From: Hyalangium versicolor
GTDB lineage: Bacteria > Myxococcota > Myxococcia > Myxococcales > Myxococcaceae
DNA length: 64,000 nt
Direction of reading: 5' to 3'
Assembly: GCF_020103695.1 (NCBI RefSeq)
Contig: NZ_JAHXBF010000007.1
Coordinates: 186,001-250,000 of the forward strand
Below, piece after piece: positions 1 through 64,000 of this stretch; positions within the stretch are counted from its first letter, which is position 1; each line of letters starts with the position of its first letter. Made by a program: the position numbers and the translations under genes. The notes beneath the pieces are model-generated. The model was not told the DNA's origin. It worked only from the letters and a program-made list of their open reading frames with translations, and did not search any database.

Positions 1-2270
1 ACTGGCTCACTCCTCGCCAGCACCAGCCTCTTCCCACTGACGGCAAGGGCGGTCCCAACTCCCTGGACTCCGAGCGCACCGTCTCCGTCTCTCTCGAGCC
101 TGAGGACACCAAGCTCCTGCTTCAGGAGGTCCCCTCCGCCTACCACGCTCAGATCAACGACGTGCTGCTCACCGCTCTGGCTCAGAGCGTTCTGCCATGG
201 GCCGATGCAGACTCCCTCTGGGTCGACCTGGAGTCCCACGGCCGTACAACCCTCTTCCCAGAGGTCGACCTGTCTCGCACCGCGGGCTGGTTCACCAGCG
301 TCTACCCCGTGCGCCTGGATCTGGCCCAGAACGCCTCGCCGGCTCAGGCCTTGCGCTCGGTGCGCGACACCCTGCGGCGCGTGCCCAACCTGGGCCTGGG
401 CTACGGAGTGCTGCGCTACCTCTGCCAGAATGAGTCCGCTCAGGATCTGCGTGCCCTGCCCCCCGTCCAGATCGCCTTCAACTACCTGGGCCAGGCCACC
501 ACCGGCGCCGAAGCCGATGCCCTCTTCGGCTTCACCCAGGAGCCCACCGGGCCTGCGCACTCCACGCGCGGCAACCGCAATCACGTCCTCGTGATTGATG
601 GCATCGTCGTGCGCAACGCGGAGGGCAGCCAGCTGCGCCTGTCCTGGACCTACAGCGAGAACCTCCACTCACGCGAGACCATCGAGACTCTCGCGAACCA
701 ATTCCTCGACGCGCTCCGCGAGCTCATCACCCAGCGCAAGTCCTTGGACGCCTCTCGCTACATCCCCTTGGACTTCCCGCTGGCCCGCGTCACGCAGCCC
801 GAGCTCGATCACATGTTCCCCCCGGGCGCCGCCATCGAGGACATCTATCCCCTGACTTCCATGCAGCGGGAGATGAGCTACGAGACGATCCTGGATCGCA
901 CCTCCACCGTCTACCTGGTGCAATCGCACTGGCGCTGCTACTCGCCGCTGGATCTCTCCGCCTTCCGAGTGGCCTGGACGGCGGTGGTCGAGCATCACCC
1001 CGCCCTGCGCACCGGCATCGCCGCGGAGGGTTTCAAGGAGCTGCACCAGGTCGTCTACCCGCAGCCCACGATGCCCTGGCAGGAGCACGACTGGCGCGGC
1101 CTGCCGCCGCAGGAGCAACAGGCGAAGTTCGAGGCGTTCCTCCGAGAGGACTACGATCACGGCTTCAACCTGTCCCGCGCTCCGCTCATGCGCGTGGCCG
1201 TGCTGCGCCTGAAGGAGCACGTCTACCAGATCGTCTGGACGCACCATCACGTCACGTTGGACGGGTGGTCCATGAGCGTGCTCTTCCAGGACGTCTTCTC
1301 CGCATACAAGGCGCTCGTCAGCGGCCAGCCGCCGCGTCTGAAGCCGAGCGCGCCCTTCCGCGAGTACATCGCCTGGATCCGGAAGCAGAACCAGGCGGAG
1401 CTCGAGGCGTGGTGGAGAAAGACACTCCAAGGCCTGACGGAGCCCACTCCCGTGCCCGGAGACAAGGGGCCGGGCCATTATTCCCAGGGACAGCCGGTCA
1501 TGGGCGACCAGAGCCTCTGCCTCTCGGAAGAGGCCACGGCGTCGCTGCAGTCCTACGCCCGGCGGCACCAACTGACGCTCAACACGCTCATCCAGGCGGC
1601 CTGGGCCCTGCTGCTGGGCCGTCACGCCGGCACGCAGGAGGTCCTCTTCGGCGCCGTGTCCTCCGGCCGTCCCGCGGAGCTGCCCGGCGTGGAGCGGATG
1701 ATCGGCCTCTTCACCACCTCGCTCCCGATACGCATCGCCCTGCCCGGCAACATGGACCTGCTGACGTGGCTCCAGTCCATCCAGGCGCAGCAGATCGAGC
1801 TGCGCCAGTATGAGCACGTCGACACCTCCCGGCTCCATGGGTGGAGCGAGCTGCCCGAGGGCTCCTCGCTGTTCGAGAGCGTGCTGGTCGTCGAGAACTT
1901 CCCTCTGGAGGGGACGCGCGAGACGCAAGCCTCCTCGAAGGAGGCGATCTCCCAGGCCCAGGCGGACGGCGCGGCCCGGCTCGTCGAGCACATGCGCACC
2001 TCCAGCGGCCTGGACGTCCGGGACTTCCACGCCACGGTGATGCGGCTCACGTTCCCGCTGATGCTCACGGTGCTCCCGCAGTCGGAGCTCTTCCTCCACA
2101 TCGCCTACCAGAGCGCTCGCTTCGAGCCGGAGACCATCCAGATCATGCTCGAAGCCCTGCGCGCCACCCTGGAGAAGCTGCCCCACTGGTCCACGGAGCC
2201 GGTCTTGGAGCTCGCTCCCGGGCTGCCTGAGCAGAACCTCCTCCCCGCGAAGACGAAGGCATCGGCATGA
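1..2270 (+). CDS. NRPS C-terminal part: epimerization domain then a terminal condensation domain (5' truncated)
   Basis: The reading frame is open from the window edge (first full codon at base 3), so the N-terminus lies upstream; about 755 residues are visible. The first ~215 residues carry late epimerization-domain motifs: NDVLLTALAQ, ESHGRT, RTAGWFTSVYP, PNLGLGYG and FNYLGQ. Next comes a complete condensation domain starting near YPLTSMQ, with HHPALRTG, the catalytic HHxxxDG intact as HHVTLDG (bases 1245-1265), and FTTSLPIRI. An E domain followed by C implies a D-donor-type condensation domain. The protein ends about 75 residues after the last C motif, with no adenylation, carrier or thioesterase domain. 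The stop overlaps the next start as ATGA, so it is coupled to the exporter gene. The peptide product cannot be deduced. Confidence 0.93.
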   Translation, partial: WLTPRQHQPLPTDGKGGPNSLDSERTVSVSLEPEDTKLLLQEVPSAYHAQINDVLLTALAQSVLPWADADSLWVDLESHGRTTLFPEVDLSRTAGWFTSVYPVRLDLAQNASPAQALRSVRDTLRRVPNLGLGYGVLRYLCQNESAQDLRALPPVQIAFNYLGQATTGAEADALFGFTQEPTGPAHSTRGNRNHVLVIDGIVVRNAEGSQLRLSWTYSENLHSRETIETLANQFLDALRELITQRKSLDASRYIPLDFPLARVTQPELDHMFPPGAAIEDIYPLTSMQREMSYETILDRTSTVYLVQSHWRCYSPLDLSAFRVAWTAVVEHHPALRTGIAAEGFKELHQVVYPQPTMPWQEHDWRGLPPQEQQAKFEAFLREDYDHGFNLSRAPLMRVAVLRLKEHVYQIVWTHHHVTLDGWSMSVLFQDVFSAYKALVSGQPPRLKPSAPFREYIAWIRKQNQAELEAWWRKTLQGLTEPTPVPGDKGPGHYSQGQPVMGDQSLCLSEEATASLQSYARRHQLTLNTLIQAAWALLLGRHAGTQEVLFGAVSSGRPAELPGVERMIGLFTTSLPIRIALPGNMDLLTWLQSIQAQQIELRQYEHVDTSRLHGWSELPEGSSLFESVLVVENFPLEGTRETQASSKEAISQAQADGAARLVEHMRTSSGLDVRDFHATVMRLTFPLMLTVLPQSELFLHIAYQSARFEPETIQIMLEALRATLEKLPHWSTEPVLELAPGLPEQNLLPAKTKASA

Positions 2271-3907
2271 AAGAGCTGCTGCGGCTCATCTCGAGCTCCA
2301 GGCGCACCGCGATCCTGTCACTGCTCCTGGGCGTCGTCTCAGGAGCGTGCGGAGCGGGGCTGATCTGGCTCATCAGCGACACCCTCAGCCGAGACTTCAC
2401 CTCCACGGGCTACCTGTTCGCCGCGGTCGCGCTCTTCTCGTTGCTGACGCGGATCGCCTTCATGAGCCTGCTGAGTCGGCTTCAGCAGGGAGCGATCTTC
2501 AACCTGCGACGGCACCTGAGCCGCCGCATCCTGGCAACCCCCCTGCGCATCCTCGAAGAGGTGGGGACCCCGCGCCTGCAGGCGACGCTGACAGCGGACA
2601 TCTTCGCTCTCGGCGAGGGGCTCCGCCTCTTCCCCTCGTTCTTCATCAGCCTCACCAGCGCGGTGGGCTGCCTCGTCTACCTGGCATGGCTCTCGTGGTC
2701 CGCCTTCCTCGCCCTGCTCGCCTTCGGGACGCTGGGAGTCCTCAGCTACTGGCTCCCCACCCAGAGCGCGGTCCGCGTCTCCGAGCGAGCCCGCGCGAGA
2801 GAGGATGATCTGTTCAAGTACATCCGCTCGCTCACCGAGGGCGCCAAGGAGCTGGGGCTCAACCAGTCGCGGCGCAAGGCCTTCCTGGCCGAGTGCCTGG
2901 ATCCCACGGCGGATGATCTGCGCCGCTTCACCGTCCGCACCCACGACATCTACGGCGCCACCTCGAGTTGGGGCCTGTTCCTCTTCTTCCTGCTCATCGG
3001 GCTGGTGCTCTTCGTCCTGCCCCACTTCAGCCAACAGAGCGTGCGCGTCCTGACCGGCTATGTCTTCGCGATCCTCTACCTGCAGCAGCCGCTGGCGGGC
3101 ATCCTCGAAGCGCTCCCAGCGCTGAACCAGGGAGGGGTGGCCCTGCGGAGGATTCAATCGCTGGGGCTGGCACCCGCCACCGAGCCCGCCGGGCCACACC
3201 TCCTCCCAGCCGGGGAGGCCACTCCGGCGTTCCAGCACCTCTCCCTGAACGCCGTCACCCACGCGTATCACCGCGAGCAGGAAGACGATCGCTTCACCCT
3301 GGGGCCTATCGATCTCTCCCTGCGCCAAGGAGAGCTCGTCTTCTTGATTGGCGGCAATGGCAGCGGCAAGACGACGCTCGCCAAGCTCATCACCGGCCTC
3401 TATGCCCCCGAGGGGGGAGAGCTCCGCCTCAACGGCAAGCTCATCGCCCACGAGAACCGCGAGGAGTACCGCCAGTACTTCTCGGCTGTCTTCTCGGACT
3501 TCCACCTCTTCGAGAGCCTGCTCGGCGCCCCGTCGGATCCCGAGACGCTGGCGCGCATCCAGGGCTACCTGACCCGGCTCCACCTCGACCGCAAGGTGCG
3601 CATCACCCAGGGCCGGTTCTCCACGACCAGCCTCTCACAGGGTCAGCGCAAGCGGCTGGCGCTGCTGGCCTCTTACATCGAGGACCGGCCCATCTATGTC
3701 TTCGACGAGTGGGCCGCGGATCAGGATCCGACCTTCAAGGCGGTCTTCTACGAGGAACTCCTGCCCGAGCTGAAGAGCCAGGGCAAGACGGTGCTCGTGA
3801 TCACCCACGACGATCGCTACTTCCACATCGCCGATCGCATCCTCAGGCTCGAAGCCGGCAAGCTGGTGTCTCCTCCCCCAGCGCTCGGCGTCCAGAACTT
3901 CGCATAG
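2267..3907 (+). CDS. Cyclic-peptide/siderophore-type ABC exporter (SyrD/PvdE family), fused membrane and ATPase domains
   Basis: This 546-residue half-transporter has an N-terminal membrane domain with six hydrophobic segments within residues ~10-290, followed by one nucleotide-binding domain. Walker A is GGNGSGKTT (near residue 362), the signature is LSQGQRKRL (near 455) and Walker B is IYVFDEW. The DEWAADQDP continuation is characteristic of the cyclic-peptide exporter family (SyrD, PvdE) rather than MsbA-type exporters. It starts by ATGA overlap with the NRPS gene, so it most likely moves the NRPS product or its precursor across the inner membrane. The beta-hydroxylase gene follows after 8 bp. 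Confidence 0.93.
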   Translation: MKELLRLISSSRRTAILSLLLGVVSGACGAGLIWLISDTLSRDFTSTGYLFAAVALFSLLTRIAFMSLLSRLQQGAIFNLRRHLSRRILATPLRILEEVGTPRLQATLTADIFALGEGLRLFPSFFISLTSAVGCLVYLAWLSWSAFLALLAFGTLGVLSYWLPTQSAVRVSERARAREDDLFKYIRSLTEGAKELGLNQSRRKAFLAECLDPTADDLRRFTVRTHDIYGATSSWGLFLFFLLIGLVLFVLPHFSQQSVRVLTGYVFAILYLQQPLAGILEALPALNQGGVALRRIQSLGLAPATEPAGPHLLPAGEATPAFQHLSLNAVTHAYHREQEDDRFTLGPIDLSLRQGELVFLIGGNGSGKTTLAKLITGLYAPEGGELRLNGKLIAHENREEYRQYFSAVFSDFHLFESLLGAPSDPETLARIQGYLTRLHLDRKVRITQGRFSTTSLSQGQRKRLALLASYIEDRPIYVFDEWAADQDPTFKAVFYEELLPELKSQGKTVLVITHDDRYFHIADRILRLEAGKLVSPPPALGVQNFA

Positions 3908-3915
3908 GAGTCGTC

Positions 3916-5505
3916 ATGCCGCAGCCCATGTATCTGAAGCAGAACGTCGCGTTGGAGCCCCTCTACAATCAGTGGTACGCGTGGTGGTACCTGATCCCTC
4001 CCCAGACGGCGCCCATGTTCGTGGCGCAACTGCACACGCGGATCATGCAGTCCTTCGTGGCTGCCCCGGATATTCACGTCGCGGCGCTGAAGAACCCAGC
4101 TCTCATGGGCGGGCCCTACATCAACTACCCCGCGGACAGGGCCAACGAAGTCAAACTCCTCCTGGAGAAGACGCAAAAGGAGCAGGCCGCCTCGTACCAG
4201 TTCGTGGAAGCGCTGGCGGAGTTGGACAAGATGCTCCTGGCGTCCACGGGCCACTCCCTCGAGAGCCTCTATCCGAAGGTCCCCGACATCCTCCGCGGCT
4301 ACGTGGAGCTGACGTACGATCTGAACAACCGCGCGACCGCCCGCTTCATCGAGCCGCTGCTGTACCACAGCCCCCACTACCGCGAGTCCTCGCAGAGCAT
4401 GCTGCTGCGGACCATCGACAAGGACGCGCGCTCCTACATCTTCAGCACTCCGCGACTGGACACGGACGGCGGCATTCACCTGCACCTCCCGTTCCGCCAC
4501 GAGGGCGTGGATGCGCTGTTCGCCATGCGCAAGCAGCCGGGCTCTGTGGATGCCATCCGCGAGAAGCTGGGCATCGGCGCGGCGGACGAGAAGACATTCT
4601 CCACCTTCTTCACGGAGGAGCCGCCGCGCGCGGCTCCCCGCTACGACGGAGAGGGCGTCCGGCTGCGCTATTTCGGCCATGCCTGCCTGCTCATCGAGTC
4701 GAAGGACGTGAGCATCCTCACGGATCCCGTGGTCAGCTACGACTTCCCCACGGATCTTCCTCGCTTCACCCATGCGGATCTGCCGGAGCGGATTGACTAT
4801 GTCCTGATCACCCACGGCCACGCCGATCACCTCATGCTGGAGACGCTGATTCCCTTGCGCGGCCGTATTGGCACGATCATCGTGCCGCGCAGCACCGGTG
4901 GCTCCCTGGCGGATCCCTCCCTGAAGCTGCTGCTGCGCAACGTGGGCTTCCCCCGCGTGATCGAGATCGAGGATCTGGACTCCCTCGAGATCCCAGGAGG
5001 CTCACTGACGGGGTTGCCCTTCCTCGGTGAGCACGGCGATCTCAACATCCGCGCCAAGACGGCCCACCTGATCCGGCTCCAGGGCCAGTCCATGCTGATG
5101 GCCGCGGACTCGAACGCCATCGAGCCCCGCGTTTACGATCATGTTCAGCGGGTGGTGGGGAAGATCGATGCCCTGTTCCTCGGCATGGAGAGCGAGGGCG
5201 CGCCGATGAGCTGGATGTACGGGCCTCTGCTGCACACCCCGCTGCAGCGCAAGATGGACCAGTCGCGCCGGCTCAATGGCTCGAACGGCGAGCGGGGCAT
5301 CGAGATCGTCAAGCGGCTGCATCCCAAGCACGTGTACGTCTACGCCATGGGACGCGAGCCCTGGCTGAGCCACGTGATGGTGATGGGCTACACCGAGACG
5401 TCTCCGCAGCTCATCGAGTCCCGCAAGCTGCTCGACTACTGCCGGGAGCAGGGGCTCACCGCCGACATGCCCTTCATCCGCAGCGAGCTCTTCCTGGGCC
5501 GCTGA
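3916..5505 (+). CDS. CmlA-like diiron beta-hydroxylase with metallo-beta-lactamase fold, NRPS tailoring
   Basis: The start is ATG 3916, 8 bp after the exporter; the longer open frame upstream runs through the exporter gene and is not used. The 529-residue protein has an N-terminal alpha-rich half (residues ~1-245) and a C-terminal metallo-beta-lactamase-like half with THGHADH. CmlA of chloramphenicol biosynthesis (about 532 residues) hydroxylates a carrier-bound amino acid at the beta carbon. Its iron ligands, recalled as His305, His307, Asp309, His310, Glu377 and Asp403, have counterparts here at a constant offset of five: His300, His302, Asp304, His305, Glu372 and Asp398. The length, two-part layout and position in an NRPS operon agree. 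The inferred role is beta-hydroxylation of an aminoacyl thioester on this assembly line. The main alternative is an MBL-fold hydrolase of unknown substrate. Confidence 0.8.
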   Translation: MPQPMYLKQNVALEPLYNQWYAWWYLIPPQTAPMFVAQLHTRIMQSFVAAPDIHVAALKNPALMGGPYINYPADRANEVKLLLEKTQKEQAASYQFVEALAELDKMLLASTGHSLESLYPKVPDILRGYVELTYDLNNRATARFIEPLLYHSPHYRESSQSMLLRTIDKDARSYIFSTPRLDTDGGIHLHLPFRHEGVDALFAMRKQPGSVDAIREKLGIGAADEKTFSTFFTEEPPRAAPRYDGEGVRLRYFGHACLLIESKDVSILTDPVVSYDFPTDLPRFTHADLPERIDYVLITHGHADHLMLETLIPLRGRIGTIIVPRSTGGSLADPSLKLLLRNVGFPRVIEIEDLDSLEIPGGSLTGLPFLGEHGDLNIRAKTAHLIRLQGQSMLMAADSNAIEPRVYDHVQRVVGKIDALFLGMESEGAPMSWMYGPLLHTPLQRKMDQSRRLNGSNGERGIEIVKRLHPKHVYVYAMGREPWLSHVMVMGYTETSPQLIESRKLLDYCREQGLTADMPFIRSELFLGR

Positions 5506-5535
5506 AGGAGGGGGGCAGGTGCCCCCCAGAGCCCA

Positions 5536-6903
5536 TCAGGCGGCGTTCGCCGACACCTTCACCCGGAGGGCATTCTTGGGCCGGAGGGTGAGCGCCGCCT
5601 GCAGTTCCACGGGGTGCCCCGGCATGCTCGTGAGCTGGTAGCGCTGCACCACCAGCGCGAGGATGATCTGCATCTCCTGCAGGGCGAAGGTGTTACCAAT
5701 GCACTGACGCCCTCCGCCCCCGAAGGGGAAGTAGGCGTACCTCGGGCGTGACGTCGAGCGCTCCGCGGTGAAGCGGTCGGGATCGAAGCGGTCGGGGTCC
5801 TCCCAGAGATCCGGGCGCCGGTGCGTCACGAAGGGGCAGGACAACACGACCGAGCGCGCAGGCACGTGGCACCCATCGATGACGTCATCCTGGGTGGGGC
5901 TGCGTACCAGCAACCAGGCGGGGGGATACAGCCGCATCGACTCGTGGATGACCCGGAGCGTGTAAGCCAGGCGGGGGAGATCCTCCGCCGTGGGCGGACG
6001 GTCTCCCAGCACCTCTTTCACCTCCGCGCGAACCCGCTGCTGGGCCTCGGGGTACTCCGCGAGCAGATGGAGCGTCCAGCACAGCGCCTGCGCGGTCGAG
6101 TCGTGCCCCGCGATCAGCAGCGTCATCATCTCGTCGCGCAACTGCTTCTCGCTCATCCCTTCGCCCGTCTGCTCATCCCGGACACTCATGTAGATGGAGA
6201 GCATGTCCGAGTACTCGGAGGAGTCCTTCTGGCGTTGCTGGATGCGCTGGTGGACACCCGAGTTGATCGTGTCCATCAGCTTTCGCCAGTGGCGATTCCT
6301 GGCCGTGGGCAACCAGGCGAAGTTGGGGATCAGTGACCAGAACTTCTCGTTGGTGATCACCACGCTCTCGCCGAGTGCCGAGCCGAACTCATCGGCATCC
6401 CCTCCGATGGGGACCGAGAAGAGCGTACGTCCCATGGTGTCCAGACCGACCCTGCGCATCTCCTCCACGGCATCGATGCTCTCACCGCGCTGAGCGGGGA
6501 CTGCCCATCGGTCGACCAGGGATTGCGCGGCTCCCACCATGGCCGGGACCAGCGTCCGCAGCCGCTGCTTGTGGTAGGCGGGCTGAGACAGCCGCCGCTG
6601 CCGCTTCCAGGCATCGCCCTCGCTGGTGAGGAGCCCCTCGCCCAAAGCCTCCTGGAGCGGATCCACGGTGTTGCTGGACACGGCCTTGGAGAATGCCCCT
6701 TTGGTGTAGGGCACGGGGCCCGCCAGGACGCGTTGCACGTCCGCGGGAGAGGAGACGAAGAACCAGTTCTTCCTCAACTGCACCAGCCCGGAGTGCTCTC
6801 GCGCCAGTTGGGTGAATGTCCCCAGAGGATCGCGCCGGAGGCGAAGCAGGACTCCGACGAAGGGAAAGCCTTTGGGGACGTAGGGAGTACGCTCCGTAGT
6901 CAT
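5536..6903 (-). CDS. Cytochrome P450 monooxygenase
   Basis: This 455-residue P450 has all core motifs: the I-helix oxygen-activation motif AGHDST (near residue 264), the K-helix ESMR (Glu321/Arg324), and the heme loop FPFGGGGRQCIG with the cysteine ligand at residue 401. It begins MTTERTPYVPKGFPF and has no clear membrane anchor. It converges with the diiron hydroxylase gene with only 30 bp between stops, so it is a separate transcription unit but plausibly part of the same biosynthetic cluster. No ferredoxin or reductase gene is visible nearby. The substrate is unknown; tailoring of the peptide is an inference from position. Confidence 0.93.
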   Translation of the reverse strand: MTTERTPYVPKGFPFVGVLLRLRRDPLGTFTQLAREHSGLVQLRKNWFFVSSPADVQRVLAGPVPYTKGAFSKAVSSNTVDPLQEALGEGLLTSEGDAWKRQRRLSQPAYHKQRLRTLVPAMVGAAQSLVDRWAVPAQRGESIDAVEEMRRVGLDTMGRTLFSVPIGGDADEFGSALGESVVITNEKFWSLIPNFAWLPTARNRHWRKLMDTINSGVHQRIQQRQKDSSEYSDMLSIYMSVRDEQTGEGMSEKQLRDEMMTLLIAGHDSTAQALCWTLHLLAEYPEAQQRVRAEVKEVLGDRPPTAEDLPRLAYTLRVIHESMRLYPPAWLLVRSPTQDDVIDGCHVPARSVVLSCPFVTHRRPDLWEDPDRFDPDRFTAERSTSRPRYAYFPFGGGGRQCIGNTFALQEMQIILALVVQRYQLTSMPGHPVELQAALTLRPKNALRVKVSANAA

Positions 6904-7069
6904 ACTCCGGGTTTTAGTGGAACCCCCACGGACGGACCAGCATCTACAGAGTCATTCATTGGTCACAATCCGTACGGTCCACTGCGGCCCCCGAGTTCCG
7001 GGGGGATCGCCGCGGCCGAGCTGGACACCCGTCTAGGTGTACCCGCTCGGCCACGGCTCGGCCAGACCG

Positions 7070-7810
7070 CTATCTGCCGATGATGTCGCGCAGCTTGTCC
7101 TTCTCACCCTGGAAGTTGAACGAGCCGTAGAGCTGGTACCCGTTCTCGCGGTCGAGGACTCGCGGCCAGAGGGTGCGCACCGCATCCAGCTTGTCGTCAC
7201 CGAAGGAGAAGCGCTGGAGGATCTTCTGCACCTGGGACACCAGGAAGAACTGGGTCGGGGACGCGGACTCGAGCACCCGGAGCTTGCCATCCCCAAACGA
7301 CTCCTTGTTGATGGCGTTCAGCAGTTGCTGGAGCTGGCCCTCGGAGATCGGCTGCGCCACCGGGACCGGAGCGGGGGGAGGAGGAGGAGGAGTGGACCGC
7401 CGACGGAAGACGCGCAGGTCCGGGGCATTGGAAACGTCCGCACGGACTCCATTCATCTCCGCGCGCACCTTGCTCAGAGCGTCACGCAGGTCCCGGCTGT
7501 CACGGCTGTTGTTGCGATCCGCGCGCTCCAGGGCCCTGCCCAACTGCTCCTCCATCCGGGCCAGCCGATCGATGATCTGCTCACGCTCGACGACCACCAG
7601 CACGCCCTGGCGGCGGAAGCCCTGGGGAACCTCCCAGTCGTCATAGCCGTACGCGGGGCCGTTGTTGTAGCCGGGAACGGGGGTGGAGGGCTGCGCGGGG
7701 CCGGTAGCCTGGCCGGGGGGAGGCTGGCGCTGGAGAGCTTGGGTCGGGGCGGTCTGGGCCGCGGCGGCGGCGGACATCAGCATCACAACGGAAAGGGCGA
7801 GAGCCCTCAT
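7070..7810 (-). CDS. Secreted DUF4476 family protein
   Basis: The start is the internal ATG at 7810, which has AAGGAAG 5-10 bp upstream and opens a normal signal peptide (MRALALSVVMLMSAAAAAQ); the longer frame from 7879 lacks such features. The mature protein has a Pro/Gln-rich linker, a charged helical stretch (residues ~80-130), a run of seven prolines, and a C-terminal domain of about 90 residues typical of DUF4476, including SEGQLQQLLNAI and LDAVRTLWPRVLD. This family is expanded in myxobacteria and its function is unknown. It lies 65 bp downstream of the ceramidase gene on the same strand and could be cotranscribed. Confidence 0.85.
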   Translation of the reverse strand: MRALALSVVMLMSAAAAAQTAPTQALQRQPPPGQATGPAQPSTPVPGYNNGPAYGYDDWEVPQGFRRQGVLVVVEREQIIDRLARMEEQLGRALERADRNNSRDSRDLRDALSKVRAEMNGVRADVSNAPDLRVFRRRSTPPPPPPAPVPVAQPISEGQLQQLLNAINKESFGDGKLRVLESASPTQFFLVSQVQKILQRFSFGDDKLDAVRTLWPRVLDRENGYQLYGSFNFQGEKDKLRDIIGR

Positions 7811-7875
7811 GGCTGCTTCCTTGTTGGGGGTATCTGTCCCTACTGACGCACAGGGACATCCTGCATTCAACTTTC

Positions 7876-9945
7876 TCAATTCACCGTGAACTCGCGCGAG
7901 TACCCCGTATAGGGGCGGATAAGCCCATCCCAGCCCGACTTCCAGTCGCCGTCATGCCGGATGCGATAGGTGCCGGGCGTCGCGGTGGAGGGGATCTTCC
8001 ACTCGATCGTCACGTGCGAGCACGCCAGCGTGGGCACGCAATTGTTGCGCTCCCAAAGATATTTGGTCTCCCAGTCCCAGTCGTACGCCACCGTCACCCA
8101 CGAAGAGCCGGACTTGCGCTGCACCTGCAGGAACGAGCCCTGCCTGTGCAGGTTGTTCTTCGGGTGGCCGCCCCAGAACTTCACCGTCACCGTCTGCCCT
8201 CGCGTGTACGAGGCGTTGGCGTTCGTCACCACGCTGCCGAAGTCCACCCAGAGCAGCTTGTCGTCGAACACCACGCCCGTCTGCAGCGTCGTCTGCTCGT
8301 TGCGCAGATCCCGAGGCGTGGGGCCCGCCGGCACCGAGGTGCCATCGCGCAGCGCCGCCGCCAGCTTCTCCGTCTCCTGCTGCACCGCGCCCAGTGTCCA
8401 CGGCCCGAAGTGCGTCGAGGCGCCCTCGTAGTCCTGCTTCGCGTACTCCTCGCGCGTGGCCAGGTAGCCCGCGTACGCGTTGGAGAGCCCCGCGATGACC
8501 ACCTGGTCCACGCCGATAGGAGCCAGCTGCGTCAGCACGGCCTGGCGCAGCCGCCGGCCCGACATCGTCGTCATCTCGAAGGGCACCGCCACCAGCGCCA
8601 GGTTCCCCAGCGTCACCACCTGCAGCGGCAACACCTCGGGCGTCCACGGGTACGGCGTCATGCTCCCCATCTCCAGCACGATGGGCTTCTCGCCCTGGCA
8701 GGGCTTGGTCGTCACCGCGCAGGTGAAGGCGCTCCACAAGTCGTGGATCTGCGCGCAGCTTGCGCCCTCGCTGCCGTAGCCCGGTCCGTCCTCGGCACCT
8801 GCGAGCATCGAGATGCCAATGGCCGCCGTGCACGTGGTGCGCGCCGTGCCCCCTCCGTACTGCGGTGCCACCTGCACCGCGTCCATCTTCACGTGCGTGT
8901 GCCGGTAGTCCACCGCGCCCGTGAGCAGCGTGGATGCACCATCATAGAGGGACTTCGCCAGAGTGTACTGCTTGCTGCCGGAGAGCTCCGTGCTCTCGAT
9001 GTCGTTGGCGCCGCCGCCGTTGGTGCCGCCGTAGATGTTGGGCGTCACGTCTCCCTCGTTGCTCTGGGCGAAGGCGGCCACGAACGTCTTGGAGGCCAGG
9101 TAGTCCGCCCCCTTGGCCTTCTCGAAGAGGTAGGAGGCGTAACCCTTGTTGTCTCCGCTGATGAGCCGGTTGTCGTTGCCCATGGACGTGCCGTGCACGG
9201 CGAACCAGTTGAGCTCACCCACCTCTGTTCCATCCGTGCCCTGCATCCGCAGCAACGTCATCTTCTTGTCCGTGTCGTAGGCGAACTGGCTGCGCTCGGT
9301 GGCGGGGTTGAGCTGGTACGCCTCCGGTGAACGGTTGGTGCTCGTGTTGAGCAGGTCCCCCGAGTTGATGCGGATGGAGCCGGGCACCAGGTTGGTGTGC
9401 GCCCGGACGATGGCCTGGACGATGCCGTCCACGATGGCCTCGAAGTTCTGCTGGTCGTAACCGAGGATCGTCAGGTTGTAGAGCGCGTAGTGCGAGAAGC
9501 CTCCCGGCCCGCTGTGCGTGTGCGTGGCGCTCAGCAGCACGTTCGCGTCCGAGTAGACCGTGCCGTAGCGCGCCTGCAGCCGCTCCACCACCTGCTGCTT
9601 CACGCCCTGGAAGATCTGCCCCAGGTCCGCGCTGACGAACGCCACGCGCTTGCCGTTACACGGCGAGGCGATGACGAAGGCCCGCGCGCGCAGCCGCTGG
9701 TGGATGCCCGCCGTCTTCTGGTCCACCATCGCGTAGCCCATCATCCCCAGCTCCGCCGCCGGGCCGGTGATGTCGTAGATGCCCGAGCCCACCTGGAAGG
9801 ACGTGTTGCCCGCGCATGGGCCCGTCAGTCCGGCTTGCTGTGTGGCAACACTGTCCGGAGGCTCGCCCTCCGGGAACTCCGAAGAACAGGCCCCCAGAGT
9901 GAGGACCAGGACTCCCAGGAGCGCGACACGAGACGTTCTCTGCAT
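7876..9945 (-). CDS. Neutral/alkaline ceramidase-like lipoprotein
   Basis: About 689 residues. The ATG at 9945 is preferred over 9951 because GGTGGGGGG sits 6 bp before it but directly abuts the earlier ATG. The N-terminus has a lipobox (TLGAC), so the protein is probably anchored to a membrane facing the periplasm or cell surface. The neutral ceramidase fold is recognised by SGIYDITGPAAELGMMGY near the start, the metal-site motif HTHSGPGG, HGTSMG, and the active-site loop SNEGDVTPN, followed by a C-terminal beta-sandwich. Family members cleave ceramide to sphingosine and fatty acid. The loop normally reads GDVSP with serine as nucleophile; here it is threonine (codon 9043-9045), so activity is uncertain. 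The substrate could be host, prey or self sphingolipid. Confidence 0.88.
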   Translation of the reverse strand: MQRTSRVALLGVLVLTLGACSSEFPEGEPPDSVATQQAGLTGPCAGNTSFQVGSGIYDITGPAAELGMMGYAMVDQKTAGIHQRLRARAFVIASPCNGKRVAFVSADLGQIFQGVKQQVVERLQARYGTVYSDANVLLSATHTHSGPGGFSHYALYNLTILGYDQQNFEAIVDGIVQAIVRAHTNLVPGSIRINSGDLLNTSTNRSPEAYQLNPATERSQFAYDTDKKMTLLRMQGTDGTEVGELNWFAVHGTSMGNDNRLISGDNKGYASYLFEKAKGADYLASKTFVAAFAQSNEGDVTPNIYGGTNGGGANDIESTELSGSKQYTLAKSLYDGASTLLTGAVDYRHTHVKMDAVQVAPQYGGGTARTTCTAAIGISMLAGAEDGPGYGSEGASCAQIHDLWSAFTCAVTTKPCQGEKPIVLEMGSMTPYPWTPEVLPLQVVTLGNLALVAVPFEMTTMSGRRLRQAVLTQLAPIGVDQVVIAGLSNAYAGYLATREEYAKQDYEGASTHFGPWTLGAVQQETEKLAAALRDGTSVPAGPTPRDLRNEQTTLQTGVVFDDKLLWVDFGSVVTNANASYTRGQTVTVKFWGGHPKNNLHRQGSFLQVQRKSGSSWVTVAYDWDWETKYLWERNNCVPTLACSHVTIEWKIPSTATPGTYRIRHDGDWKSGWDGLIRPYTGYSREFTVN

Positions 9946-9990
9946 GTTCATCCCCCCACCGCGAATCGCGGCAGTCGAAGCGCGGAGAAA

Positions 9991-10005
9991 CCGTGCTTAG
10001 CACGG
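9991..10005. promoter_or_regulatory. Short perfect inverted repeat between divergent genes
   Basis: CCGTGC-TTA-GCACGG forms a perfect 6-bp inverted repeat in the 128-bp gap between the divergently oriented ceramidase and methyltransferase genes. The position suits an operator or a small 5' hairpin. No cognate regulator is identifiable and the repeat is short enough to arise by chance in such GC-rich DNA. Confidence 0.22.
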
Positions 10006-10073
10006 CAGCGAAAGGTGCAAGAACAAACGAGAGATCGGAATCGACTCCCGGCGACCGCTAGGATGGGTCCTGG

Positions 10074-11642
10074 ATGCCCCGTGCACGTCTCGCGCCGCTC
10101 GAACTCGATGAGGAGGCGCTCGTTCATCAGTTCCCGGAGATCGACCGGCGCGCCCTGGGGGCCTTCTATACCCCCGCGCCGCTGGTGGAACGCACGCTGA
10201 GACTCGCGCTCACGCACCTGCAGGACGGGCCCCTCACCGTGGTGGACCCAGCCTGCGGCGCGGGCGCCTTCCTTGCCGCCGCGGCACGGATGAGACCGGA
10301 AGCCCACCTGTGTGGGCTCGAGCTGCTGCCCGAAGTCGCCCGCCTCTGCCAGGCCCGTGTCCCCAGCGCGGAGGTGCACGTGGGTGACGCGCTGCGTGGT
10401 GGGCTGGCACCCCTGCTGGCGCGTATTCCCTCGGGCCACCGCGAGCTGTGGGTAGGCAACCCTCCCTACAACGGCACCTCCGCCCTCCTGAAGGATCGTG
10501 CGGCCTGGGCCCGCCTTCGCTCGCTCATGCCGCTCGCCCTACCTCGTGGAACGAGCCTGCGCGACGACTTCGCCTTCTTCCTCCTGCTCGCGGCGCACCG
10601 GCTCTCCACGCGCCCAGGCGTGCTCGCCTTCATCACCCCCTCCAGCCTGCTCGACGCCTTCCTCTATGCCCCGCTGCGCCAGGCCCTGCTGGGCACGCTG
10701 CGGCTCCACGCCGTGGTGGATCTGGGCTCTGGGGCCTTCAGTGGAACCCAGGTGCGCACCTGCATCACGGTCTGGAGTTCCCTCCCCGGCCGCGCCAGGC
10801 CTCCCTCATTCGAACGAGAGGGCAAGCACCTCAGCTTCACCCCTGAGGCCCCCGAGTGGCGCCTCGCCCCCACGCCTGGAGAGGCCGCAACGCTCGACTC
10901 GCGCTGGAGGGCCCAGGGTGAACCCCTCACCACACTCGTCCCCGTGAGCTTCCCCGGACTGAAGACCCGATTCGATGAGCTGCTCGTCGACGAGGATCCG
11001 CAGCGGCTGATCGAGCGCCTGCGCCACTTCGCCCGGACTCCGCCGCGTGGGCTCCCTGCCTTCGCACGAGCCCACGGCATTCCCTCCACGCTCCTCCCCA
11101 AACTCCAAGCGCTGAAACACGGGCCCCCCTTGCGCGTGGAGCTGTCCCAGGTGCGCCCCTTCTTCCGCTACGCCGGTGCCCGCCACCGAGGCTCCCTGCC
11201 TCCCGAGGCCCGCGCCTACTGCTACCTGGATCGGCGGCTCATCCCTCGGGGCGATCACCGCCTGCGGGGGCCGTATGATCCGCACCTGGGCGCCGTGAAG
11301 CTCCTCTTCAACGTGCGCGAGCTTCCGCTCTCAGCGGCCCTGCTCGAAGAGGAAGGTTGCGTCCACGATCACCGCCATGCCCGCTTCGCCCCGCTCCTGG
11401 TGCCACAGCGGATCCGCGAGGAGGGGCTCTCCGTGGCTCGCAATGTGCGCTCCGTGGAGGAGTTGGGACCGCTCGTGCCCAACCTCTCCCCCCGAGGGCT
11501 TGCCTGGGCCGAGCACCTGGGCGGCCCGCTGCACGTCTTCCACGAGCTCGTCCGCTTCCTCAACGGTCCGGAGGTGCAGGAGCACTGGGCGCCCGTGTTC
11601 GGCGCCTCGCGCGTGGTGTCCGTGCCGATACCGCCGCGCTGA
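10074..11642 (+). CDS. Solitary N6-adenine DNA methyltransferase (Eco57I/type II gamma-like)
   Basis: The 522-residue protein has the SAM-binding motif DPACGAGAFL (near residue 58) and the catalytic motif NPPYNG (near 129). These mark an N6-adenine methyltransferase of the gamma-type order used by Eco57I- and TaqI-like enzymes. The C-terminal ~250 residues probably form a target-recognition domain. FYTPAPLVERTL at the N-terminus is the usual helical lead-in of the family. No endonuclease is fused or adjacent, and flanking genes are a ceramidase and a superoxide dismutase, so this appears to be an orphan methyltransferase. Alternatives are an epigenetic regulator or a remnant of a lost restriction system. 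Confidence 0.85.
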   Translation: MPRARLAPLELDEEALVHQFPEIDRRALGAFYTPAPLVERTLRLALTHLQDGPLTVVDPACGAGAFLAAAARMRPEAHLCGLELLPEVARLCQARVPSAEVHVGDALRGGLAPLLARIPSGHRELWVGNPPYNGTSALLKDRAAWARLRSLMPLALPRGTSLRDDFAFFLLLAAHRLSTRPGVLAFITPSSLLDAFLYAPLRQALLGTLRLHAVVDLGSGAFSGTQVRTCITVWSSLPGRARPPSFEREGKHLSFTPEAPEWRLAPTPGEAATLDSRWRAQGEPLTTLVPVSFPGLKTRFDELLVDEDPQRLIERLRHFARTPPRGLPAFARAHGIPSTLLPKLQALKHGPPLRVELSQVRPFFRYAGARHRGSLPPEARAYCYLDRRLIPRGDHRLRGPYDPHLGAVKLLFNVRELPLSAALLEEEGCVHDHRHARFAPLLVPQRIREEGLSVARNVRSVEELGPLVPNLSPRGLAWAEHLGGPLHVFHELVRFLNGPEVQEHWAPVFGASRVVSVPIPPR

Positions 11643-11762
11643 GCCTGTTCCCAGCTGCTGTTGAGCCACGAGCAGGAGCGCACTTCCATGCGAGCGGGTG
11701 GCTTCAACCGTGGTTAGTGTGCAGCCCGCTGCGCTTCACCTACTCCAACACGAGGCCCCCGA

Positions 11763-12356
11763 ATGAAATCACCTACCCTGCTCGCCGTTGCCACCCTCGC
11801 CTTCGCCGCTCCCTCGCTTGCCCAGAAGGCCACTCCCGGAGCCGTCCGCGAGAAGACTGTCGATGCGGCGAAGAAGGATGAGAAGCCGGCGACCCCTCCC
11901 CAGGAGGCCAAGCCCTCCGAGACGCTCAAGGCCTCGCTCAAGGATGCCAAGGGCCAGCCGGTGGGCGATGTAACGCTCGAGCAGACGCCCCATGGCGTCC
12001 TCATCAAGGGCAGCCTCTCCAACCTGCCCGCGGGCACGCACGCCATCCACATCCACGAGACGGGCAAGTGCGAGGCCCCCGAGTTCAAGACTGCCGGAGG
12101 CCACTTCAACCCGAGCAAGAAGACCCACGGCATGCTGTCCCCGGGGGGCAAGCACGAGGGCGATCTGCCCAACCTCGTCGCCGGCCAGGACGGCAAGGTC
12201 CAATTCGAGTTCTTCGCCAACGATGGCCTCACCACGCAGTCGTTGCTGGACGCGGACGGCTCGGCGGTCGTCGTGCATGCCAAGGCGGACGACTACAAGA
12301 CGGATCCGGCCGGTGATGCGGGCGGCCGCATCGCCTGCGGCATCGTCTCCAAGTAG
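11763..12356 (+). CDS. sodC: Copper/zinc superoxide dismutase, exported
   Basis: This 197-residue protein has an N-terminal signal peptide (MKSPTLLAVATLAFAAPSLAQ) and a ~35-residue Lys/Pro/Glu-rich linker before the catalytic domain. All metal ligands are present: HIHETG (two Cu histidines), GGHFNP (bridging His), KKTHG and KHEGDLP (zinc His, His and Asp), and VVVHAKADDY (last Cu His). The two disulfide cysteines (GKC and ACGI) and the active-site Arg of GGR are intact. It should dismutate superoxide in the periplasm. It appears monocistronic, with 120 bp upstream and 119 bp downstream free of genes. Confidence 0.96.
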   Translation: MKSPTLLAVATLAFAAPSLAQKATPGAVREKTVDAAKKDEKPATPPQEAKPSETLKASLKDAKGQPVGDVTLEQTPHGVLIKGSLSNLPAGTHAIHIHETGKCEAPEFKTAGGHFNPSKKTHGMLSPGGKHEGDLPNLVAGQDGKVQFEFFANDGLTTQSLLDADGSAVVVHAKADDYKTDPAGDAGGRIACGIVSK

Positions 12357-12475
12357 CCACACCGACCAGAACCGGCCAGGCGGCCAAGGGTGGGCCCGAG
12401 GCCTGCCCCTCCGCTTGCGCTCCGGGTGCCAGGCCGCAAACAGTCAGGAGAGCACATCCTTGGGGGGAGTGTGCG

Positions 12476-15400
12476 ATGCCAGACGAACTGCTCGAGATTC
12501 ACCGGTGTCGGCACTTCGTGCTTCGCAGGACGACGAGGGATGGAGCCGCGGTCGTGCTCAAGTCCCTCCGCGAGTGGATCCCGTCCCCGCACGCGGCCGC
12601 CCTGATGCATCACGAGCATGCCGTGCTGCGCAGGTTGGACGTGCCCGGCGTCGTGCGGCCACTCGCGCTCGAAGGACCGAAGGAGCTCCCGACACTCGTG
12701 CTCGAGGACGCCGGAGGCGAGGATGCCGAGCAGCGGCTCCGGGCCGGGCCCTTTCCTCTCGATGCCTTCCTCGATATCGCGCTCGCGCTCGCGGACACCT
12801 GCACGCTGATCCACGCCAGGGGTGTCGTCCACAGAGCGCTCTCTCCCGCTCGCGTGGTCCTTGGGAGCGCAGGGAAGGTCACCCTCGTCCACTTCAGTGA
12901 CGCCTCCACGCTCACCAGCATTCCCGGACCGCTCGACATCGAGTCAGCTCACCGGCTGGCATGGATCTCCCCCGAGCAGACGGGGCGAATGAACCGGCTC
13001 GTCGATTGGCGCTCGGACCTCTACTCCCTGGGAGTCACGCTCTACGCGATGCTCGCGGGCGCACCGCCCTTCCGTTCGGCGGATCCCCTCGAACTCATCC
13101 ACGCGCACCTGGCCCGCCTGCCGGTGTCAGCCTCGATCGTCAACCCGCGCGTGCCACCCCTGCTCTCCGCCATCGTGCAGAAGCTGCTCGCGAAGATGCC
13201 GGAGCGGCGCTACCAGAGCGCGGAGTCCCTTGCCTCTGATCTACGCGAGGCACGGCGGCAATGGCTCGCGTCCCGGACCATCGAACCCTTCGAGCTGGGC
13301 CGGCTCGACCTCGCCCGGGAACTGCCGCTGCCCAAGCGCCTGTATGGGCGCGAGGACGAGCTCGCCCTCCTCCTCAAGGCCTTCGCCCGCGTCTCGAGCC
13401 AGGGCTCCGAGCTCGTACTCGTGGCGGGAGAGGCGGGCGTGGGCAAAACAGCGCTCGTCGAGGCCGTGCGAGACGAGGCCGTCACCCAGGGAGGACGCTT
13501 CGTCTCGGGAAAGTTCGACCTGCGCGCGGCCAACGTGCCGTATGCGTCGGTCCTGGAGGCACTCCGCGCCCTGGCCCGCTCGCTCCTGTCCGAGCCCGAG
13601 GAACTCCGAGCGCAAGAGCTCCAGCGGATCCGCGAGGCGGTAGGCCTGAGCGGCCGCGTGCTGACGGAGCTCGTCCCAGAGCTGCAAGACATCTTCGGTG
13701 ACATGCCAGAGGTTCTCCCGCCCAGCCCCGCGGAGCGGGAGACGCGCTTCCACCTCACGCTCCGGGTGTTCGTGAGGGCCGTGGCCGCGAGCCGTCCCCT
13801 CGTGATGTTCCTGGATGATCTGCAATGGGCCGACGCGGCGTCCCTGCGAGTCTTGCGCTCGCTCGTCCTGGACGTGGAGAACCGGAACCTGCTGCTGCTC
13901 GGTGCGTTCCGCCCTCGGCAGGTCGACTCCGCGCACGCCCTGACGCGCACGCTCGATGAGTTCCAGCGAGTGGGCGCCGCTGTCACGCGGCTGGACCTCG
14001 GTCCCCTGAGTCTCGAAGCGCTGGTGGCGCTCCTCGCCGACGTCCTCCGCTGCGAACCGGAGCGAGCAAGACCCCTCGCGGAGTTGATCTCTTCCAAGAC
14101 CGCTGGCAATCCCTTCTTCATCCAGCAAATCCTGCGCTCACTGCAGCGCGACGGGCTGCTCGTCTTCGAGGAGTCACAGGGCACGTGGACATGGGATCTG
14201 CGCCGGCTCGAGCGGGTCGGGATCACCGAGAACGTGGTCGAGCTGATGACGACGGTCATCCGCGGATTGTCCGGGGAGGCGCAACAGCTCCTGCAGATCG
14301 CCGCATGCGTTGGCAAGCGCGTGGAACTCTCCTTGCTGGCGGCCGTGTGGGGCAGACCGGTCGACGAGGCCACCACGCGGCTGGGCGAGGCACTGCGAGA
14401 GGGGCTGCTCGTTCCCGATGACGCATCCGGCCCCAAGGGTCAGCTCGGCTTCCGCTTCGTCCACGACCGTGTGCAGCATGCAGCGTACACGCTCCTCTCG
14501 GAGGACCGGCGCAAGGAGCTCCACCTGAGAATCGGCCGCGCCCTGCTCGGGTCCCGGCGCGACGAAGAGCTCTCGGTGGAGTTGTTCGACATCGCCGACC
14601 AGCTCAACCTGGGCGCGGAGCTGCTCACCCAGGATGAGCGGATCGACCTCGCTCGAATGAACCATCGCGCTGGCAACAGGGCCCGGAGCTCCGCGGCCTA
14701 CGGGCCGGCGCTCGCCTACTTCCGGATGGGGATCCTCCTCCTCCCGCGGGGAGCATGGGAGGCGCACCACGAGCTGGCGTTCTCGCTCCACCGCGACGCG
14801 GCCGAGTGCGCCTATTTGACGGGGGATCATCCGCTGTGCGGCACGCTGGTCGAAGAGGGGCTCCGCCATGCCATCTCACTGCTCGAGAAGGCGGAGCTCC
14901 ATGGCATCCACATCATGAGCGCGACGACCTCGGGAGACTTCAGGACGGCGTTCCAAGGGGGAAGCGAGACCTTGCGAGCCTTGGGCGTGGAGCTGCCCCT
15001 GGAGGATCCCGACCGTGCTCTGAAATCGGAGCGCGCGGCCATCCGGACACTGCTCGCGAGTCGCGCCCCGCTAGAGCTGCTCGACGCGCCAGGGGTATCC
15101 ACCGCCGAGGAAGGAGCCTGCGCGAAGCTGCTCTCGATCATGCTACCGGCGACCTACTTCTTCGAGCCCGGTATCTATGCCCTCGTGACAGCCAGGACCA
15201 TCCGCTTCGCCCTCGAGCACGGCCAGAGCGTTCATGCCACCACGGCGTATGCCACCTATTCCTTCTTCCTGGCGGTCACGGGCGAACTCGTGGAGGCCGA
15301 GGGGTTCATCTGTCTCGCCCTGGCGCTGGCTCGAAAACACGGCGACACCGGGCGTGAGGCCGAAGCCCTCGGCATCCATGCGTACCTCTGTCCGTGGCGA

Positions 15401-18076
15401 CAGCCGCTCGCCTCCTGCGTGGCCGATGCCTCGCATGCCTTCATGCTGGCGTCCCGAACCGGTGAGTTCAGGACCGCCTCCTATGCCCTCTCGCAGGTCT
15501 TTCTCACCTCCTTCGCCTCGGGCCGGGAGCTGGATCGGATCCTCGCGGAGCTCGATGAAGGCATGTCGTTCTGCCGCAGGGTCGGCAGCCAGGGGACGCT
15601 CCTCTATCTCACCACCTACCGTCAGGCGATTCGCTGCCTCAAGGGGCTCACGCGGGGCCGGAGCTGCTTCGATGATGCCGACTTCGACGAGCAGGCATTC
15701 CTCGCCGCCACCCGGAACAACAAGACGACGCAGTACCGGTACAGCATCCTCCGCCTCCAGAGCACGTACCTGTTCCGCGACTTCGCTGCGGCTCGCACCT
15801 GGTCCGAGATCCTACACGGCCAGCTCCACCCCCTGGTGGGCTACGTCTACTTCATCGAAGGCACGTTCCTCATGGCGCTGACCCTGCTCGTGCTCTGCGA
15901 GGGTGCCAAGACCGAGGAGCGGGCGGAGCTGCTGACCCGCGTGGAGAGCCTGAAACACGGCCTCCAGCAACGAGGGGAGGGCTGTGCCGAGAATACGCGC
16001 CACAAGTGCCTCCTCGTGGAGGCGGAGCTCGCCCGGCTGGAGGGACGCTTCCTCGATGCCGCCGGCCTCTACGATGAGGCCATCGAGGCGGCGGCGAAGC
16101 TGGGATTCCTTCAGGATGAGGCCCTGGGCAACGAGCTCTGTGGGCGCCTGTACCGCGCGCTCGGCCGGCGCCGCGTCGCGGAGCTCTACCTCCGCTCGGC
16201 CATGCAAGGCTGGGCTCGCTGGGGAGCATTGGGCAAGGCCCGCGCTCTCGATGACGAATTCGCCCTGGGTGGAGGACTTCCAGGCCTGGGCGTCCCGGTG
16301 GAGAGCGCTCATCGAGTCGCGCTCGATGCACTCAGCCTGCTCAAGGCGGCGGAGACCATCTCGAGCGAGATCGTGCTCACCCGCCTCCTCGGAAAGCTGA
16401 TGGAAGTCTGCATCCAGGCCGCAGGAGCCGAGCGGGGCGTGCTCGTCTTCGAGGAGGAGGGCGGGCCGTTCGTCCGGGCGATCGCGCGGGCTGGGGAGAC
16501 CGCGACCACCGAGCGGATCCCCCTCGCCGGAGCGAAGCAGCTCCCTCGCAGGCTCATCGAGCACGTCCGCAGGTCACGGAAGCTCCTCGTCCTCGACGAT
16601 GCATCCGGGGATCCGGCCTTCGTGTCCGAGCCCTCCCTGGCCCAGGGCCATGTGAAATCGGTCCTCGTGCTCCCCATCCAGCGAAAGGAGTCCCTGCTCG
16701 GCACGTTCTTGTTCGAGAACGATCTGACGACCCACGCCTTCACGCAGGAGCGAGTGCGGGTGCTGGAGCTCCTGTCCGCCGAGATCGCCATCGCGCTCGA
16801 GAACAGCCTGCTCTTCGAGAAGCTCAAGGTGGAGGTCGAGGAGCGAACGCGTGCGGAGGAAACCGTCCGCTTCCTGGCCAACGTGAGCAAGGTGCTCGCC
16901 GAATCGCTCGATTACCCCACGACACTGCGGAGCCTCACGGGGCTCATCGTCCCGACGGTCGCGGAGTGGTGCATCATCGATGTCGTCGAGGAGACGGGGA
17001 AGATCCGCCGCGTGGCGTGGAACCACTCAGATCCCACGAAGGCCTGGGTGCTCCGCGCGCTCGAGGAGCGGGCCGCGCCTGACTGGAGCTCACCCCAGCC
17101 GTCGGTCCGCGCCATGCTCTCCGGGCAGCCGGTCCTCGTGCCGCAGCTCACCGAGAGCCTGGTCGTCACCCACTCCCGGGATGCCGAGAACGCCCGGCTC
17201 GTCCGAGAACTCGCGACGCGCAGCTTCATCGCCGTGCCCCTGATCGCTCGTGGCAGGACACTGGGAGCGATCACCGTGGGCTCCTCCAACGCGCGGCGCG
17301 CCTACGGGCCGTCGGATGTCACCTTCGCCGAGGAGCTGGCCCGCCGCGCCGCGATGGCCGTCGACAACGCGCGGCTCTACCAGGAAGCCCAGGAGGGGAT
17401 CCGCGTCCGCGAGGAGTTCCTCGGAATCGCCGCCCACGAGCTGAAGACCCCGATCACCACGATGAGGTTCACCCTCCAGGCCTTCTTTCGAAGGCACGAG
17501 CACCTCCCCGAGCAGCACCTCGGCAAGGTCCTCCGGACGACGGAGAAGCAGCTCGATCGGCTCCTGCATCTGGTCAACGAACTGCTCGAAGTCTCTCGGC
17601 TTCACGCGGGGTACCTCGACCTCCAGCGCGAACAGGTCGACCTGTCAGCGGTGGCGCATGAGGTGGTGGAGTACTTCGCCGCGCGCATCGCGCAGAGCGG
17701 GTCGCAGGTGGGGCTCCGCGCCCCCGAGCCCGTCGTGGGGATATGGGATCGCAGCAGGCTGGAGCAGGTGGTCGCCAACCTGCTCGACAACGCCCTGAAG
17801 TTCGGTGCGGGCAAGCCTGTCACCCTCGCCGTGGCACGCAGGGACGGCATGGCGCGCCTCGTGGTGGAGGATCACGGCATCGGGATTCCGCCCGAGCGTC
17901 TGCCCCACGTGTTCGAGCGCTTCGAGCGCGCGGTGTCGACACGGCACTACGGGGGCTTCGGGCTCGGGCTCTACATCGTGCGGAGCATCGTGGAGGCGCT
18001 GGGAGGCACGGTCCACGTGAAGACCCAGCCAGATGAGGGCTCGACCTTCACGGTCGAGCTGCCGTGTCACACGTAG
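12476..18076 (+). CDS. Giant signalling protein: degenerate Ser/Thr kinase, AAA-type ATPase, TPR-like region, two GAF domains, histidine kinase
   Basis: The 1866-residue protein starts at ATG 12476 after GGGGGGAG. Order: kinase-like domain (~1-265), STAND/AAA ATPase (~280-600; Walker A GEAGVGKTA near 320, Walker B VMFLDDLQWAD), a long helical TPR-like region (~700-1270), GAF1 (~1285-1430), GAF2 (~1465-1630), HisKA (AAHELKTP, His near 1653) and HATPase (NLLDNALKFG, DHGIGIPP, FGLGLYI). The kinase domain keeps the lysine (VVLKSL) and the late SPEQTGR and RSDLYSLGV motifs. However, the HRD..N loop reads HRALSPARV and the DFG position reads HFSD, so both catalytic aspartates are lost. The family is common in myxobacteria as trifunctional kinase/ATPase/histidine kinases. 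No response regulator is adjacent. Its last 10 bp overlap the convergent VWA gene. Confidence 0.9.
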   Translation: MPDELLEIHRCRHFVLRRTTRDGAAVVLKSLREWIPSPHAAALMHHEHAVLRRLDVPGVVRPLALEGPKELPTLVLEDAGGEDAEQRLRAGPFPLDAFLDIALALADTCTLIHARGVVHRALSPARVVLGSAGKVTLVHFSDASTLTSIPGPLDIESAHRLAWISPEQTGRMNRLVDWRSDLYSLGVTLYAMLAGAPPFRSADPLELIHAHLARLPVSASIVNPRVPPLLSAIVQKLLAKMPERRYQSAESLASDLREARRQWLASRTIEPFELGRLDLARELPLPKRLYGREDELALLLKAFARVSSQGSELVLVAGEAGVGKTALVEAVRDEAVTQGGRFVSGKFDLRAANVPYASVLEALRALARSLLSEPEELRAQELQRIREAVGLSGRVLTELVPELQDIFGDMPEVLPPSPAERETRFHLTLRVFVRAVAASRPLVMFLDDLQWADAASLRVLRSLVLDVENRNLLLLGAFRPRQVDSAHALTRTLDEFQRVGAAVTRLDLGPLSLEALVALLADVLRCEPERARPLAELISSKTAGNPFFIQQILRSLQRDGLLVFEESQGTWTWDLRRLERVGITENVVELMTTVIRGLSGEAQQLLQIAACVGKRVELSLLAAVWGRPVDEATTRLGEALREGLLVPDDASGPKGQLGFRFVHDRVQHAAYTLLSEDRRKELHLRIGRALLGSRRDEELSVELFDIADQLNLGAELLTQDERIDLARMNHRAGNRARSSAAYGPALAYFRMGILLLPRGAWEAHHELAFSLHRDAAECAYLTGDHPLCGTLVEEGLRHAISLLEKAELHGIHIMSATTSGDFRTAFQGGSETLRALGVELPLEDPDRALKSERAAIRTLLASRAPLELLDAPGVSTAEEGACAKLLSIMLPATYFFEPGIYALVTARTIRFALEHGQSVHATTAYATYSFFLAVTGELVEAEGFICLALALARKHGDTGREAEALGIHAYLCPWRQPLASCVADASHAFMLASRTGEFRTASYALSQVFLTSFASGRELDRILAELDEGMSFCRRVGSQGTLLYLTTYRQAIRCLKGLTRGRSCFDDADFDEQAFLAATRNNKTTQYRYSILRLQSTYLFRDFAAARTWSEILHGQLHPLVGYVYFIEGTFLMALTLLVLCEGAKTEERAELLTRVESLKHGLQQRGEGCAENTRHKCLLVEAELARLEGRFLDAAGLYDEAIEAAAKLGFLQDEALGNELCGRLYRALGRRRVAELYLRSAMQGWARWGALGKARALDDEFALGGGLPGLGVPVESAHRVALDALSLLKAAETISSEIVLTRLLGKLMEVCIQAAGAERGVLVFEEEGGPFVRAIARAGETATTERIPLAGAKQLPRRLIEHVRRSRKLLVLDDASGDPAFVSEPSLAQGHVKSVLVLPIQRKESLLGTFLFENDLTTHAFTQERVRVLELLSAEIAIALENSLLFEKLKVEVEERTRAEETVRFLANVSKVLAESLDYPTTLRSLTGLIVPTVAEWCIIDVVEETGKIRRVAWNHSDPTKAWVLRALEERAAPDWSSPQPSVRAMLSGQPVLVPQLTESLVVTHSRDAENARLVRELATRSFIAVPLIARGRTLGAITVGSSNARRAYGPSDVTFAEELARRAAMAVDNARLYQEAQEGIRVREEFLGIAAHELKTPITTMRFTLQAFFRRHEHLPEQHLGKVLRTTEKQLDRLLHLVNELLEVSRLHAGYLDLQREQVDLSAVAHEVVEYFAARIAQSGSQVGLRAPEPVVGIWDRSRLEQVVANLLDNALKFGAGKPVTLAVARRDGMARLVVEDHGIGIPPERLPHVFERFERAVSTRHYGGFGLGLYIVRSIVEALGGTVHVKTQPDEGSTFTVELPCHT

Positions 18077-20352
18077 CCGAACCGACGACGCAGGAACCAT
18101 TCGGTGCCCGCCAGCGCCACCAGCACCACCAGGTAGTACCAGCGATCCCACAGGGGCTGATCCTTCGCCCGGCCCACCTCCACCACGGGTGGATCCAGCA
18201 GCGGCACCTCCGGCATCGCGCTCTCCTGCAGCAGCCGGTACGCCTTGCCGCCCGTCACCTTGGCGATCTGCTCCATCAGCTCTGGCCGCACCGAGGCGTC
18301 CGACAGCTCCGGCCCCACCGCGCGCACCGCCACCGCGTCCTCGCCCTGGCCCAGATCCGTCTCGCCCTTCTTCGCCGTGGCCAGCAGCTTGTACGGGCCC
18401 GGCGCCGGAGGCGGGAACTCCAGCCGTACCACGCCGTCCGGCCCCGTCGTCCCCGTCTGCACCGCCACCGGCTTCTGCGTAGCCACCGAGAACAGCTCCA
18501 CCCGCACCTGCGCGTCCTGCGCCGCCTGGTAGTCCGCCGTCCGCGCCGACACCACCACGCCCACCGGTCTGCCCGGCTCCACCGAGGGCGGATCCGCCGT
18601 CACCTTCAGCGTCGTCAGGTCCGGATCCCTCACCAGCCAGCGCAGCGCATTGCTCCAGAAGCGGTCATAGGTCCGGTTCGGCGAGCCGCCCTTGTGCGAG
18701 GTGAAGGCCCAGTACCAGCTGCCGTCCGTGGCCACCGTCATCGCCCGGCCCCGCCCGTAGTCCCACACGGCCACCAGCGGCGCGTTCTTCCCGTCCACCA
18801 GGTGGAAGGGGTGGTCCACCAGCACCGTGGCCCCCGGCCGCGCCCGCGTCGAGTTGATGCCCGGAATGGCCGGCAGCTCCGCCCACGCCGCCTCCGTGCT
18901 CGACACGCCCGTGCCCAGCGCCGTCACCGGATGCCGCAGGCCGTCCGGCGTCAGACGAGCCTTGAAGGGCTCCGGATTGGCCGGCCCCGCAGCTTCCACC
19001 GGCAGTGCCTCCATCAGCGTGGGCATCGCCGCGCGGCCCTCGCCCAGCACGCTGTCTCCGCCGATCATCACGATGGCGCCACCGTTGAAGACGTAGCGCT
19101 CCAGGTTGCGCTCGTACTCGGTGATGGCCAGCGACGGATCCGCGTACCCGAAGTTCTGGAAGATCACGACGTCGAACGTGTCCAGCTTCGTGTCGAAGAT
19201 CTCCTCCATGGGGAAAGGGATCAGCGACAGCTCGCGCTCCTGGCTCACCACGCCCGGATCGTCCGACATCGTCCGAAGGATGTAGAAGGACACCATGTCC
19301 ACGTTCGCGTCCTGGCGCAGCAGGCCTCGCAGGAAGCGCTCGTCCCACGAGGGCCGCCCCACCACCAGCAGCACGCGCACGCGGTCCCGGATCACCTTCA
19401 GCGTGAAGGAGCGCGTGTTGTTGTCGCTCACCGCCTCGTCCGGGAAGGTGGGCACCGTAACGGTGTAGACGAAGCGCCCCGTCTGGTCCGGCGTGAACGT
19501 GAACGCCACCTGCTGCACGTCATCCGACGAGCCCAGGTGCACCGTCTTGCTCGCCACCGTCTTGCCCTCCTGGCTGAGCACCACGGGGATGTCCTTGCCG
19601 GAGAAGCCCCGGCCGTGGATCTCCACCTCCACGGTGAGCGAGTTGCGAACGAAGGCGAAGTCGTCCACCTTCAGCCCCTCCACCGCCAGATCCTTGAGGG
19701 CCTCCTGGCCCACCACGAAGGTGGACACCGGCACATTCAGGTCCTTCAGCGCCGAGCGCGCCTTGCCCACCACGCCCGCCGCCAGCTCCGCGTTGTCCGC
19801 GCCGTCACTGAAGAGCAGCACCCCGGACAGCTTCCGCGCGCCCTGCGAGCCCGCGCCCACCGAGCGCAGCGCCGAGAGGATGTCCGTGGTGCCCGCCCGC
19901 GGCGGCTCGTTCTGCAGCACGGCCGGAGTCACGGGTGCCAGTTCCGGATCGAACCCGTACAATTCCACCGTGAAGCGGTCCTGCATCGCCGCCAGCGCCG
20001 GAGCCGCCTTCTCCAGGAAGGTGCCCACCATCGCCGAGCGCGTGGGCCCTCCCGGCTCGCCCGGGAAGCTCATGGAGGCCGAGCGGTCCACCAGCACCGC
20101 CACCCGGTTCTTCATCCGCGCCACCTGCAGGTGACGGATGCCGGGCTCCAGCAGGAAGAAGAGCGCGGCCACCCCGGCGCCCACGCGCAGCACCCAGAGC
20201 AGCACCTTGCGCAGGCGCGAGGGCTCGCGGCGCACGCCCCAGGCCGCCAGGGCGATGCCCAGCACGAGCCCCACGCCCAACAGGACCATCGCCCACACGG
20301 GCAGGGGCGAGAGGCTGACCAGCTTCCAGTCGTTGAAGGGCTGAGAGTTCAT
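18067..20352 (-). CDS. Membrane-anchored VWA protein with glutamine-amidotransferase-like domain
   Basis: The protein has 761 residues from ATG 20352 (a TTG lies one codon upstream). Two membrane helices near residues 18-40 and 50-70 are followed by a von Willebrand A domain with an intact MIDAS (DRSAS, later FSDGADN). Next come a beta-rich segment, a class I glutamine-amidotransferase-like flavodoxin domain (~340-560) whose MIGGD has no obvious catalytic cysteine, an Ig-like region, and a final membrane helix (YYLVVLVALAGTEWFL). This layout is typical of BatA/DUF58-associated envelope proteins. It lies 33 bp downstream of the DUF4159 gene, so they form an operon. It probably acts in the periplasm in envelope maintenance; the precise role is unknown. 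Confidence 0.85.
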   Translation of the reverse strand: MNSQPFNDWKLVSLSPLPVWAMVLLGVGLVLGIALAAWGVRREPSRLRKVLLWVLRVGAGVAALFFLLEPGIRHLQVARMKNRVAVLVDRSASMSFPGEPGGPTRSAMVGTFLEKAAPALAAMQDRFTVELYGFDPELAPVTPAVLQNEPPRAGTTDILSALRSVGAGSQGARKLSGVLLFSDGADNAELAAGVVGKARSALKDLNVPVSTFVVGQEALKDLAVEGLKVDDFAFVRNSLTVEVEIHGRGFSGKDIPVVLSQEGKTVASKTVHLGSSDDVQQVAFTFTPDQTGRFVYTVTVPTFPDEAVSDNNTRSFTLKVIRDRVRVLLVVGRPSWDERFLRGLLRQDANVDMVSFYILRTMSDDPGVVSQERELSLIPFPMEEIFDTKLDTFDVVIFQNFGYADPSLAITEYERNLERYVFNGGAIVMIGGDSVLGEGRAAMPTLMEALPVEAAGPANPEPFKARLTPDGLRHPVTALGTGVSSTEAAWAELPAIPGINSTRARPGATVLVDHPFHLVDGKNAPLVAVWDYGRGRAMTVATDGSWYWAFTSHKGGSPNRTYDRFWSNALRWLVRDPDLTTLKVTADPPSVEPGRPVGVVVSARTADYQAAQDAQVRVELFSVATQKPVAVQTGTTGPDGVVRLEFPPPAPGPYKLLATAKKGETDLGQGEDAVAVRAVGPELSDASVRPELMEQIAKVTGGKAYRLLQESAMPEVPLLDPPVVEVGRAKDQPLWDRWYYLVVLVALAGTEWFLRRRFGYV

Positions 20353-20385
20353 CAATCGCGCTCGGCGGGGAGCCAGGCCCCTCGG

Positions 20386-21144
20386 TCAGCGCCGCTTGTT
20401 GAGGATGATGGGCAGGTGGACGGCGTCGTCCTTGTAGTCCAGGCAGAGGGCATACATGCACAGATTGATGCCCATGCGGATGGCTAACTCACGCTGGGGC
20501 TCTCCGCCAGGGGAGACATCGAACTCGTAGTCCCCCGCCTCCGTTCTGCTCCAGGCACCCGCCAGATCGTTCTGCGAGTACATCACCGCCGCGCGCTTGC
20601 CCAGCATGCAAGCCTGGATGTGCGGCTTGTTGAGCAGCCGACCCGGCGCCGCATCCAGCAGGAAGAAGGACTTGAAGATGACGTGCGTGGAGGGGACCGT
20701 CGACAGCGGGCTCTGGGGCAGCACCCGGGCGATCTCCCGACGGAAGCTCTCGTCGAAGCCGTCTCCGTCGCTGCCGTCATTGGCGTCCGCCAGCACGAAG
20801 CCGCCGAAGGTGAGGTAGCGCCGCAGGTTCTCCACCTCGGCGCTGCTCAACGGTGGGAACTCGCCCTCCCCGCCGAAGTAGAGGAACGGGTATTCGAAGA
20901 TCTCCGCGCTGTCGAGCAGGCAGGGCCGGGCCTCGGGGAGCACCTCCACCGAGGTGCGGCGCTGCAGCTCCCAGGCGATGCGGCGCAGGCCGTTGAGGCG
21001 CGCGTCCCACCGGCCGCCGTGCTTCACCACGGCGGGGATGAAGCGGCTCTTCTCTCCGAAGGCGGAGGCCTGCCGCGACACCAGGGGCAGCAGCGCGGCG
21101 GTGCCGAGCAGGAGGTTTCGACGGGTGACTCGCCGGGCGCTCAT
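20386..21144 (-). CDS. Tat-exported DUF4159 protein
   Basis: This 252-residue protein begins with a twin-arginine signal (RRVTRRNLLLGTAALLPLV, cleavage probably after ASA). The body matches DUF4159: FGGEGEFPPLSSAEVENLRRYL, GGFVLADAND and a flavodoxin-like alternation that resembles the amidotransferase-like domain of the gene downstream. DUF4159 proteins usually sit with VWA, DUF58 and MoxR genes in envelope operons. Here only the VWA partner is present, 33 bp downstream. The gene is divergent from the 86-residue membrane protein, with a 57-bp shared upstream region. Biochemical function is unknown. Confidence 0.82.
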   Translation of the reverse strand: MSARRVTRRNLLLGTAALLPLVSRQASAFGEKSRFIPAVVKHGGRWDARLNGLRRIAWELQRRTSVEVLPEARPCLLDSAEIFEYPFLYFGGEGEFPPLSSAEVENLRRYLTFGGFVLADANDGSDGDGFDESFRREIARVLPQSPLSTVPSTHVIFKSFFLLDAAPGRLLNKPHIQACMLGKRAAVMYSQNDLAGAWSRTEAGDYEFDVSPGGEPQRELAIRMGINLCMYALCLDYKDDAVHLPIILNKRR

Positions 21145-21201
21145 AGGAAGGCTCTATATACCGTCGACGCGTCCTTGCATTCCCCGCTATAGAGGCCCCC
21201 C

Positions 21202-21462
21202 ATGGCGAAAGGCGGACAGACGCCCCAGGATCCGGCCTCTCCGGAGATGCGCGCCGCCTGGCAGCGGATGGAGGCCGGGGACGTGGCCGGCGCTCGCCGG
21301 GAGGCCTCGCGCCTCCTCGCCTCCAACCCCTCCGCCGAGGACAGGGCCCAGGCCGAGGAGCTGCTGAGCCGCACCCGGACGCCGCCCGCCGTGTATGGTT
21401 TCGCCGTGCTCGTGCTCGTCATCCTCGGGCTGCTCGTCGCACTGGCACTCTCTCGCTATTAA
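21202..21462 (+). CDS. Small tail-anchored membrane protein, uncharacterised
   Basis: This 86-residue product has a soluble N-terminal half with a helical-hairpin (half-TPR-like) pattern in WQRMEAGDVAGARREASRLL, and a single C-terminal membrane helix (VYGFAVLVLVILGLLVALAL) ending after SRY. That topology suggests a tail-anchored inner-membrane protein. It is 9 bp upstream of the next membrane protein gene, so the two are cotranscribed. No family was recognised. Coding is supported by high third-position GC, tight spacing and the sensible topology. Confidence 0.7.
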   Translation: MAKGGQTPQDPASPEMRAAWQRMEAGDVAGARREASRLLASNPSAEDRAQAEELLSRTRTPPAVYGFAVLVLVILGLLVALALSRY

Positions 21463-21471
21463 GGTGGAGCC

Positions 21472-22179
21472 GTGGAAGCTCTCATCCAGGCGCTCAAGGC
21501 GTACCAGACGTACAATCCCCAGGGCTGGGTCGGCATCTACCGCCTGCTCCCCATGTGGGCGGGAATCGTGTGCTGTGCGCTGGGGCTGCTGCTGCTGCTC
21601 TTCGGCGGCGGGCGCATCTTCCGGTTCGTGGCCGGTCCCGTGGGCGCGCTCATCGGGCTGATGTGGACTGCCTTCATCGCCGCCAAGCTGGGGTTCACCA
21701 ACCTGGACCCTCGGCTGCCCACCCTGTTGGGGGCCGTGCTGGCGGTGATGGGCTTCCTGTTCCCTCCGGCCATCGCCTTCCTGGGCGTGGGCGTCCCCCT
21801 GGGGCTGCTCGCCGGGCAGATCGCCGGCCAGGAGGACTTCCTGCTGGGCTTCATCCCCACGCTGCTCATCAGTGGGTTGGTGGCCGCCATCATGCACCGG
21901 GTGATTGGGGCGGTGGTGTCCTCGGTGGTGGGGGCGTGGATCCTCGTCATCGGCGCCCTGGCGGCGCTGTACCAGTTCGTGGGACTGGTGGCGACGGTGG
22001 CCAACCAGCCCTGGGGCGTCATCATCGCCGCGGGCCTGTTCGCCCTGGCCGGCAGCGTGTACCAGATTGCCGTGCGCCCCTCTCCCGAGGAAATGGACCG
22101 CATCCGCGCCGAGAAGGAGCGGCTGAAACTGCGCAAGGCCGAGCAGAAGGCACTCGAGCGACGCTGGGGTGTCAAGTAG
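21472..22179 (+). CDS. Polytopic inner-membrane protein, uncharacterised
   Basis: It begins with GTG 21472 preceded by AAGGTGGAG, and has 235 residues. About six to seven hydrophobic segments cover residues 25-195 (for example CCALGLLLLLFGGG and IIAAGLFALAGSVYQIAV), followed by a charged cytoplasmic tail (EEMDRIRAEKERLKLRKAEQ). The glycine-rich helices and repeated GxxLG patterns suggest an internally repeated membrane fold. No enzymatic motif is visible. It is cotranscribed with the upstream 86-residue membrane protein. Its partner or substrate is unknown. Confidence 0.75.
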   Translation: MEALIQALKAYQTYNPQGWVGIYRLLPMWAGIVCCALGLLLLLFGGGRIFRFVAGPVGALIGLMWTAFIAAKLGFTNLDPRLPTLLGAVLAVMGFLFPPAIAFLGVGVPLGLLAGQIAGQEDFLLGFIPTLLISGLVAAIMHRVIGAVVSSVVGAWILVIGALAALYQFVGLVATVANQPWGVIIAAGLFALAGSVYQIAVRPSPEEMDRIRAEKERLKLRKAEQKALERRWGVK

Positions 22180-22282
22180 ACCTCCGGACAGGCTTCCGGG
22201 CGCCGGTCGGCACGCTTTACCTGACATGCTGCGGCGCGTAGAGTCCGCCGCCCTTTCCCACCTCCAGGGCACACCGACACCG

Positions 22283-23788
22283 ATGGGTCAAGCCAAGCGC
22301 AAGGAAAAGGCGAAGGCGAAGAGCCAGGAGCGCGCTCTCGGGAAGAGCGTGGAGGTGGCTCGGGAACAGCCCGTGGAGGCCGCTCCCGGCAAGCCCGCGG
22401 AGGGCGATGCCACCGCGTTCACGCCCTGGGTCAAGCCCGAGGGGCTGTCTCCGCGCGGCTGGGCCCTCATCGTGGCCGTCATCCTGGTGGTGCAGTTCCC
22501 GCTCATCCACCGCGCGCTGCTCCGCCCGGAGGCCGCGGTCACCGCCCAGGTGCCCTATCAGCAGGACTTCTCGGATCCCGGCGTGGTGGAGCGGGACTTC
22601 TCCAGCGTCGGAGGCTTCTGGCGCGTGGTCAACGGCCAGCTCCTGGCGCCCCAGGTGAAGAACAACCCGCTGTGGCTCCAGACGCGGCTGCCGGATGACG
22701 TGCTCATCGAGTTCGATGTGCGCTCGGAGTACCCCGAGGGGGATGTCCGGCTGGAGCTGTTCGGCAACGGCATCGATCCGGCCTCCGGCTACGTGCTGGT
22801 TCACGGCGGGTGGAACAACTCCCTGTCGGTCATCGCACGCCAGGACCTGAACGCCCCCCCGATGCGCTCGCTCGAACAGAAGGCGCAGCAGGCGGCCCAG
22901 AAGCTGGGATTGCCGTCGGCGGACCTGGTCAAATCGGGGGTGTACGAAGCGGACACGAAGGTGCGCGTGGAGTCCAACACCCTGCCCGTGCAGGTGGGCC
23001 GCACCTACCACTGGCGCATCGAGCGGCGCGGCACGGTGCTGCGGTGGAGCATCGACGGGCAGCCCTTCCTCGAGCTCAACGATCCGTTCCCGCTCAAGGG
23101 CTCGGGACATGACCGGATGGGCCTGTCCGGCTTCGAGTCGCAGATCTTCTTCGACAACCTGCGCGTGCTGCCGCTGGATGGCTCGGTTCCCCTCCCGGCG
23201 ATTCCCGCAGCGCCTCCTCCCCCGCCCCCCGGGCCCTTCGCGGACACTTTCGATCGCGCCACGCTGGGCGATGCCTGGAACGTCACCAACCCGTCCGCCG
23301 TGACGCTGGAGAACGGGGCGCTCACGTTGCAGATGACGCACAACCGTCCGGTGTGGCTCAAGCAGCCCATTCCCACCAACGCCACCATCGAGTTCGACGC
23401 CTGGACGGACAATCCCCAGGGGGACATCAAGGTGGAGGCGTGGGGCGACGGCCGCGCCTTCTACTCGGGGGATCTGCGGATGCAGTACACGGCGACGGGG
23501 TACGTCTTCATCTTCGGTGGCTGGCGCAACACCCAGTCCGTCATCGCCCGGCAGACCGAGCACACGCCTGACCGGGCCGTCCGGGACGGCAAGGCCGTGG
23601 AGCCCGGAAAGCACTACCACTTCACCATCACCCGCCGTGGCGCCACCATTGAGTGGAGCATTGACGGCCAGCCCTTCCTCTCCCTGCGGGATGCATCTCC
23701 GCTCGAAGGCCCGCGCAACCAGTACTTCGGGTTCTCGGGTTGGGAGACGAAGGTCTACTTCGACAACTTGAAGATCCAGCCGCTGTAG
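22283..23788 (+). CDS. Membrane-anchored protein with two tandem LamG-like beta-sandwich domains
   Basis: The chosen start is ATG 22283 (MGQAKRKEKAKAKSQE), because upstream in-frame starts overlap the preceding gene; 501 residues. A basic cytoplasmic N-terminus and Pro/Glu linker lead to one membrane helix (GWALIVAVILVVQFPLIH, ~58-75). Two homologous extracytoplasmic domains follow, about 90-300 and 320-500, separated by a proline run. The copies share matching endings: RRGTVLRWSIDGQPFLEL and RRGATIEWSIDGQPFLSL, then FFDNLRV and YFDNLKI. The fold resembles LamG/DUF1080-type jelly rolls that bind glycans or serve as accessory modules. No catalytic residues are recognised. A role at the envelope, perhaps sugar binding, is inferred. 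Confidence 0.75.
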   Translation: MGQAKRKEKAKAKSQERALGKSVEVAREQPVEAAPGKPAEGDATAFTPWVKPEGLSPRGWALIVAVILVVQFPLIHRALLRPEAAVTAQVPYQQDFSDPGVVERDFSSVGGFWRVVNGQLLAPQVKNNPLWLQTRLPDDVLIEFDVRSEYPEGDVRLELFGNGIDPASGYVLVHGGWNNSLSVIARQDLNAPPMRSLEQKAQQAAQKLGLPSADLVKSGVYEADTKVRVESNTLPVQVGRTYHWRIERRGTVLRWSIDGQPFLELNDPFPLKGSGHDRMGLSGFESQIFFDNLRVLPLDGSVPLPAIPAAPPPPPPGPFADTFDRATLGDAWNVTNPSAVTLENGALTLQMTHNRPVWLKQPIPTNATIEFDAWTDNPQGDIKVEAWGDGRAFYSGDLRMQYTATGYVFIFGGWRNTQSVIARQTEHTPDRAVRDGKAVEPGKHYHFTITRRGATIEWSIDGQPFLSLRDASPLEGPRNQYFGFSGWETKVYFDNLKIQPL

Positions 23789-23819
23789 TCCGCGACTGGT
23801 GGACTCGAGGAACAGACAC

Positions 23820-25379
23820 GTGCGCAGAGTAGGAATCTTCGGTTGGGGTGTCGTGGCCCCTCGTTCCAAGGACATCGAAGCCTTCGAGCGCAACCTCGCC
23901 TCTGGGGAGAGCTGGCTGTCCCCCTTCAACGGCTTCGGGCCGGACAACTTCCTGGTAGGCAAGCCGGACTTCGACTTCGCCGAGTACAAGCCGTGGATCG
24001 ACGCGCGCTTCCCGTCCAGCCGCTTCGCGCAGTTGGAGAAGAAGATGGGGCAGCCGTCGCTGTACGCGGTGGGTGCGTTCATCCAGGCGCTGGGGCAGAA
24101 CCCGGGGCTCGAGCAGGAGTTGCAGGCGCTGGGCATCCGCGCCCATGTGTACGTGGGCACGGGTCTGGGAGACCTGCCGACGATCCATGACATCACCCTG
24201 GACCTGCACCGGGCCCAGCGGCGGTGGGACCGGTTCTGGGCGGACCCCTCGCGCAACGCGGCGCTGCGCCAGTGGCAGGAGACGCGTGAGGCTCGGCCGG
24301 GGATGCCCGCGGAGCCGGCGACGGTGGACGAGTTGGAGCGCGATCAGGCCGAGGAGGCCTGGTGGCACTACTGGGCCTCGCAGTCCACGGAGCTGCGGGA
24401 GTACCTGGGTGAGCTGAGGGAGATCGAGGCGCTGGGGGTGGAGGGGGATGTCGAGTCCGCCAAGCTCGCGGTCATCAAGGAGAAGCGGACCCGGAACGCG
24501 AAGCTGCAGAAGAAGTGGGGAGCGCCCGAGCCGCCGTGGAATTCGGTGTCGTCGAACGTGCTGTGGAACATCCACAACAGCCCGGCTTCGCAGGTATCCA
24601 TCCTGGGGAAGATCACCGGGATGACGTTCGCTCCGGTGGCGGCGTGCTCGTCGTTCGGCTACGGGCTGAAGCTGGCACTGGACGCCATCCAGCGCGGTGA
24701 CGCGAAGGCGGTGGTGCTGGGGATGACGGATCCACCGCCGCATCCGCTCGTGGTGGGAGGCTTCTACAACGCCCGGGTCATCGCAGCGGACGGGACGGTG
24801 TCCAAGCCGCTCACGGCGCTGCGAGGGACGCACGTGGCGGGCGGGTCGGTGTTGTGGATCCTGGGGGATCTGGAGCACTTCACCGCGAAGGGCTTCAAGC
24901 CGCTGGGCATGGAGCCGCTGGCCGTGGGCGTCACGGCGGACGCGGACCACATCATCACGCCATCGAAGGAGGGCCCGACGGCGGCCATCCACGCGGCGCT
25001 GACGGCGGCGCACTGTGCTCCTTCCGAGGTGGGGAGCTGGGATCTGCACGCCACGGCGACTCCGGGAGATTTCCTGGAGGTGGAGACCCTGCGGGGGCTG
25101 CTGCCGGAGTCGGTGCTCGTCACGGCGCGCAAGGGCACATTCGGCCACGGCATGTCCGCGGGCGGTGGGTGGGAGCTGACGGCGCAGTACCTGGGCTATG
25201 CGCGAGGCCGCATCTTCCCCACGCCGCTGCAGAACGCGGAGCTGAACAAGGAGATCGGCAAGGTGCACAGCCGGTTCGTCTTCAACCAGGAGACGCCGAC
25301 GCCTTCGGGCGTGGCGGGCAAGCTCTCCATGGGTGTGGGCGGCATCAACGCCTGTGTCATCTCGCGCCCCTGGCGCTGA
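23820..25379 (+). CDS. Beta-ketoacyl synthase family protein with a helical insertion
   Basis: GTG 23820 is preferred over GTG 23799, since CGAGG sits 9 bp before it; 519 residues. The thiolase-fold ketosynthase triad is intact: Cys276 in VAACSSFG, His in DLHATATPGD (DxHGTGT variant) and His in KGTFGHGMSAGG. Between the N-terminal core and the active-site cysteine there is a charged helical insertion of about 85 residues (roughly residues 130-215), which ordinary FabF proteins lack. No acyl carrier protein, acyltransferase or reductase is adjacent. It probably condenses acyl thioesters in lipid or secondary metabolism, but its acyl substrate and partner are unknown. Confidence 0.83.
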   Translation: MRRVGIFGWGVVAPRSKDIEAFERNLASGESWLSPFNGFGPDNFLVGKPDFDFAEYKPWIDARFPSSRFAQLEKKMGQPSLYAVGAFIQALGQNPGLEQELQALGIRAHVYVGTGLGDLPTIHDITLDLHRAQRRWDRFWADPSRNAALRQWQETREARPGMPAEPATVDELERDQAEEAWWHYWASQSTELREYLGELREIEALGVEGDVESAKLAVIKEKRTRNAKLQKKWGAPEPPWNSVSSNVLWNIHNSPASQVSILGKITGMTFAPVAACSSFGYGLKLALDAIQRGDAKAVVLGMTDPPPHPLVVGGFYNARVIAADGTVSKPLTALRGTHVAGGSVLWILGDLEHFTAKGFKPLGMEPLAVGVTADADHIITPSKEGPTAAIHAALTAAHCAPSEVGSWDLHATATPGDFLEVETLRGLLPESVLVTARKGTFGHGMSAGGGWELTAQYLGYARGRIFPTPLQNAELNKEIGKVHSRFVFNQETPTPSGVAGKLSMGVGGINACVISRPWR

Positions 25380-25416
25380 GCCATTGCAAGAGCGCACCCA
25401 GAACCTGGAAGGCACC

Positions 25417-26139
25417 ATGAGCGGACTACGAAGGTGGTGCCTGCTGGTGTGCGGCCTGCTGGCGGCCTGTGCGACATCACGCCCTCAGGAGAACCTGGAA
25501 GAAGGGTGTGAGGTAGCAGCTAGCCCTGCTCCCTTCGCGCAGTTGTGCGAGGAAGACAACAGCCTGCTGGCTCTCTGTGGGCAAAGAGGGTGTGGGGTGT
25601 ACGCCTGCAGGGAGGTGCTGGATCACCTCTCGACAGGGCAGGTGGTCCTCACAAGAGGAGGAGCACTCGCTCTGCCAGGCGCTGGGCTGGGCGTGCAGCG
25701 GTATTGGGGAAGCGCTCAGGAACTCCCCCAGGACACGCGACCGGTTTTCATCATCCCTTGGGGACCACCACCACCGCTGGAGCTGCTCCCCAGTCAGAAG
25801 CACCTGCTGGCTAAGGCAGAGACCTTTCGAAAGCGACCGCACGAACAGCACCACATCTTCCCGCAGGCCTTCAGGGAGTGGTTCACCAGCAAGAGAATCG
25901 ACATCGATGAATTCACGCTGCTCCTCGAAGTGGAGGAGCACCATCGCATCCACCGCGGCACGAAAGGAGGCCCATGGAATGCGGCATGGCGCAAGTTCAT
26001 CGAGAGCAACCGAAGTGCGACCAAGGAGGAGATCTATCGGTACGCGGGGAAACTCATCTACGAGTTCGGCCTGCTCGGCGTTGTCACTCCATACGGCCGC
26101 CGAGGGCTGCTGCCTCCTCCCCCCATCCAAAGCTATTGA
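25417..26139 (+). CDS. SitA6-like polymorphic toxin lipoprotein (TIGR02269 family)
   Basis: ATG 25417 gives 240 residues with a short signal and lipobox (LLAAC). The cysteine-containing N-terminal region (CEEDN..., CGQRGCGVYACREVL) is typical of the TIGR02269 lipoproteins. The C-terminal toxin domain carries EQHHIFPQAFREWF and EEHHRIHRG, an HNH-like histidine pattern that suggests a nuclease. In Myxococcus xanthus, SitA lipoproteins are transferred to sibling cells by TraA/B-dependent outer-membrane exchange and kill recipients lacking the cognate SitI. The immunity gene follows after 6 bp. No SitB-like helper lies upstream. Third codon positions are less GC-rich than in flanking genes, consistent with acquisition. 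Confidence 0.85.
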   Translation: MSGLRRWCLLVCGLLAACATSRPQENLEEGCEVAASPAPFAQLCEEDNSLLALCGQRGCGVYACREVLDHLSTGQVVLTRGGALALPGAGLGVQRYWGSAQELPQDTRPVFIIPWGPPPPLELLPSQKHLLAKAETFRKRPHEQHHIFPQAFREWFTSKRIDIDEFTLLLEVEEHHRIHRGTKGGPWNAAWRKFIESNRSATKEEIYRYAGKLIYEFGLLGVVTPYGRRGLLPPPPIQSY

Positions 26140-26145
26140 GGAGCC

Positions 26146-26862
26146 ATGCGCTTCTACTGGTTACGGGATGTCGAGCATCCACGCTATTCGGGCAGCTACG
26201 ACGATGAACACAAGTGGAGCTTGCCCGGCATTCACTGTCCCACGTGTGGTGCCATCTGGTCGGATGGCTCGGATACCTATCCCTCTGTGGATCTGTCCGA
26301 CTTCCCGGAGCAGGAGAAGTACGCGGCGCGGTTGGAGGAGGACTACGCTGAGTTCGAGCGGCTGCGAGAGTTGGTACGTCCGCTCGCTCCCGCCGGAGTC
26401 CATCTAGGTCCGGGAACCCACTTTGGCCCCATGGTGGGTGCCGCTCGCGGAGAGTTCGGCCCACTGTGCCTGCACAACCCCTGGACCCTGCTGATAAGGC
26501 CGGAACCGTTGGAGCGGCTCACCTCTGAAGGTGTCCGAGGGTTGAAGGGCTACCGAGCGAAGTTCCGGTTTCGCAAGAAGAACCCACCGGAGCTATTGGA
26601 ACTGGAGCTGCTGCCGCACGGCCACGTGCATCCAGACTGTCTGCCCGTGGATCGCCGTCCCCCCTGTAGCCGGTGCGGCCGACTTGGGTTGTCGCTCCCG
26701 GAGGAGCCCATCCTCGACGCAACCACCCTACCGGCTGGCTTGGATCTGTTCCGGATGGGGGACTTCATGACGATGATCATCGCCACCGAGCGCTTCGTAG
26801 ATGCCGTGCGGAGGCTTGGCTATGAAGAGGACATCCTCTTCCGCGAGTTACCGCTCCGGTAA
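26146..26862 (+). CDS. SitI6-like double-CxxCG immunity protein
   Basis: The 238-residue protein has no signal peptide, so it is cytoplasmic. It carries two CxxCG motifs, CPTCG (near residue 31) and CSRCG (near residue 178), which define the myxobacterial double-CXXCG family; together they could hold a zinc ion. It starts 6 bp after the toxin gene with a GAGG ribosome site, consistent with coordinated expression. By family it should neutralise the adjacent SitA6-like toxin in producer and sibling cells. Codon use includes TTA, CAT, TAT and GAA codons, unlike its neighbours. Confidence 0.88.
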   Translation: MRFYWLRDVEHPRYSGSYDDEHKWSLPGIHCPTCGAIWSDGSDTYPSVDLSDFPEQEKYAARLEEDYAEFERLRELVRPLAPAGVHLGPGTHFGPMVGAARGEFGPLCLHNPWTLLIRPEPLERLTSEGVRGLKGYRAKFRFRKKNPPELLELELLPHGHVHPDCLPVDRRPPCSRCGRLGLSLPEEPILDATTLPAGLDLFRMGDFMTMIIATERFVDAVRRLGYEEDILFRELPLR

Positions 26863-26870
26863 GGAGTCAC

Positions 26871-27425
26871 TCACTTCGGGAACTTCGCCTCTGCATCCTT
26901 CTGCAGCGAAGCGGCGGTCTCAGGCTCGATGGCCCGGAGCAACTCCCACTCCATCTGGAGATCCCTCTCCGCGTGCTTCCAGACCTCTGTCTGGATGGAG
27001 TAGCCCGTGTGGGAGGAATCGACCATGGCCGACTGGGCGCTGGTAATCGGCCCCACCGGCCGGCCCATCTGGTCCACCACCACCTGCCGCGCCGAGAGTT
27101 CCTTGCGCAGCACCCGCAGGTTCGTCCCCCCCTCCTTCACCTCCGTGCCCTGCACCAGCAGCTTCGCGTACGCGCTCCCCAGATTGTTGGTCCGGTCCGT
27201 CTGCTTCCAATCCGTCTCCAGCAGGAAGCCTTCGGGCGCCTCTTCGAAATAGTACCCCTGGTCATCCAGCACTGCCTTCACCCGCGGCCAGATCTCCGAG
27301 AGCGGCTGCTTGTAGACGTGCTCCCCTGCCCTGTCCCTCAGGAAGCTCTCCCGCTGAGACGCACAGCCCGTCACCAGGCAGAGCGCCATGACCACCCACA
27401 CCGGCAGCCGTGCAAGCCTCTTCAT
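26871..27425 (-). CDS. Lipoprotein, BamC-like helix-grip segment possible
   Basis: The 184-residue protein has a clear lipoprotein signal (VMALCLVTGC). After it, QPLSEIWPRVKAVLDDQGYYFEEAPEGFLLETDW resembles the helix-grip pattern of NlpB/BamC-type lipoproteins, in which a residue pattern pairs an amphipathic helix with a sheet; this is suggestive only. The C-terminal part is helical (AERDLQMEWELLRAIEPETAASL). It lies just downstream of the sigma factor gene on the same strand (34 bp) and converges with the immunity gene 8 bp away. It may be cotranscribed with the sigma factor. Confidence 0.75.
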   Translation of the reverse strand: MKRLARLPVWVVMALCLVTGCASQRESFLRDRAGEHVYKQPLSEIWPRVKAVLDDQGYYFEEAPEGFLLETDWKQTDRTNNLGSAYAKLLVQGTEVKEGGTNLRVLRKELSARQVVVDQMGRPVGPITSAQSAMVDSSHTGYSIQTEVWKHAERDLQMEWELLRAIEPETAASLQKDAEAKFPK

Positions 27426-27459
27426 CCGCTCCTCCTCGCCGGCATCCGCGGCCCGGGCC

Positions 27460-28557
27460 TCAACCCTTGGGCACCGCCACCATGTCGAAGTCCGGAATCT
27501 GTTCGCGCATGTACTCGCGCATCCGGTTGATCAGCGCCGCCTCGATCTGCCGGGCCCGCTCGCGGCTCACCCCGTACTTGTCCCCAATGTCCTGCAACGT
27601 CAGCGGCTCGTCCGCGGTCAGCCGGTTCTGGAAGATGAACAGCTCCTTGCCCTCGAGCGACTTGGCGAACTCCGCCAGCTTCTCCCGGAACAGCTCCTTG
27701 AGCTCCTCATTCCCCAGCCGCTCCTCCGCCCCCGCCGCCGAGGACGGCAGGAACCGGTCCGCCCGCGTGTTCTTCGGGTCGTCCCCCAGCGGCGCGTCGA
27801 TGGACAGCTCGTCGTGCCCCAGCCGCTGGTCCATCTCCACCACGTCCTGCTCGGTGACGTTCAGCCGCTCGGCCAGCAACTTCGGGTTCGGCTCGAAGCC
27901 CTGCGCAATCAGCTTGTCCTGCTCCTGCCGCAACTTGAAGAAGAGCTTCCGCTGGGCCTCCGTCGTCCCCAGCTTCACCATCTTCCAGTTGTCCATGATG
28001 TAACGAAGGATGTACGCCCGAATCCACCACGCGGCGTACGAGCTCAGCTTCACCCCCCGGTCCGGGTCGTACTTCTTCACCGCCTGCATCAGCCCGATGT
28101 TCCCCTCCTGGACCAGGTCCAACAGGGACAGCGGGTTGCGGTGGTACTCGTGCGCCAGCTTCACCACGAGCCGCAGATTCGAGGCCACCAACCGGTAGGC
28201 CGCCTGCACATCCCCGGTCTGCTGGTACTTCTTGGCGAGCGTGTGCTCCTCCTCCCGCGTCAGCAGTGGGTGCCGGGTGACCTCAGCCATGTAGGCCTGG
28301 AGGGGATCCCTCCGCGTAAGCCCCGCCTCTCCAGCCGGAACAAGAGCGGCCGTGGGCGCCACCGGGGCCTCCGCCCCCTCGATCTCGGCGTCCACCTCGG
28401 CCAGTTCCTCGGGCTCCGGTTCGAGCGCCTCCGGCTCCGTGCCCCCCTCAGCCTCCACCTCCGCCTCGGGAGCCTCCGCCTCGGAGGACGGGGTTTCCGG
28501 ACGCTTCGCCCGGGGCCGGGAGGCCGGGCTTTTGGTTCTCTTCCGCCCATTCGCCAT
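27460..28557 (-). CDS. RpoH-like (sigma-32 type) RNA polymerase sigma factor
   Basis: ATG 28557 has TGGAG 5 bp upstream; 365 residues. An acidic, Ala/Glu/Pro-rich N-terminal extension of about 85 residues precedes a standard region 1.2 to 4.2: HPLLTREEEHTLA, region 2 with NLRLVVKLAHEYHRN, LLDLVQEGNIGLMQAVKKYDP and SYAAWWIRAYILRYI, and region 4 with ISDKYG-like LQDIGDKYGVSRERARQIE. The motif order and length match the RpoH-like alternative sigma factors of myxobacteria, several of which act in heat response or development. It is divergent from the DEAD-box helicase gene across 68 bp, suggesting shared stress control. Confidence 0.9.
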   Translation of the reverse strand: MANGRKRTKSPASRPRAKRPETPSSEAEAPEAEVEAEGGTEPEALEPEPEELAEVDAEIEGAEAPVAPTAALVPAGEAGLTRRDPLQAYMAEVTRHPLLTREEEHTLAKKYQQTGDVQAAYRLVASNLRLVVKLAHEYHRNPLSLLDLVQEGNIGLMQAVKKYDPDRGVKLSSYAAWWIRAYILRYIMDNWKMVKLGTTEAQRKLFFKLRQEQDKLIAQGFEPNPKLLAERLNVTEQDVVEMDQRLGHDELSIDAPLGDDPKNTRADRFLPSSAAGAEERLGNEELKELFREKLAEFAKSLEGKELFIFQNRLTADEPLTLQDIGDKYGVSRERARQIEAALINRMREYMREQIPDFDMVAVPKG

Positions 28558-28603
28558 GGGGACTCCATACAGCAAAGTACGGCTATTGTTGCCAGAGCGT
28601 AAT

Positions 28604-28622
28604 GCAGGGGCTATGCCCCTGC
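28604..28622 (+). promoter_or_regulatory. Perfect 8-bp hairpin just before the helicase start codon
   Basis: GCAGGGGC-TAT-GCCCCTGC folds into an uninterrupted 8-bp stem with a 3-nt loop, ending 3 nt before ATG 28626. The left arm contains the only purine-rich stretch able to act as ribosome site, so folding could reduce translation. If translation instead starts at ATG 28602, the hairpin lies inside the first codons. A helicase able to unwind its own leader would be autoregulated; this is a hypothesis. Confidence 0.4.
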
Positions 28623-28625
28623 CTG

Positions 28626-31067
28626 ATGAGCGACATTCCCCAAGACCCGAACCCCTCCTCGGGCGCCCCCGAGTCCCAAGCTCCGAGCCGCCCTGCCGAG
28701 TACGTCGCGGACATCAGCTTCGCGGATATGAATCTCTCGGAGCCCCTTCGACGCGCCATCGCCGAGCGCGGCTATACCAACCCCACCCCTGTTCAAGCCA
28801 AGGCGTTCCAACCGGCCATGGAAGGCCGGGATCTCATCGTCCGGAGCAAGACGGGCACCGGCAAGACGGCCGCCTTCGGTCTGCCCCTCCTGGAGAAGAT
28901 CTCCCCGGAGGACAAGCACGTCCGCGCCCTCATCCTCTGCCCCACGCGTGAGCTGGCGCTCCAGGTGGCCGAGGAGCTGCGCGCCCTGGGCAAGCACAAG
29001 GGCATCAAGGTGGCGGCCATCTACGGCGGCGCCTCCATGAAGCAGCAGGAGGATGCGCTCGAGGAGGGCACGCCCATCATCGTCGGCACGCCGGGCCGCG
29101 TGTTCGACCACATCAACCGCGGCAACCTCAAGCTCGAGGGCTGCGACCACGCGGTGCTCGACGAAGCCGACGAGATGCTCAACCAGGGCTTCTACGAGGA
29201 AGTCACCCGCATCCTCGACAGGCTCCCGAAGAACCGGCAGGTGCTGCTCTTCAGCGCCACGGTTCCCACGGACATCCAGAACCTGATTGCCCGCTACACG
29301 ACGAACGCGGAGACGCTGCTGCTGTCCGGCGACGTCTTCACGGTGGAGCACATCCACCACATCCGCTACGACGTGTCGGACGCATTCCCCAAGCCGCGCA
29401 ACCTCATCTACGTGCTGGAGAAGGAGGAGCCGCCCAACGCCATCATCTTCTGCAACACGCGGGATGACACCTCGCTGGTGACGGCGGTGCTCAACCGCAA
29501 CGGCTTCGACGCGGAGCTCCTCAACGGAGACCTGCCGCAGAAGGAGCGCGAGCGGGTGATGGGCAAGGTGAAGCGCGGCGAGGTCGCCTTCATGGTGGCC
29601 ACGGACATCGCCGCGCGCGGCATCGACATCTCCGGGCTGGAGTACGTCATCAACTACTCGTTGCCCGAGGATCCGGCGGTGTACCTGCACCGCGTGGGCC
29701 GCACCGGCCGCATCGGCAACAAGGGCACGGCCATCAACCTCTTCTCCGGCCGCGAGTTGGCCACGTACACCGCGCTGGAGAAGAAGTACGGCATCAAGTT
29801 CGAGAAGCGCGAGATGCCGGCTCCCGAGGAGGCCATGCGCCTGTGGACCGAGCGCCACCTGCGGGAGATCCGCGATGGGGCCTCCGGCAGCGTGTTCGAG
29901 GGCTTCCTGCCCCTGGCCACCCAGCTCAAGCAGCGCCCGGATGCCGATGACCTCATCGCCTTCCTGATCAAATACTTCTTCAGCCACCTGCGCATGGAGA
30001 AGGCCCAGGCGGCGCAGGAGACCGAGAAGGCTCCCGCCCCCGAGCGCAAGTCCGAGGGCCGGCGCGAGGGCCGAGAAGGCCGCGAGGGCCGTGAAGGCCG
30101 CGAGGGCCGTGAGGGACGCAAGGAGCGAGGCGAGCGCGGAGAGCGCCGGGATCGCGAGCGCGACCGGGATCGCCCACCGCGCACCGAGCACGGTGAGCGC
30201 CAGCCCCGGCCGCCCCGTAGGGATGATACCCGGCGCGCAGCTCCCACCCTGGAGGCGGGCCCGGGAGAGGCCAAGCTGTGGGTGAACCTGGGTACCGCGG
30301 ATGGACTGGGGCCCGGCAGCATCGCCACCGCGATGGAGGATGCCGGCGCTCCCGTGGGCAAGGTGCTCCGCGCGGAGCTGCGCCCCACCTTCGGCTACGT
30401 CTTCGTGGCCGAGGAGGATGTGGCCGCCTTCGAGGCCCTCAACGGCAAGCAGCACGGCACGAAGACGCTGCGCGTGGAGAAGAGCAAGCCTCGCAGCGAG
30501 CGCACCGAGGACCGGCCTCGTCCGGCACCCTCGCCCGATGCCGGCCCTGGCGAGGTGAAGCTCTGGGTGAACCTGGGCATGGATGACGGCCTGGACGACG
30601 CGAAGTTCATCGCGGCGCTGGAGGCCTCGGGCGCTCCCGCGGGCAAGGTCATCAAGGCCCTGCTGCGCCCCACCTACGGCTACGCCTACGTGGCCGAGGC
30701 GGATGCTCCCGCCTTCGAGACGCTCAACGGCAAGCCGCATGGCGAGAAGGCCCTCAAGCTCGAGCGGCACCGTCCGCGCGGTTCCCGCGACGACCGCCGC
30801 CGCGAGCGGCGCGAGGAGCCTCCCGAGGTGCCAGGGCAAGCCCGGCTGTGGGTGGGCCTGGGCAAGCAGGAGGGGCTCGATGACGCAGGCGTCACCACCG
30901 CGCTCGAGGGGCTTGGAGCCCCGGCGGGCAAGGTGATCCGGGTCGATCTGCGGCCCACGTACGCCTACGTCTTCGTCGCCGACGAGGATGTGGCCGCCTT
31001 CGAGGCCCTCAACGGCAAGCAGCAAGGCGAGAAGACCCTCAAGATCGAGCGCGCCCGGAAGCGGTAG
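28626..31067 (+). CDS. DEAD-box RNA helicase with three C-terminal DbpA-type RNA-binding domains
   Basis: From ATG 28626 the protein has 813 residues. The two RecA domains (about 30-400) carry the Q motif, SKTGTGKTAA, VLDEADEML, FSATVP and HRVGRTGRIG. A charged linker (~470-545) is rich in RE-G and R-D repeats. Three homologous modules of about 72 residues follow (starts near 548, 643 and 738), each beginning with LWVNLG or LWVGLG and ending in AFEALNGK or AFETLNGK plus a basic tail. They match the RRM-like RNA-binding domain of DbpA/CsdA-type helicases, usually present once. It probably acts in ribosome assembly or RNA decay. Confidence 0.92.
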   Translation: MSDIPQDPNPSSGAPESQAPSRPAEYVADISFADMNLSEPLRRAIAERGYTNPTPVQAKAFQPAMEGRDLIVRSKTGTGKTAAFGLPLLEKISPEDKHVRALILCPTRELALQVAEELRALGKHKGIKVAAIYGGASMKQQEDALEEGTPIIVGTPGRVFDHINRGNLKLEGCDHAVLDEADEMLNQGFYEEVTRILDRLPKNRQVLLFSATVPTDIQNLIARYTTNAETLLLSGDVFTVEHIHHIRYDVSDAFPKPRNLIYVLEKEEPPNAIIFCNTRDDTSLVTAVLNRNGFDAELLNGDLPQKERERVMGKVKRGEVAFMVATDIAARGIDISGLEYVINYSLPEDPAVYLHRVGRTGRIGNKGTAINLFSGRELATYTALEKKYGIKFEKREMPAPEEAMRLWTERHLREIRDGASGSVFEGFLPLATQLKQRPDADDLIAFLIKYFFSHLRMEKAQAAQETEKAPAPERKSEGRREGREGREGREGREGREGRKERGERGERRDRERDRDRPPRTEHGERQPRPPRRDDTRRAAPTLEAGPGEAKLWVNLGTADGLGPGSIATAMEDAGAPVGKVLRAELRPTFGYVFVAEEDVAAFEALNGKQHGTKTLRVEKSKPRSERTEDRPRPAPSPDAGPGEVKLWVNLGMDDGLDDAKFIAALEASGAPAGKVIKALLRPTYGYAYVAEADAPAFETLNGKPHGEKALKLERHRPRGSRDDRRRERREEPPEVPGQARLWVGLGKQEGLDDAGVTTALEGLGAPAGKVIRVDLRPTYAYVFVADEDVAAFEALNGKQQGEKTLKIERARKR
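30058..30126 (+). repeat. In-frame RE-G tandem repeat in the helicase linker
   Basis: Repeats of about 9 bp (CGCGAGGGC or CGTGAGGGC) encode REGREGREG-type residues in the linker between helicase core and RNA-binding modules. It is coding, likely disordered and RNA-binding, and prone to length changes by slippage. Confidence 0.75.
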
Positions 31068-31085
31068 CGCGCGGGCCCCTCTCTG

Positions 31086-31574
31086 CTACGGAGAGGGGCT
31101 CTTCGCCCTGCGGGCCCGGTGGTAGTGGGCCACGCACAGGCCTCGGGCCAGCACTGGCTTGCCGCAGCCCGGCTCGGAGCAGCGGGCCGGATCCGGGGCC
31201 TGTTCCTCCAACCGGGGCCCCACCTCGGCGAACATCAGCTCCGCCACCGTGAGCAGCCGATCCACATCCTCGCGCCGAAGTTGCCGCGCGCGAATGAAGT
31301 GCACCAGCCGATCCGCTCCGGTGTCGTCCTCCTCCTCCAGCCGGAACAGCTCGGAGGGAGGCAGTCCCAGCGCTGCAGCAACCTGTAGCAACGTCTCGTA
31401 GCTGGGGCTGCGCTCGCCGCGCTCCAGCAGGGAGGCGAAGCTCACGGAGATGCCGCAACGGGCGGCGAAGTCCTCCTGGGTCAGCCCTCGGCGCTCGCGC
31501 AGGGCCCGGATGCGGCGCGCGAGCCCCTGCAGGTGTCCGCTCGTGTCTGGTGCGTGCGGAGAACCGGGGCGCAT
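31086..31574 (-). CDS. XRE-family HTH regulator with C-terminal Cys/His zinc knuckle
   Basis: The start is ATG 31574 with AGGAAA 5 bp upstream; 162 residues. An XRE helix-turn-helix occupies residues ~15-75 (LTQEDFAARCGISVSFASLLERGERSPSYE). A helical middle region follows (RLVHFIRARQLRREDVDRLL). The C-terminus carries CSEPGCGKPVLARGLCVAHYHR, whose three cysteines and two histidines look like a small zinc-binding knuckle. It is divergent from the glutamate dehydrogenase gene, with 44 bp between starts, so it may regulate itself and possibly that gene. Confidence 0.82.
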   Translation of the reverse strand: MRPGSPHAPDTSGHLQGLARRIRALRERRGLTQEDFAARCGISVSFASLLERGERSPSYETLLQVAAALGLPPSELFRLEEEDDTGADRLVHFIRARQLRREDVDRLLTVAELMFAEVGPRLEEQAPDPARCSEPGCGKPVLARGLCVAHYHRARRAKSPSP

Positions 31575-31618
31575 TCCGTTTCCTATGGTAGCGCACCCCA
31601 TCTGTTAAGGTCGCCCTC

Positions 31619-32848
31619 ATGAACGCTGTCGAGGAGACCAACTACTTCTTCCGCAAGGCCGCGCGCATCATGGACGTGGGCACTCCCATCGAGACGCTGC
31701 TCGCCACCCCGTTGCGTGAAGTGAAGGTGCAGGTCTCCATCGAGATGGACTCCGGAGAGATCCGCACCTTCACCGGCTACCGCATCCAGCACGACAACAG
31801 CCGCGGCCCCATGAAGGGTGGCCTGCGCTACCACGCGAGGCTCGATCAGGCCGAGTGCGTCTCCATGGCCTCGCTGATGACCTGGAAGACGGCGGTGGCC
31901 CACCTGCCCTATGGCGGCGCGAAGGGCGGCATCACCTGCGATCCGTCCCAGCTCAGCCTCAAGGAGTTGGAGCGCCTCACGCGCAAGTACGTGGACCAGG
32001 TGCAGGACGTGATCGGCCCCACGCGAGACATCCTCGCGCCGGACGTCAACACCAACCCCCAGGTGATGGCGTGGATCATGGATCAATACTCGCGCTACCA
32101 CGGGCACTCGCCGGCGGTGGTGACGGGCAAGCCGCTGGAGCTCTACGGCTCGAAGGGCCGCGAGGCTGCCACGGGGCGCGGGCTGCTCTACATCTGCCGG
32201 GAGATCCTCCGGGACGTGCACGTGCCCATCAAGGGCGCGCGGTTCGCCATCCAGGGCTTCGGCAACGTGGGCAGCCACATCGCTCGACTGCTCTGGGAGG
32301 ACGGGGGGACGGTGGTGGCGGTGTCGGACGTGCTGGGCGGCGTGCGCAACCCGCAGGGGCTGGACATCCCCAACCTCTTCGAGCACGTGCAGCGCACCGG
32401 AACGGTGACGGGCTACGCCGGTGGACAGGCCTGCTCCAACGAGGACGTGCTGGCCTCGGAGTGCGAAGTGCTCATCCCGGCGGCGCTCGGCCATGTGCTC
32501 ACCAAGGACAATGCCAGCGCGGTGAGGGCACGCCTGGTGATCGAGGGCGCGAACGGCCCGACGACTCCGGAGGCGGACGAGTTGCTGGAGAAGCGCGGCA
32601 TCCTCGTGGTGCCGGACATCCTGGCCAGCATCGGCGGCGTCACGGTCAGCTACTTCGAGTGGGTGCAGAATCTGCAGCACCTGTCGTGGGAAGAGGACCG
32701 GGTGAACGTCGAGTTGGAGCGCACGGTGAAGGAGTCCTACGAGCGCGTGACGCAGATCGCCCGCTCGCGCAAGGTGCCCCTGCGCACGGCGGCCTTCATC
32801 CTCGCCATCGGCCGAGTGGGCAAGGCCACGGTGATGCGCGGCATCTGA
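31619..32848 (+). CDS. gdhA: Glutamate dehydrogenase (Glu/Leu/Phe/Val dehydrogenase family)
   Basis: The 409-residue enzyme converts glutamate and 2-oxoglutarate with NAD(P). Family hallmarks are GGLRYHARL, the glycine-rich catalytic-lysine region PYGGAKGGI, the dinucleotide-binding Rossmann motif FAIQGFGNVGSH, and EGANGPTTPEAD. ATG 31619 is preceded by AAGG at 8 bp. The size fits the hexameric small dehydrogenases. Substrate preference among Glu, Leu and Phe is not certain from motifs alone. It appears to be a single-gene transcript. Confidence 0.93.
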   Translation: MNAVEETNYFFRKAARIMDVGTPIETLLATPLREVKVQVSIEMDSGEIRTFTGYRIQHDNSRGPMKGGLRYHARLDQAECVSMASLMTWKTAVAHLPYGGAKGGITCDPSQLSLKELERLTRKYVDQVQDVIGPTRDILAPDVNTNPQVMAWIMDQYSRYHGHSPAVVTGKPLELYGSKGREAATGRGLLYICREILRDVHVPIKGARFAIQGFGNVGSHIARLLWEDGGTVVAVSDVLGGVRNPQGLDIPNLFEHVQRTGTVTGYAGGQACSNEDVLASECEVLIPAALGHVLTKDNASAVRARLVIEGANGPTTPEADELLEKRGILVVPDILASIGGVTVSYFEWVQNLQHLSWEEDRVNVELERTVKESYERVTQIARSRKVPLRTAAFILAIGRVGKATVMRGI

Positions 32849-32882
32849 TGCCAGTCAGCCTCCGGCGGCACGTTTCCTTCAC

Positions 32883-33366
32883 ATGCTGCGACTCTCCACA
32901 CACGGAGCTCTGCGCGACACTGGCCGCGCATGGCCAGTCCTGTTGCTCGGGCTGTCACTTTGGAGCAATTGCATCCACCCCGGCACGCCGATGAGTACGA
33001 CCTGCCGCGAGCTGCCTACCGTCGAGGAATGTCAGGCAGCCGCAGGAGTCATCACGAACGACTGCCTCAGGCAGTGTGGAGATGCAGTGCGCAGGTGTCA
33101 AAATCAACTGCGGCAGCCCGGAGATACAGCAGAAATGCAAGGAGCAGAGCAATGAAGGCATCGTAGCCCTGGGCTATGTGGTGAGGTTCTCCGATCGTCC
33201 TACTTCGTGTAACAGCCCCTGGACCGAGGTCAACTGGTGCGAACAGCCCGCCTCGCGGGACTGCCGAGCCAAAGCCATGGTCCACGAACTGGCGCATGCG
33301 TGCGGCTGGCGCCACAACCAGGGGCTCGGGGTACCTGGTGACGATGGGAACCTGCCATGCGATTGA
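32883..33366 (+). pseudogene. Frameshifted lipoprotein with a HExxH zinc-protease motif
   Basis: Two overlapping frames together look like one protein. From ATG 32883 the first frame gives a signal/lipobox (LGLSLWSNC) and TVEECQAAAGVITNDCLRQC. After base ~33075 the sense continues in another frame as VEMQCAGVKINC, then SPWTEVNWCEQPASRDC and VHELAHACGWRHN. A loss of two bases in the TGTG stretch would restore a single protein of about 161 residues. HELAH is a HExxH zinc-peptidase signature, and the many cysteines suggest a disulfide-rich extracytoplasmic domain. The gene could be inactive, subject to programmed shifting, or a sequencing error. The next lipoprotein start overlaps its end. Confidence 0.6.
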
Positions 33367-33950
33367 GCCCGCTCCTGTTTGTCCCCACGTTCTTCCTGAT
33401 ACTCGCAGGTTGCAAAGGCCTGCCCTTCTTCTCTCACGGTTCGACGCGCACCAGCGGCGGAGAAGAATCCCATCGAACTGTTGATGGGGCTTTCGCCCAC
33501 GCCCACCTGGAATTCCAAGAGGCTTCCTATGACGGGGAGAACCTCTGGGGTCGTCTCCTGATCAGCCCTATTGAGGTGGAGCTTCGCATCGACAAGCGCC
33601 TTATCGAGAGCATCGACCTGACAGTGGACTCCGTCGTGTCGTGCGAGACGGGTGAAGCCATTCCCTACCTCATCCTGGATGCATCGGCGCCATCGCGCCG
33701 GGACGAGGACATCCTGACGCTCAAGCCCGGCTTCTGGTACGGGAAACAGGTACGCCTCTTTCTCTTCGCCGAGCACGCCACCCATCAGCCGAGTCCTCGG
33801 TGCTTCGAAGCGGTGGTTGCGTACCATGCTGTCGACGTCAAGAACGTCGCTCGGGTACGCATTCGTGCTGAGCGCGCCGTTCCAACGGCTCTCGATGCGG
33901 GTGTTCCCCATGCGGACCCGGATCGAACACGGACGATTGAGGCCGAGTGA
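33357..33950 (+). CDS. Lipoprotein of unknown function
   Basis: The 197-residue product starts at ATG 33357, overlapping the last codons of the frameshifted upstream gene, so the pair is translationally coupled. It has a lipoprotein signal (MRLSPLLFVPTFFLILAGC). The mature part is a mixed beta-rich sequence with paired strands such as GRLLISPIEVELRI and FWYGKQVRLFLFAEH. Two later cysteines may pair. No family was recognised. Third-position GC is lower than in flanking housekeeping genes, as in the Sit pair, suggesting accessory origin. Confidence 0.72.
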   Translation: MRLSPLLFVPTFFLILAGCKGLPFFSHGSTRTSGGEESHRTVDGAFAHAHLEFQEASYDGENLWGRLLISPIEVELRIDKRLIESIDLTVDSVVSCETGEAIPYLILDASAPSRRDEDILTLKPGFWYGKQVRLFLFAEHATHQPSPRCFEAVVAYHAVDVKNVARVRIRAERAVPTALDAGVPHADPDRTRTIEAE

Positions 33951-34052
33951 CGCACAGGCCTCTGTGCCTCCGGCCCAAGCAGATGCAGTTCCACTGTCGC
34001 AGGGAGTCGCGTTGCTTCTAAGCGTTCGCGCCCCCACGTGATCGAGCTATCC

Positions 34053-34106
34053 CTGGAAGGCAGCATCTTCACACGCGAGGAGGCTCGGCTTCGAGCCGCC
34101 TTCCAG
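34053..34106 (+). other. Nested hairpin in the gap before threonine ammonia-lyase
   Basis: CTGGAAGGC (34053-34061) pairs perfectly with GCCTTCCAG (34098-34106), and inside it GGCTCG-GCTT-CGAGCC forms a second perfect hairpin (34082-34097). The structure lies in the 247-bp gap between the lipoprotein and ilvA-like genes. No T-run follows, so it is not a standard terminator; an RNA leader or a chance coding remnant is possible. A 26-codon open frame from GTG 34038 covers the region but is not Ile/Val/Thr-rich, arguing against a classic leader peptide. Confidence 0.35.
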
Positions 34107-34197
34107 GATCGACTCTGATACCACCAACGTCCAGGTCAGCAGGCCCCCGTGAAGCCCAGGTTGTCCCGGCGCTCCGCTTCCGCTATGGGGCCACCGC

Positions 34198-35415
34198 ATG
34201 GTGAAACTCCAGGACATCCTCGCCGCGCGGGAGCGCATCCGCGGCGCCATCCGTCCCACGCCCTGCCCCGCCTCGGACTACTTCACCGAGCGCACGGGCT
34301 GCGCGGCCGTCTGGTTCAAGATGGAGAACCTGCAGCGCACCGGCGCCTTCAAGGAGCGCGGCGCCCTCAACAAGCTGCTCACCTTGACGGCCGAGGAGAA
34401 GGCACGCGGCGTCATCGCGGCCTCGGCAGGCAACCACGCGCAGGGGCTCGCCTACCACGCGCGCAAGCTCGGCGTGAAAGCCACCATCGTCATGCCCGAG
34501 CGCACCCCGCTCATCAAGGTGTCCCGCACCCGAGACGAGTACGGCGCGCAAGTCGTCCTCACCGGCGCCAACTTCGACGAGGCCTATGCCGAGGCCGTGC
34601 GCATCCAGCAGGAGCAGAACCTCGTCTTCGTCCACCCCTTCAATGACGCACAGGTGATCGCAGGCCAGGGCACCATCGGGCTGGAGCTGCTCGAGCAAAC
34701 CCCCTTCGTGGACATGGTGGTCGTGCCCATTGGCGGTGGAGGCCTCATCTCCGGCATCGCGTGCGCGCTCAAGGAGACCAACCCGCGCATCCAGGTCGTG
34801 GGCGTGCAGACGGAGGTGCTCGGCAGCATGAAGGCGTCCCTGGACGCGGGGCACGTGGTGGAGCTGCCCGCGGGGGCCACCATCGCGGACGGCATCGCCG
34901 TGCGAAAGCCCGGCGAGCTCACCTACTCCATGGTGCGCAAGTACGTGGACCAGGTCGTCACCGTGGACGAGGAGGAGATCGCCAACGCCATCCTCGTCAT
35001 GCTCGAGCAGGAGAAGAGCGTGGTGGAGGGCGCGGGCGCCGTGGGCGTGGCCGCCCTCATCAACAACCACATCCCCAGCGCCAACGATAAAAAAGTCGTC
35101 GTCCTGCTGGGCGGCGGCAACATCGACATGAACGTCATCAGCCGCATCATCGAGCGAGGCCTCGTGAAGGCCGGACGCCTGGTGCGCCTGGAGGTGCGCC
35201 TGCCCGATCGCCCCGGAATGATGGCGCTGCTCACCTCGCAGATCGCCGAGCGGCGCGCCAACATCGTGGAGATTCACCACAACCGCGCCTTCTCCAAGGC
35301 CAGCCTCGGCGAAGTCACCGTCGAGGTGACGCTGGAAACCACCGGCCGCCCCCACATCCTGGAGCTCATCGACGCCCTCGGCCGCCAGGGCTGGCAGGTG
35401 GCCGAGGAGACATAG
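34198..35415 (+). CDS. ilvA: Threonine ammonia-lyase (threonine dehydratase) with ACT domain
   Basis: The 405-residue PLP enzyme deaminates threonine to 2-oxobutanoate, the entry to isoleucine synthesis. The Schiff-base lysine is Lys52 in TGAFKERGA. SAGNHAQGLAYHA binds substrate, and GGGGLISG binds PLP phosphate. Residues ~325-405 form one ACT-type regulatory domain (LPDRPGMMALLTSQIAERRANIVEIHH). The single ACT domain and length match the TdcB-like TIGR01127 type rather than the longer two-ACT biosynthetic form, so feedback behaviour is uncertain. It stands alone upstream of the peptidase gene. Confidence 0.9.
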   Translation: MVKLQDILAARERIRGAIRPTPCPASDYFTERTGCAAVWFKMENLQRTGAFKERGALNKLLTLTAEEKARGVIAASAGNHAQGLAYHARKLGVKATIVMPERTPLIKVSRTRDEYGAQVVLTGANFDEAYAEAVRIQQEQNLVFVHPFNDAQVIAGQGTIGLELLEQTPFVDMVVVPIGGGGLISGIACALKETNPRIQVVGVQTEVLGSMKASLDAGHVVELPAGATIADGIAVRKPGELTYSMVRKYVDQVVTVDEEEIANAILVMLEQEKSVVEGAGAVGVAALINNHIPSANDKKVVVLLGGGNIDMNVISRIIERGLVKAGRLVRLEVRLPDRPGMMALLTSQIAERRANIVEIHHNRAFSKASLGEVTVEVTLETTGRPHILELIDALGRQGWQVAEET

Positions 35416-35464
35416 CCAGGGGGCCCTTCAACCCTACGTGGGGGCTCGGCCATACTGGGCCGCC

Positions 35465-36841
35465 ATGAGCACCCTCCTCCTCACCCTCCTCCTCGCCGCC
35501 GCGCCTCCTCCGGCCTCGAAGGCTCAGCAGCTCGCCAAGGACAAGGCATGGGAGGACCTGTATCTGGCCTACTCATCCGTGGACCCCAAGGGCTACCCGC
35601 CCGCCGAGCGCAAGGCCATCGCCGGCCCCCTGCTCAAGGGCTGCGAGGCCCTGGTGGCCAATGACGCCGTGATGGCCTACTCGCTGGGAGAGCGCGCCGT
35701 GGCCTTCGAGGAGTCCGCCCCCGGCCTGCACTGTCTGGCCCGCGCGGCCAGCGCCACGGAGCAGCACGGCACCGCCGAGGAGGTACTGCGCAAGGGCCTC
35801 ACCACCTATCCCAAGGACGGCGCCTTCGGGCTGGAGCTGGGCAAGCTGCTGCTCGCGGAGAAGGACGGTGCCGGGGCCGCCGAGGCGCTCGGCAAGGTGC
35901 CGCCCCGCTCCCCCCAGGCCGCCGAGGCGAAGAAGCTCCTCCAGAAGGCCCTGAGCCTCTCCGCCGAGGACAGCCAGGCCCGCGCCCAGGCAGAGAACCT
36001 CGAGCGCCGCATGAACGGCGAGCCCGGCCCCGCCGGCGGCAAGACAAAGCCCGCCATCGCTCAGGATGAGGGCGACACGCGCTCGGCCAGCCTCACCTAC
36101 GAGTCCGGCGTGGGCGAGGACGGCATGCGCACCCGCTCCAACCGGCGCTTCGTCGTGAAGTACTTCAACAACAACCGCGACTTCGGCCAGCGCGCCGATT
36201 ACGAGGGCCGCATCATCGCCACCCTGGACGAGGCCTACGAGCACACCCGCGGCATCCTCGGCGAGGCGCGCGAGTCCCCCGTGGACGTCATCCTCTATAC
36301 CCGCGAGGAGTTCCGCACCCACCAGGGCGCCTCCCTGGCTCGCGCCGCCGCCGGCCTGTACTCGGACGGCGCCATCCGCATCAACGATGCCACCGAGCTC
36401 ACCCAGCAGACCAAGGCCACCCTCGTGCACGAGTACGTCCACGCCGCCGTGGACGACTTCTGCGGCGGCGCCGACCACCAGCTGCCCACCTGGCTCAACG
36501 AGGGACTCGCCGAGTACGTCGAGTGGCGCTACCTGGGCGGAGACGGGCCCCCCGTCATCACCGGCAATGCCCTGCGCAACGCGGCTCGCAGCGGCCGGCT
36601 CCCCAGCCTCAACGCCCTCTCCCAAGGCGCGCTCATCCAGACCTCGGACCCCTCCATGGCCTATGCGACCTCAGCGGTCGCCGTCCGGGAGCTGATGCGC
36701 CGGGGAGGGGCCCCCCGCCTGCTCGCCCTCATCCGCGAGGTAGGACAGGGCACCCCCTTCGACCAGGCGCTCCAGACCCACTACGACATGGATGTTGCGA
36801 AGCTGGACGAAGAGGTGAAATCCACCCTCTCCCAGAGGTAG
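35465..36841 (+). CDS. TPR-containing gluzincin metallopeptidase (peptidase MA-like)
   Basis: The start at ATG 35465 opens a signal peptide (MSTLLLTLLLAAAPPPASKA); 458 residues. Residues ~20-185 are helical TPR-like repeats (GTAEEVLRKGLTTYPKDGAFGLELGKLLL). The C-terminal peptidase has HEYVH (His322 to His326) and a downstream glutamate in WLNEGLAEY (Glu346), the expected gluzincin zinc-ligand spacing. A Gly/Ser-rich linker separates the parts. It is probably a periplasmic or surface metallopeptidase; its substrate is unknown. It starts 49 bp after ilvA. Confidence 0.85.
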   Translation: MSTLLLTLLLAAAPPPASKAQQLAKDKAWEDLYLAYSSVDPKGYPPAERKAIAGPLLKGCEALVANDAVMAYSLGERAVAFEESAPGLHCLARAASATEQHGTAEEVLRKGLTTYPKDGAFGLELGKLLLAEKDGAGAAEALGKVPPRSPQAAEAKKLLQKALSLSAEDSQARAQAENLERRMNGEPGPAGGKTKPAIAQDEGDTRSASLTYESGVGEDGMRTRSNRRFVVKYFNNNRDFGQRADYEGRIIATLDEAYEHTRGILGEARESPVDVILYTREEFRTHQGASLARAAAGLYSDGAIRINDATELTQQTKATLVHEYVHAAVDDFCGGADHQLPTWLNEGLAEYVEWRYLGGDGPPVITGNALRNAARSGRLPSLNALSQGALIQTSDPSMAYATSAVAVRELMRRGGAPRLLALIREVGQGTPFDQALQTHYDMDVAKLDEEVKSTLSQR

Positions 36842-36977
36842 CGGGCGATCGAGCCATTCTGGTCCGTTTACCCGTTGATGAGACTCTCCTACACTCTCGC
36901 CTCCAAATTTGCGCTTCAGGCGTTCTGGCGGGAACCTCGCCCTGCCTACGCCATACCCCCCGTAGCAAGGTGGACGG

Positions 36978-39900
36978 ATGTCCGACACGCGCGCGGCGAT
37001 GAGAGAGTTTCGCTTCCTCGATGAGAAGCGAAAGATGGGGAGCCTGTCCCCCGCAGAGGAGGCTCGCTGGAACGAGCTGCGTGGACTCCTGGGAGTCCAG
37101 GACGCGCCGTACCAGGAGCCACCTGCGGCCGAGGCCTACCCTCAGCAACCCCAGGGCTATTACGGCGCGGATGGCCAGTGGTACGCCTACCCCGCCGGTT
37201 ATGCCCAGCCACAGCAGCCCCAGGGCTACTACGGCGCGGATGGCCAGTGGTACGCCGCTCCGGCCCCCTACCCGCCGCAGCCTCAGGGCTACTACGGCGC
37301 GGATGGCCAGTGGTACGCCTACCCCGCTGGCTATCCGCAGCAGGGCTATGACCCGAACCAGGGCTATGCCCAGGGCTACCCCGCCGCTCAGGGCTACGAT
37401 CCCAACCAGGCCCAGGGCTACGGCGGCTATCCTCCCGCTCCCGCCTACGATCCCAACCAGGGCTACCCCGCCGCGCAGGGCTACGATCCCAACCAGGCCC
37501 AGGGCTACGGCGGCTATCCCCCCGCTCCTGCCTACGACCCCAATCAGGCCCAGGGCTACGGCGGCTATCCTCCCGCTCCCGCCTACGATCCCAATCAGGG
37601 CTATGACCCGAACCAGGGCTATGGCGCCCAGGGCTACGCGGATCCCAACTATGCCGCTCAGGGCTATGCGGCCCAGGGCTACGCGACGCAGGCCCAGCAG
37701 CCGTACCCGGCGGATCCCAACCAGGGCTACGCCGCAGGTTACGCACAGCCCTACTACCCGGAGCAGGCTCCGGCGCAGACGGACTGGCAGTCCACTCCCG
37801 ATGCGTCCTCCTACGAGCAGCCGGCTCCCGCGCCCACGCAGGAGCTGGCTCCATCCGCTGCGGAAGAGGTGGACTTCGGCTCGCTGAGCGGTCCTACCTC
37901 CTGGAACGCGCCCACCGAGGCCGCTCCCGAGCCCGTGCAGGCACTCTCCAGCGACGAGGCCGTGCCGCAGGCCGAGGCGGATGACTTCGTCGAGGTGTCC
38001 GCTGACGAAGTGGAGAGCGTGGAGGCGGAAGACGTCTCGGACGATGCCTCCTCGTTCGCGGATCTGAACGCTGCCCCCCAGGTCGCGCCTTCGCAGCCCG
38101 CCGCCGAGCCTGTCCCCGAAATCCAGGCCGCCATCGCCGAGCCTGCGACCCCCACGTTCGAGGCCGAGCCGGCCGCTGACAGCGAGCTGACCGAACTCTC
38201 GGCCGATGAAGTCGCCGAGCCCATCGAGCTGGAAGCAGACGACGTCTCGCTGATCGACGCCGAGGCGGAGCCCGAGCCCCAGGCTCCCGTGGCCGCGCAG
38301 CCCGCTCCCGAACTGGAGGCTCCGCAGCTCGAGCCGCAGCCTCTCGAGACTTCGCCCCTCGAGGAGCTGTCCCTGGACGACGTGCAGCCGGAGCCTCCGG
38401 TCTCCTCGTCGTTCCCGGCTCCCGAACCCGCGGCGGCCACGAGCGAGTCGCAGCTCATCGCCGAGCCCGCTCCGTCCGAGGGCGACAGCTGGAACTCCGC
38501 GCCGCTCGCGGTGGAGACGACGGCGATCGAGCCCTCCGAGCCGCAGCCAACGCTCGAGGCTCTGCCCGTCGAGGCCATCCCCGAGCCCGCGGAGGAGATC
38601 TCGCTCTCCTCGGCTGACATGCTCGAGGCGACGCCCGCTCCCGCGGCGCCCCAGCCCTCAGCCTTCGCCGAGCCCTCGGTGGAGGAGATGCCGTCGCCGG
38701 CCACGAGCGCCGACAGCACCCTGGTCCTCGAAGCCACGCCCGTGGAGGAGCCGCCCGCGCCTGCACAGGCTCCCGCCAGCTCCGAGCAGCCCACGCTCGA
38801 GGTCTCCGAGTTCGAGATGGAGATGGGCGCGGAAGTCTCTCCGCCGCCCGCGCCCGCGCCCGTGCCTGAGCAAGCCGCAGCGGCTCCCGCTGCGAGCATC
38901 CCGGAAGAGGCGCCCACCTTCGACGTGAGCGATCTCGGCGCCGAGGTCGAACCCACGCCCCCGGCTCCGTCCCTGGCCGAGACCCTGCAGCCGCCCTCGC
39001 TCGAGTTGCGGCCTGTGCAGGTCGGACCGGATCTCCAGGCGGACACCATCGAGCTCACCGAGGACTCCATCGAGACCTCGCAGCCCGCCGCCTCGCCCGA
39101 GCCCACGAGCGAGGCCGCCAGCGCCTCCTCTGCTGTGGCTGTCGACGACGTGGACCTCTCCGGTGATCCGGAGGAGGCCGTCCCGCTTGCGACCAATGCG
39201 GACCTCGTGCCGGACATGCCCGCCACGGGCAACGCGTGGGAATCAACGGACCGGTCCATCGAGCTGTCCTCCGAGCCCTCGCAGAGCACGGGCAGCGACG
39301 TCATCGAGCTCACGGAGTCGTCGATCGAAGCGCAGCCGGCGCAGTCCTCCGCCGCGTCGATCGATACCTGGAGCGCGGGAGAGGCTTCGCCCGAGTCGCC
39401 CGCCGCGCAGGACTGGGCCGGCTCCGATGCCAGCGCCCAGACGGCTCCCGCAGGCCAGGAGGCCGCAGGCACCACCACGGAAGGCACTGACTGGTCCACC
39501 GCCTCCGACAGCGGCCAGCCTGACTGGCTGGAGACGTCACGCTCCCCCGCTCCCGCGACGGATGTGGCCCCCGAATGGGGTGCTGCACCCGCCCCGGAGA
39601 ACCCGTGGGCCGAGCCCGCATCGCCCTCGGAGTGGAGCGCCACACCCGAGGCGAACGCAACGCCCGAGTGGAGCGCAGCGCCCGCAGCCGACGCGTCCTC
39701 CGATTGGAGCGCCACCGCTCAGCCTGCCGTGACGCCCGAGTGGAGCGCCACTCCTGAGGCCCCTGCCGCCCCCGAGTGGAGCGCTACTCCCGAGGCTCAG
39801 CCCGCAGCGGAGTGGAGCGCTACTCCCGAGGCTCAGCCCGCAGCGGAGTGGAGCGCCACCCCCGAGCCGCAGCCCACAGCCGAGTGGAGCGCCACCCCCG

Positions 39901-41717
39901 AGGCTCAGCCCACGGCCGAGTGGAACGCTACGCCCGAGGCTCAGCCCACAGCCGAGTGGAGCGCTACTCCCGAGCCGCAGCCCGCAGCCGAGTGGAGCGC
40001 CACCCCCGAGGCTCAGCCCGCAGCCGAGTGGAGCGCTACTCCCGAGGCTCAGCCCACGGCCGAGTGGAGCGCTACTCCCGAGGCTCAGCCCACGGCCGAG
40101 TGGAGCCCGTCGGCTCAGGCTGAGCAACCGGTCCTCGAAGCCACCCCCGAGGATCAGGGACAGCCCTGGACGGCGCAGCCCGAGCCCGCAGCCCAGGCCG
40201 AGTGGTCCCCTGCTCCCGCCCAGGACACGGGCTGGCAGGCTCCGGAGCCCGCCGCCGAAACGCCCGACTGGGAAGCCACGCCCGTGGATCCCGTGGAGGA
40301 GTGGTCTCCGCAGCAGCACGCCCACGCCCCGCCAGCCCAGCATCCTCCTCAGCCGCCGAAGCAGCCCGAGCGCGCCGAGTGGGCCGAGCCCGAGCCCGAG
40401 TGGGCCAATGATCCGCCCTCGCGGGATCTGTTCGGAGCCACCTCCGAGATCGGCAAGCTCGCCTCCGAAGCAGAGAACGAGTACGCCCCGCGCGAGCAGT
40501 GGCCCGCAGGCCCCAGCCCGTTCGATGCGTCCATGGACAATATGGGCGCTGGTGCGCACTCCGCGCAGCAGCACCAGGCGGACCACTCGGCCTTCGGCAA
40601 GCCGATGCAGAACCTCTCCGCGTCGGAGCCGCGCCGCACTCGTGCTCCCAGCGCTCCGCCCCCGCCTCCCGTGGAGGTTGAAGCCGCTGGACCGAGCGTC
40701 GACGTCAGCTTCGATGACGCGCCTCCGGCCCCGCCTCCCGCCGAGGCCGCTGCCGAGCCGAGCATCGACGTCACCTTCGATGACGTGCCTCCCACTCCGC
40801 CCCCCGTGCCGAGCGCCAGCGAGGAGCTGCCCGTCATGGAGGTCGCCGAGATCGAGTTCACGGAGGAGGCTCCCGCACCGGCTCCTGCCGCGATCCCGAT
40901 GCCTCCGCCCGCTCCGCGTGCGCCCGTGGCGATCCCGATGCCTCCGCCCGCCGCCGCCGTACCGATGCCTCCACCCGCGCCTCCGGCGGCCCGTCTGGCG
41001 TCATCCCCGGCCACTCACGCCGGGGCGGTGGTGGTGCCTCCCGCGCCGCCTCCCGCAGCCCGGGCTCCCGCCGCGGCCATCCCGCTCCCCTCCCCGGCGA
41101 GTGCGCGTCCGGCTCCGAGCGTGCAGGCGATGAACTCCGCGGTGGCGCTGCCTCCGCCCGCGCCGCCAGTGGCCGCCCCCCCGCCTGCTCCGCCTCGTGC
41201 CCCCGCCGCGGCGAAGGCACCGGTGGTCATGCCTCCTCCGGCGCCTCGCGCGGCCCAGTCCGAGGCCGCGATCGCCATCGAGGAAGCGCCGCTCTTCGAG
41301 CCCAAGGGCGCTCCGCTGGCGCCCTCGGATGCCGGCCCGCGCTCCTGCTTCGTGGAGGGCGAGCACCGCGTCATCATCCACACCATCGAAGGCCAGGTGA
41401 AGCGCGGCATCATCCGCGACGTGGATCTGCTCGACGAGGCCATCGCGCTGGAGCAGCAGACGGGCTTCACGCCGGAGCGCATCCCCGGCAAGCGCGTGAA
41501 GGCCATCTTCTTCATGCTCCCGGCCGGCGCGCGGCTGCCGCAGGCCTCGGGACAGAAGATCCGCGTCACCTTCAATGATGGCCGCCAGGTCGCGGGCTTC
41601 TCGCAGGACTTCAAGGAAGGCGGCCAGGGCTTCTTCCTCATCCCGGCCGACAACCGCACCAACACCGCGCGCATCTTCGTCTACCGCTCCAGCGTCCAGG
41701 CCGTCGCCGAGGGGTAG
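36978..41717 (+). CDS. 1579-residue low-complexity repeat protein with C-terminal DUF6982/PilZ-like domain
   Basis: ATG 36978 follows AAGGTGG. Residues 1-45 form a charged helical head (EFRFLDEKRKMGSLSPAEEARWNELRGLLG). Residues ~55-270 are Tyr/Gln/Gly-rich repeats: three copies of QGYYGADGQWYA, then seven YDPNQ units. A long acidic Ala/Pro/Glu/Ser region (~280-870) contains regularly spaced ELS or ELT motifs. Nine 12-residue EWSATPEAQPAA units follow, then proline-rich PMPPPAP blocks. A compact globular C-terminal domain (~1465-1579) includes GQVKRGIIRDVDL and FFLIPADNRTNTARIFVY, similar to myxobacterial DUF6982/PilZ-like domains. It lacks a signal peptide, so it is cytoplasmic and largely disordered. 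Scaffolding, perhaps in motility or signalling, is inferred only. Confidence 0.8.
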   Translation: MSDTRAAMREFRFLDEKRKMGSLSPAEEARWNELRGLLGVQDAPYQEPPAAEAYPQQPQGYYGADGQWYAYPAGYAQPQQPQGYYGADGQWYAAPAPYPPQPQGYYGADGQWYAYPAGYPQQGYDPNQGYAQGYPAAQGYDPNQAQGYGGYPPAPAYDPNQGYPAAQGYDPNQAQGYGGYPPAPAYDPNQAQGYGGYPPAPAYDPNQGYDPNQGYGAQGYADPNYAAQGYAAQGYATQAQQPYPADPNQGYAAGYAQPYYPEQAPAQTDWQSTPDASSYEQPAPAPTQELAPSAAEEVDFGSLSGPTSWNAPTEAAPEPVQALSSDEAVPQAEADDFVEVSADEVESVEAEDVSDDASSFADLNAAPQVAPSQPAAEPVPEIQAAIAEPATPTFEAEPAADSELTELSADEVAEPIELEADDVSLIDAEAEPEPQAPVAAQPAPELEAPQLEPQPLETSPLEELSLDDVQPEPPVSSSFPAPEPAAATSESQLIAEPAPSEGDSWNSAPLAVETTAIEPSEPQPTLEALPVEAIPEPAEEISLSSADMLEATPAPAAPQPSAFAEPSVEEMPSPATSADSTLVLEATPVEEPPAPAQAPASSEQPTLEVSEFEMEMGAEVSPPPAPAPVPEQAAAAPAASIPEEAPTFDVSDLGAEVEPTPPAPSLAETLQPPSLELRPVQVGPDLQADTIELTEDSIETSQPAASPEPTSEAASASSAVAVDDVDLSGDPEEAVPLATNADLVPDMPATGNAWESTDRSIELSSEPSQSTGSDVIELTESSIEAQPAQSSAASIDTWSAGEASPESPAAQDWAGSDASAQTAPAGQEAAGTTTEGTDWSTASDSGQPDWLETSRSPAPATDVAPEWGAAPAPENPWAEPASPSEWSATPEANATPEWSAAPAADASSDWSATAQPAVTPEWSATPEAPAAPEWSATPEAQPAAEWSATPEAQPAAEWSATPEPQPTAEWSATPEAQPTAEWNATPEAQPTAEWSATPEPQPAAEWSATPEAQPAAEWSATPEAQPTAEWSATPEAQPTAEWSPSAQAEQPVLEATPEDQGQPWTAQPEPAAQAEWSPAPAQDTGWQAPEPAAETPDWEATPVDPVEEWSPQQHAHAPPAQHPPQPPKQPERAEWAEPEPEWANDPPSRDLFGATSEIGKLASEAENEYAPREQWPAGPSPFDASMDNMGAGAHSAQQHQADHSAFGKPMQNLSASEPRRTRAPSAPPPPPVEVEAAGPSVDVSFDDAPPAPPPAEAAAEPSIDVTFDDVPPTPPPVPSASEELPVMEVAEIEFTEEAPAPAPAAIPMPPPAPRAPVAIPMPPPAAAVPMPPPAPPAARLASSPATHAGAVVVPPAPPPAARAPAAAIPLPSPASARPAPSVQAMNSAVALPPPAPPVAAPPPAPPRAPAAAKAPVVMPPPAPRAAQSEAAIAIEEAPLFEPKGAPLAPSDAGPRSCFVEGEHRVIIHTIEGQVKRGIIRDVDLLDEAIALEQQTGFTPERIPGKRVKAIFFMLPAGARLPQASGQKIRVTFNDGRQVAGFSQDFKEGGQGFFLIPADNRTNTARIFVYRSSVQAVAEG
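37152..37640 (+). repeat. Coding repeats: GYYGADGQWYA and YDPNQ units
   Basis: Three near-identical copies of a 36-bp QGYYGADGQWYA unit begin at 37152, 37221 and 37284. They are followed by YDPNQ-containing units to ~37640, including three copies of AQGYGGYPPAPAYDPNQ. Tyr/Gly/Gln-rich repeats of this kind are typical of disordered, phase-separating or adhesive segments. Confidence 0.85.
39774..40097 (+). repeat. Nine consecutive 36-bp in-frame repeats (EWSATPEAQPAA)
   Basis: Units start exactly every 36 bp at 39774, 39810, 39846, 39882, 39918, 39954, 39990, 40026 and 40062; a degenerate tenth begins at 40098. Each encodes EWSATPE(A/P)QP(A/T)A, giving one Trp per 12 residues. Upstream (39610-39773) the spacing becomes irregular, showing older copies. 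The array is likely to vary in length between strains. Confidence 0.93.
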
Positions 41718-41730
41718 CCCGAAATGAAAA

Positions 41731-41757
41731 GAGGGGCCTCGTTCACCGAGGCCCCTC
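41731..41757 (-). terminator. Rho-independent terminator for the YceI gene, possibly bidirectional
   Basis: GAGGGGCCTCG-TTCAC-CGAGGCCCCTC is a perfect 11-bp stem with a 5-nt loop in the 70-bp gap between convergent genes. On the minus strand it is followed by TTTTCATTTC, as expected for a terminator of the YceI transcript. On the plus strand no T-run follows, but the stem may also stop the large repeat-protein transcript. Confidence 0.85.
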
Positions 41758-41787
41758 GCGAAGTCCGCTCGTAAGAGCGGTCCGGCG

Positions 41788-42408
41788 TTACTTGGTCTTG
41801 GCCGGCGCGGGAGCCGCGGCCTTCTTGATGAGGCTGAGGTCCAGCACCACGGAGACCTCATCGCCCACCAGCACGCCACCCGTCTCCAGGGTCTTGTTCC
41901 AGTTCAGGCCGAAGTCCTTGCGGTTGAGCTTGGTGCTCGCGGTGACGCCCGAGCGGGTGTTGCCCCAGGGATCCTTCACCTCCGAGGTCGGACCGGTGAC
42001 ATCGAGCGCCACCTCCTTGGTCACGCCGTGGAGGGTGAGATCGCCCGTCACCTTGAGCTTGCCCTCGCCGGCCTTCTCCACCTTCTTCGACTTGAAGGTG
42101 ATGGACGGGAACTTCTCCACGTCGAAGAAGTCCGGGCTCTTCAGGTGGGCATCGCGCTTGGGCTCGCGCGTGTCGATGGTGCTCGCGTCGATGGTGGCGG
42201 TGACGGTGGACTTGGTGATGTCCTTGTCATCCACGTTGATCGTGGCCTCGGTCTTGCCGAACGCGCCCGTCACGTTCGTGATCATCATGTGCTTCACGGT
42301 GAAGGTGGAGGTCGAGTGAGCGGGATCCGCATCCCAGGTGCTCGCCAGCGCGAGCGAGGGAAGGGCCAGGGCAGCAACGGCAACGGCGGACTTGAACAGA
42401 GTCTTCAT
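41788..42408 (-). CDS. YceI-family periplasmic lipid-binding protein
   Basis: ATG 42408 has GGAGAG 5-6 bp upstream; 206 residues. A signal peptide (MKTLFKSAVAVAALALPSLALAS) is followed by the YceI lipocalin-like domain: WDADPAHSTSTFTVKHM, HLKSPDFFDVEKFPSITF, GDLTLHGVTKEV and FGLNWNKTLETGG. YceI proteins bind polyisoprenoid-type amphiphiles in the periplasm. A short Ala/Pro/Lys tail ends the protein. It is divergent from the sigma-54 activator gene, with about 200 bp between, and ends in a strong hairpin terminator. Confidence 0.94.
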   Translation of the reverse strand: MKTLFKSAVAVAALALPSLALASTWDADPAHSTSTFTVKHMMITNVTGAFGKTEATINVDDKDITKSTVTATIDASTIDTREPKRDAHLKSPDFFDVEKFPSITFKSKKVEKAGEGKLKVTGDLTLHGVTKEVALDVTGPTSEVKDPWGNTRSGVTASTKLNRKDFGLNWNKTLETGGVLVGDEVSVVLDLSLIKKAAAPAPAKTK

Positions 42409-42607
42409 GTGTCTCTCCAAAGGCGGGCTCGAGTTCCCAGCGCGTCAGTGCGCGGGGAGTAGAACGGCCGACGCACACTACAGCAACAGCCGCGCCATCC
42501 TCCTCGAACCTTGCAAGTGCGTGAAATAACAGCCCCCCCTGCAGGGAGGAGTGCGCGGGGGCTCTCAAATTGATAGGAAACCGCATCGTTCTGGAAGGAG
42601 CTGAGAC

Positions 42608-44241
<1,634 letters not shown>

Positions 44242-44248
<7 letters not shown>

Positions 44249-44259
44249 TCGATCAGTTG
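44242..44259. repeat. 18-bp perfect palindrome spanning two convergent stop codons
   Basis: CAACTGATCGATCAGTTG is its own reverse complement. It contains the stop of the sigma-54 activator (TGA 44246-44248) and that of the rhomboid-like gene (complement of 44253-44255), so both proteins end in Asn-stop within the same palindrome. As RNA it could form a small hairpin at the end of both messages. Confidence 0.9.
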
Positions 44260-44990
44260 AGGTACCGGTCGTCCGGGCGATCCGACGAGATGACGTGCAG
44301 GTTGCGCGAGCGATTGCGCAACTGACGCTGCAGGCGCCAGTGGTTGAAGTGCAGCCACAGCCCTCGCGGGCTCCCGCCCTTCACGTAGCCCAAGGCGAGC
44401 AACAGGCCGAAGATCTCCGGCAGGTGGCCCAACACGCCTACCAGGATGCCACCAGGCGAGGTGAGGATTCCCAGGACCACGAAGCCCGCGCCAATGCCCG
44501 CGAAGGCATTGCCCGACAACGGAATGCCCCAGAAGTTCGTCTGCCCCCGCCCAATCACCAAGCCGTATGCCACCCAGAGGATGGACGCCATCACCGTACC
44601 GCCCGTGTAGCCCCCGGCATTCACCCCGAGCAGGAACATCACCACCGTGGTGAGGAAGCCGGCCACCACCGTGCATCCCAGCGCCAGCATCACCATCCGC
44701 TTGGGCCCCCACACCCCCTCGAGCCACCCACCGATGTTCCAGATGATGAGCGCGCCGAAGATGATGCCCAGCGGGCTCACCTCCACGAAGGCGTAGGTGA
44801 AGGGCTGCCAGAGCACCCCTCCCGGCAGCACGGGCGACAACAACAGCAAGCCGCCGAGCGCGTTGCGCGTCAGCAGGTACAGCACCGAGCCCACCACCAG
44901 CCCGAGCGCCAGCTTCGCCGCCGTGGACTCCAGGCCAGGGATCCCCAGCCCCCCTCCTCCCCCGCCTCCAAATCTGCGCACCGGTCGCAT
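44253..44990 (-). CDS. Rhomboid-like membrane protein with altered active site
   Basis: ATG 44990, preceded by GGAGGAG at 5 bp, gives 245 residues. After a glycine run there are about six membrane helices. WQPFTYAFVE (residues 61-70) matches the rhomboid L1-loop motif. The position of the catalytic GxSG reads GYTG with Thr129 in place of serine, and the His of the dyad may be His189 in GHLP. So the fold looks rhomboid, but it is either a threonine variant or an inactive, derlin/iRhom-like protein. It converges with the sigma-54 activator within a shared palindrome. Confidence 0.72.
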   Translation of the reverse strand: MRPVRRFGGGGGGGLGIPGLESTAAKLALGLVVGSVLYLLTRNALGGLLLLSPVLPGGVLWQPFTYAFVEVSPLGIIFGALIIWNIGGWLEGVWGPKRMVMLALGCTVVAGFLTTVVMFLLGVNAGGYTGGTVMASILWVAYGLVIGRGQTNFWGIPLSGNAFAGIGAGFVVLGILTSPGGILVGVLGHLPEIFGLLLALGYVKGGSPRGLWLHFNHWRLQRQLRNRSRNLHVISSDRPDDRYLN

Positions 44991-45156
44991 CCGCACTCCT
45001 CCGAGCTCGAAAGCCGAGCCGTCCAAAGGTGGTGAAAGGCTCGCTGCTTCGCAACCACTTCGTCAGCCAGTCATCGCCCCAAATGGTGAAGGGCGCCCAT
45101 CCCCTGTCCAGGGAGAGCGCCCTTCAAACGTCGCCTGCCCATCAAACGGGCGGCGT

Positions 45157-45354
45157 TCAGCTCTTGAACTTGTAGAACAACGTGATGGTCAGACAGTGGA
45201 ACTCCTTGTCCGAGGACTGCGTCACCACCTTGTCCACCACCTCCACGTTGGGATTCTCCTTGAGCCACTTGGTGATGTTCTCGCCCATGTTCTCGCGATC
45301 ACGCGCGAGTGTGGTGGAGAACACCTTGACTCCCGTGAAGTTGATAACGGCCAT
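45157..45354 (-). CDS. Small conserved-looking protein, unknown function
   Basis: The 65-residue product begins MAVINFTGVKVFSTTL and has GAGGG 5 bp before its ATG. It alternates beta-strand and helix patterns (INFTGVKVFSTTL, NITKWLKENPN, VEVVDKVVTQ, CLTITLFYKF), suggesting a compact alpha/beta fold. No signal peptide or catalytic motif is seen. Both the good ribosome site and the codon bias support coding. It lies in a minus-strand series between the rhomboid-like gene and the small zinc-motif gene. Confidence 0.72.
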   Translation of the reverse strand: MAVINFTGVKVFSTTLARDRENMGENITKWLKENPNVEVVDKVVTQSSDKEFHCLTITLFYKFKS

Positions 45355-45497
45355 TCCGACCCTCGTTTAAAACCAGCGATTCCGCAGGTTTAACCCGAGT
45401 CGCCGCCCCCAGCAAGAAAGGGCGTGGATTTTCCGGGCACGGCCCCCCTCCGGGGCTCCCTTCTGGACAGGATCGCCGGCCCCGAGAAGGCCCGGCC

Positions 45498-45716
45498 TCA
45501 GCGGATCGCGGCGGCCGCCCGGCGCTGCTGGCAGGAGACCTCGTCCTTGCACGAGGGCCCGATGCCATCCGGGTGTGGGCCCAGAGGAGTCTTGTCGCTC
45601 TCCTCCACGCCACACACCACACACTTGCGCTTGCGGTTGCGCCGCTCCGCCCGGCGCTGCTCGGCGATCGCCTTGGCCCGCTCGCGAGCTGTCTTCGCAT
45701 CCACCTCGTTGCTCAT
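45498..45716 (-). CDS. Small Cys-rich protein, probable zinc-binding
   Basis: ATG 45716 is preferred over the in-frame TTG at 45728, with GGGA 6 bp upstream; 72 residues. The N-terminal half is a very basic helix (AKAIAEQRRAERRNRKRK), and the C-terminal half has CVVCG and later CKDEVSC, four cysteines able to hold one zinc. It may bind nucleic acid. It starts 27 bp after the end of the thiolase gene on the same strand, so cotranscription is likely. No family was recognised. Confidence 0.65.
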   Translation of the reverse strand: MSNEVDAKTARERAKAIAEQRRAERRNRKRKCVVCGVEESDKTPLGPHPDGIGPSCKDEVSCQQRRAAAAIR

Positions 45717-45743
45717 CTCAAATCCCAATTGGAAGTCTGTTGC

Positions 45744-46940
45744 TCAGAGCGCCTCGACCAGCACCGCGATTCCCTGGCCGCCGCCGATGCACGCCGAACC
45801 GATACCATAGCGAGCCCCCCGGCGCTTCAGTTCGTAGACGAGCGTCATCGTGAGCCGGGCCCCCGAGGCGCCCAGCGGGTGACCCACCGCGATGGCTCCG
45901 CCGTTGACGTTCGTCCGGTCACGTGGCAACCCCAGCTCCTTCTCCACCGCCAGGTACTGGGGCGCGAAGGCCTCGTTCACCTCGAAGAGCTCCACGTCAC
46001 CCAGCTTGCACTCGGCGCGCTCCAGCAGCCGACGGATGGCCGGCGCGGGGCCAATGCCCATGATCTTCGGATCACACCCGGAGATGCCCCAGTTGACGAG
46101 CCGCGCCATCGGCTTCAGCCCCTGCTTCTCCACGAAGGAGCGGGTGGCCATCACCATGGAGCCGGCGCCGTCACAGATGCCGCTGGCGGCGCCCGCGTGC
46201 ACCACGCCGTCCTTCTTGAAGACCTTGGGCAGTTTGCGCAGACCCTCCACGGTGGTGTCCGGACGGTTGTGCTCGTCCTTGGCGAACACCGTCTCGCCCT
46301 TCTTGCCCTTGAGGGTGACAGGGGCAATCTCGTCCTGGAGACGGCCGGCCTCCTGGGCCGCGGCGAAGCGCTTCTGCGTGAGCACGGCGTACTCGTCCAC
46401 CGCGTCCTGCGAGAGCTGATAGTCCACCGCGAGCTGCTCGGCCGTGAGCGCCATGGCCTGACCGGTGTAGCTGTCCGTGAGCGCCGTCCACAACATGTCC
46501 TCGAGGCCACCCTTGCCCAGCGGCAGGCCCCAACGCGCGCCGCGGATGACGTGGGGCGCCTGGCTCATGGACTCGGTGCCACCGGCCAGCACGCACGAGG
46601 CCTGCTCGGTGAGCAGCATCTCCGCGGCGTTGACGAAGGCCTGGAAGCCCGAGCCGCACAGCCGGTTCACACCCAGCGCGGGAACCGGCACCGGCACGCC
46701 CGTGCGCAGCCCCACGTGGCGCGGCAGGTAGATGGCGTCCGAGCTCGTCTGGACGACGTTGCCGTACACCACGTGCTGGATCTGCTCCGGGGACACCTTC
46801 GCCTGGGCGAGGGCCGCCTTGGCGGACTCGACGGCCAGGTCCGTGGCGCTCAGGTCCTTGAGGCTGCCCCCATAGGTACCGAACGGGGTGCGCTTGCCGG
46901 ATAGGAAATAGATCTCTTCGCTCTTCGAAACGCTCTTCAT
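45744..46940 (-). CDS. Acetyl-CoA acetyltransferase / thiolase
   Basis: The 398-residue thiolase has the nucleophilic cysteine in NRLCGSGFQ (Cys95), NEAFAPQ, the histidine in GGAIAVGHPLGASG and the second cysteine in SACIGGGQG. The length and motifs fit either a biosynthetic acetoacetyl-CoA thiolase or a beta-oxidation thiolase; the sequence does not decide. The gene follows the membrane-protein gene at 46999 by 58 bp on the same strand and precedes the small Cys-rich gene, so it may be part of a three-gene transcript. Confidence 0.94.
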   Translation of the reverse strand: MKSVSKSEEIYFLSGKRTPFGTYGGSLKDLSATDLAVESAKAALAQAKVSPEQIQHVVYGNVVQTSSDAIYLPRHVGLRTGVPVPVPALGVNRLCGSGFQAFVNAAEMLLTEQASCVLAGGTESMSQAPHVIRGARWGLPLGKGGLEDMLWTALTDSYTGQAMALTAEQLAVDYQLSQDAVDEYAVLTQKRFAAAQEAGRLQDEIAPVTLKGKKGETVFAKDEHNRPDTTVEGLRKLPKVFKKDGVVHAGAASGICDGAGSMVMATRSFVEKQGLKPMARLVNWGISGCDPKIMGIGPAPAIRRLLERAECKLGDVELFEVNEAFAPQYLAVEKELGLPRDRTNVNGGAIAVGHPLGASGARLTMTLVYELKRRGARYGIGSACIGGGQGIAVLVEAL

Positions 46941-46998
46941 GGGAAATGCGGCTCCAGGACCAGGAACCCAGGCTCCTTAACGTGACCCCGGCTCTGCT

Positions 46999-47646
46999 TC
47001 AACGGGCACGCCCCCCCAGAAACGCACTGGCTACCAGGGCAAGCGCCGCCACCGTCCACAGCAAACCCGTCAGGTTCTGTTTGCGGATCTCCTTCTGCCC
47101 GAGCCCTCGGTACCATGAACGCCCGGCCTCCACGCGTCCTTCCCACGTGAAGTCCCCCATGGGGCTCAAACCTTCCAGGCGCCGCAGGTGGGCCCGGAAG
47201 AGGCGCTCGGGAGAGGCGTCCGGCAGCCCCCCCGAACGGTAGCGCCCGGGAATGTCGAGCCCTGGACGCCGATAGCCGGCGGTGATGACGAAGCCCTCGG
47301 GAGCCAGGGGGGTGAGGAAGTAGAGACGCGGGGAGGCGTCCGGCCCCCGGTGGAGCGTGGCGAAGACGCGCTCGGCCGGATGCGCGTAGTCATAAGAAAG
47401 ACTGGTGCGGCGCAGGGGCGGCTTCTCCTCGTGACTGCCGAGCGGGATGAAGCCCAGGGCCTGAAGCTGTTGCGCCACCGGCTCGAAGTCCTCAGGCAGG
47501 TTCATCTGGTCGCCCGGGGCATCAGGCTCGACGCGGACGCGAGCGGGGAAGAGATAGAGGATGGCGCGCCAGAAGTTGAGCACCAGGAGCATCACCGCGA
47601 GCGCCAGGCCCGTCAGCGCGGTGGCCAGGTGCACGAGGACGTTCAT
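46999..47646 (-). CDS. Membrane protein with N- and C-terminal helices, uncharacterised
   Basis: ATG 47646, after GGAG, gives 215 residues. Helix one is at residues ~5-30 (LATALTGLALAVMLLVLNFWRAILYLF) and helix two near the C-terminus (GLLWTVAALALVASAFL). Between them is a soluble domain of about 150 residues with SHEEKPPLRRTSLSYDYAHP and LYFLTPLAPEGFVITAGYRR. No motif was recognised. Distance to the thiolase start is 58 bp on the same strand. Confidence 0.75.
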   Translation of the reverse strand: MNVLVHLATALTGLALAVMLLVLNFWRAILYLFPARVRVEPDAPGDQMNLPEDFEPVAQQLQALGFIPLGSHEEKPPLRRTSLSYDYAHPAERVFATLHRGPDASPRLYFLTPLAPEGFVITAGYRRPGLDIPGRYRSGGLPDASPERLFRAHLRRLEGLSPMGDFTWEGRVEAGRSWYRGLGQKEIRKQNLTGLLWTVAALALVASAFLGGRAR

Positions 47647-47736
47647 GGGCGGGCTCCGCGAGTCGAGGCCATCCTTGCACCGTAGCGACGGGGCTGGCCC
47701 CCGTCCACGGTCCACTGGCTCCCAGGGCGCGAGTCC

Positions 47737-48225
47737 ATGTATGACCCGTCGCGCCACGACATGTTCCATGAACGCCCTTTCCGAGTCTCCTCCTCACGGG
47801 AGCCCCCTCCCGTGACGGGGCATCCCCCACCCGTGGAGCCGCCCGTGGTGCGCAAGGGCGAGCTCGAGTTCTGCGCCACGCCTCTGGAGCTGGAGGTGCA
47901 CGTGTGGGACTACCACGCGGATCCGGTCCACCTGTCCTCGGAGGATCTCGACGTGCTGGGCCTCATCGCCACCGAGCAGCGCCCGCTGCTGGGCACGAGC
48001 CTGGTGGCGCCCTGGCGCCGGGCGCTGCGAGAAGGCCGGGCGAGAGACCTACCGCTGCCCCAGTTGAGCGACGAGGCCAACGCCCGGGCCCTGCACCTGG
48101 GAGGGCTGGCCCTGCTGCCCGTGGCGGAGGGAGTGGATGTGTACGTCGTCAGCTACCACGCCTCGCCCGTGCGGCTGGGAGTGGATCACCTGACGCGGCT
48201 CGGCCTGCGGTACCGGGACGCCTGA
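47737..48225 (+). CDS. Hypothetical protein with an internal duplication
   Basis: 162 residues from ATG 47737 (a second ATG at 47761 is possible). The N-terminal ~35 residues are Pro-rich. The rest contains two similar segments of about 25 residues: LEVHVWDYHADPVHLSSEDL near residue 50, and VDVYVVSYHASPVRLGVDHL near residue 132. Both share (V/D)YHA(D/S)PV followed by a leucine-rich helix. No signal peptide or known family was seen. It converges with the kinase/ATPase gene. Confidence 0.7.
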   Translation: MYDPSRHDMFHERPFRVSSSREPPPVTGHPPPVEPPVVRKGELEFCATPLELEVHVWDYHADPVHLSSEDLDVLGLIATEQRPLLGTSLVAPWRRALREGRARDLPLPQLSDEANARALHLGGLALLPVAEGVDVYVVSYHASPVRLGVDHLTRLGLRYRDA

Positions 48226-48237
48226 GGCCCGCGCGGG

Positions 48238-51200
48238 CTACGCCGTGGTGCGCAGCCCGAGCTTCTGGACCACCTGCTCGCGCAGGATGGCGACGCGGGA
48301 GATCCAGTAGACAGCACGCGCCGAGTTGAAGAAGCGCTCGGCCGCCTCCAGCTCCCGGGACGCATCCATGGGCGAGCGTGACATCCACAGCTCGGCCATG
48401 CCCAGGTGCACCAGCCCCTGCTGCAGCACGTTGCGAGACTCCCCCGCCAGCACGAGCGCCCGCGTCAGGTGGGCCATGCCCTCGTCCACGGGCAGCAGCG
48501 GCGCCAGCGCCCGGCGGGCGAGGATCTCGTCGAAGGGGTTCTCCATCTCGGGCTCCAGCGCCCGAGCCAGGGCCTCTTCGGCGGCCTCGCGCGCGGCCTC
48601 CTCACACCCCTGGGCCCGCTCGAAGCGGGACTGGTAGACGCGCACCAGCGTCTCCATGCGGAACTCGCCCGAGTGGGACAGCGTCAGGGCCCGAGGCAGG
48701 GACTCGCGAGCCGCGGCCACGTCATTGGCGAGCACATCGCGGCAGGCCGAGTACGCCTGGACATAGAGCTGCAACCACCGGTCGCCCGGGAGCACCTTGG
48801 CCAGCGTCTGGCCCTTGGCGAGCACGGCCTCCAGCTGATCCAGCTCGCCGCGCTCCAGGTAGTAGGGCGGCGTGTAGATGGCGAGGTTGCGCTCGGGCAG
48901 GCGCGGGCTGCCGAGCCGGCGGATGAGCTCCTTCTTCTCGAGGAGCGTGGGGTTCAGCTCGGAGGCATCGCCGGTGAAGGAGGCGCGGACGATCTGCGTG
49001 AAGAGGTGGTAGACGCGGATGTCGGTGAAGCCGAAGGTCTCGGCCAGCTCGAAGCCATCGCGGGTGGCCTCGGCGTCGAGCGGCTCGCCGCGCAGGCCGC
49101 GGACCATGTTGAGGAAATAGCACCCCATGCCCAGCGCCCATGCGAGCCGGGGCGAGGGGCGCTCCACGGAGTCTCGGAAGGTGCGCAGCCGCTCCACCTG
49201 CTCGCGCTGGGCCTTGAGCACGCCCGCGAACAACCCGGTGTGCGAACTCAGCGCGGCCCGAGCGATGAGGGCGCCGGCCCGGTAGGGCGAGTCCACCGGG
49301 TGCTCGTTCTCCACGCGCTCCAGCAGCGCCTGGAAGTCCTCGGTGACGCCCATGATGGCCATGGCGATGCTCTGGAGGATCTGAAGCTCCGCCTTCTTCC
49401 AGAAGACATCCACGGGGGCCATGTCCGCGGAGATGGGAATCTCTCGGAAGACCTGGCGCAGCAGCCGGGCATGCTCGGGCTGGGGAGCAGTGCGCGCCGC
49501 ATCGAGCTGCTCGAGCGCCTCGCGGCGGCCCGCCTCCAGATCGACGGTGTCCTCCCAGTACTGGAAGAGCTTCTCCGCGTAGGTGAGCGTGGTGGGAGGA
49601 TCGCTCGTGTAGCCGACCTCGATGAGCGTGGCCCAGGTGCGGATCATCTGCCCGACGCGCTCGGGCGTGCGCTGCTCCAGCTCCAGCAGCTCGGCCGCCT
49701 CCTTGAGCAGGTGCGTGGCATCCAGCAGCGCCTGGGCTCCGATGGCGGCCTGCCCCGCGCGCATCAGCGGCTCGATGGCGCGCTGAGGCTGGGTGGAGCG
49801 GGCGAAGTGATAGCCCACCATCCGGTCCATGTGCGGGTTGTCGTGCCGGAACGACTGGAGCACCTCGGCGACGCGGCCATGGTAGGCCTTCCGCATCAGC
49901 TCCGGCGTGCTGTCGTAGATGGCCTGATAGACGGTGTCGTGGGTGAAGACGTAGCGGCCCTCGATGAGCTGGAGGAACTGCCGCGCGACGAGATCATCCA
50001 GCGCCTGGAACAGATCCACCTCGATCATGCCCGCCAGGGCACGCACCATGGGCAGATCCAGGCTGCGCCCCGCGGGAGCCAGCCGCCGCAGCAGCGCCAC
50101 GCGATCCGGAGGCGCCGCGGCCACCCGCTCGAGGACGGCCTGCTCGATGGTCGTCGGCAGCTTGCGCGTGGCCAGATCGCTGGTGGCCATCCACCGGCCA
50201 CCCAGGCGCCGCAGCGCCCCCTCCTCCACCAGGGCGCGCAGACACTCGGTGGCGAAGAAGGCATTGCCCGCGGTGGTGGCGTGCAGCCGCGTGACGAAGT
50301 CCGGAGGCACCTGCAGCCCGGGGAGTGCCAACTGCACCAGCGTCTCCACGTGCCGGGACGTGAGCGGGGCCAGATCCAGCCGCCAGGTGAGGCCCTCCTC
50401 CACCGTCTGGAAGGCGATGCTGAGCCGGCTCAGCGCATCCGAGCGATAGGAGCCCACCACCATGCCGCGGGTGTGGTGCAGCGCGCGGATGATGACGTTG
50501 AGCACCTCGAGCGTGGCCGAGTCCGCCCACTGGAGATCCTCGAAACAGAGGACGAAGAGGTGGTTCTGCGCGACGGACTGCACCCACTCGGTGAGCGCGC
50601 TGAAGATGGCGATCTGCTCCGCGCCGGCATCCTTGAAGGCAGGCGTCGGGCCGGTGGCGAGCGAGGGAACGATCCGGCCGAGCAAGGGCCCGAGGCGCTC
50701 GAGCAACTCCGAGGACGTGAGCGGGACGAGACCGCGCAGGGCCTGGGTGAGCGGGGCCAGAGGCGCCAGTCCCTCGGCGCGGCACTGGCCCAGACAGAAG
50801 GTGATCTCCGACAGCTTGGCCCGGAGCTCGAACTCCTGGAGGAGCCGGGACTTGCCCACTCCGGCGGGAGCGCCCAGGAGCACGGCGCGAGACTGGCCCC
50901 AGTCCGCCTCCGCCAGCGAGTTCACGAGTTGCTCCAGCTCCGACTCGCGGCCCACCACCTGAGGCACGTGCAGGTAGCTGGCGCGCGCGGACAGCGGCTC
51001 CTCGGGCAGCGGCTCACCGCTGGCGCGGCAGAGCGCCTCCACCAACTCGCCCGCGTTCTGGTACCGGTCAATGGGATCCTTGGCCAGCAGCAGGAGGATG
51101 ATCTCCTCCAGGGCCGGATCCACCGGGCAGATGGTGGCCGGCTTGGGCGGAGGCCGGGTGAGGTGATCGGCCAGGAGCGCGGCGGGGCTCTGGCGCTTGA

Positions 51201-51954
51201 AGGGCAGCCGGCGCGTGGCGAGGAAGTAGGCCATGACGCCCAGCGAGTACAGGTCGGCGCGCCCATCGATGTTGGCGCCGCGCTGCCATTCGGGAGCCAT
51301 GTACTCCAGCGTGCCCTTGAGCTTGCCGGGGCTCGGCGTGCCCAGCTGGTGCATCACGCCGAAGTCCATCAGCTTGATGGTGCCGTCCTCCATGATGCGC
51401 ACGTTGCTGGCCTTGATGTCGCAGTGGACATAGAGGCGCGCATGGATGAAGGCCAGCACCTGGGCCATCTGGATCAGGATGCGGTAGAGGGTGCGCGTGT
51501 CGACAGGCTGCTCGCGAGCCACCGAGCTCAGGTCCTGGCCACCCACCACCTCCATGGTGATGTAGCGGTTGCCGGCCTCGGTCATCCCGCAGTCGAAGAC
51601 CTTGAGGGTGCCGGGGTGCTGCAGCTTCGTCATGGCGAAGAACTCGTGCCTGAACATCAGCACCAGCTCCTCCACCTTGGAGGGGCTCAAGCCCTCAGGG
51701 ACCTGCATCTCCTTGAGCGCCACCTGACGCATCTCCTGGAGGTCCTCGGCCAGCCAGATGCGCCCCATGCCCCCTTCCCCGAGCACCCGTTCGATGCGGT
51801 AGCGCCCGCGCACCAGCGTGCCAGGGTCCAGCGACCGGCGATCCGTTGGCCGGGCGTGCGACATCGTGATGGGGGTGCCGGCAGGCTCCTCCAGCAGCGC
51901 AGTCGAGGGCCGGCTACGCTCGTCGAGGACTGAAGTCTTGTCTTCGTCGCTCAT
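48238..51954 (-). CDS. Ser/Thr protein kinase fused to a STAND-type ATPase with TPR-like tail
   Basis: From ATG 51954 the protein has 1238 residues (a GTG at 51981 is an alternative; neither has a strong ribosome site). The kinase domain (~48-310) has the glycine loop GEGGMG, VALKEM, HCDIKASN, MDFG and MAPEW. Its catalytic Asp and DFG are intact, so it should be active. The ATPase part has GAPAGVGKS (Walker A, near 365), LCFEDLQWAD (Walker B) and winged-helix-like segments. The last ~500 residues are helical repeats. This architecture is common in myxobacterial signalling. Unlike the protein at 12476-18076, it has no histidine kinase. Confidence 0.92.
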   Translation of the reverse strand: MSDEDKTSVLDERSRPSTALLEEPAGTPITMSHARPTDRRSLDPGTLVRGRYRIERVLGEGGMGRIWLAEDLQEMRQVALKEMQVPEGLSPSKVEELVLMFRHEFFAMTKLQHPGTLKVFDCGMTEAGNRYITMEVVGGQDLSSVAREQPVDTRTLYRILIQMAQVLAFIHARLYVHCDIKASNVRIMEDGTIKLMDFGVMHQLGTPSPGKLKGTLEYMAPEWQRGANIDGRADLYSLGVMAYFLATRRLPFKRQSPAALLADHLTRPPPKPATICPVDPALEEIILLLLAKDPIDRYQNAGELVEALCRASGEPLPEEPLSARASYLHVPQVVGRESELEQLVNSLAEADWGQSRAVLLGAPAGVGKSRLLQEFELRAKLSEITFCLGQCRAEGLAPLAPLTQALRGLVPLTSSELLERLGPLLGRIVPSLATGPTPAFKDAGAEQIAIFSALTEWVQSVAQNHLFVLCFEDLQWADSATLEVLNVIIRALHHTRGMVVGSYRSDALSRLSIAFQTVEEGLTWRLDLAPLTSRHVETLVQLALPGLQVPPDFVTRLHATTAGNAFFATECLRALVEEGALRRLGGRWMATSDLATRKLPTTIEQAVLERVAAAPPDRVALLRRLAPAGRSLDLPMVRALAGMIEVDLFQALDDLVARQFLQLIEGRYVFTHDTVYQAIYDSTPELMRKAYHGRVAEVLQSFRHDNPHMDRMVGYHFARSTQPQRAIEPLMRAGQAAIGAQALLDATHLLKEAAELLELEQRTPERVGQMIRTWATLIEVGYTSDPPTTLTYAEKLFQYWEDTVDLEAGRREALEQLDAARTAPQPEHARLLRQVFREIPISADMAPVDVFWKKAELQILQSIAMAIMGVTEDFQALLERVENEHPVDSPYRAGALIARAALSSHTGLFAGVLKAQREQVERLRTFRDSVERPSPRLAWALGMGCYFLNMVRGLRGEPLDAEATRDGFELAETFGFTDIRVYHLFTQIVRASFTGDASELNPTLLEKKELIRRLGSPRLPERNLAIYTPPYYLERGELDQLEAVLAKGQTLAKVLPGDRWLQLYVQAYSACRDVLANDVAAARESLPRALTLSHSGEFRMETLVRVYQSRFERAQGCEEAAREAAEEALARALEPEMENPFDEILARRALAPLLPVDEGMAHLTRALVLAGESRNVLQQGLVHLGMAELWMSRSPMDASRELEAAERFFNSARAVYWISRVAILREQVVQKLGLRTTA

Positions 51955-52348
51955 CGGGAGCCGAGGCGTAGGGCTGGTCACAGGGAGGCGGGCAGGGAGG
52001 AGAAATATCAGGTTTCCAGTGTATCCGACACCTTCTGATCAGGCGGCCTTTGCGGAGGCGGGCCTACCTGTTGCGTAGGATACCATCTTGGCGGGGGGAG
52101 ATCGTCTTCGGGAGCACCTCCAAGGCCTTGAGCTTCCTTGAGTCTGGCGGGTGGGTGCAAGCTGCCCATCCGCCCTATCAGGTCAGACCCGCGCAGCGGG
52201 CGATCGCTCACAAGGTGGGGGGTCACCCGAAGAGGTATGGACTTCAGTGCGACATGTGTCGCCTCTTCCGACCTCGGACGCCTGCATGCGGGGATCAGAA
52301 CCGCTGAACCCCCCCAAGTTCTTGAAGCCCCAGGCTCCCCCCGCTCGG
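51955..52348. other. Noncoding gap upstream of the kinase and downstream of the CYTH gene
   Basis: The region has no convincing gene. It contains small hairpins: one at 52147-52173 (GGCGG and CCGCC arms, one G-T pair) and CCCGC-GCA-GCGGG at 52188-52200. Its right end carries a copy of a repeat also seen at 61903-61981. No clear sigma-70 or sigma-54 promoter was recognised. Confidence 0.5.
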
Positions 52349-52360
52349 TCAGCGAGCGGA
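52281..52360 (+). repeat. Dispersed intergenic repeat, copy A
   Basis: About 80 bp are similar (roughly three quarters identical by eye) to 61903-61981 on the same strand, including a shared TCAGAA(C/T)CGCTGA core and CTTGAA(G/A)CC. It abuts the 3' end of the CYTH gene, overlapping its last codons. No known element was recognised. Confidence 0.6.
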
Positions 52361-52945
52361 GAGGCTCCAGCTTGGAAGCAGGCGACCTCGGTCGGAAGAT
52401 GGGCAGAGTTGCGCCGTGCTCCCGGTCCTTTGCTCGAAGCGCTGGAAGAAATCCGCCTTGCTCTCCGGAGTGAAGCCCTCTCGCGGCAGCCCCGTTGCCT
52501 GAATGGCCTGCTCGATGGCCTCGGGCTCCCCCTCCACCTCCACGAGGACGTCCATCACCGGGTACTGCTCGAAGCGGACGATGGCTCCAGCACATGAGTA
52601 GATCCACACCTCCCGCTCGATCACCTGCGCCGGCACAAACCGGAGCCGAGCCAGGATCTCCGTCAAGATCTGCCCGTCCTCCACGAAGGTCGACAATTCC
52701 TCACGGACCTTGTAGCCGCGCTCCCGCGTCGCGTGGCCTTTCCAGGTGAGCTCCGTACGAGTCGTGCCCAAGCCCTGGAATGTGCGGATGCGCAGCTTCT
52801 CGCCCGGACCGAAGGCCGACGCTCCAGGGTCGTAGTACCGGTCCTCCATCAATCCACTGAAGAGCAACTGACCGCCCATGGCCTCGACCCTCTGCCGTCT
52901 GAGGAGAAGGTCGTCCACCACACTCTTGAGTTCCATCTCGCGCAT
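52349..52945 (-). CDS. CYTH-domain protein (CyaB/ThTPase-like)
   Basis: The 198-residue protein starts MREMELK, giving the ExExK signature of the triphosphate tunnel enzyme superfamily. Further tunnel-like features are EKLRIRTF, RTELTWKG, REELSTFV and VEVEGEP. Members act as class IV adenylate cyclases, thiamine triphosphatases or inorganic triphosphatases; these cannot be separated here. It is divergent from the efflux operon and shares the intergenic region that carries two TGAGA-N4-TCTCA boxes, suggesting coregulation. The C-terminal ~20 residues look unlike the family and overlap the repeat element. Confidence 0.85.
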   Translation of the reverse strand: MREMELKSVVDDLLLRRQRVEAMGGQLLFSGLMEDRYYDPGASAFGPGEKLRIRTFQGLGTTRTELTWKGHATRERGYKVREELSTFVEDGQILTEILARLRFVPAQVIEREVWIYSCAGAIVRFEQYPVMDVLVEVEGEPEAIEQAIQATGLPREGFTPESKADFFQRFEQRTGSTAQLCPSSDRGRLLPSWSLSAR

Positions 52946-52989
52946 GAGCCGTAGGGTGGGATGGGACCGTGAGAACAGGTCGAGCCGCG

Positions 52990-53007
52990 GATGAGACTTC
53001 TCTCAGC
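52990..53007. promoter_or_regulatory. Putative operator, TGAGA-N4-TCTCA box 1
   Basis: GATGAGACTTCTCTCAGC contains the perfect inverted repeat TGAGA-N4-TCTCA. It lies 45 bp upstream of the CYTH start and 53 bp (about five helical turns) from box 2. A near copy lies upstream of the glycosyltransferase. The regulator is not proven; the two-component system at 60026-61782 is the natural candidate. Confidence 0.5.
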
Positions 53008-53042
53008 TGTGGCTCAACTCACAGTGCGAGCCATGAGCGCCA

Positions 53043-53060
53043 GATGAGAAGTCTCTCAGC
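53043..53060. promoter_or_regulatory. Putative operator, TGAGA-N4-TCTCA box 2
   Basis: GATGAGAAGTCTCTCAGC is a second perfect TGAGA-N4-TCTCA repeat, ending 53 bp before the outer-membrane factor start. It is followed directly by TTGCGA (53061-53066), possibly a weak -35 element, as expected for an activator site abutting RNA polymerase. The following TTGC is also conserved at box 3. Confidence 0.55.
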
Positions 53061-53113
53061 TTGCGAGCCGCACAAGAGCTGCGTGCTAGTTCCTCGCGGT
53101 CCACTCCCCAGAG

Positions 53114-54325
53114 ATGCCGATGCACCCTGCCATCATTGCGTTGCTCCTCGCCCTGAATAGCGCTGGCCCAGCGCAGGCAGGAGACACGCTGCGCCTGGAG
53201 ACCGCTCTCGCGGAAGCAGCCGCGCGAGAACCTGGGCTCGCCGGAGCCCAGGCCCAGGCGGAGATCGCCCAGGCAGAGGTCGAGTCCGCTCGCACCCTGC
53301 CCCCGCTCACCGTGGCCGTGGGCGCGGGATGGAACGATCCCCATTGGTCCGTAGGGCTCGCACAGAAGCTCCCGGTTCCGGGAGCGCGTGCGGCCCGGGT
53401 CTCCGCCGCCGAGCAGGGAGGGCTCAGCGCGACACACGAACTGCACGCCCACCAGGCCCGAGCCCGCGCGGACGCACGGCGGGCCTACTTCTCGCTCGTT
53501 CGCGCGCGGCAGCTCGCCGCAGCGGGAGAACGGACACTCGAGCTGGCACGAGCGTCCGAGGAAGCAGCCCGGCTTCGCTTCGAGACGGGGGCTGGCCCGG
53601 AGATGGAGCTGGTGCAAGCGAGGCTGGCCCGCGCCTCCACCGAGGCGCAGGTGCTGGCCCTGCGGGGAGAGGTGGCCGCGACCTCCGCGGAGCTGGCCGT
53701 GCTCCTCGGCCGGGAACCGCACCGCCTGTTGGAGCCCACCGACATTGATGCGCCGCCCCTCCCCTCTCTGGAGCAGATTCTCACCCGGGCGGAGCAGGCA
53801 CCTCAGGCGCTGGCGAGAGAGAGGGACATCGCGGCCGCGGAGGCCACGCTCCGGGCCGTGCGACGCGAGCGCTGGCCCTCCCCCACGGTTGGCATTGCCA
53901 CGGAGGGAGAGGGCGCTCACGGCGCGAACGTATTCCTCCGAGGCTCCATCGACTTCGACGTGCAGGTGCCAGGATTCGGGCGAGGAGAGCTGGATCGAGC
54001 GGCGGCCGCGCTCCGGCTGGCCAAGGCTCAAGCCGAGGAGGAACACCAACGGCGGCGCATGGAGATCATCGCGGCGCACGAACGCCTCTCCTCGGCCCTG
54101 GCCGCGCTCCAGCGGTTCCCCCAGGAGATCCTCCCCTCCGTGGAGCTCCTGGAGCGCATGGCGATCGATGCCTACCGCGCGGGACGCACTCCCCTGTCCG
54201 CACTGAACGACGCTCGGCGCACGGCCACGGAGACCCGCAACCAGGCCGCCGAAGCGGCCTTCACGGCGCAGACGGCTTTCGCCGCGCTCGAACTCGCAGC
54301 GGGAGTGCCTCTTGATGAGAACTAG
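53114..54325 (+). CDS. TolC-family outer-membrane efflux factor
   Basis: The 403-residue protein has a signal peptide (MHPAIIALLLALNSAGPAQAG). Two repeated alpha-helical halves rich in Ala/Arg/Glu carry the TolC-type coiled-coil pattern (for example LARASEEAARLRFETGAGPEMELVQARLA and AYRAGRTPLSALNDARR). It forms the outer-membrane channel of the tripartite efflux system encoded by the next two genes. Its end overlaps the start of the membrane fusion protein gene. ATG 53114 or 53120 may be used. The upstream region holds the two palindromic boxes. Confidence 0.9.
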   Translation: MPMHPAIIALLLALNSAGPAQAGDTLRLETALAEAAAREPGLAGAQAQAEIAQAEVESARTLPPLTVAVGAGWNDPHWSVGLAQKLPVPGARAARVSAAEQGGLSATHELHAHQARARADARRAYFSLVRARQLAAAGERTLELARASEEAARLRFETGAGPEMELVQARLARASTEAQVLALRGEVAATSAELAVLLGREPHRLLEPTDIDAPPLPSLEQILTRAEQAPQALARERDIAAAEATLRAVRRERWPSPTVGIATEGEGAHGANVFLRGSIDFDVQVPGFGRGELDRAAAALRLAKAQAEEEHQRRRMEIIAAHERLSSALAALQRFPQEILPSVELLERMAIDAYRAGRTPLSALNDARRTATETRNQAAEAAFTAQTAFAALELAAGVPLDEN

Positions 54326-55382
54326 CTTCGCGCTCTGGCTCTGTCTTGCCGCCACCGCCTGCAAGCCCCCTCCTCCCGAGGAGAAGCCGCTCCCTCAGCC
54401 ACGCGTGCGTGTCACCCAGGTGCGGTGGGGCCCGGCCGCTCGGGCGCTGCATGTGACAGGAGTGCTCGCTGCGCCCCCAGGTCATGACGTCAAGGTCGGC
54501 TCCCTGGTGCCCGGTCAGCTCACCCTGATCTCCGTCGCCGAGGGAGACCGGGTGCGCGCGGGTCAGGTGCTCGGGGAGGTGGAGACCGGGCCCGTGACCG
54601 ATGAGCTCCAGCAGGCCGAGGCCACGGCGAAGGAGGCTGCCGCGGCGGCTCGGGCGGCCGAGGCCCGGCGCGCGAGGACGGAGCTCCTCGTGGAGCGCGG
54701 AGTCGCGGCGCGACAGGACGCAGAGCAGGATCGCAGCGCCGAGACTGCCGCGGTGGCGGCGGAGCAACGCGCCCGGTCCGCCGTAGAGCTCGCCCAACGC
54801 AAGGCCCGCCACGCCGAGCTCAAAGCGCCCTTCGATGGACTCGTGACGGCCGTCTTCTTCCGGCAGGGAGAGGCCGTGGACGGCAATGGGCAGCCAGTCG
54901 TCCAGGTCACTGCGACCGACCCGCTGGAGCTCAGGGCCTTCGTGACACAGGATGAGGCTGCCCGGCTCCGCGCCGGACAATCCGCCGCTGTCTCCGTGCA
55001 GGGGTTGCCCGAACCCCGCACCGCTCAGGTGGTCAGCGTCTCGCCTGCCGTCGATGCGCAGAATGGCAACGTGCTCGTCCGCATCCGCGTCCCCAATCCG
55101 GAGGGAGCGCTGCGGCTCAGCGGCGTCGCCCAGGCACGCATCGTCACCGGTGAGGAGAGCCCCGCGGCCCAGGTGCCCTCCTCAGCGCTCGTGCCCGCGG
55201 AGGATGGCGGCCTCGGGGTGGCGCTCGTCGAGGAAGACAAGGTCCACACCGTTCCCGTGACGGTGCTCTCCGAAGAGGCGGGTCAAGCCGTGGTGCAGGG
55301 AGAGCTCAAGGGCGGGGAGAGCGTCATCGTCGAGGGAGGCTACTCACTGCCGGAAGGGACCTCAGTGGAGGTAACGCGTTGA
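54315..55382 (+). CDS. RND efflux membrane fusion protein, lipoprotein
   Basis: ATG 54315 (a TTG lies one codon upstream) follows GGGAG; 355 residues. A lipoprotein signal (LCLAATAC) anchors it to the inner membrane. The barrel-sandwich/lipoyl part is split by a coiled-coil hairpin rich in Ala and Arg (~85-165), followed by beta-barrel domain (APFDGLVTAVFFRQGEAVDG). It should link the RND pump to the TolC-like channel. It overlaps the previous gene by 11 bp and the next by 4 bp, so the three form one operon. Confidence 0.93.
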   Translation: MRTSFALWLCLAATACKPPPPEEKPLPQPRVRVTQVRWGPAARALHVTGVLAAPPGHDVKVGSLVPGQLTLISVAEGDRVRAGQVLGEVETGPVTDELQQAEATAKEAAAAARAAEARRARTELLVERGVAARQDAEQDRSAETAAVAAEQRARSAVELAQRKARHAELKAPFDGLVTAVFFRQGEAVDGNGQPVVQVTATDPLELRAFVTQDEAARLRAGQSAAVSVQGLPEPRTAQVVSVSPAVDAQNGNVLVRIRVPNPEGALRLSGVAQARIVTGEESPAAQVPSSALVPAEDGGLGVALVEEDKVHTVPVTVLSEEAGQAVVQGELKGGESVIVEGGYSLPEGTSVEVTR

Positions 55383-58300
55383 AGCGGGTGGTGGACCTCC
55401 TGCGGCGGCACGCTCCGGGGCTGAGCACCCTCGCGGTGGCGCTGTGCCTCTTCGGCTTCGTCGCTCTGAAGCGCCTGCCTGGCGGCCTCTACCCGGAGGT
55501 GTCATTCCCCCGAATCGTCGTCGCGGCGACGCTCCCAGGAGGCAGCGCGCAGACGCTCCAGTTATCGGTGACCCGCCCCGTGGAGGAGGCCCTGTCCACG
55601 GTGCTGGGCGTGCGCCGCGTGCGCTCGAGAACCATCCGGGCCGCAGCCGAAGTGTCGCTCTGGTTCGAGCCCGGCGCCGACATGGATCGCGCGCTGGGGC
55701 TCGTCAACGCCCGGTTGGGCGAGCTGCGCGGCTCGCTGCCGCCGGAGGTAGAGCTGACCGCAGAGCGCCTGACCGCCTCATCCTTTCCCATCCGGACGCT
55801 CGCTGTCACAGGCTCAGTGGAGCAGGCCCGGCTGCGCGACTTCGCCCTCTACACGCTGCGCCCGAGGCTGGCCGGCCTGCCAGGCGTGGGACGCGTGGAC
55901 GTCGTGGGAGGAGACACGCGCGAGGTGGAGGTAACGGTCGATCCCGCGCGGCTGGAGCAGGCCCGGCTGGACCTGCCGCAGCTGGCCACCACGGTGGGAG
56001 ACGCGCTCAAGCTGGAGCCCGCAGGCCGTGTGGACATCCACTACCGTCAGGAGATGGTGGTGGTGGAAGGGCCCGTGGAGCGCCTGAATGAGCTGCCCCA
56101 GCTCGTCGTGGGCGGCACTCCGGAGGCCCCCGTGCTGCTCGGAGACGTGGCTCGCGTGGAAGAGGGCCATGCGGACCGCCTGTCCCGCACTTCGGCCAAC
56201 GGCAAGCCCTCGGCGCTGGTGAACATCGGCCGCCGCCCCGGCGCCGACGCCATCACCCTGGCTCGAGACATCGACGCGGAGCTTCAGCGCCTGCGCACCG
56301 AATTGCCTCCCGGCATCGAGGTGCTCGTCGCCTATGACCAGGCGGGGCTCATCACCCGCTCCGTGGTGAATGTCCGCGACGCCGTCGCGATCGGCGGCCT
56401 GCTCACGCTCGTCGTGGTCGGAGCCTTCCTGCGCTCCTGGCGGGCCATGCTGGCCGCCGCCGCGGCGCTCCCCACCACCCTGTCCATGACGTTCGCGGCG
56501 CTCTGGCTCTCGGGCGGGACGATGAACCTCATGTCGCTCGGGGGGCTGGCTGTCGCGATCGGCCTCGTCGTGGACGACGCGGTCGTGGTGGTCGAAGCCG
56601 TGTACCGCCGCGTCGCCGCCGGAATGGAGCGCTGGGCCGCCACGGCGGATGCGCTTCGGGAGATTGCCTGGCCAGTCACCAACTCCACGCTCACCACGGT
56701 GGTGGTCTTCGCGCCCCTGTCCTTGCTGTCCGGCGTCTCCGGCCAGTTCTTCGCCGCGCTGGCGTTCACGCTCTCCGTCGCGGTGCTGCTCTCCCTGGCC
56801 GTGGCGCTCACCCTGACACCCCTGCTCTGTGGCTGGCTGCTCACCCCCCAGGGAGTGCACGAGATGCCGGGCACAGGCTTCCACCGGAAGTGGCTGGATC
56901 GGCTCAGCGGTGTCCCGGGATGGACCGTGGGAGGGGTCGCGGCGCTCACCCTGCTGCTCGCCGTGTTCGCCTCCGGGATCGGGACGGGCTTCCTCCCCGA
57001 GCTCGATGAGGGAGCCTTCGTGGTGGACTACTTCACGCCGATCGGGACCTCCATCTCCGAGGCAGATCGACTGGGGCAGCAGATCGAGGCGACCGTCGCA
57101 GCCCTCCCGGAGGTGGACATCACCAGCCGCCGCCTGGGCGCCGAGCTAGGTCCCCCCGCTGCCACCGAATCCTCCACAGGCGACATCACGGTGGCCCTGA
57201 AACACTCACGGAGCCGCTCCGGGGCGGACGTCATCGAGGAAGCCCGCGGACGGGTGGAGGCGGCCGTGCCCGGAGTCCGTGTTGAGTTCGTCGAGTTGCT
57301 CCAGGACATCCTCTCCGACCTGGAGGGCAACCCGGACCCCGTCGAGGTCAAGCTCCAGGGGCCGGACGTCCATGCCCTCCAGGAGTTCGCCCCCCAGGTG
57401 GCTGACCGCCTGAAGGACATCCCCGGCCTGGTGGATCTGTACGATGGAGTGGCCGGATGCACCTCGGAGCTTCACCTGGATGTCGCGCTCCCGGTCGCGG
57501 GGCGGCTGGGGCTCAGCGCGCAGGACGTGGCGGCCCAGGTCCGAACGGCCCTGCTGGGGCAGGTGGTGAGCGCGGTGCCACACGAGGGCCGGCTGATCGA
57601 CGTGCGCCTACGGCTGAAGGATCCGGAGCGGCTGGAGCCCCAGGTGCTCGAGCGGCTTCGGCTTCGGCTGGCCTCGGGAGTAACTGTGCCCCTGATGCAG
57701 GTAGCGCGCGTCCGCCACGAGTGCCTGCCCTCGGAGCTGCTCGCCGACAACCTGCGCCCGCTCATCGCGGTGACGGGACGGCTGGAGAACCGGGATCTGG
57801 GCGGCGTCATCCAGGACGTGCAGACCCGCCTCGCGGACCTGAAACCCCCGCCCGGAGTCGAGCTGATCCTGGGCGGCCAGCGTGACAGTCAGCAGGCCTC
57901 CTTCCGGGAGTTGGTGCTCGTCCTCACCCTGGCCACCTTCAGCGTTTTCCTGGTCCTGACATTCCACTTCCGCAGCCTCCTGCTGCCGCTGCTCATCCTG
58001 GGAACAGCTCCCGTGGGTATCGCGGCGGGGCTGGCGATCCTGCGCCTCACAGGCATCCCCCTGAACGTCTCTTCGCTGATGGGGTGCATCCTGCTGGTGG
58101 GGCTCGTCGTGAAGAACGGGATCCTGCTCCTGGATCGCGCCGAGGAGGGGCTCGCGGAGGGGCTGAGCGCCCAGGCGGCCGTCGAGCGCGCTGCCAGCGT
58201 GCGCCTGCGCCCCATCCTGATGACGACGCTGGCCACGCTGCTGGGGTTGGTACCGTTGGCGCTGGGGCTGGGTGAGGGCGCGGAGCTGCAGCGCCCGCTC

Positions 58301-58417
58301 GCCATCACCGTCCTCGGCGGGCTCTCCCTCTCCACGCTCGTGGTGCTGTGGGGCCTGCCCTCCGCCTATGTGCTGGCGCGCCGCCGGGTGCGGCCACCTG
58401 GCATGGGAGGAAACTGA
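55379..58417 (+). CDS. RND efflux pump inner-membrane subunit
   Basis: TTG 55379 overlaps the previous stop as TTGA; 1012 residues, near the AcrB/CusA norm. Twelve membrane segments and two large periplasmic loops are evident. The proton-relay Asp pair sits in GLVVDDAVVVVE, as in hydrophobe/drug pumps, rather than the single-Asp arrangement expected for metal pumps. Substrate is not determined; drug, bile salt, peptide or own-metabolite efflux are possible. The glycosyltransferase gene follows after 95 bp with its own putative operator. Confidence 0.94.
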   Translation: MKRVVDLLRRHAPGLSTLAVALCLFGFVALKRLPGGLYPEVSFPRIVVAATLPGGSAQTLQLSVTRPVEEALSTVLGVRRVRSRTIRAAAEVSLWFEPGADMDRALGLVNARLGELRGSLPPEVELTAERLTASSFPIRTLAVTGSVEQARLRDFALYTLRPRLAGLPGVGRVDVVGGDTREVEVTVDPARLEQARLDLPQLATTVGDALKLEPAGRVDIHYRQEMVVVEGPVERLNELPQLVVGGTPEAPVLLGDVARVEEGHADRLSRTSANGKPSALVNIGRRPGADAITLARDIDAELQRLRTELPPGIEVLVAYDQAGLITRSVVNVRDAVAIGGLLTLVVVGAFLRSWRAMLAAAAALPTTLSMTFAALWLSGGTMNLMSLGGLAVAIGLVVDDAVVVVEAVYRRVAAGMERWAATADALREIAWPVTNSTLTTVVVFAPLSLLSGVSGQFFAALAFTLSVAVLLSLAVALTLTPLLCGWLLTPQGVHEMPGTGFHRKWLDRLSGVPGWTVGGVAALTLLLAVFASGIGTGFLPELDEGAFVVDYFTPIGTSISEADRLGQQIEATVAALPEVDITSRRLGAELGPPAATESSTGDITVALKHSRSRSGADVIEEARGRVEAAVPGVRVEFVELLQDILSDLEGNPDPVEVKLQGPDVHALQEFAPQVADRLKDIPGLVDLYDGVAGCTSELHLDVALPVAGRLGLSAQDVAAQVRTALLGQVVSAVPHEGRLIDVRLRLKDPERLEPQVLERLRLRLASGVTVPLMQVARVRHECLPSELLADNLRPLIAVTGRLENRDLGGVIQDVQTRLADLKPPPGVELILGGQRDSQQASFRELVLVLTLATFSVFLVLTFHFRSLLLPLLILGTAPVGIAAGLAILRLTGIPLNVSSLMGCILLVGLVVKNGILLLDRAEEGLAEGLSAQAAVERAASVRLRPILMTTLATLLGLVPLALGLGEGAELQRPLAITVLGGLSLSTLVVLWGLPSAYVLARRRVRPPGMGGN

Positions 58418-58423
58418 AGCCCG

Positions 58424-58441
58424 GATGAGAAGTTCCTCAGC
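58424..58441. promoter_or_regulatory. Putative operator, degenerate TGAGA box 3
   Basis: GATGAGAAGTTCCTCAGC matches boxes 1 and 2 with one change in the right arm (CCTCA for TCTCA). It lies between the RND pump stop and the glycosyltransferase start, 72 bp before the latter. TTGC follows directly, as after box 2. It suggests an internal promoter controlled by the same regulator. Confidence 0.5.
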
Positions 58442-58512
58442 TTGCCCCCGCCGCGTGGCGAGCCGCGGAGACCTCGGGCATCACCTCGTTCGTTCTGAAC
58501 GAGGAGCACTCG

Positions 58513-60057
58513 ATGATTCGCGCGAGGGAGCCCTCCTGGGGCCGCTGGACGCTGTGGGCGAGCTGTGGCCTCGCGGTGCTCCGGCTCCTCTACGCCACAC
58601 GCGTGGAGCTGGCTCCCCAGGAGGCGTACTACTGGCAATACGCCCGGCATCTGGACCTGTCCTACTTCGATCACCCGCCGATGACCGCGTGGCTGATCGC
58701 GCTGTCCGTGCGCCTGCTGGGCGTGAGCGAGCTGGGAATCCGCCTCCCCGCGGTGCTGTCGAGCCTGGCCCTGACGGGACTGCTCTACTCGCTGGGAGCG
58801 CGGCTGTACTCGCCCGTCGTGGGAGCCGTCACGGCGCTCACCGCCAACGCCACGGTGCTGTTCGGTCTGGGCGCGGTGGTGATGACGCCGGACGTGCCGC
58901 TCGTGCTGTTCTGGGCCGCCTCACTCCGGGTGCTCTGCGAGCTGGTCCTCCCGGACGGCGCGGGGGCGGGCCGTAGCGGGTTCCGCTGGTACCTGCTGGG
59001 GCTGCTGTGCGGGCTCGCGCTGCTCTCGAAGTACACCGCCGCGCTGCTCCCGCCACAGATCCTGGTGACAGCGCTGGGGTTCCCCCGAGGCCGGGCTGCC
59101 CTGCGCACTCCACACCCCTACCTCGCGCTGGCGGTGAGCTTCCTCGTCTTCTCCCCTGTCCTCATCTGGAACGCCCACCATGGCTGGGCCTCGTTCGCCT
59201 TCCAGACCCAGGGGCGAATCGAGACGGTCCATGGGCTCCAGCCATTCCTGACGGGGCGGTACCTGGGGTTGCAGGCGGTGGCGGTGGGGCCGCTCCTCTA
59301 TGTGGCGCTCCTGGTCTCCGCCGGGCTCCTCGTTCACCGCGCGCTCCAGGGAGACCCACGCGCCCGCGTGCTCTGCCTCGCGAGCCTGCCGGGGCTCGTC
59401 CTCTTCTCGGTCGTGAGCCCCTGGCACTGGGTAAAGATGAACTGGGTCGCTCCTGCCTACCTGGGAGTGCTGGTGGCGACAGCGGCCTCCTGGTGCGATC
59501 CGAAGCGGGGCATGTGGGGCAGAGGGTATGCATACCTCTCGGTGAGCACGGGTGCCGTACTGGCGCTCGGCATGTATCTGATGCCCTTGTGCCCCTTCAT
59601 CCCCTTCCGTGAGCGGGACAACCTGGTGAGCGGCTGGCGCGAGCTGGCCTCCGAGGTACAGCGCTACCGGGAACAATCCCCTGCCGGGCAGCCCCCGCCG
59701 TTGGTGGTCGGCTGGGGCTACAAGACCGCCAGCGAGCTGGCCTTCTACCTCCCCGACCATCCCGAGACCCAGTCGGACTCAGCCCTCGGGAAACCGGGCC
59801 TGGCCTACGACTTCTGGTTGGACTCCGTCAGGGAGGGGCAGGACGCGATCATCGTCGCGGACGACCGCCAACCCCTGAGGGACGCGCCCACCCGGCTGCA
59901 GTCCGTCTGCACCGCCGTGCATGCGCTCGCGCCGGTGACGGTGCACCGGGGCGAACGGCCCGTGACGACCTTCCAGCTCTGGTATTGCCAGCATTGGCAC
60001 CTTCCCGGCCCCCCACGGGAGCACCTCACCCTGCAAGCACCGGGAGCCAGAACGTGA
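58513..60057 (+). CDS. GT39/PMT-type integral membrane glycosyltransferase (ArnT/RgtA-like)
   Basis: The 514-residue protein has about ten membrane helices. Its first periplasmic loop carries PQEAYYWQYARHLDLSYFDH, the conserved motif of dolichyl/undecaprenyl-phosphate-sugar transferases of the PMT_2 group. Such enzymes add sugars to lipid A, O-antigen or proteins from a polyprenyl donor at the periplasmic face. Neighbouring efflux and two-component genes suggest envelope modification, perhaps lipid A decoration against cationic peptides; this is inferred. The 3' end overlaps the convergent histidine kinase gene by 32 bp. Confidence 0.88.
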   Translation: MIRAREPSWGRWTLWASCGLAVLRLLYATRVELAPQEAYYWQYARHLDLSYFDHPPMTAWLIALSVRLLGVSELGIRLPAVLSSLALTGLLYSLGARLYSPVVGAVTALTANATVLFGLGAVVMTPDVPLVLFWAASLRVLCELVLPDGAGAGRSGFRWYLLGLLCGLALLSKYTAALLPPQILVTALGFPRGRAALRTPHPYLALAVSFLVFSPVLIWNAHHGWASFAFQTQGRIETVHGLQPFLTGRYLGLQAVAVGPLLYVALLVSAGLLVHRALQGDPRARVLCLASLPGLVLFSVVSPWHWVKMNWVAPAYLGVLVATAASWCDPKRGMWGRGYAYLSVSTGAVLALGMYLMPLCPFIPFRERDNLVSGWRELASEVQRYREQSPAGQPPPLVVGWGYKTASELAFYLPDHPETQSDSALGKPGLAYDFWLDSVREGQDAIIVADDRQPLRDAPTRLQSVCTAVHALAPVTVHRGERPVTTFQLWYCQHWHLPGPPREHLTLQAPGART

Positions 60058-61108
60058 AGAGGCTCTCCCCCGCCGCGGTGCGCTCATAGGAGAGCGCTCC
60101 ACCGTGGGCCTCGATGATGGCGTGGGAGATGGCGAGCCCGAGCCCCATGCCATCTCCCGAGCGCGCGCTGTCCGCTCGCGCGAAGCGCTGGAAGAGCCGG
60201 GGCACCAACGCGGGATCCACCCCCGCGCCGTCGTCCGCCACGAGCACCTGCGCTCCCGAGGAACTCGCATGAACCTCGACGCGCACCTGCCCCTGGCTAT
60301 ACCGGAGCGCATTGGACAGGAGGTTCTCCAGGACCCGGCGCAAGAGCGAAGCATCCCCCTGCACCAGCGTGGACTCTCCGGCGAGCGAGATCCGTACCGC
60401 GCGCGCCTGCACCTCCAGCAACCGTTGAGCCCATTGGGTGGCCATCTGGGCCAGCAGGAACAGGTCCACCGGCTCTCGGGCCGTCACCAACGTGCCGGAG
60501 TCCGCGCGAGACAGCATCAGCAGCGCCTCCACGGCCGCCGCGAGCCCCTGGCTCTCCGAGTGAACGATCCGCAGCGCCTGCCGGTACTCCTCCGCCGAGC
60601 GCTCACGCCTCAGGACCACCTCCGTCTCACCGATGATGACGGTGAGCGGCGTGCGCAGCTCATGGGCGGCGTCCGCCGTGAAGCGGCGAATGCGCTCGAC
60701 CGTTCCGCGCGCATCCTGGAGCAGCGTGTTCAAGGTCGAGGCAAGCTCGTCCCACTCATCCCCCGTGCCGCGAACTGGCAGGCTCAAGTTCAGCTCGGAG
60801 GCGCGCGCGGCCCGGGCCCGGTGGCTCGCCTCGCGCATGGGCGCCAGGGCCCGGCGGGCGAGCGCTCGGCCCAGCATGATGGCACCGACCACCGCGATCG
60901 GCGCCGCCAGCGCCATGGCCCCGAGCACCGGCCAGACCTCGTCGAAGAGATCCTCCAGCGGCGCATCCGGAGGCAGGGCCTGCCTCTCCAGCCACTCCTC
61001 GAAGACGAGCGCGGCTGCCACCAACCCTCCATAGAAGAGGATGGTCGCCAGCACGGCGCCGCCAAAGAAGAGCGTGAGCCGAGCGCTCAGCGTCACGGGG
61101 CGCTTCAT
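60026..61108 (-). CDS. Sensor histidine kinase
   Basis: The 360-residue kinase has two membrane helices (residues ~12-36 and ~58-82) with a short ~20-residue periplasmic loop, then HAMP, HisKA (AAHELRTP, His149), and HATPase motifs (NLLSNALRYS, DDGAGVDP, GLGLAISHAI). The small sensor loop suggests detection within the membrane or with help of a partner. ATG 61108 overlaps the response-regulator stop as ATGA, so they form one operon. By position it likely controls the neighbouring efflux and glycosyltransferase genes. Confidence 0.94.
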   Translation of the reverse strand: MKRPVTLSARLTLFFGGAVLATILFYGGLVAAALVFEEWLERQALPPDAPLEDLFDEVWPVLGAMALAAPIAVVGAIMLGRALARRALAPMREASHRARAARASELNLSLPVRGTGDEWDELASTLNTLLQDARGTVERIRRFTADAAHELRTPLTVIIGETEVVLRRERSAEEYRQALRIVHSESQGLAAAVEALLMLSRADSGTLVTAREPVDLFLLAQMATQWAQRLLEVQARAVRISLAGESTLVQGDASLLRRVLENLLSNALRYSQGQVRVEVHASSSGAQVLVADDGAGVDPALVPRLFQRFARADSARSGDGMGLGLAISHAIIEAHGGALSYERTAAGESLFTFWLPVLAG

Positions 61109-61782
61109 GGCGAATGGCTCCGCAGCACGTAGCCCACTCCCCGCACCGTATGGATGAGCCGGGTCTCAAAGGGCTCGTCCACCTTGGCTCGAAGGTAGCG
61201 GATGTAGACCTCGACGACATTGGAGAAGGTCTCGAAGTCATGGTCCCAGACCGCCTGGACGATCCGAGTCCGGGAGACGACCTCGCCCGCATGCTCGAGC
61301 AGGAACTGGAGCAGCGCGTACTCGCGAGCGGTGAGCGAGAGTTCCTGCCCTGCTCGCACCACCTTGCGGGTGACGGGATCCAGCGTCAGGTCCGCATGGC
61401 TCAGGAGGGGGCTGGCCCTGCCGGCAACACGGCGGAGGATGGCCCGGACGCGTGCCAGCAGTTCGTCAAAGGAGAACGGCTTGACCAGGTAATCGTCCGC
61501 GCCGGCATTGAGCGCCGCGATGCGATCGGCCACCGCATCCCGAGCCGTGAGCATGAGAACGGGCGTGACATCCCTGCGCGCGCGCAGTCCTTGGAGCAGG
61601 TCGAAGCCAGAGACCCCGGCGAGCATCCAGTCGAGGAGAATGAGCTCGAAGCGCTCGTTGCGCAGCAGGTCCTGCGCCTGGAGCGCGTCCGCGCACTCCC
61701 GGACTCGAAAGCCCTCCTCGGCCAGTCCCCGAGTGATGAAGGCACGAACACGCAACTCATCTTCGACGATGAGGATGGACAC
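61105..61782 (-). CDS. OmpR/PhoB-family response regulator
   Basis: GTG 61782 is the likely start because it opens the normal receiver sequence VSILIVEDE; the frame extends upstream without a domain. 225 residues. The receiver carries Asp51 in ILLDWMLAG, and Thr/Lys in MLTA and YLVKPF. The C-terminal winged-helix domain has ELSLTAREYALLQFLLEHAG and RTIDTHVRYLR-like VVEVYIRYLRAKVDEP. The partner kinase is immediately downstream. Two ATGAGACGGT direct repeats lie 71-101 bp upstream of the start, consistent with autoregulation. Confidence 0.94.
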   Translation of the reverse strand: MSILIVEDELRVRAFITRGLAEEGFRVRECADALQAQDLLRNERFELILLDWMLAGVSGFDLLQGLRARRDVTPVLMLTARDAVADRIAALNAGADDYLVKPFSFDELLARVRAILRRVAGRASPLLSHADLTLDPVTRKVVRAGQELSLTAREYALLQFLLEHAGEVVSRTRIVQAVWDHDFETFSNVVEVYIRYLRAKVDEPFETRLIHTVRGVGYVLRSHSP

Positions 61783-61852
61783 TCGCGTGTTTGTACCACG
61801 TTGACCTGAGGCCAGGGACAAGCAGCGGCGTGTCTGGTCCCAGGCCCCTCTC

Positions 61853-61883
61853 ACCGTCTCATTCCGTGGACTGACCGTCTCAT
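61853..61883 (-). promoter_or_regulatory. Direct repeats ATGAGACGGT upstream of the response regulator
   Basis: On the minus strand ATGAGACGGT occurs twice (61874-61883 and 61853-61862), starts 21 bp apart, i.e. two helical turns. OmpR-type regulators commonly bind such spaced direct repeats. The half-site shares ATGAGA with boxes 1-3 near the efflux operon. Confidence 0.5.
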
Positions 61884-61902
61884 CTCACGGACGGTCCGGC
61901 CG

Positions 61903-61981
61903 CCTGTTCGCGAGGCTCAGAATCGCTGAGCCGCTCCAAGTGCTTGAAACCTCAAGCCACGCCCGCGCGGTCGCAAGCGGA
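61903..61981 (+). repeat. Dispersed intergenic repeat, copy B
   Basis: About 79 bp resemble 52281-52360. This copy lies in the 351-bp gap between the response regulator and the secreted lipoprotein. Reading the reverse complement gives an in-frame stop, so it is not a shared coding domain. The rest of the gap (61982-62133) contains a CCCACGC-CT-GCGTGGG hairpin at 62041-62056 and no gene. Confidence 0.6.
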
Positions 61982-62133
61982 GCCCTGCGGCAGAGCGCTT
62001 GGACCGACGCCTGCACTGGGCCGTCCCCGCGACCTGGCCACCCACGCCTGCGTGGGCTCGCCCGAGTCACCGCACTGCGCCCCATGGACTCCGCCAGAGG
62101 TCGTCGGGGGCGCGATACACGTGGAGAGCTGTC

Positions 62134-62829
62134 ATGGGATGGAGTGGTACGAGTCGGAAGTGGATGCAGGTGTCGTCGGGGCTGTTGCTGGGAGCGTTCG
62201 TGGCGTGCGCGCCACCGGAGCCGACTCCGCCGGGCGGACAGGGCCCGAGCGCGGGGATTGCCGCCATGGAGCCTGCGCCGCAGATGGAGGTGGCGAGCTA
62301 CGACGCCACGTTGCAGGTGCCTCGGTGCAGCGCGAGCGGCTTGGGGTGCGATTCCGAGGCGCTGTTCGATGGGCGCGGACCGCTGGGCCCCGAGCCCCAC
62401 GCGCCCAACACGCTGGGCGGCACGTGCCTGGATGGATCCGCGGGCACCTACCACTCGGACGAGTCGGTTGACCGGATCCGGCTGTACACCACGGATGGAT
62501 CCGCGCTGGCGCCGGGCAAGGAGATCACCATCGAGGTGAGCTTCTGGGCCTACTCCATCGGCAATCGGGTGGACCTGTACGCGGCCGAGGACGCGAGCAA
62601 TCCTACGTGGACGCTCTTCCAGGTGCTGACGCCTCAGGGCCGAGGAGCGAACACCCTGACGGCCACGTACACCCTGCCCGAGGGCATCACCGGAGTGCAG
62701 GCGGTGCGAGCAGCGATTCGATACACTGGCGCGTCCAGTTCCTGCGACGGGGAGGGGTACAACGATCGGGATGACCTGGCGTTCCAGGTTGGGGCCAGCA
62801 CGGGTTGCTCGGAGACGATGAACCCGTGA
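62134..62829 (+). CDS. Secreted lipoprotein with a beta-sandwich domain
   Basis: ATG 62134 follows GGAGAG by 7 bp; 231 residues with lipobox (GAFVAC). After a Pro-rich stretch, the beta-rich domain (VDRIRLYTTDGSALAPGKEI and later YTGASSSCDGEGYNDRDDL) resembles the C-terminal accessory domains found on secreted myxobacterial hydrolases. Here it stands alone without a catalytic domain. Cysteines in pairs suggest disulfides. A hairpin terminator follows. Confidence 0.78.
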   Translation: MGWSGTSRKWMQVSSGLLLGAFVACAPPEPTPPGGQGPSAGIAAMEPAPQMEVASYDATLQVPRCSASGLGCDSEALFDGRGPLGPEPHAPNTLGGTCLDGSAGTYHSDESVDRIRLYTTDGSALAPGKEITIEVSFWAYSIGNRVDLYAAEDASNPTWTLFQVLTPQGRGANTLTATYTLPEGITGVQAVRAAIRYTGASSSCDGEGYNDRDDLAFQVGASTGCSETMNP

Positions 62830-62870
62830 GACTGAGGCACTGAGTTCGAGGTTACGTTTTCACCCCCAAG

Positions 62871-62898
62871 ACGCCCACGCATCCATGCGCGTGGGCGT
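62871..62898 (+). terminator. Rho-independent terminator after the secreted lipoprotein
   Basis: ACGCCCACGC (62871-62880) pairs perfectly with GCGTGGGCGT (62889-62898) across an 8-nt loop and is followed by TGTTGTT. The stem is 10 bp. It lies 42 bp beyond the lipoprotein stop. Confidence 0.75.
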
Positions 62899-62972
62899 TG
62901 TTGTTCACCTGTCCCGATCAGGCGGCGAGAGACCTTCACTGGCGGATCATCTCCTCCTTGGGGCGCTACCTC

Positions 62973-64000
62973 TCAGAAGACGTCGACTTCGAGGCCTGCG
63001 AGCAGGCTCACCCCGAAGGATGGATAGACAAATGCCGTCGTCGCATCGAGAGGCACTCGCTCCTTGAACGGGTGCCACGCGCCCTGGACTCCGAGCACTG
63101 CCGTGGCGCGAGCAAACCGGAACCTCGTCTCGACCGCCAGCAGCCCGCCGACGCTCTGCGCCTCGAGGGTGTCGAAGTCCGGCACCGGCCGATCCACGGC
63201 CAGGAACAGGAACTCCACCCCTCCACCGATCCACAGCGGCAGGCCCTCAAGCTGGGCCGCGAGCACCGCGGATCCGCCGGTCGTGCGCAGGCGGACGCGC
63301 ACCGGACCTCTGTCATCGATGGCCGGAAAGGTGGCGGCCAGAGAGAGGCGCAGATCCAGACCACGCATCAGCTCCGCACGAGCACCAAGCGCCGCTCCGG
63401 CCGTGACCAGAGGCATGCTGGGCAATGACTGCACCAGCCCGCGAGCACCAAACGAGAGCCAGGAGTGCGGAGCCGGCAAGGGAGCAATGGGCGCTGGCAT
63501 GGGAGCCGGGGAACGTGACATGCGCTCGGCGGAAGCAGGTTCGACGGGAACAGGCTCGACGAGGAGCCCCGCCGTCTGAACCACCTCGCGAGACGCCAGC
63601 GGCTCGGCGCTCGCCTCCACCACGGCAAGCGGCTCTGCTGCCTTCCGGGGTGCGCGCGGCGGGGCTTTCCTCGGATTTACGCGCGGCGGCTCCTCGAGCT
63701 GGTTGAGGAGTTCCCGCCCTTCGAGGGCGATCGCCCGTGCGAGTTCAACCGTGGAGGCGCCCTCGACGTGCTCGAGGCGGCGGCTCGCGCGCAGCGTTCC
63801 CAGCTCCGCTTGGACGCTGATGCCTCCTGCTGCGTCCAGCGCCACGCGTATCTGCTGGCAGGGCGGGACGCACTTCGCGCCCTCGCCTAGGACTGCCACC
63901 GAAGCCCCGTAGGCCACCAGAGCACTCTCCACCGCGCGAGACAGCGCCGGGCGAGGCTCACCCTGGGCACCCACCGCGGAGACAGTCACCGGCCCCGTCC
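62973..64000 (-). CDS. Outer-membrane-like protein with beta-barrel C-terminus (5' truncated by window edge)
   Basis: The frame is open to the end of the window, so the N-terminus lies beyond it; about 341 residues are visible. The first half is a soluble domain (TGPVTVSAVGAQGEPRPALS to ~residue 110), followed by a Pro/Ala-rich linker and a C-terminal region of alternating beta strands (LRLSLAATFPAIDD, VGGLLAVETRFRFARATAVLGVQG) ending in LEVDVF. A terminal aromatic residue after alternating strands is typical of outer-membrane barrels. No family was recognised. Confidence 0.7.
   Translation of the reverse strand, partial: TGPVTVSAVGAQGEPRPALSRAVESALVAYGASVAVLGEGAKCVPPCQQIRVALDAAGGISVQAELGTLRASRRLEHVEGASTVELARAIALEGRELLNQLEEPPRVNPRKAPPRAPRKAAEPLAVVEASAEPLASREVVQTAGLLVEPVPVEPASAERMSRSPAPMPAPIAPLPAPHSWLSFGARGLVQSLPSMPLVTAGAALGARAELMRGLDLRLSLAATFPAIDDRGPVRVRLRTTGGSAVLAAQLEGLPLWIGGGVEFLFLAVDRPVPDFDTLEAQSVGGLLAVETRFRFARATAVLGVQGAWHPFKERVPLDATTAFVYPSFGVSLLAGLEVDVF

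Follow-up and report, generated by a model that had tools for sequence, protein, structure and literature searches.

The last gene of a lipopeptide operon in Hyalangium versicolor most probably encodes a stand-alone CmlA-type diiron β-hydroxylase that belongs to this operon (probability about 0.87). The operon ends at position 5505 of the window, by which we mean the whole 64,000-nucleotide stretch analysed (C79:186001-250000 of the genome). The CmlA-type assignment, already proposed in an initial annotation, is supported by an N-terminal CmlA domain, the metal ligands, the predicted whole-length fold and linkage to an NRPS, all of which agree. The enzyme is an ordinary additional member of an already known family. 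From the sequence, our best prediction for the product is a β-hydroxylated lipotripeptide, and we infer that the peptide carries a β-hydroxylated residue. The source genome record lists 6.92% contamination, which we counted against this explanation.

Domains, metal ligands and predicted fold

The reading frame runs from an ATG to a stop codon, is open throughout, and has exactly the coordinates first annotated (Table 1). Its 529-residue product has the two-part layout that had been noted from the sequence, with a CmlA_N domain followed by a metallo-β-lactamase (MBL)-fold domain. The CmlA_N match (PF18456) spans model positions 1-232 of 232 (295 bits, E = 3.4e-88), and NCBIfam gave one weak match (35 bits vs. 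a cut-off of 144). Among solved structures, the protein is most similar to FrsH (448 bits, 40.7% identity over the alignment) and to three CmlA chains (420-421 bits, 40.9% identity). Scores of this size for the domain, FrsH and CmlA exclude a chance match.

Table 1. Features of the operon's 3' part, in window coordinates unless a contig is given.
Feature	Position	Strand	Basis
Synthetase, 3' end in window; start about 18.1 kb upstream	1..2270; C79:167880-188270	+	Pfam, segment searches
Terminal condensation domain, HHVTLDG kept, after last epimerisation domain	837..2180	+	Pfam, segment searches
Cyclic peptide export ABC transporter	2267..3907	+	TIGR01194, 476 bits, cut-off 286
AGGAG, likely ribosome-binding site of cmlA	3906..3910	+	Sequence
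cmlA, CmlA-type diiron β-hydroxylase (most probable reading), 529 aa	3916..5505	+	Frame, Pfam, similarity, predicted model
CmlA_N domain, residues 6-236	3931..4623	+	Pfam
MBL-fold domain, Pfam matches over residues 249-423	4660..5184	+	Pfam
HGHADH ligand motif, residues 300-305 (H300, H302, D304, H305)	4813..4830	+	Sequence, alignment
Glu372, counterpart of CmlA Glu377	5029..5031	+	Sequence, alignment, 5kil title
Asp398, counterpart of CmlA Asp403	5107..5109	+	Sequence, alignment

The initial annotation had placed an HxHxDH motif at residues 300-305, with Glu372 and Asp398, each five below the number of its CmlA counterpart. In the translated frame the motif reads HGHADH, and both acidic residues are where they were expected. 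The six ligands align with positions 307, 309, 311, 312, 379 and 405 of CmlA chain 4jo0 (534 residues), whose residue count is presumably higher by 2 than the literature numbering. The offset of five holds because the chain of PDB 5kil, titled ‘E377D mutant’, has Asp exactly opposite Glu372. We then drew on 97 stretches, consisting of the window region, 36 loci and 60 stretches taken by place, the last being a choice from the CmlA_N matches of the genome survey. These supplied 105 CmlA-type open reading frames with a minimum length of 480 aa; the 95 distinct ones, together with FrsH and CmlA, gave an alignment of 97 rows. None of the 97 rows, which include FrsH and CmlA, departs from the six ligands or from E425. 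At position 301, 65 rows have G and 7 have the N of CmlA and FrsH; HGHADH is thus an ordinary spelling among the myxobacterial members.

A structural model predicted from an alignment of the window protein with 29 locus proteins (30 sequences) had a mean pLDDT of 90.4 and a pTM of 0.92. Its top Foldseek match was FrsH (TMq 0.96, rmsd 1.7), followed by the CmlA entries 5kik (TMq 0.92), 4jo0 (0.93) and 5kil (0.91), each over more than 500 columns. The predicted protein therefore superposes on both enzymes over its full length, with the ligands coinciding in the sequence alignment, which is the outcome that the initial annotation had looked for. Plain MBL proteins covered part of the model, with TMq at or below 0.38 among the best 50 rows.

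These results bear on the alternative that the protein is an MBL-fold hydrolase, acting in self-protection or on thioesters, that resembles CmlA in its metal motif alone. The HGHADH spelling is that of many MBL hydrolases; Pfam MBL models match the protein; and phmmer also returned NAPE-PLD and UPF0173 hydrolases (E = 1e-6 and 1e-5). However, the best hydrolase reached about 31 bits, vs. 421-448 bits for CmlA and FrsH, and G at the second motif position is common within the CmlA-type family (65 of 97 rows). We rejected this reading, which we consider very improbable, on the complete N-terminal domain and on the whole-length match of the predicted fold to FrsH and CmlA. A closer kinship to MBL hydrolases, which had been raised as a possible objection to the CmlA-type assignment, was accordingly not what we found.

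Both solved enzymes share architecture, ligands and predicted fold with the window protein, and they differ from it in detail. FrsH (FR900359 biosynthesis, PDB 8a90) reads HNHQDH in the alignment and acts on Leu, whereas the window enzyme is predicted to act on an aromatic residue or Asn. The motif of CmlA (chloramphenicol biosynthesis, PDB 4jo0, 5kik and 5kil) differs from HGHADH at two non-ligand positions, and its substrate is given as p-aminophenylalanine in PMC5061366.

The operon and its predicted product

The NRPS-exporter-cmlA operon is real. The genes lie on one strand, the exporter's start codon (ATG, from 2267) runs into the NRPS stop codon (2268-2270), giving the two genes a 4-base overlap, and 8 bases separate the exporter end at 3907 from cmlA, so that the NRPS operon named in the initial annotation stands. 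The full order is MbtH (a match at C79:167358-167504, just upstream of the synthetase), FAAL-PKS-NRPS, cyclic-peptide exporter and cmlA. The synthetase is one intact frame of 6796 aa with the order FAAL-ACP-KS-AT-KR-ACP-C-A-T-C-A-T-E-C-A-T-E-C; its start consists of an AMP-binding and a DIP2-like AMP domain, which we read as FAAL-like. Domain searches of the synthetase found no thioesterase after the terminal condensation domain. The first two adenylation domains are 90.3% identical and the two epimerisation domains 93.6%, which suggests a recent module duplication. That cmlA is no longer active or expressed, and survives in the operon as a relic, is the least probable reading of all, given the intact cmlA frame with every ligand kept, its ribosome-binding site and the intact synthetase frame.

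Downstream, a cytochrome P450 gene (5536-6903, minus strand) is convergent with cmlA and has below-cut-off NCBIfam matches to terpene-oxidising P450s; we did not count it in the cluster. The window also holds a neutral/alkaline ceramidase gene (7876-9951, minus strand; full-length Pfam matches, NCBIfam equivalog below cut-off) and a gene for an 1866-aa protein (12476-18076, plus strand) joining a Ser/Thr kinase domain, an AAA ATPase, GAF domains and a histidine kinase.

Our own script extracted the adenylation codes DACTIAAVCK, DACTIAAVCK and DLTKIGEVGK, which we take, from published codes, to denote an aromatic residue (Phe/Tyr-like) twice and Asn. In the route that we propose, a fatty acid activated by the FAAL-like domain would prime the synthetase, a ketoreducing PKS module would extend it once, and three residues would be added: an aromatic one, an aromatic one that is then epimerised, and Asn, epimerised in turn. 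The hydroxylase would bind two irons through H300, H302, D304, H305, E372 and D398, activate O2, and place one oxygen on the β carbon of an amino acid bound to one of the upstream synthetase's carrier domains. Hydroxylation would precede condensation, as reported for FrsH, whose authors infer that it occurs on the carrier before acylation (PMC7794379). The chain would probably be released through the terminal condensation domain and then exported by the transporter.

Hydroxylation could plausibly fall on an aromatic or on an acid/amide residue; we put an aromatic residue at even odds and consider Asn a somewhat less likely choice. Among 17 CmlA-neighbouring regions, 13 had a DLTK-type (Asn/Asp) code and 9 the aromatic code DA[CSAW]T.AA.CK, but these regions were picked by hand, include several near relatives, come without a background rate and in some cases contain two NRPSs or part of one, so that we drew no conclusion from them about the hydroxylated residue. 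The literature search returned nothing on a diiron enzyme for nonribosomal hydroxyasparagine. In chitinopeptins (Bacteroidetes), CmlA-like features split over two genes are proposed to account for β-hydroxy Asp, Phe and Ile (PMC9248904).

The closest published arrangement that we found is the kasumigamide cluster. As described in PMC5061366, KasD is a CmlA-like protein of 529 aa proposed to make phenylserine, and KasC ends in C-A-PCP-E-C-A-PCP-E-C without a TE, next to a cyclic peptide transporter. The window operon has in common with it a CmlA-like gene (529 aa in both, a likeness by published description, not by sequence), the transporter, and an NRPS with an E-C end and no TE. Kasumigamide, however, is described with an A-KR-PCP phenyllactate starter, a PKS module in mid-cluster and three core genes, whereas the window synthetase is a single gene with a FAAL-like start, then ACP and KS-AT-KR, whose last code is that of Asn and in which the A-KR-PCP starter does not occur. 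A kasumigamide-like ending also appears in a relative (loci L086 and L149, G007:C1:6061500-6100999), with the order KS-AT-KR, two aromatic-code modules, C after the last A, exporter and cmlA.

We could not match the lipopeptide to a known product. The cystomanamides, described in a review as linear myxobacterial lipopeptides with β-OH-Asn and β-OH-Phe (PMC9581180), were ruled out by module order, TE and FkbH: their order there is Asn-Asn-Phe-glycerate-Tyr, with FkbH and a TE, unlike that of the window synthetase.

Relatives with and without an adjoining NRPS

Of the 96 genomes of the family, 63 have CmlA_N; the count is likewise 63 among the 147 of the class, and none of 14 control genomes has it. 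The same Hyalangium genome has a second CmlA-type gene at C13:571606 (L072, G000:C13:562000-581999), which is 53% identical and lies among PKS and NRPS domains. We built a quick-type tree and draw nothing from its placement of the CmlA, FrsH, L041 and L130 rows, which have long branches. A row was counted as NRPS-linked if an A, C or FAAL match lay in its stretch on either strand. The set that contains the window gene (30 rows, SH-aLRT 98) comprises 20 NRPS-linked rows, 9 whose flank is too short to judge and 1 with no such match. Next to it, a set of 37 rows (support 100) includes 22 of the 23 PPTase rows, together with 9 NRPS-linked rows, 3 with short flank and 3 without. Many close relatives of the window enzyme lack an adjoining NRPS. 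The statement in the initial annotation that this gene marks the kind of product proved too strong, as members of the same clade stand beside NRPSs with very different codes and the sister clade often stands beside none. A record titled Comamonas sp. KCTC 72670 (L029), whose CmlA-type gene with its PPTase locus is placed by the tree among the Myxococcus rows, is probably mislabelled or contaminated.

These neighbourhoods bear on a further alternative, in which the window enzyme is a true CmlA-type hydroxylase that acts in trans on a different synthetase, or else hydroxylates a free amino acid. In its favour, neither an A nor a C domain lies within about 8-10 kb of the sister-clade gene in 24 of 27 genomes, and the Hyalangium genome has additional PKS-NRPS genes, such as those at C13. 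Action on a free amino acid finds support in the proposal of the makas authors that free Phe, hydroxylated before loading, is the substrate of MakasD, made because MakasC-A2 accepted threo-phenylserine (PMC5061366). Against both forms of this alternative stand the overlapping or closely spaced NRPS, exporter and cmlA genes, the NRPS-linked rows of the window gene's own tree set, and FrsH, which made hydroxyleucine in vitro with its own NRPS module (PMC7794379). We therefore regard this alternative as improbable for the window enzyme, and retain a hydroxylase dedicated to its operon.

The sister clade was followed in one stretch from each of 27 genomes (G053-G079, flanks about 7.7-10.4 kb) of a genus (g19) that we infer to be Myxococcus with Pyxidicoccus. 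At one such locus (L013, 9992-16030) the neighbours are an APS kinase (cysC), a CysN-like GTPase, a PAPS-reductase-family (CysD-like) protein, a thioesterase-family protein, taken as type II, and a PPTase. All 27 genomes have the CmlA-type gene, cysC, the thioesterase and the Sfp-type PPTase, and 17 have cysN. Between the CmlA-type gene and the PPTase, which are 1.5-6.2 kb apart, lie the thioesterase and cysC; the CmlA-type enzymes are 64.2-66.7% identical to the window protein. No C-domain match occurred in any of the 27 stretches and no A-domain match in 24, the exceptions being G057, G058 and G073. In 19 of the 27 genomes this gene is the only CmlA_N match. The distance between a CmlA_N gene and the PPTase is about 28-29 kb in G018 and G029 (g6, probably Corallococcus).

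We tentatively suggest, while thinking it somewhat doubtful, that the Myxococcus enzyme is a shared, trans-acting β-hydroxylase of the core genome that has one helper locus in common with the Sfp-type PPTase and a type II thioesterase and serves unlinked NRPSs, and that it could explain the β-hydroxyvaline of myxoprincomide. The origin of that residue is stated as not identified, and a P450 as not found in the corramycin cluster, in the corramycin paper (PMC10099666). Titles and abstract openings, mostly outside subscription journals, named no CmlA-type gene at a PPTase locus; where myxoprincomide and CmlA occurred together, CmlA was the name of an efflux pump, and the tag MXAN_3485 was absent among the literature matches listed.

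For the window gene, our reading predicts that this myxobacterium makes a β-hydroxylated lipotripeptide, probably released by a condensation domain, and points to the modules concerned. The orphan sister gene outside the window is the more interesting lead, as a concrete candidate for β-hydroxy residues that have no assigned hydroxylase, as reported for myxoprincomide and corramycin. If the suggestion of a shared enzyme is true, the window enzyme would be the cluster-dedicated cousin of a trans-acting hydroxylase.
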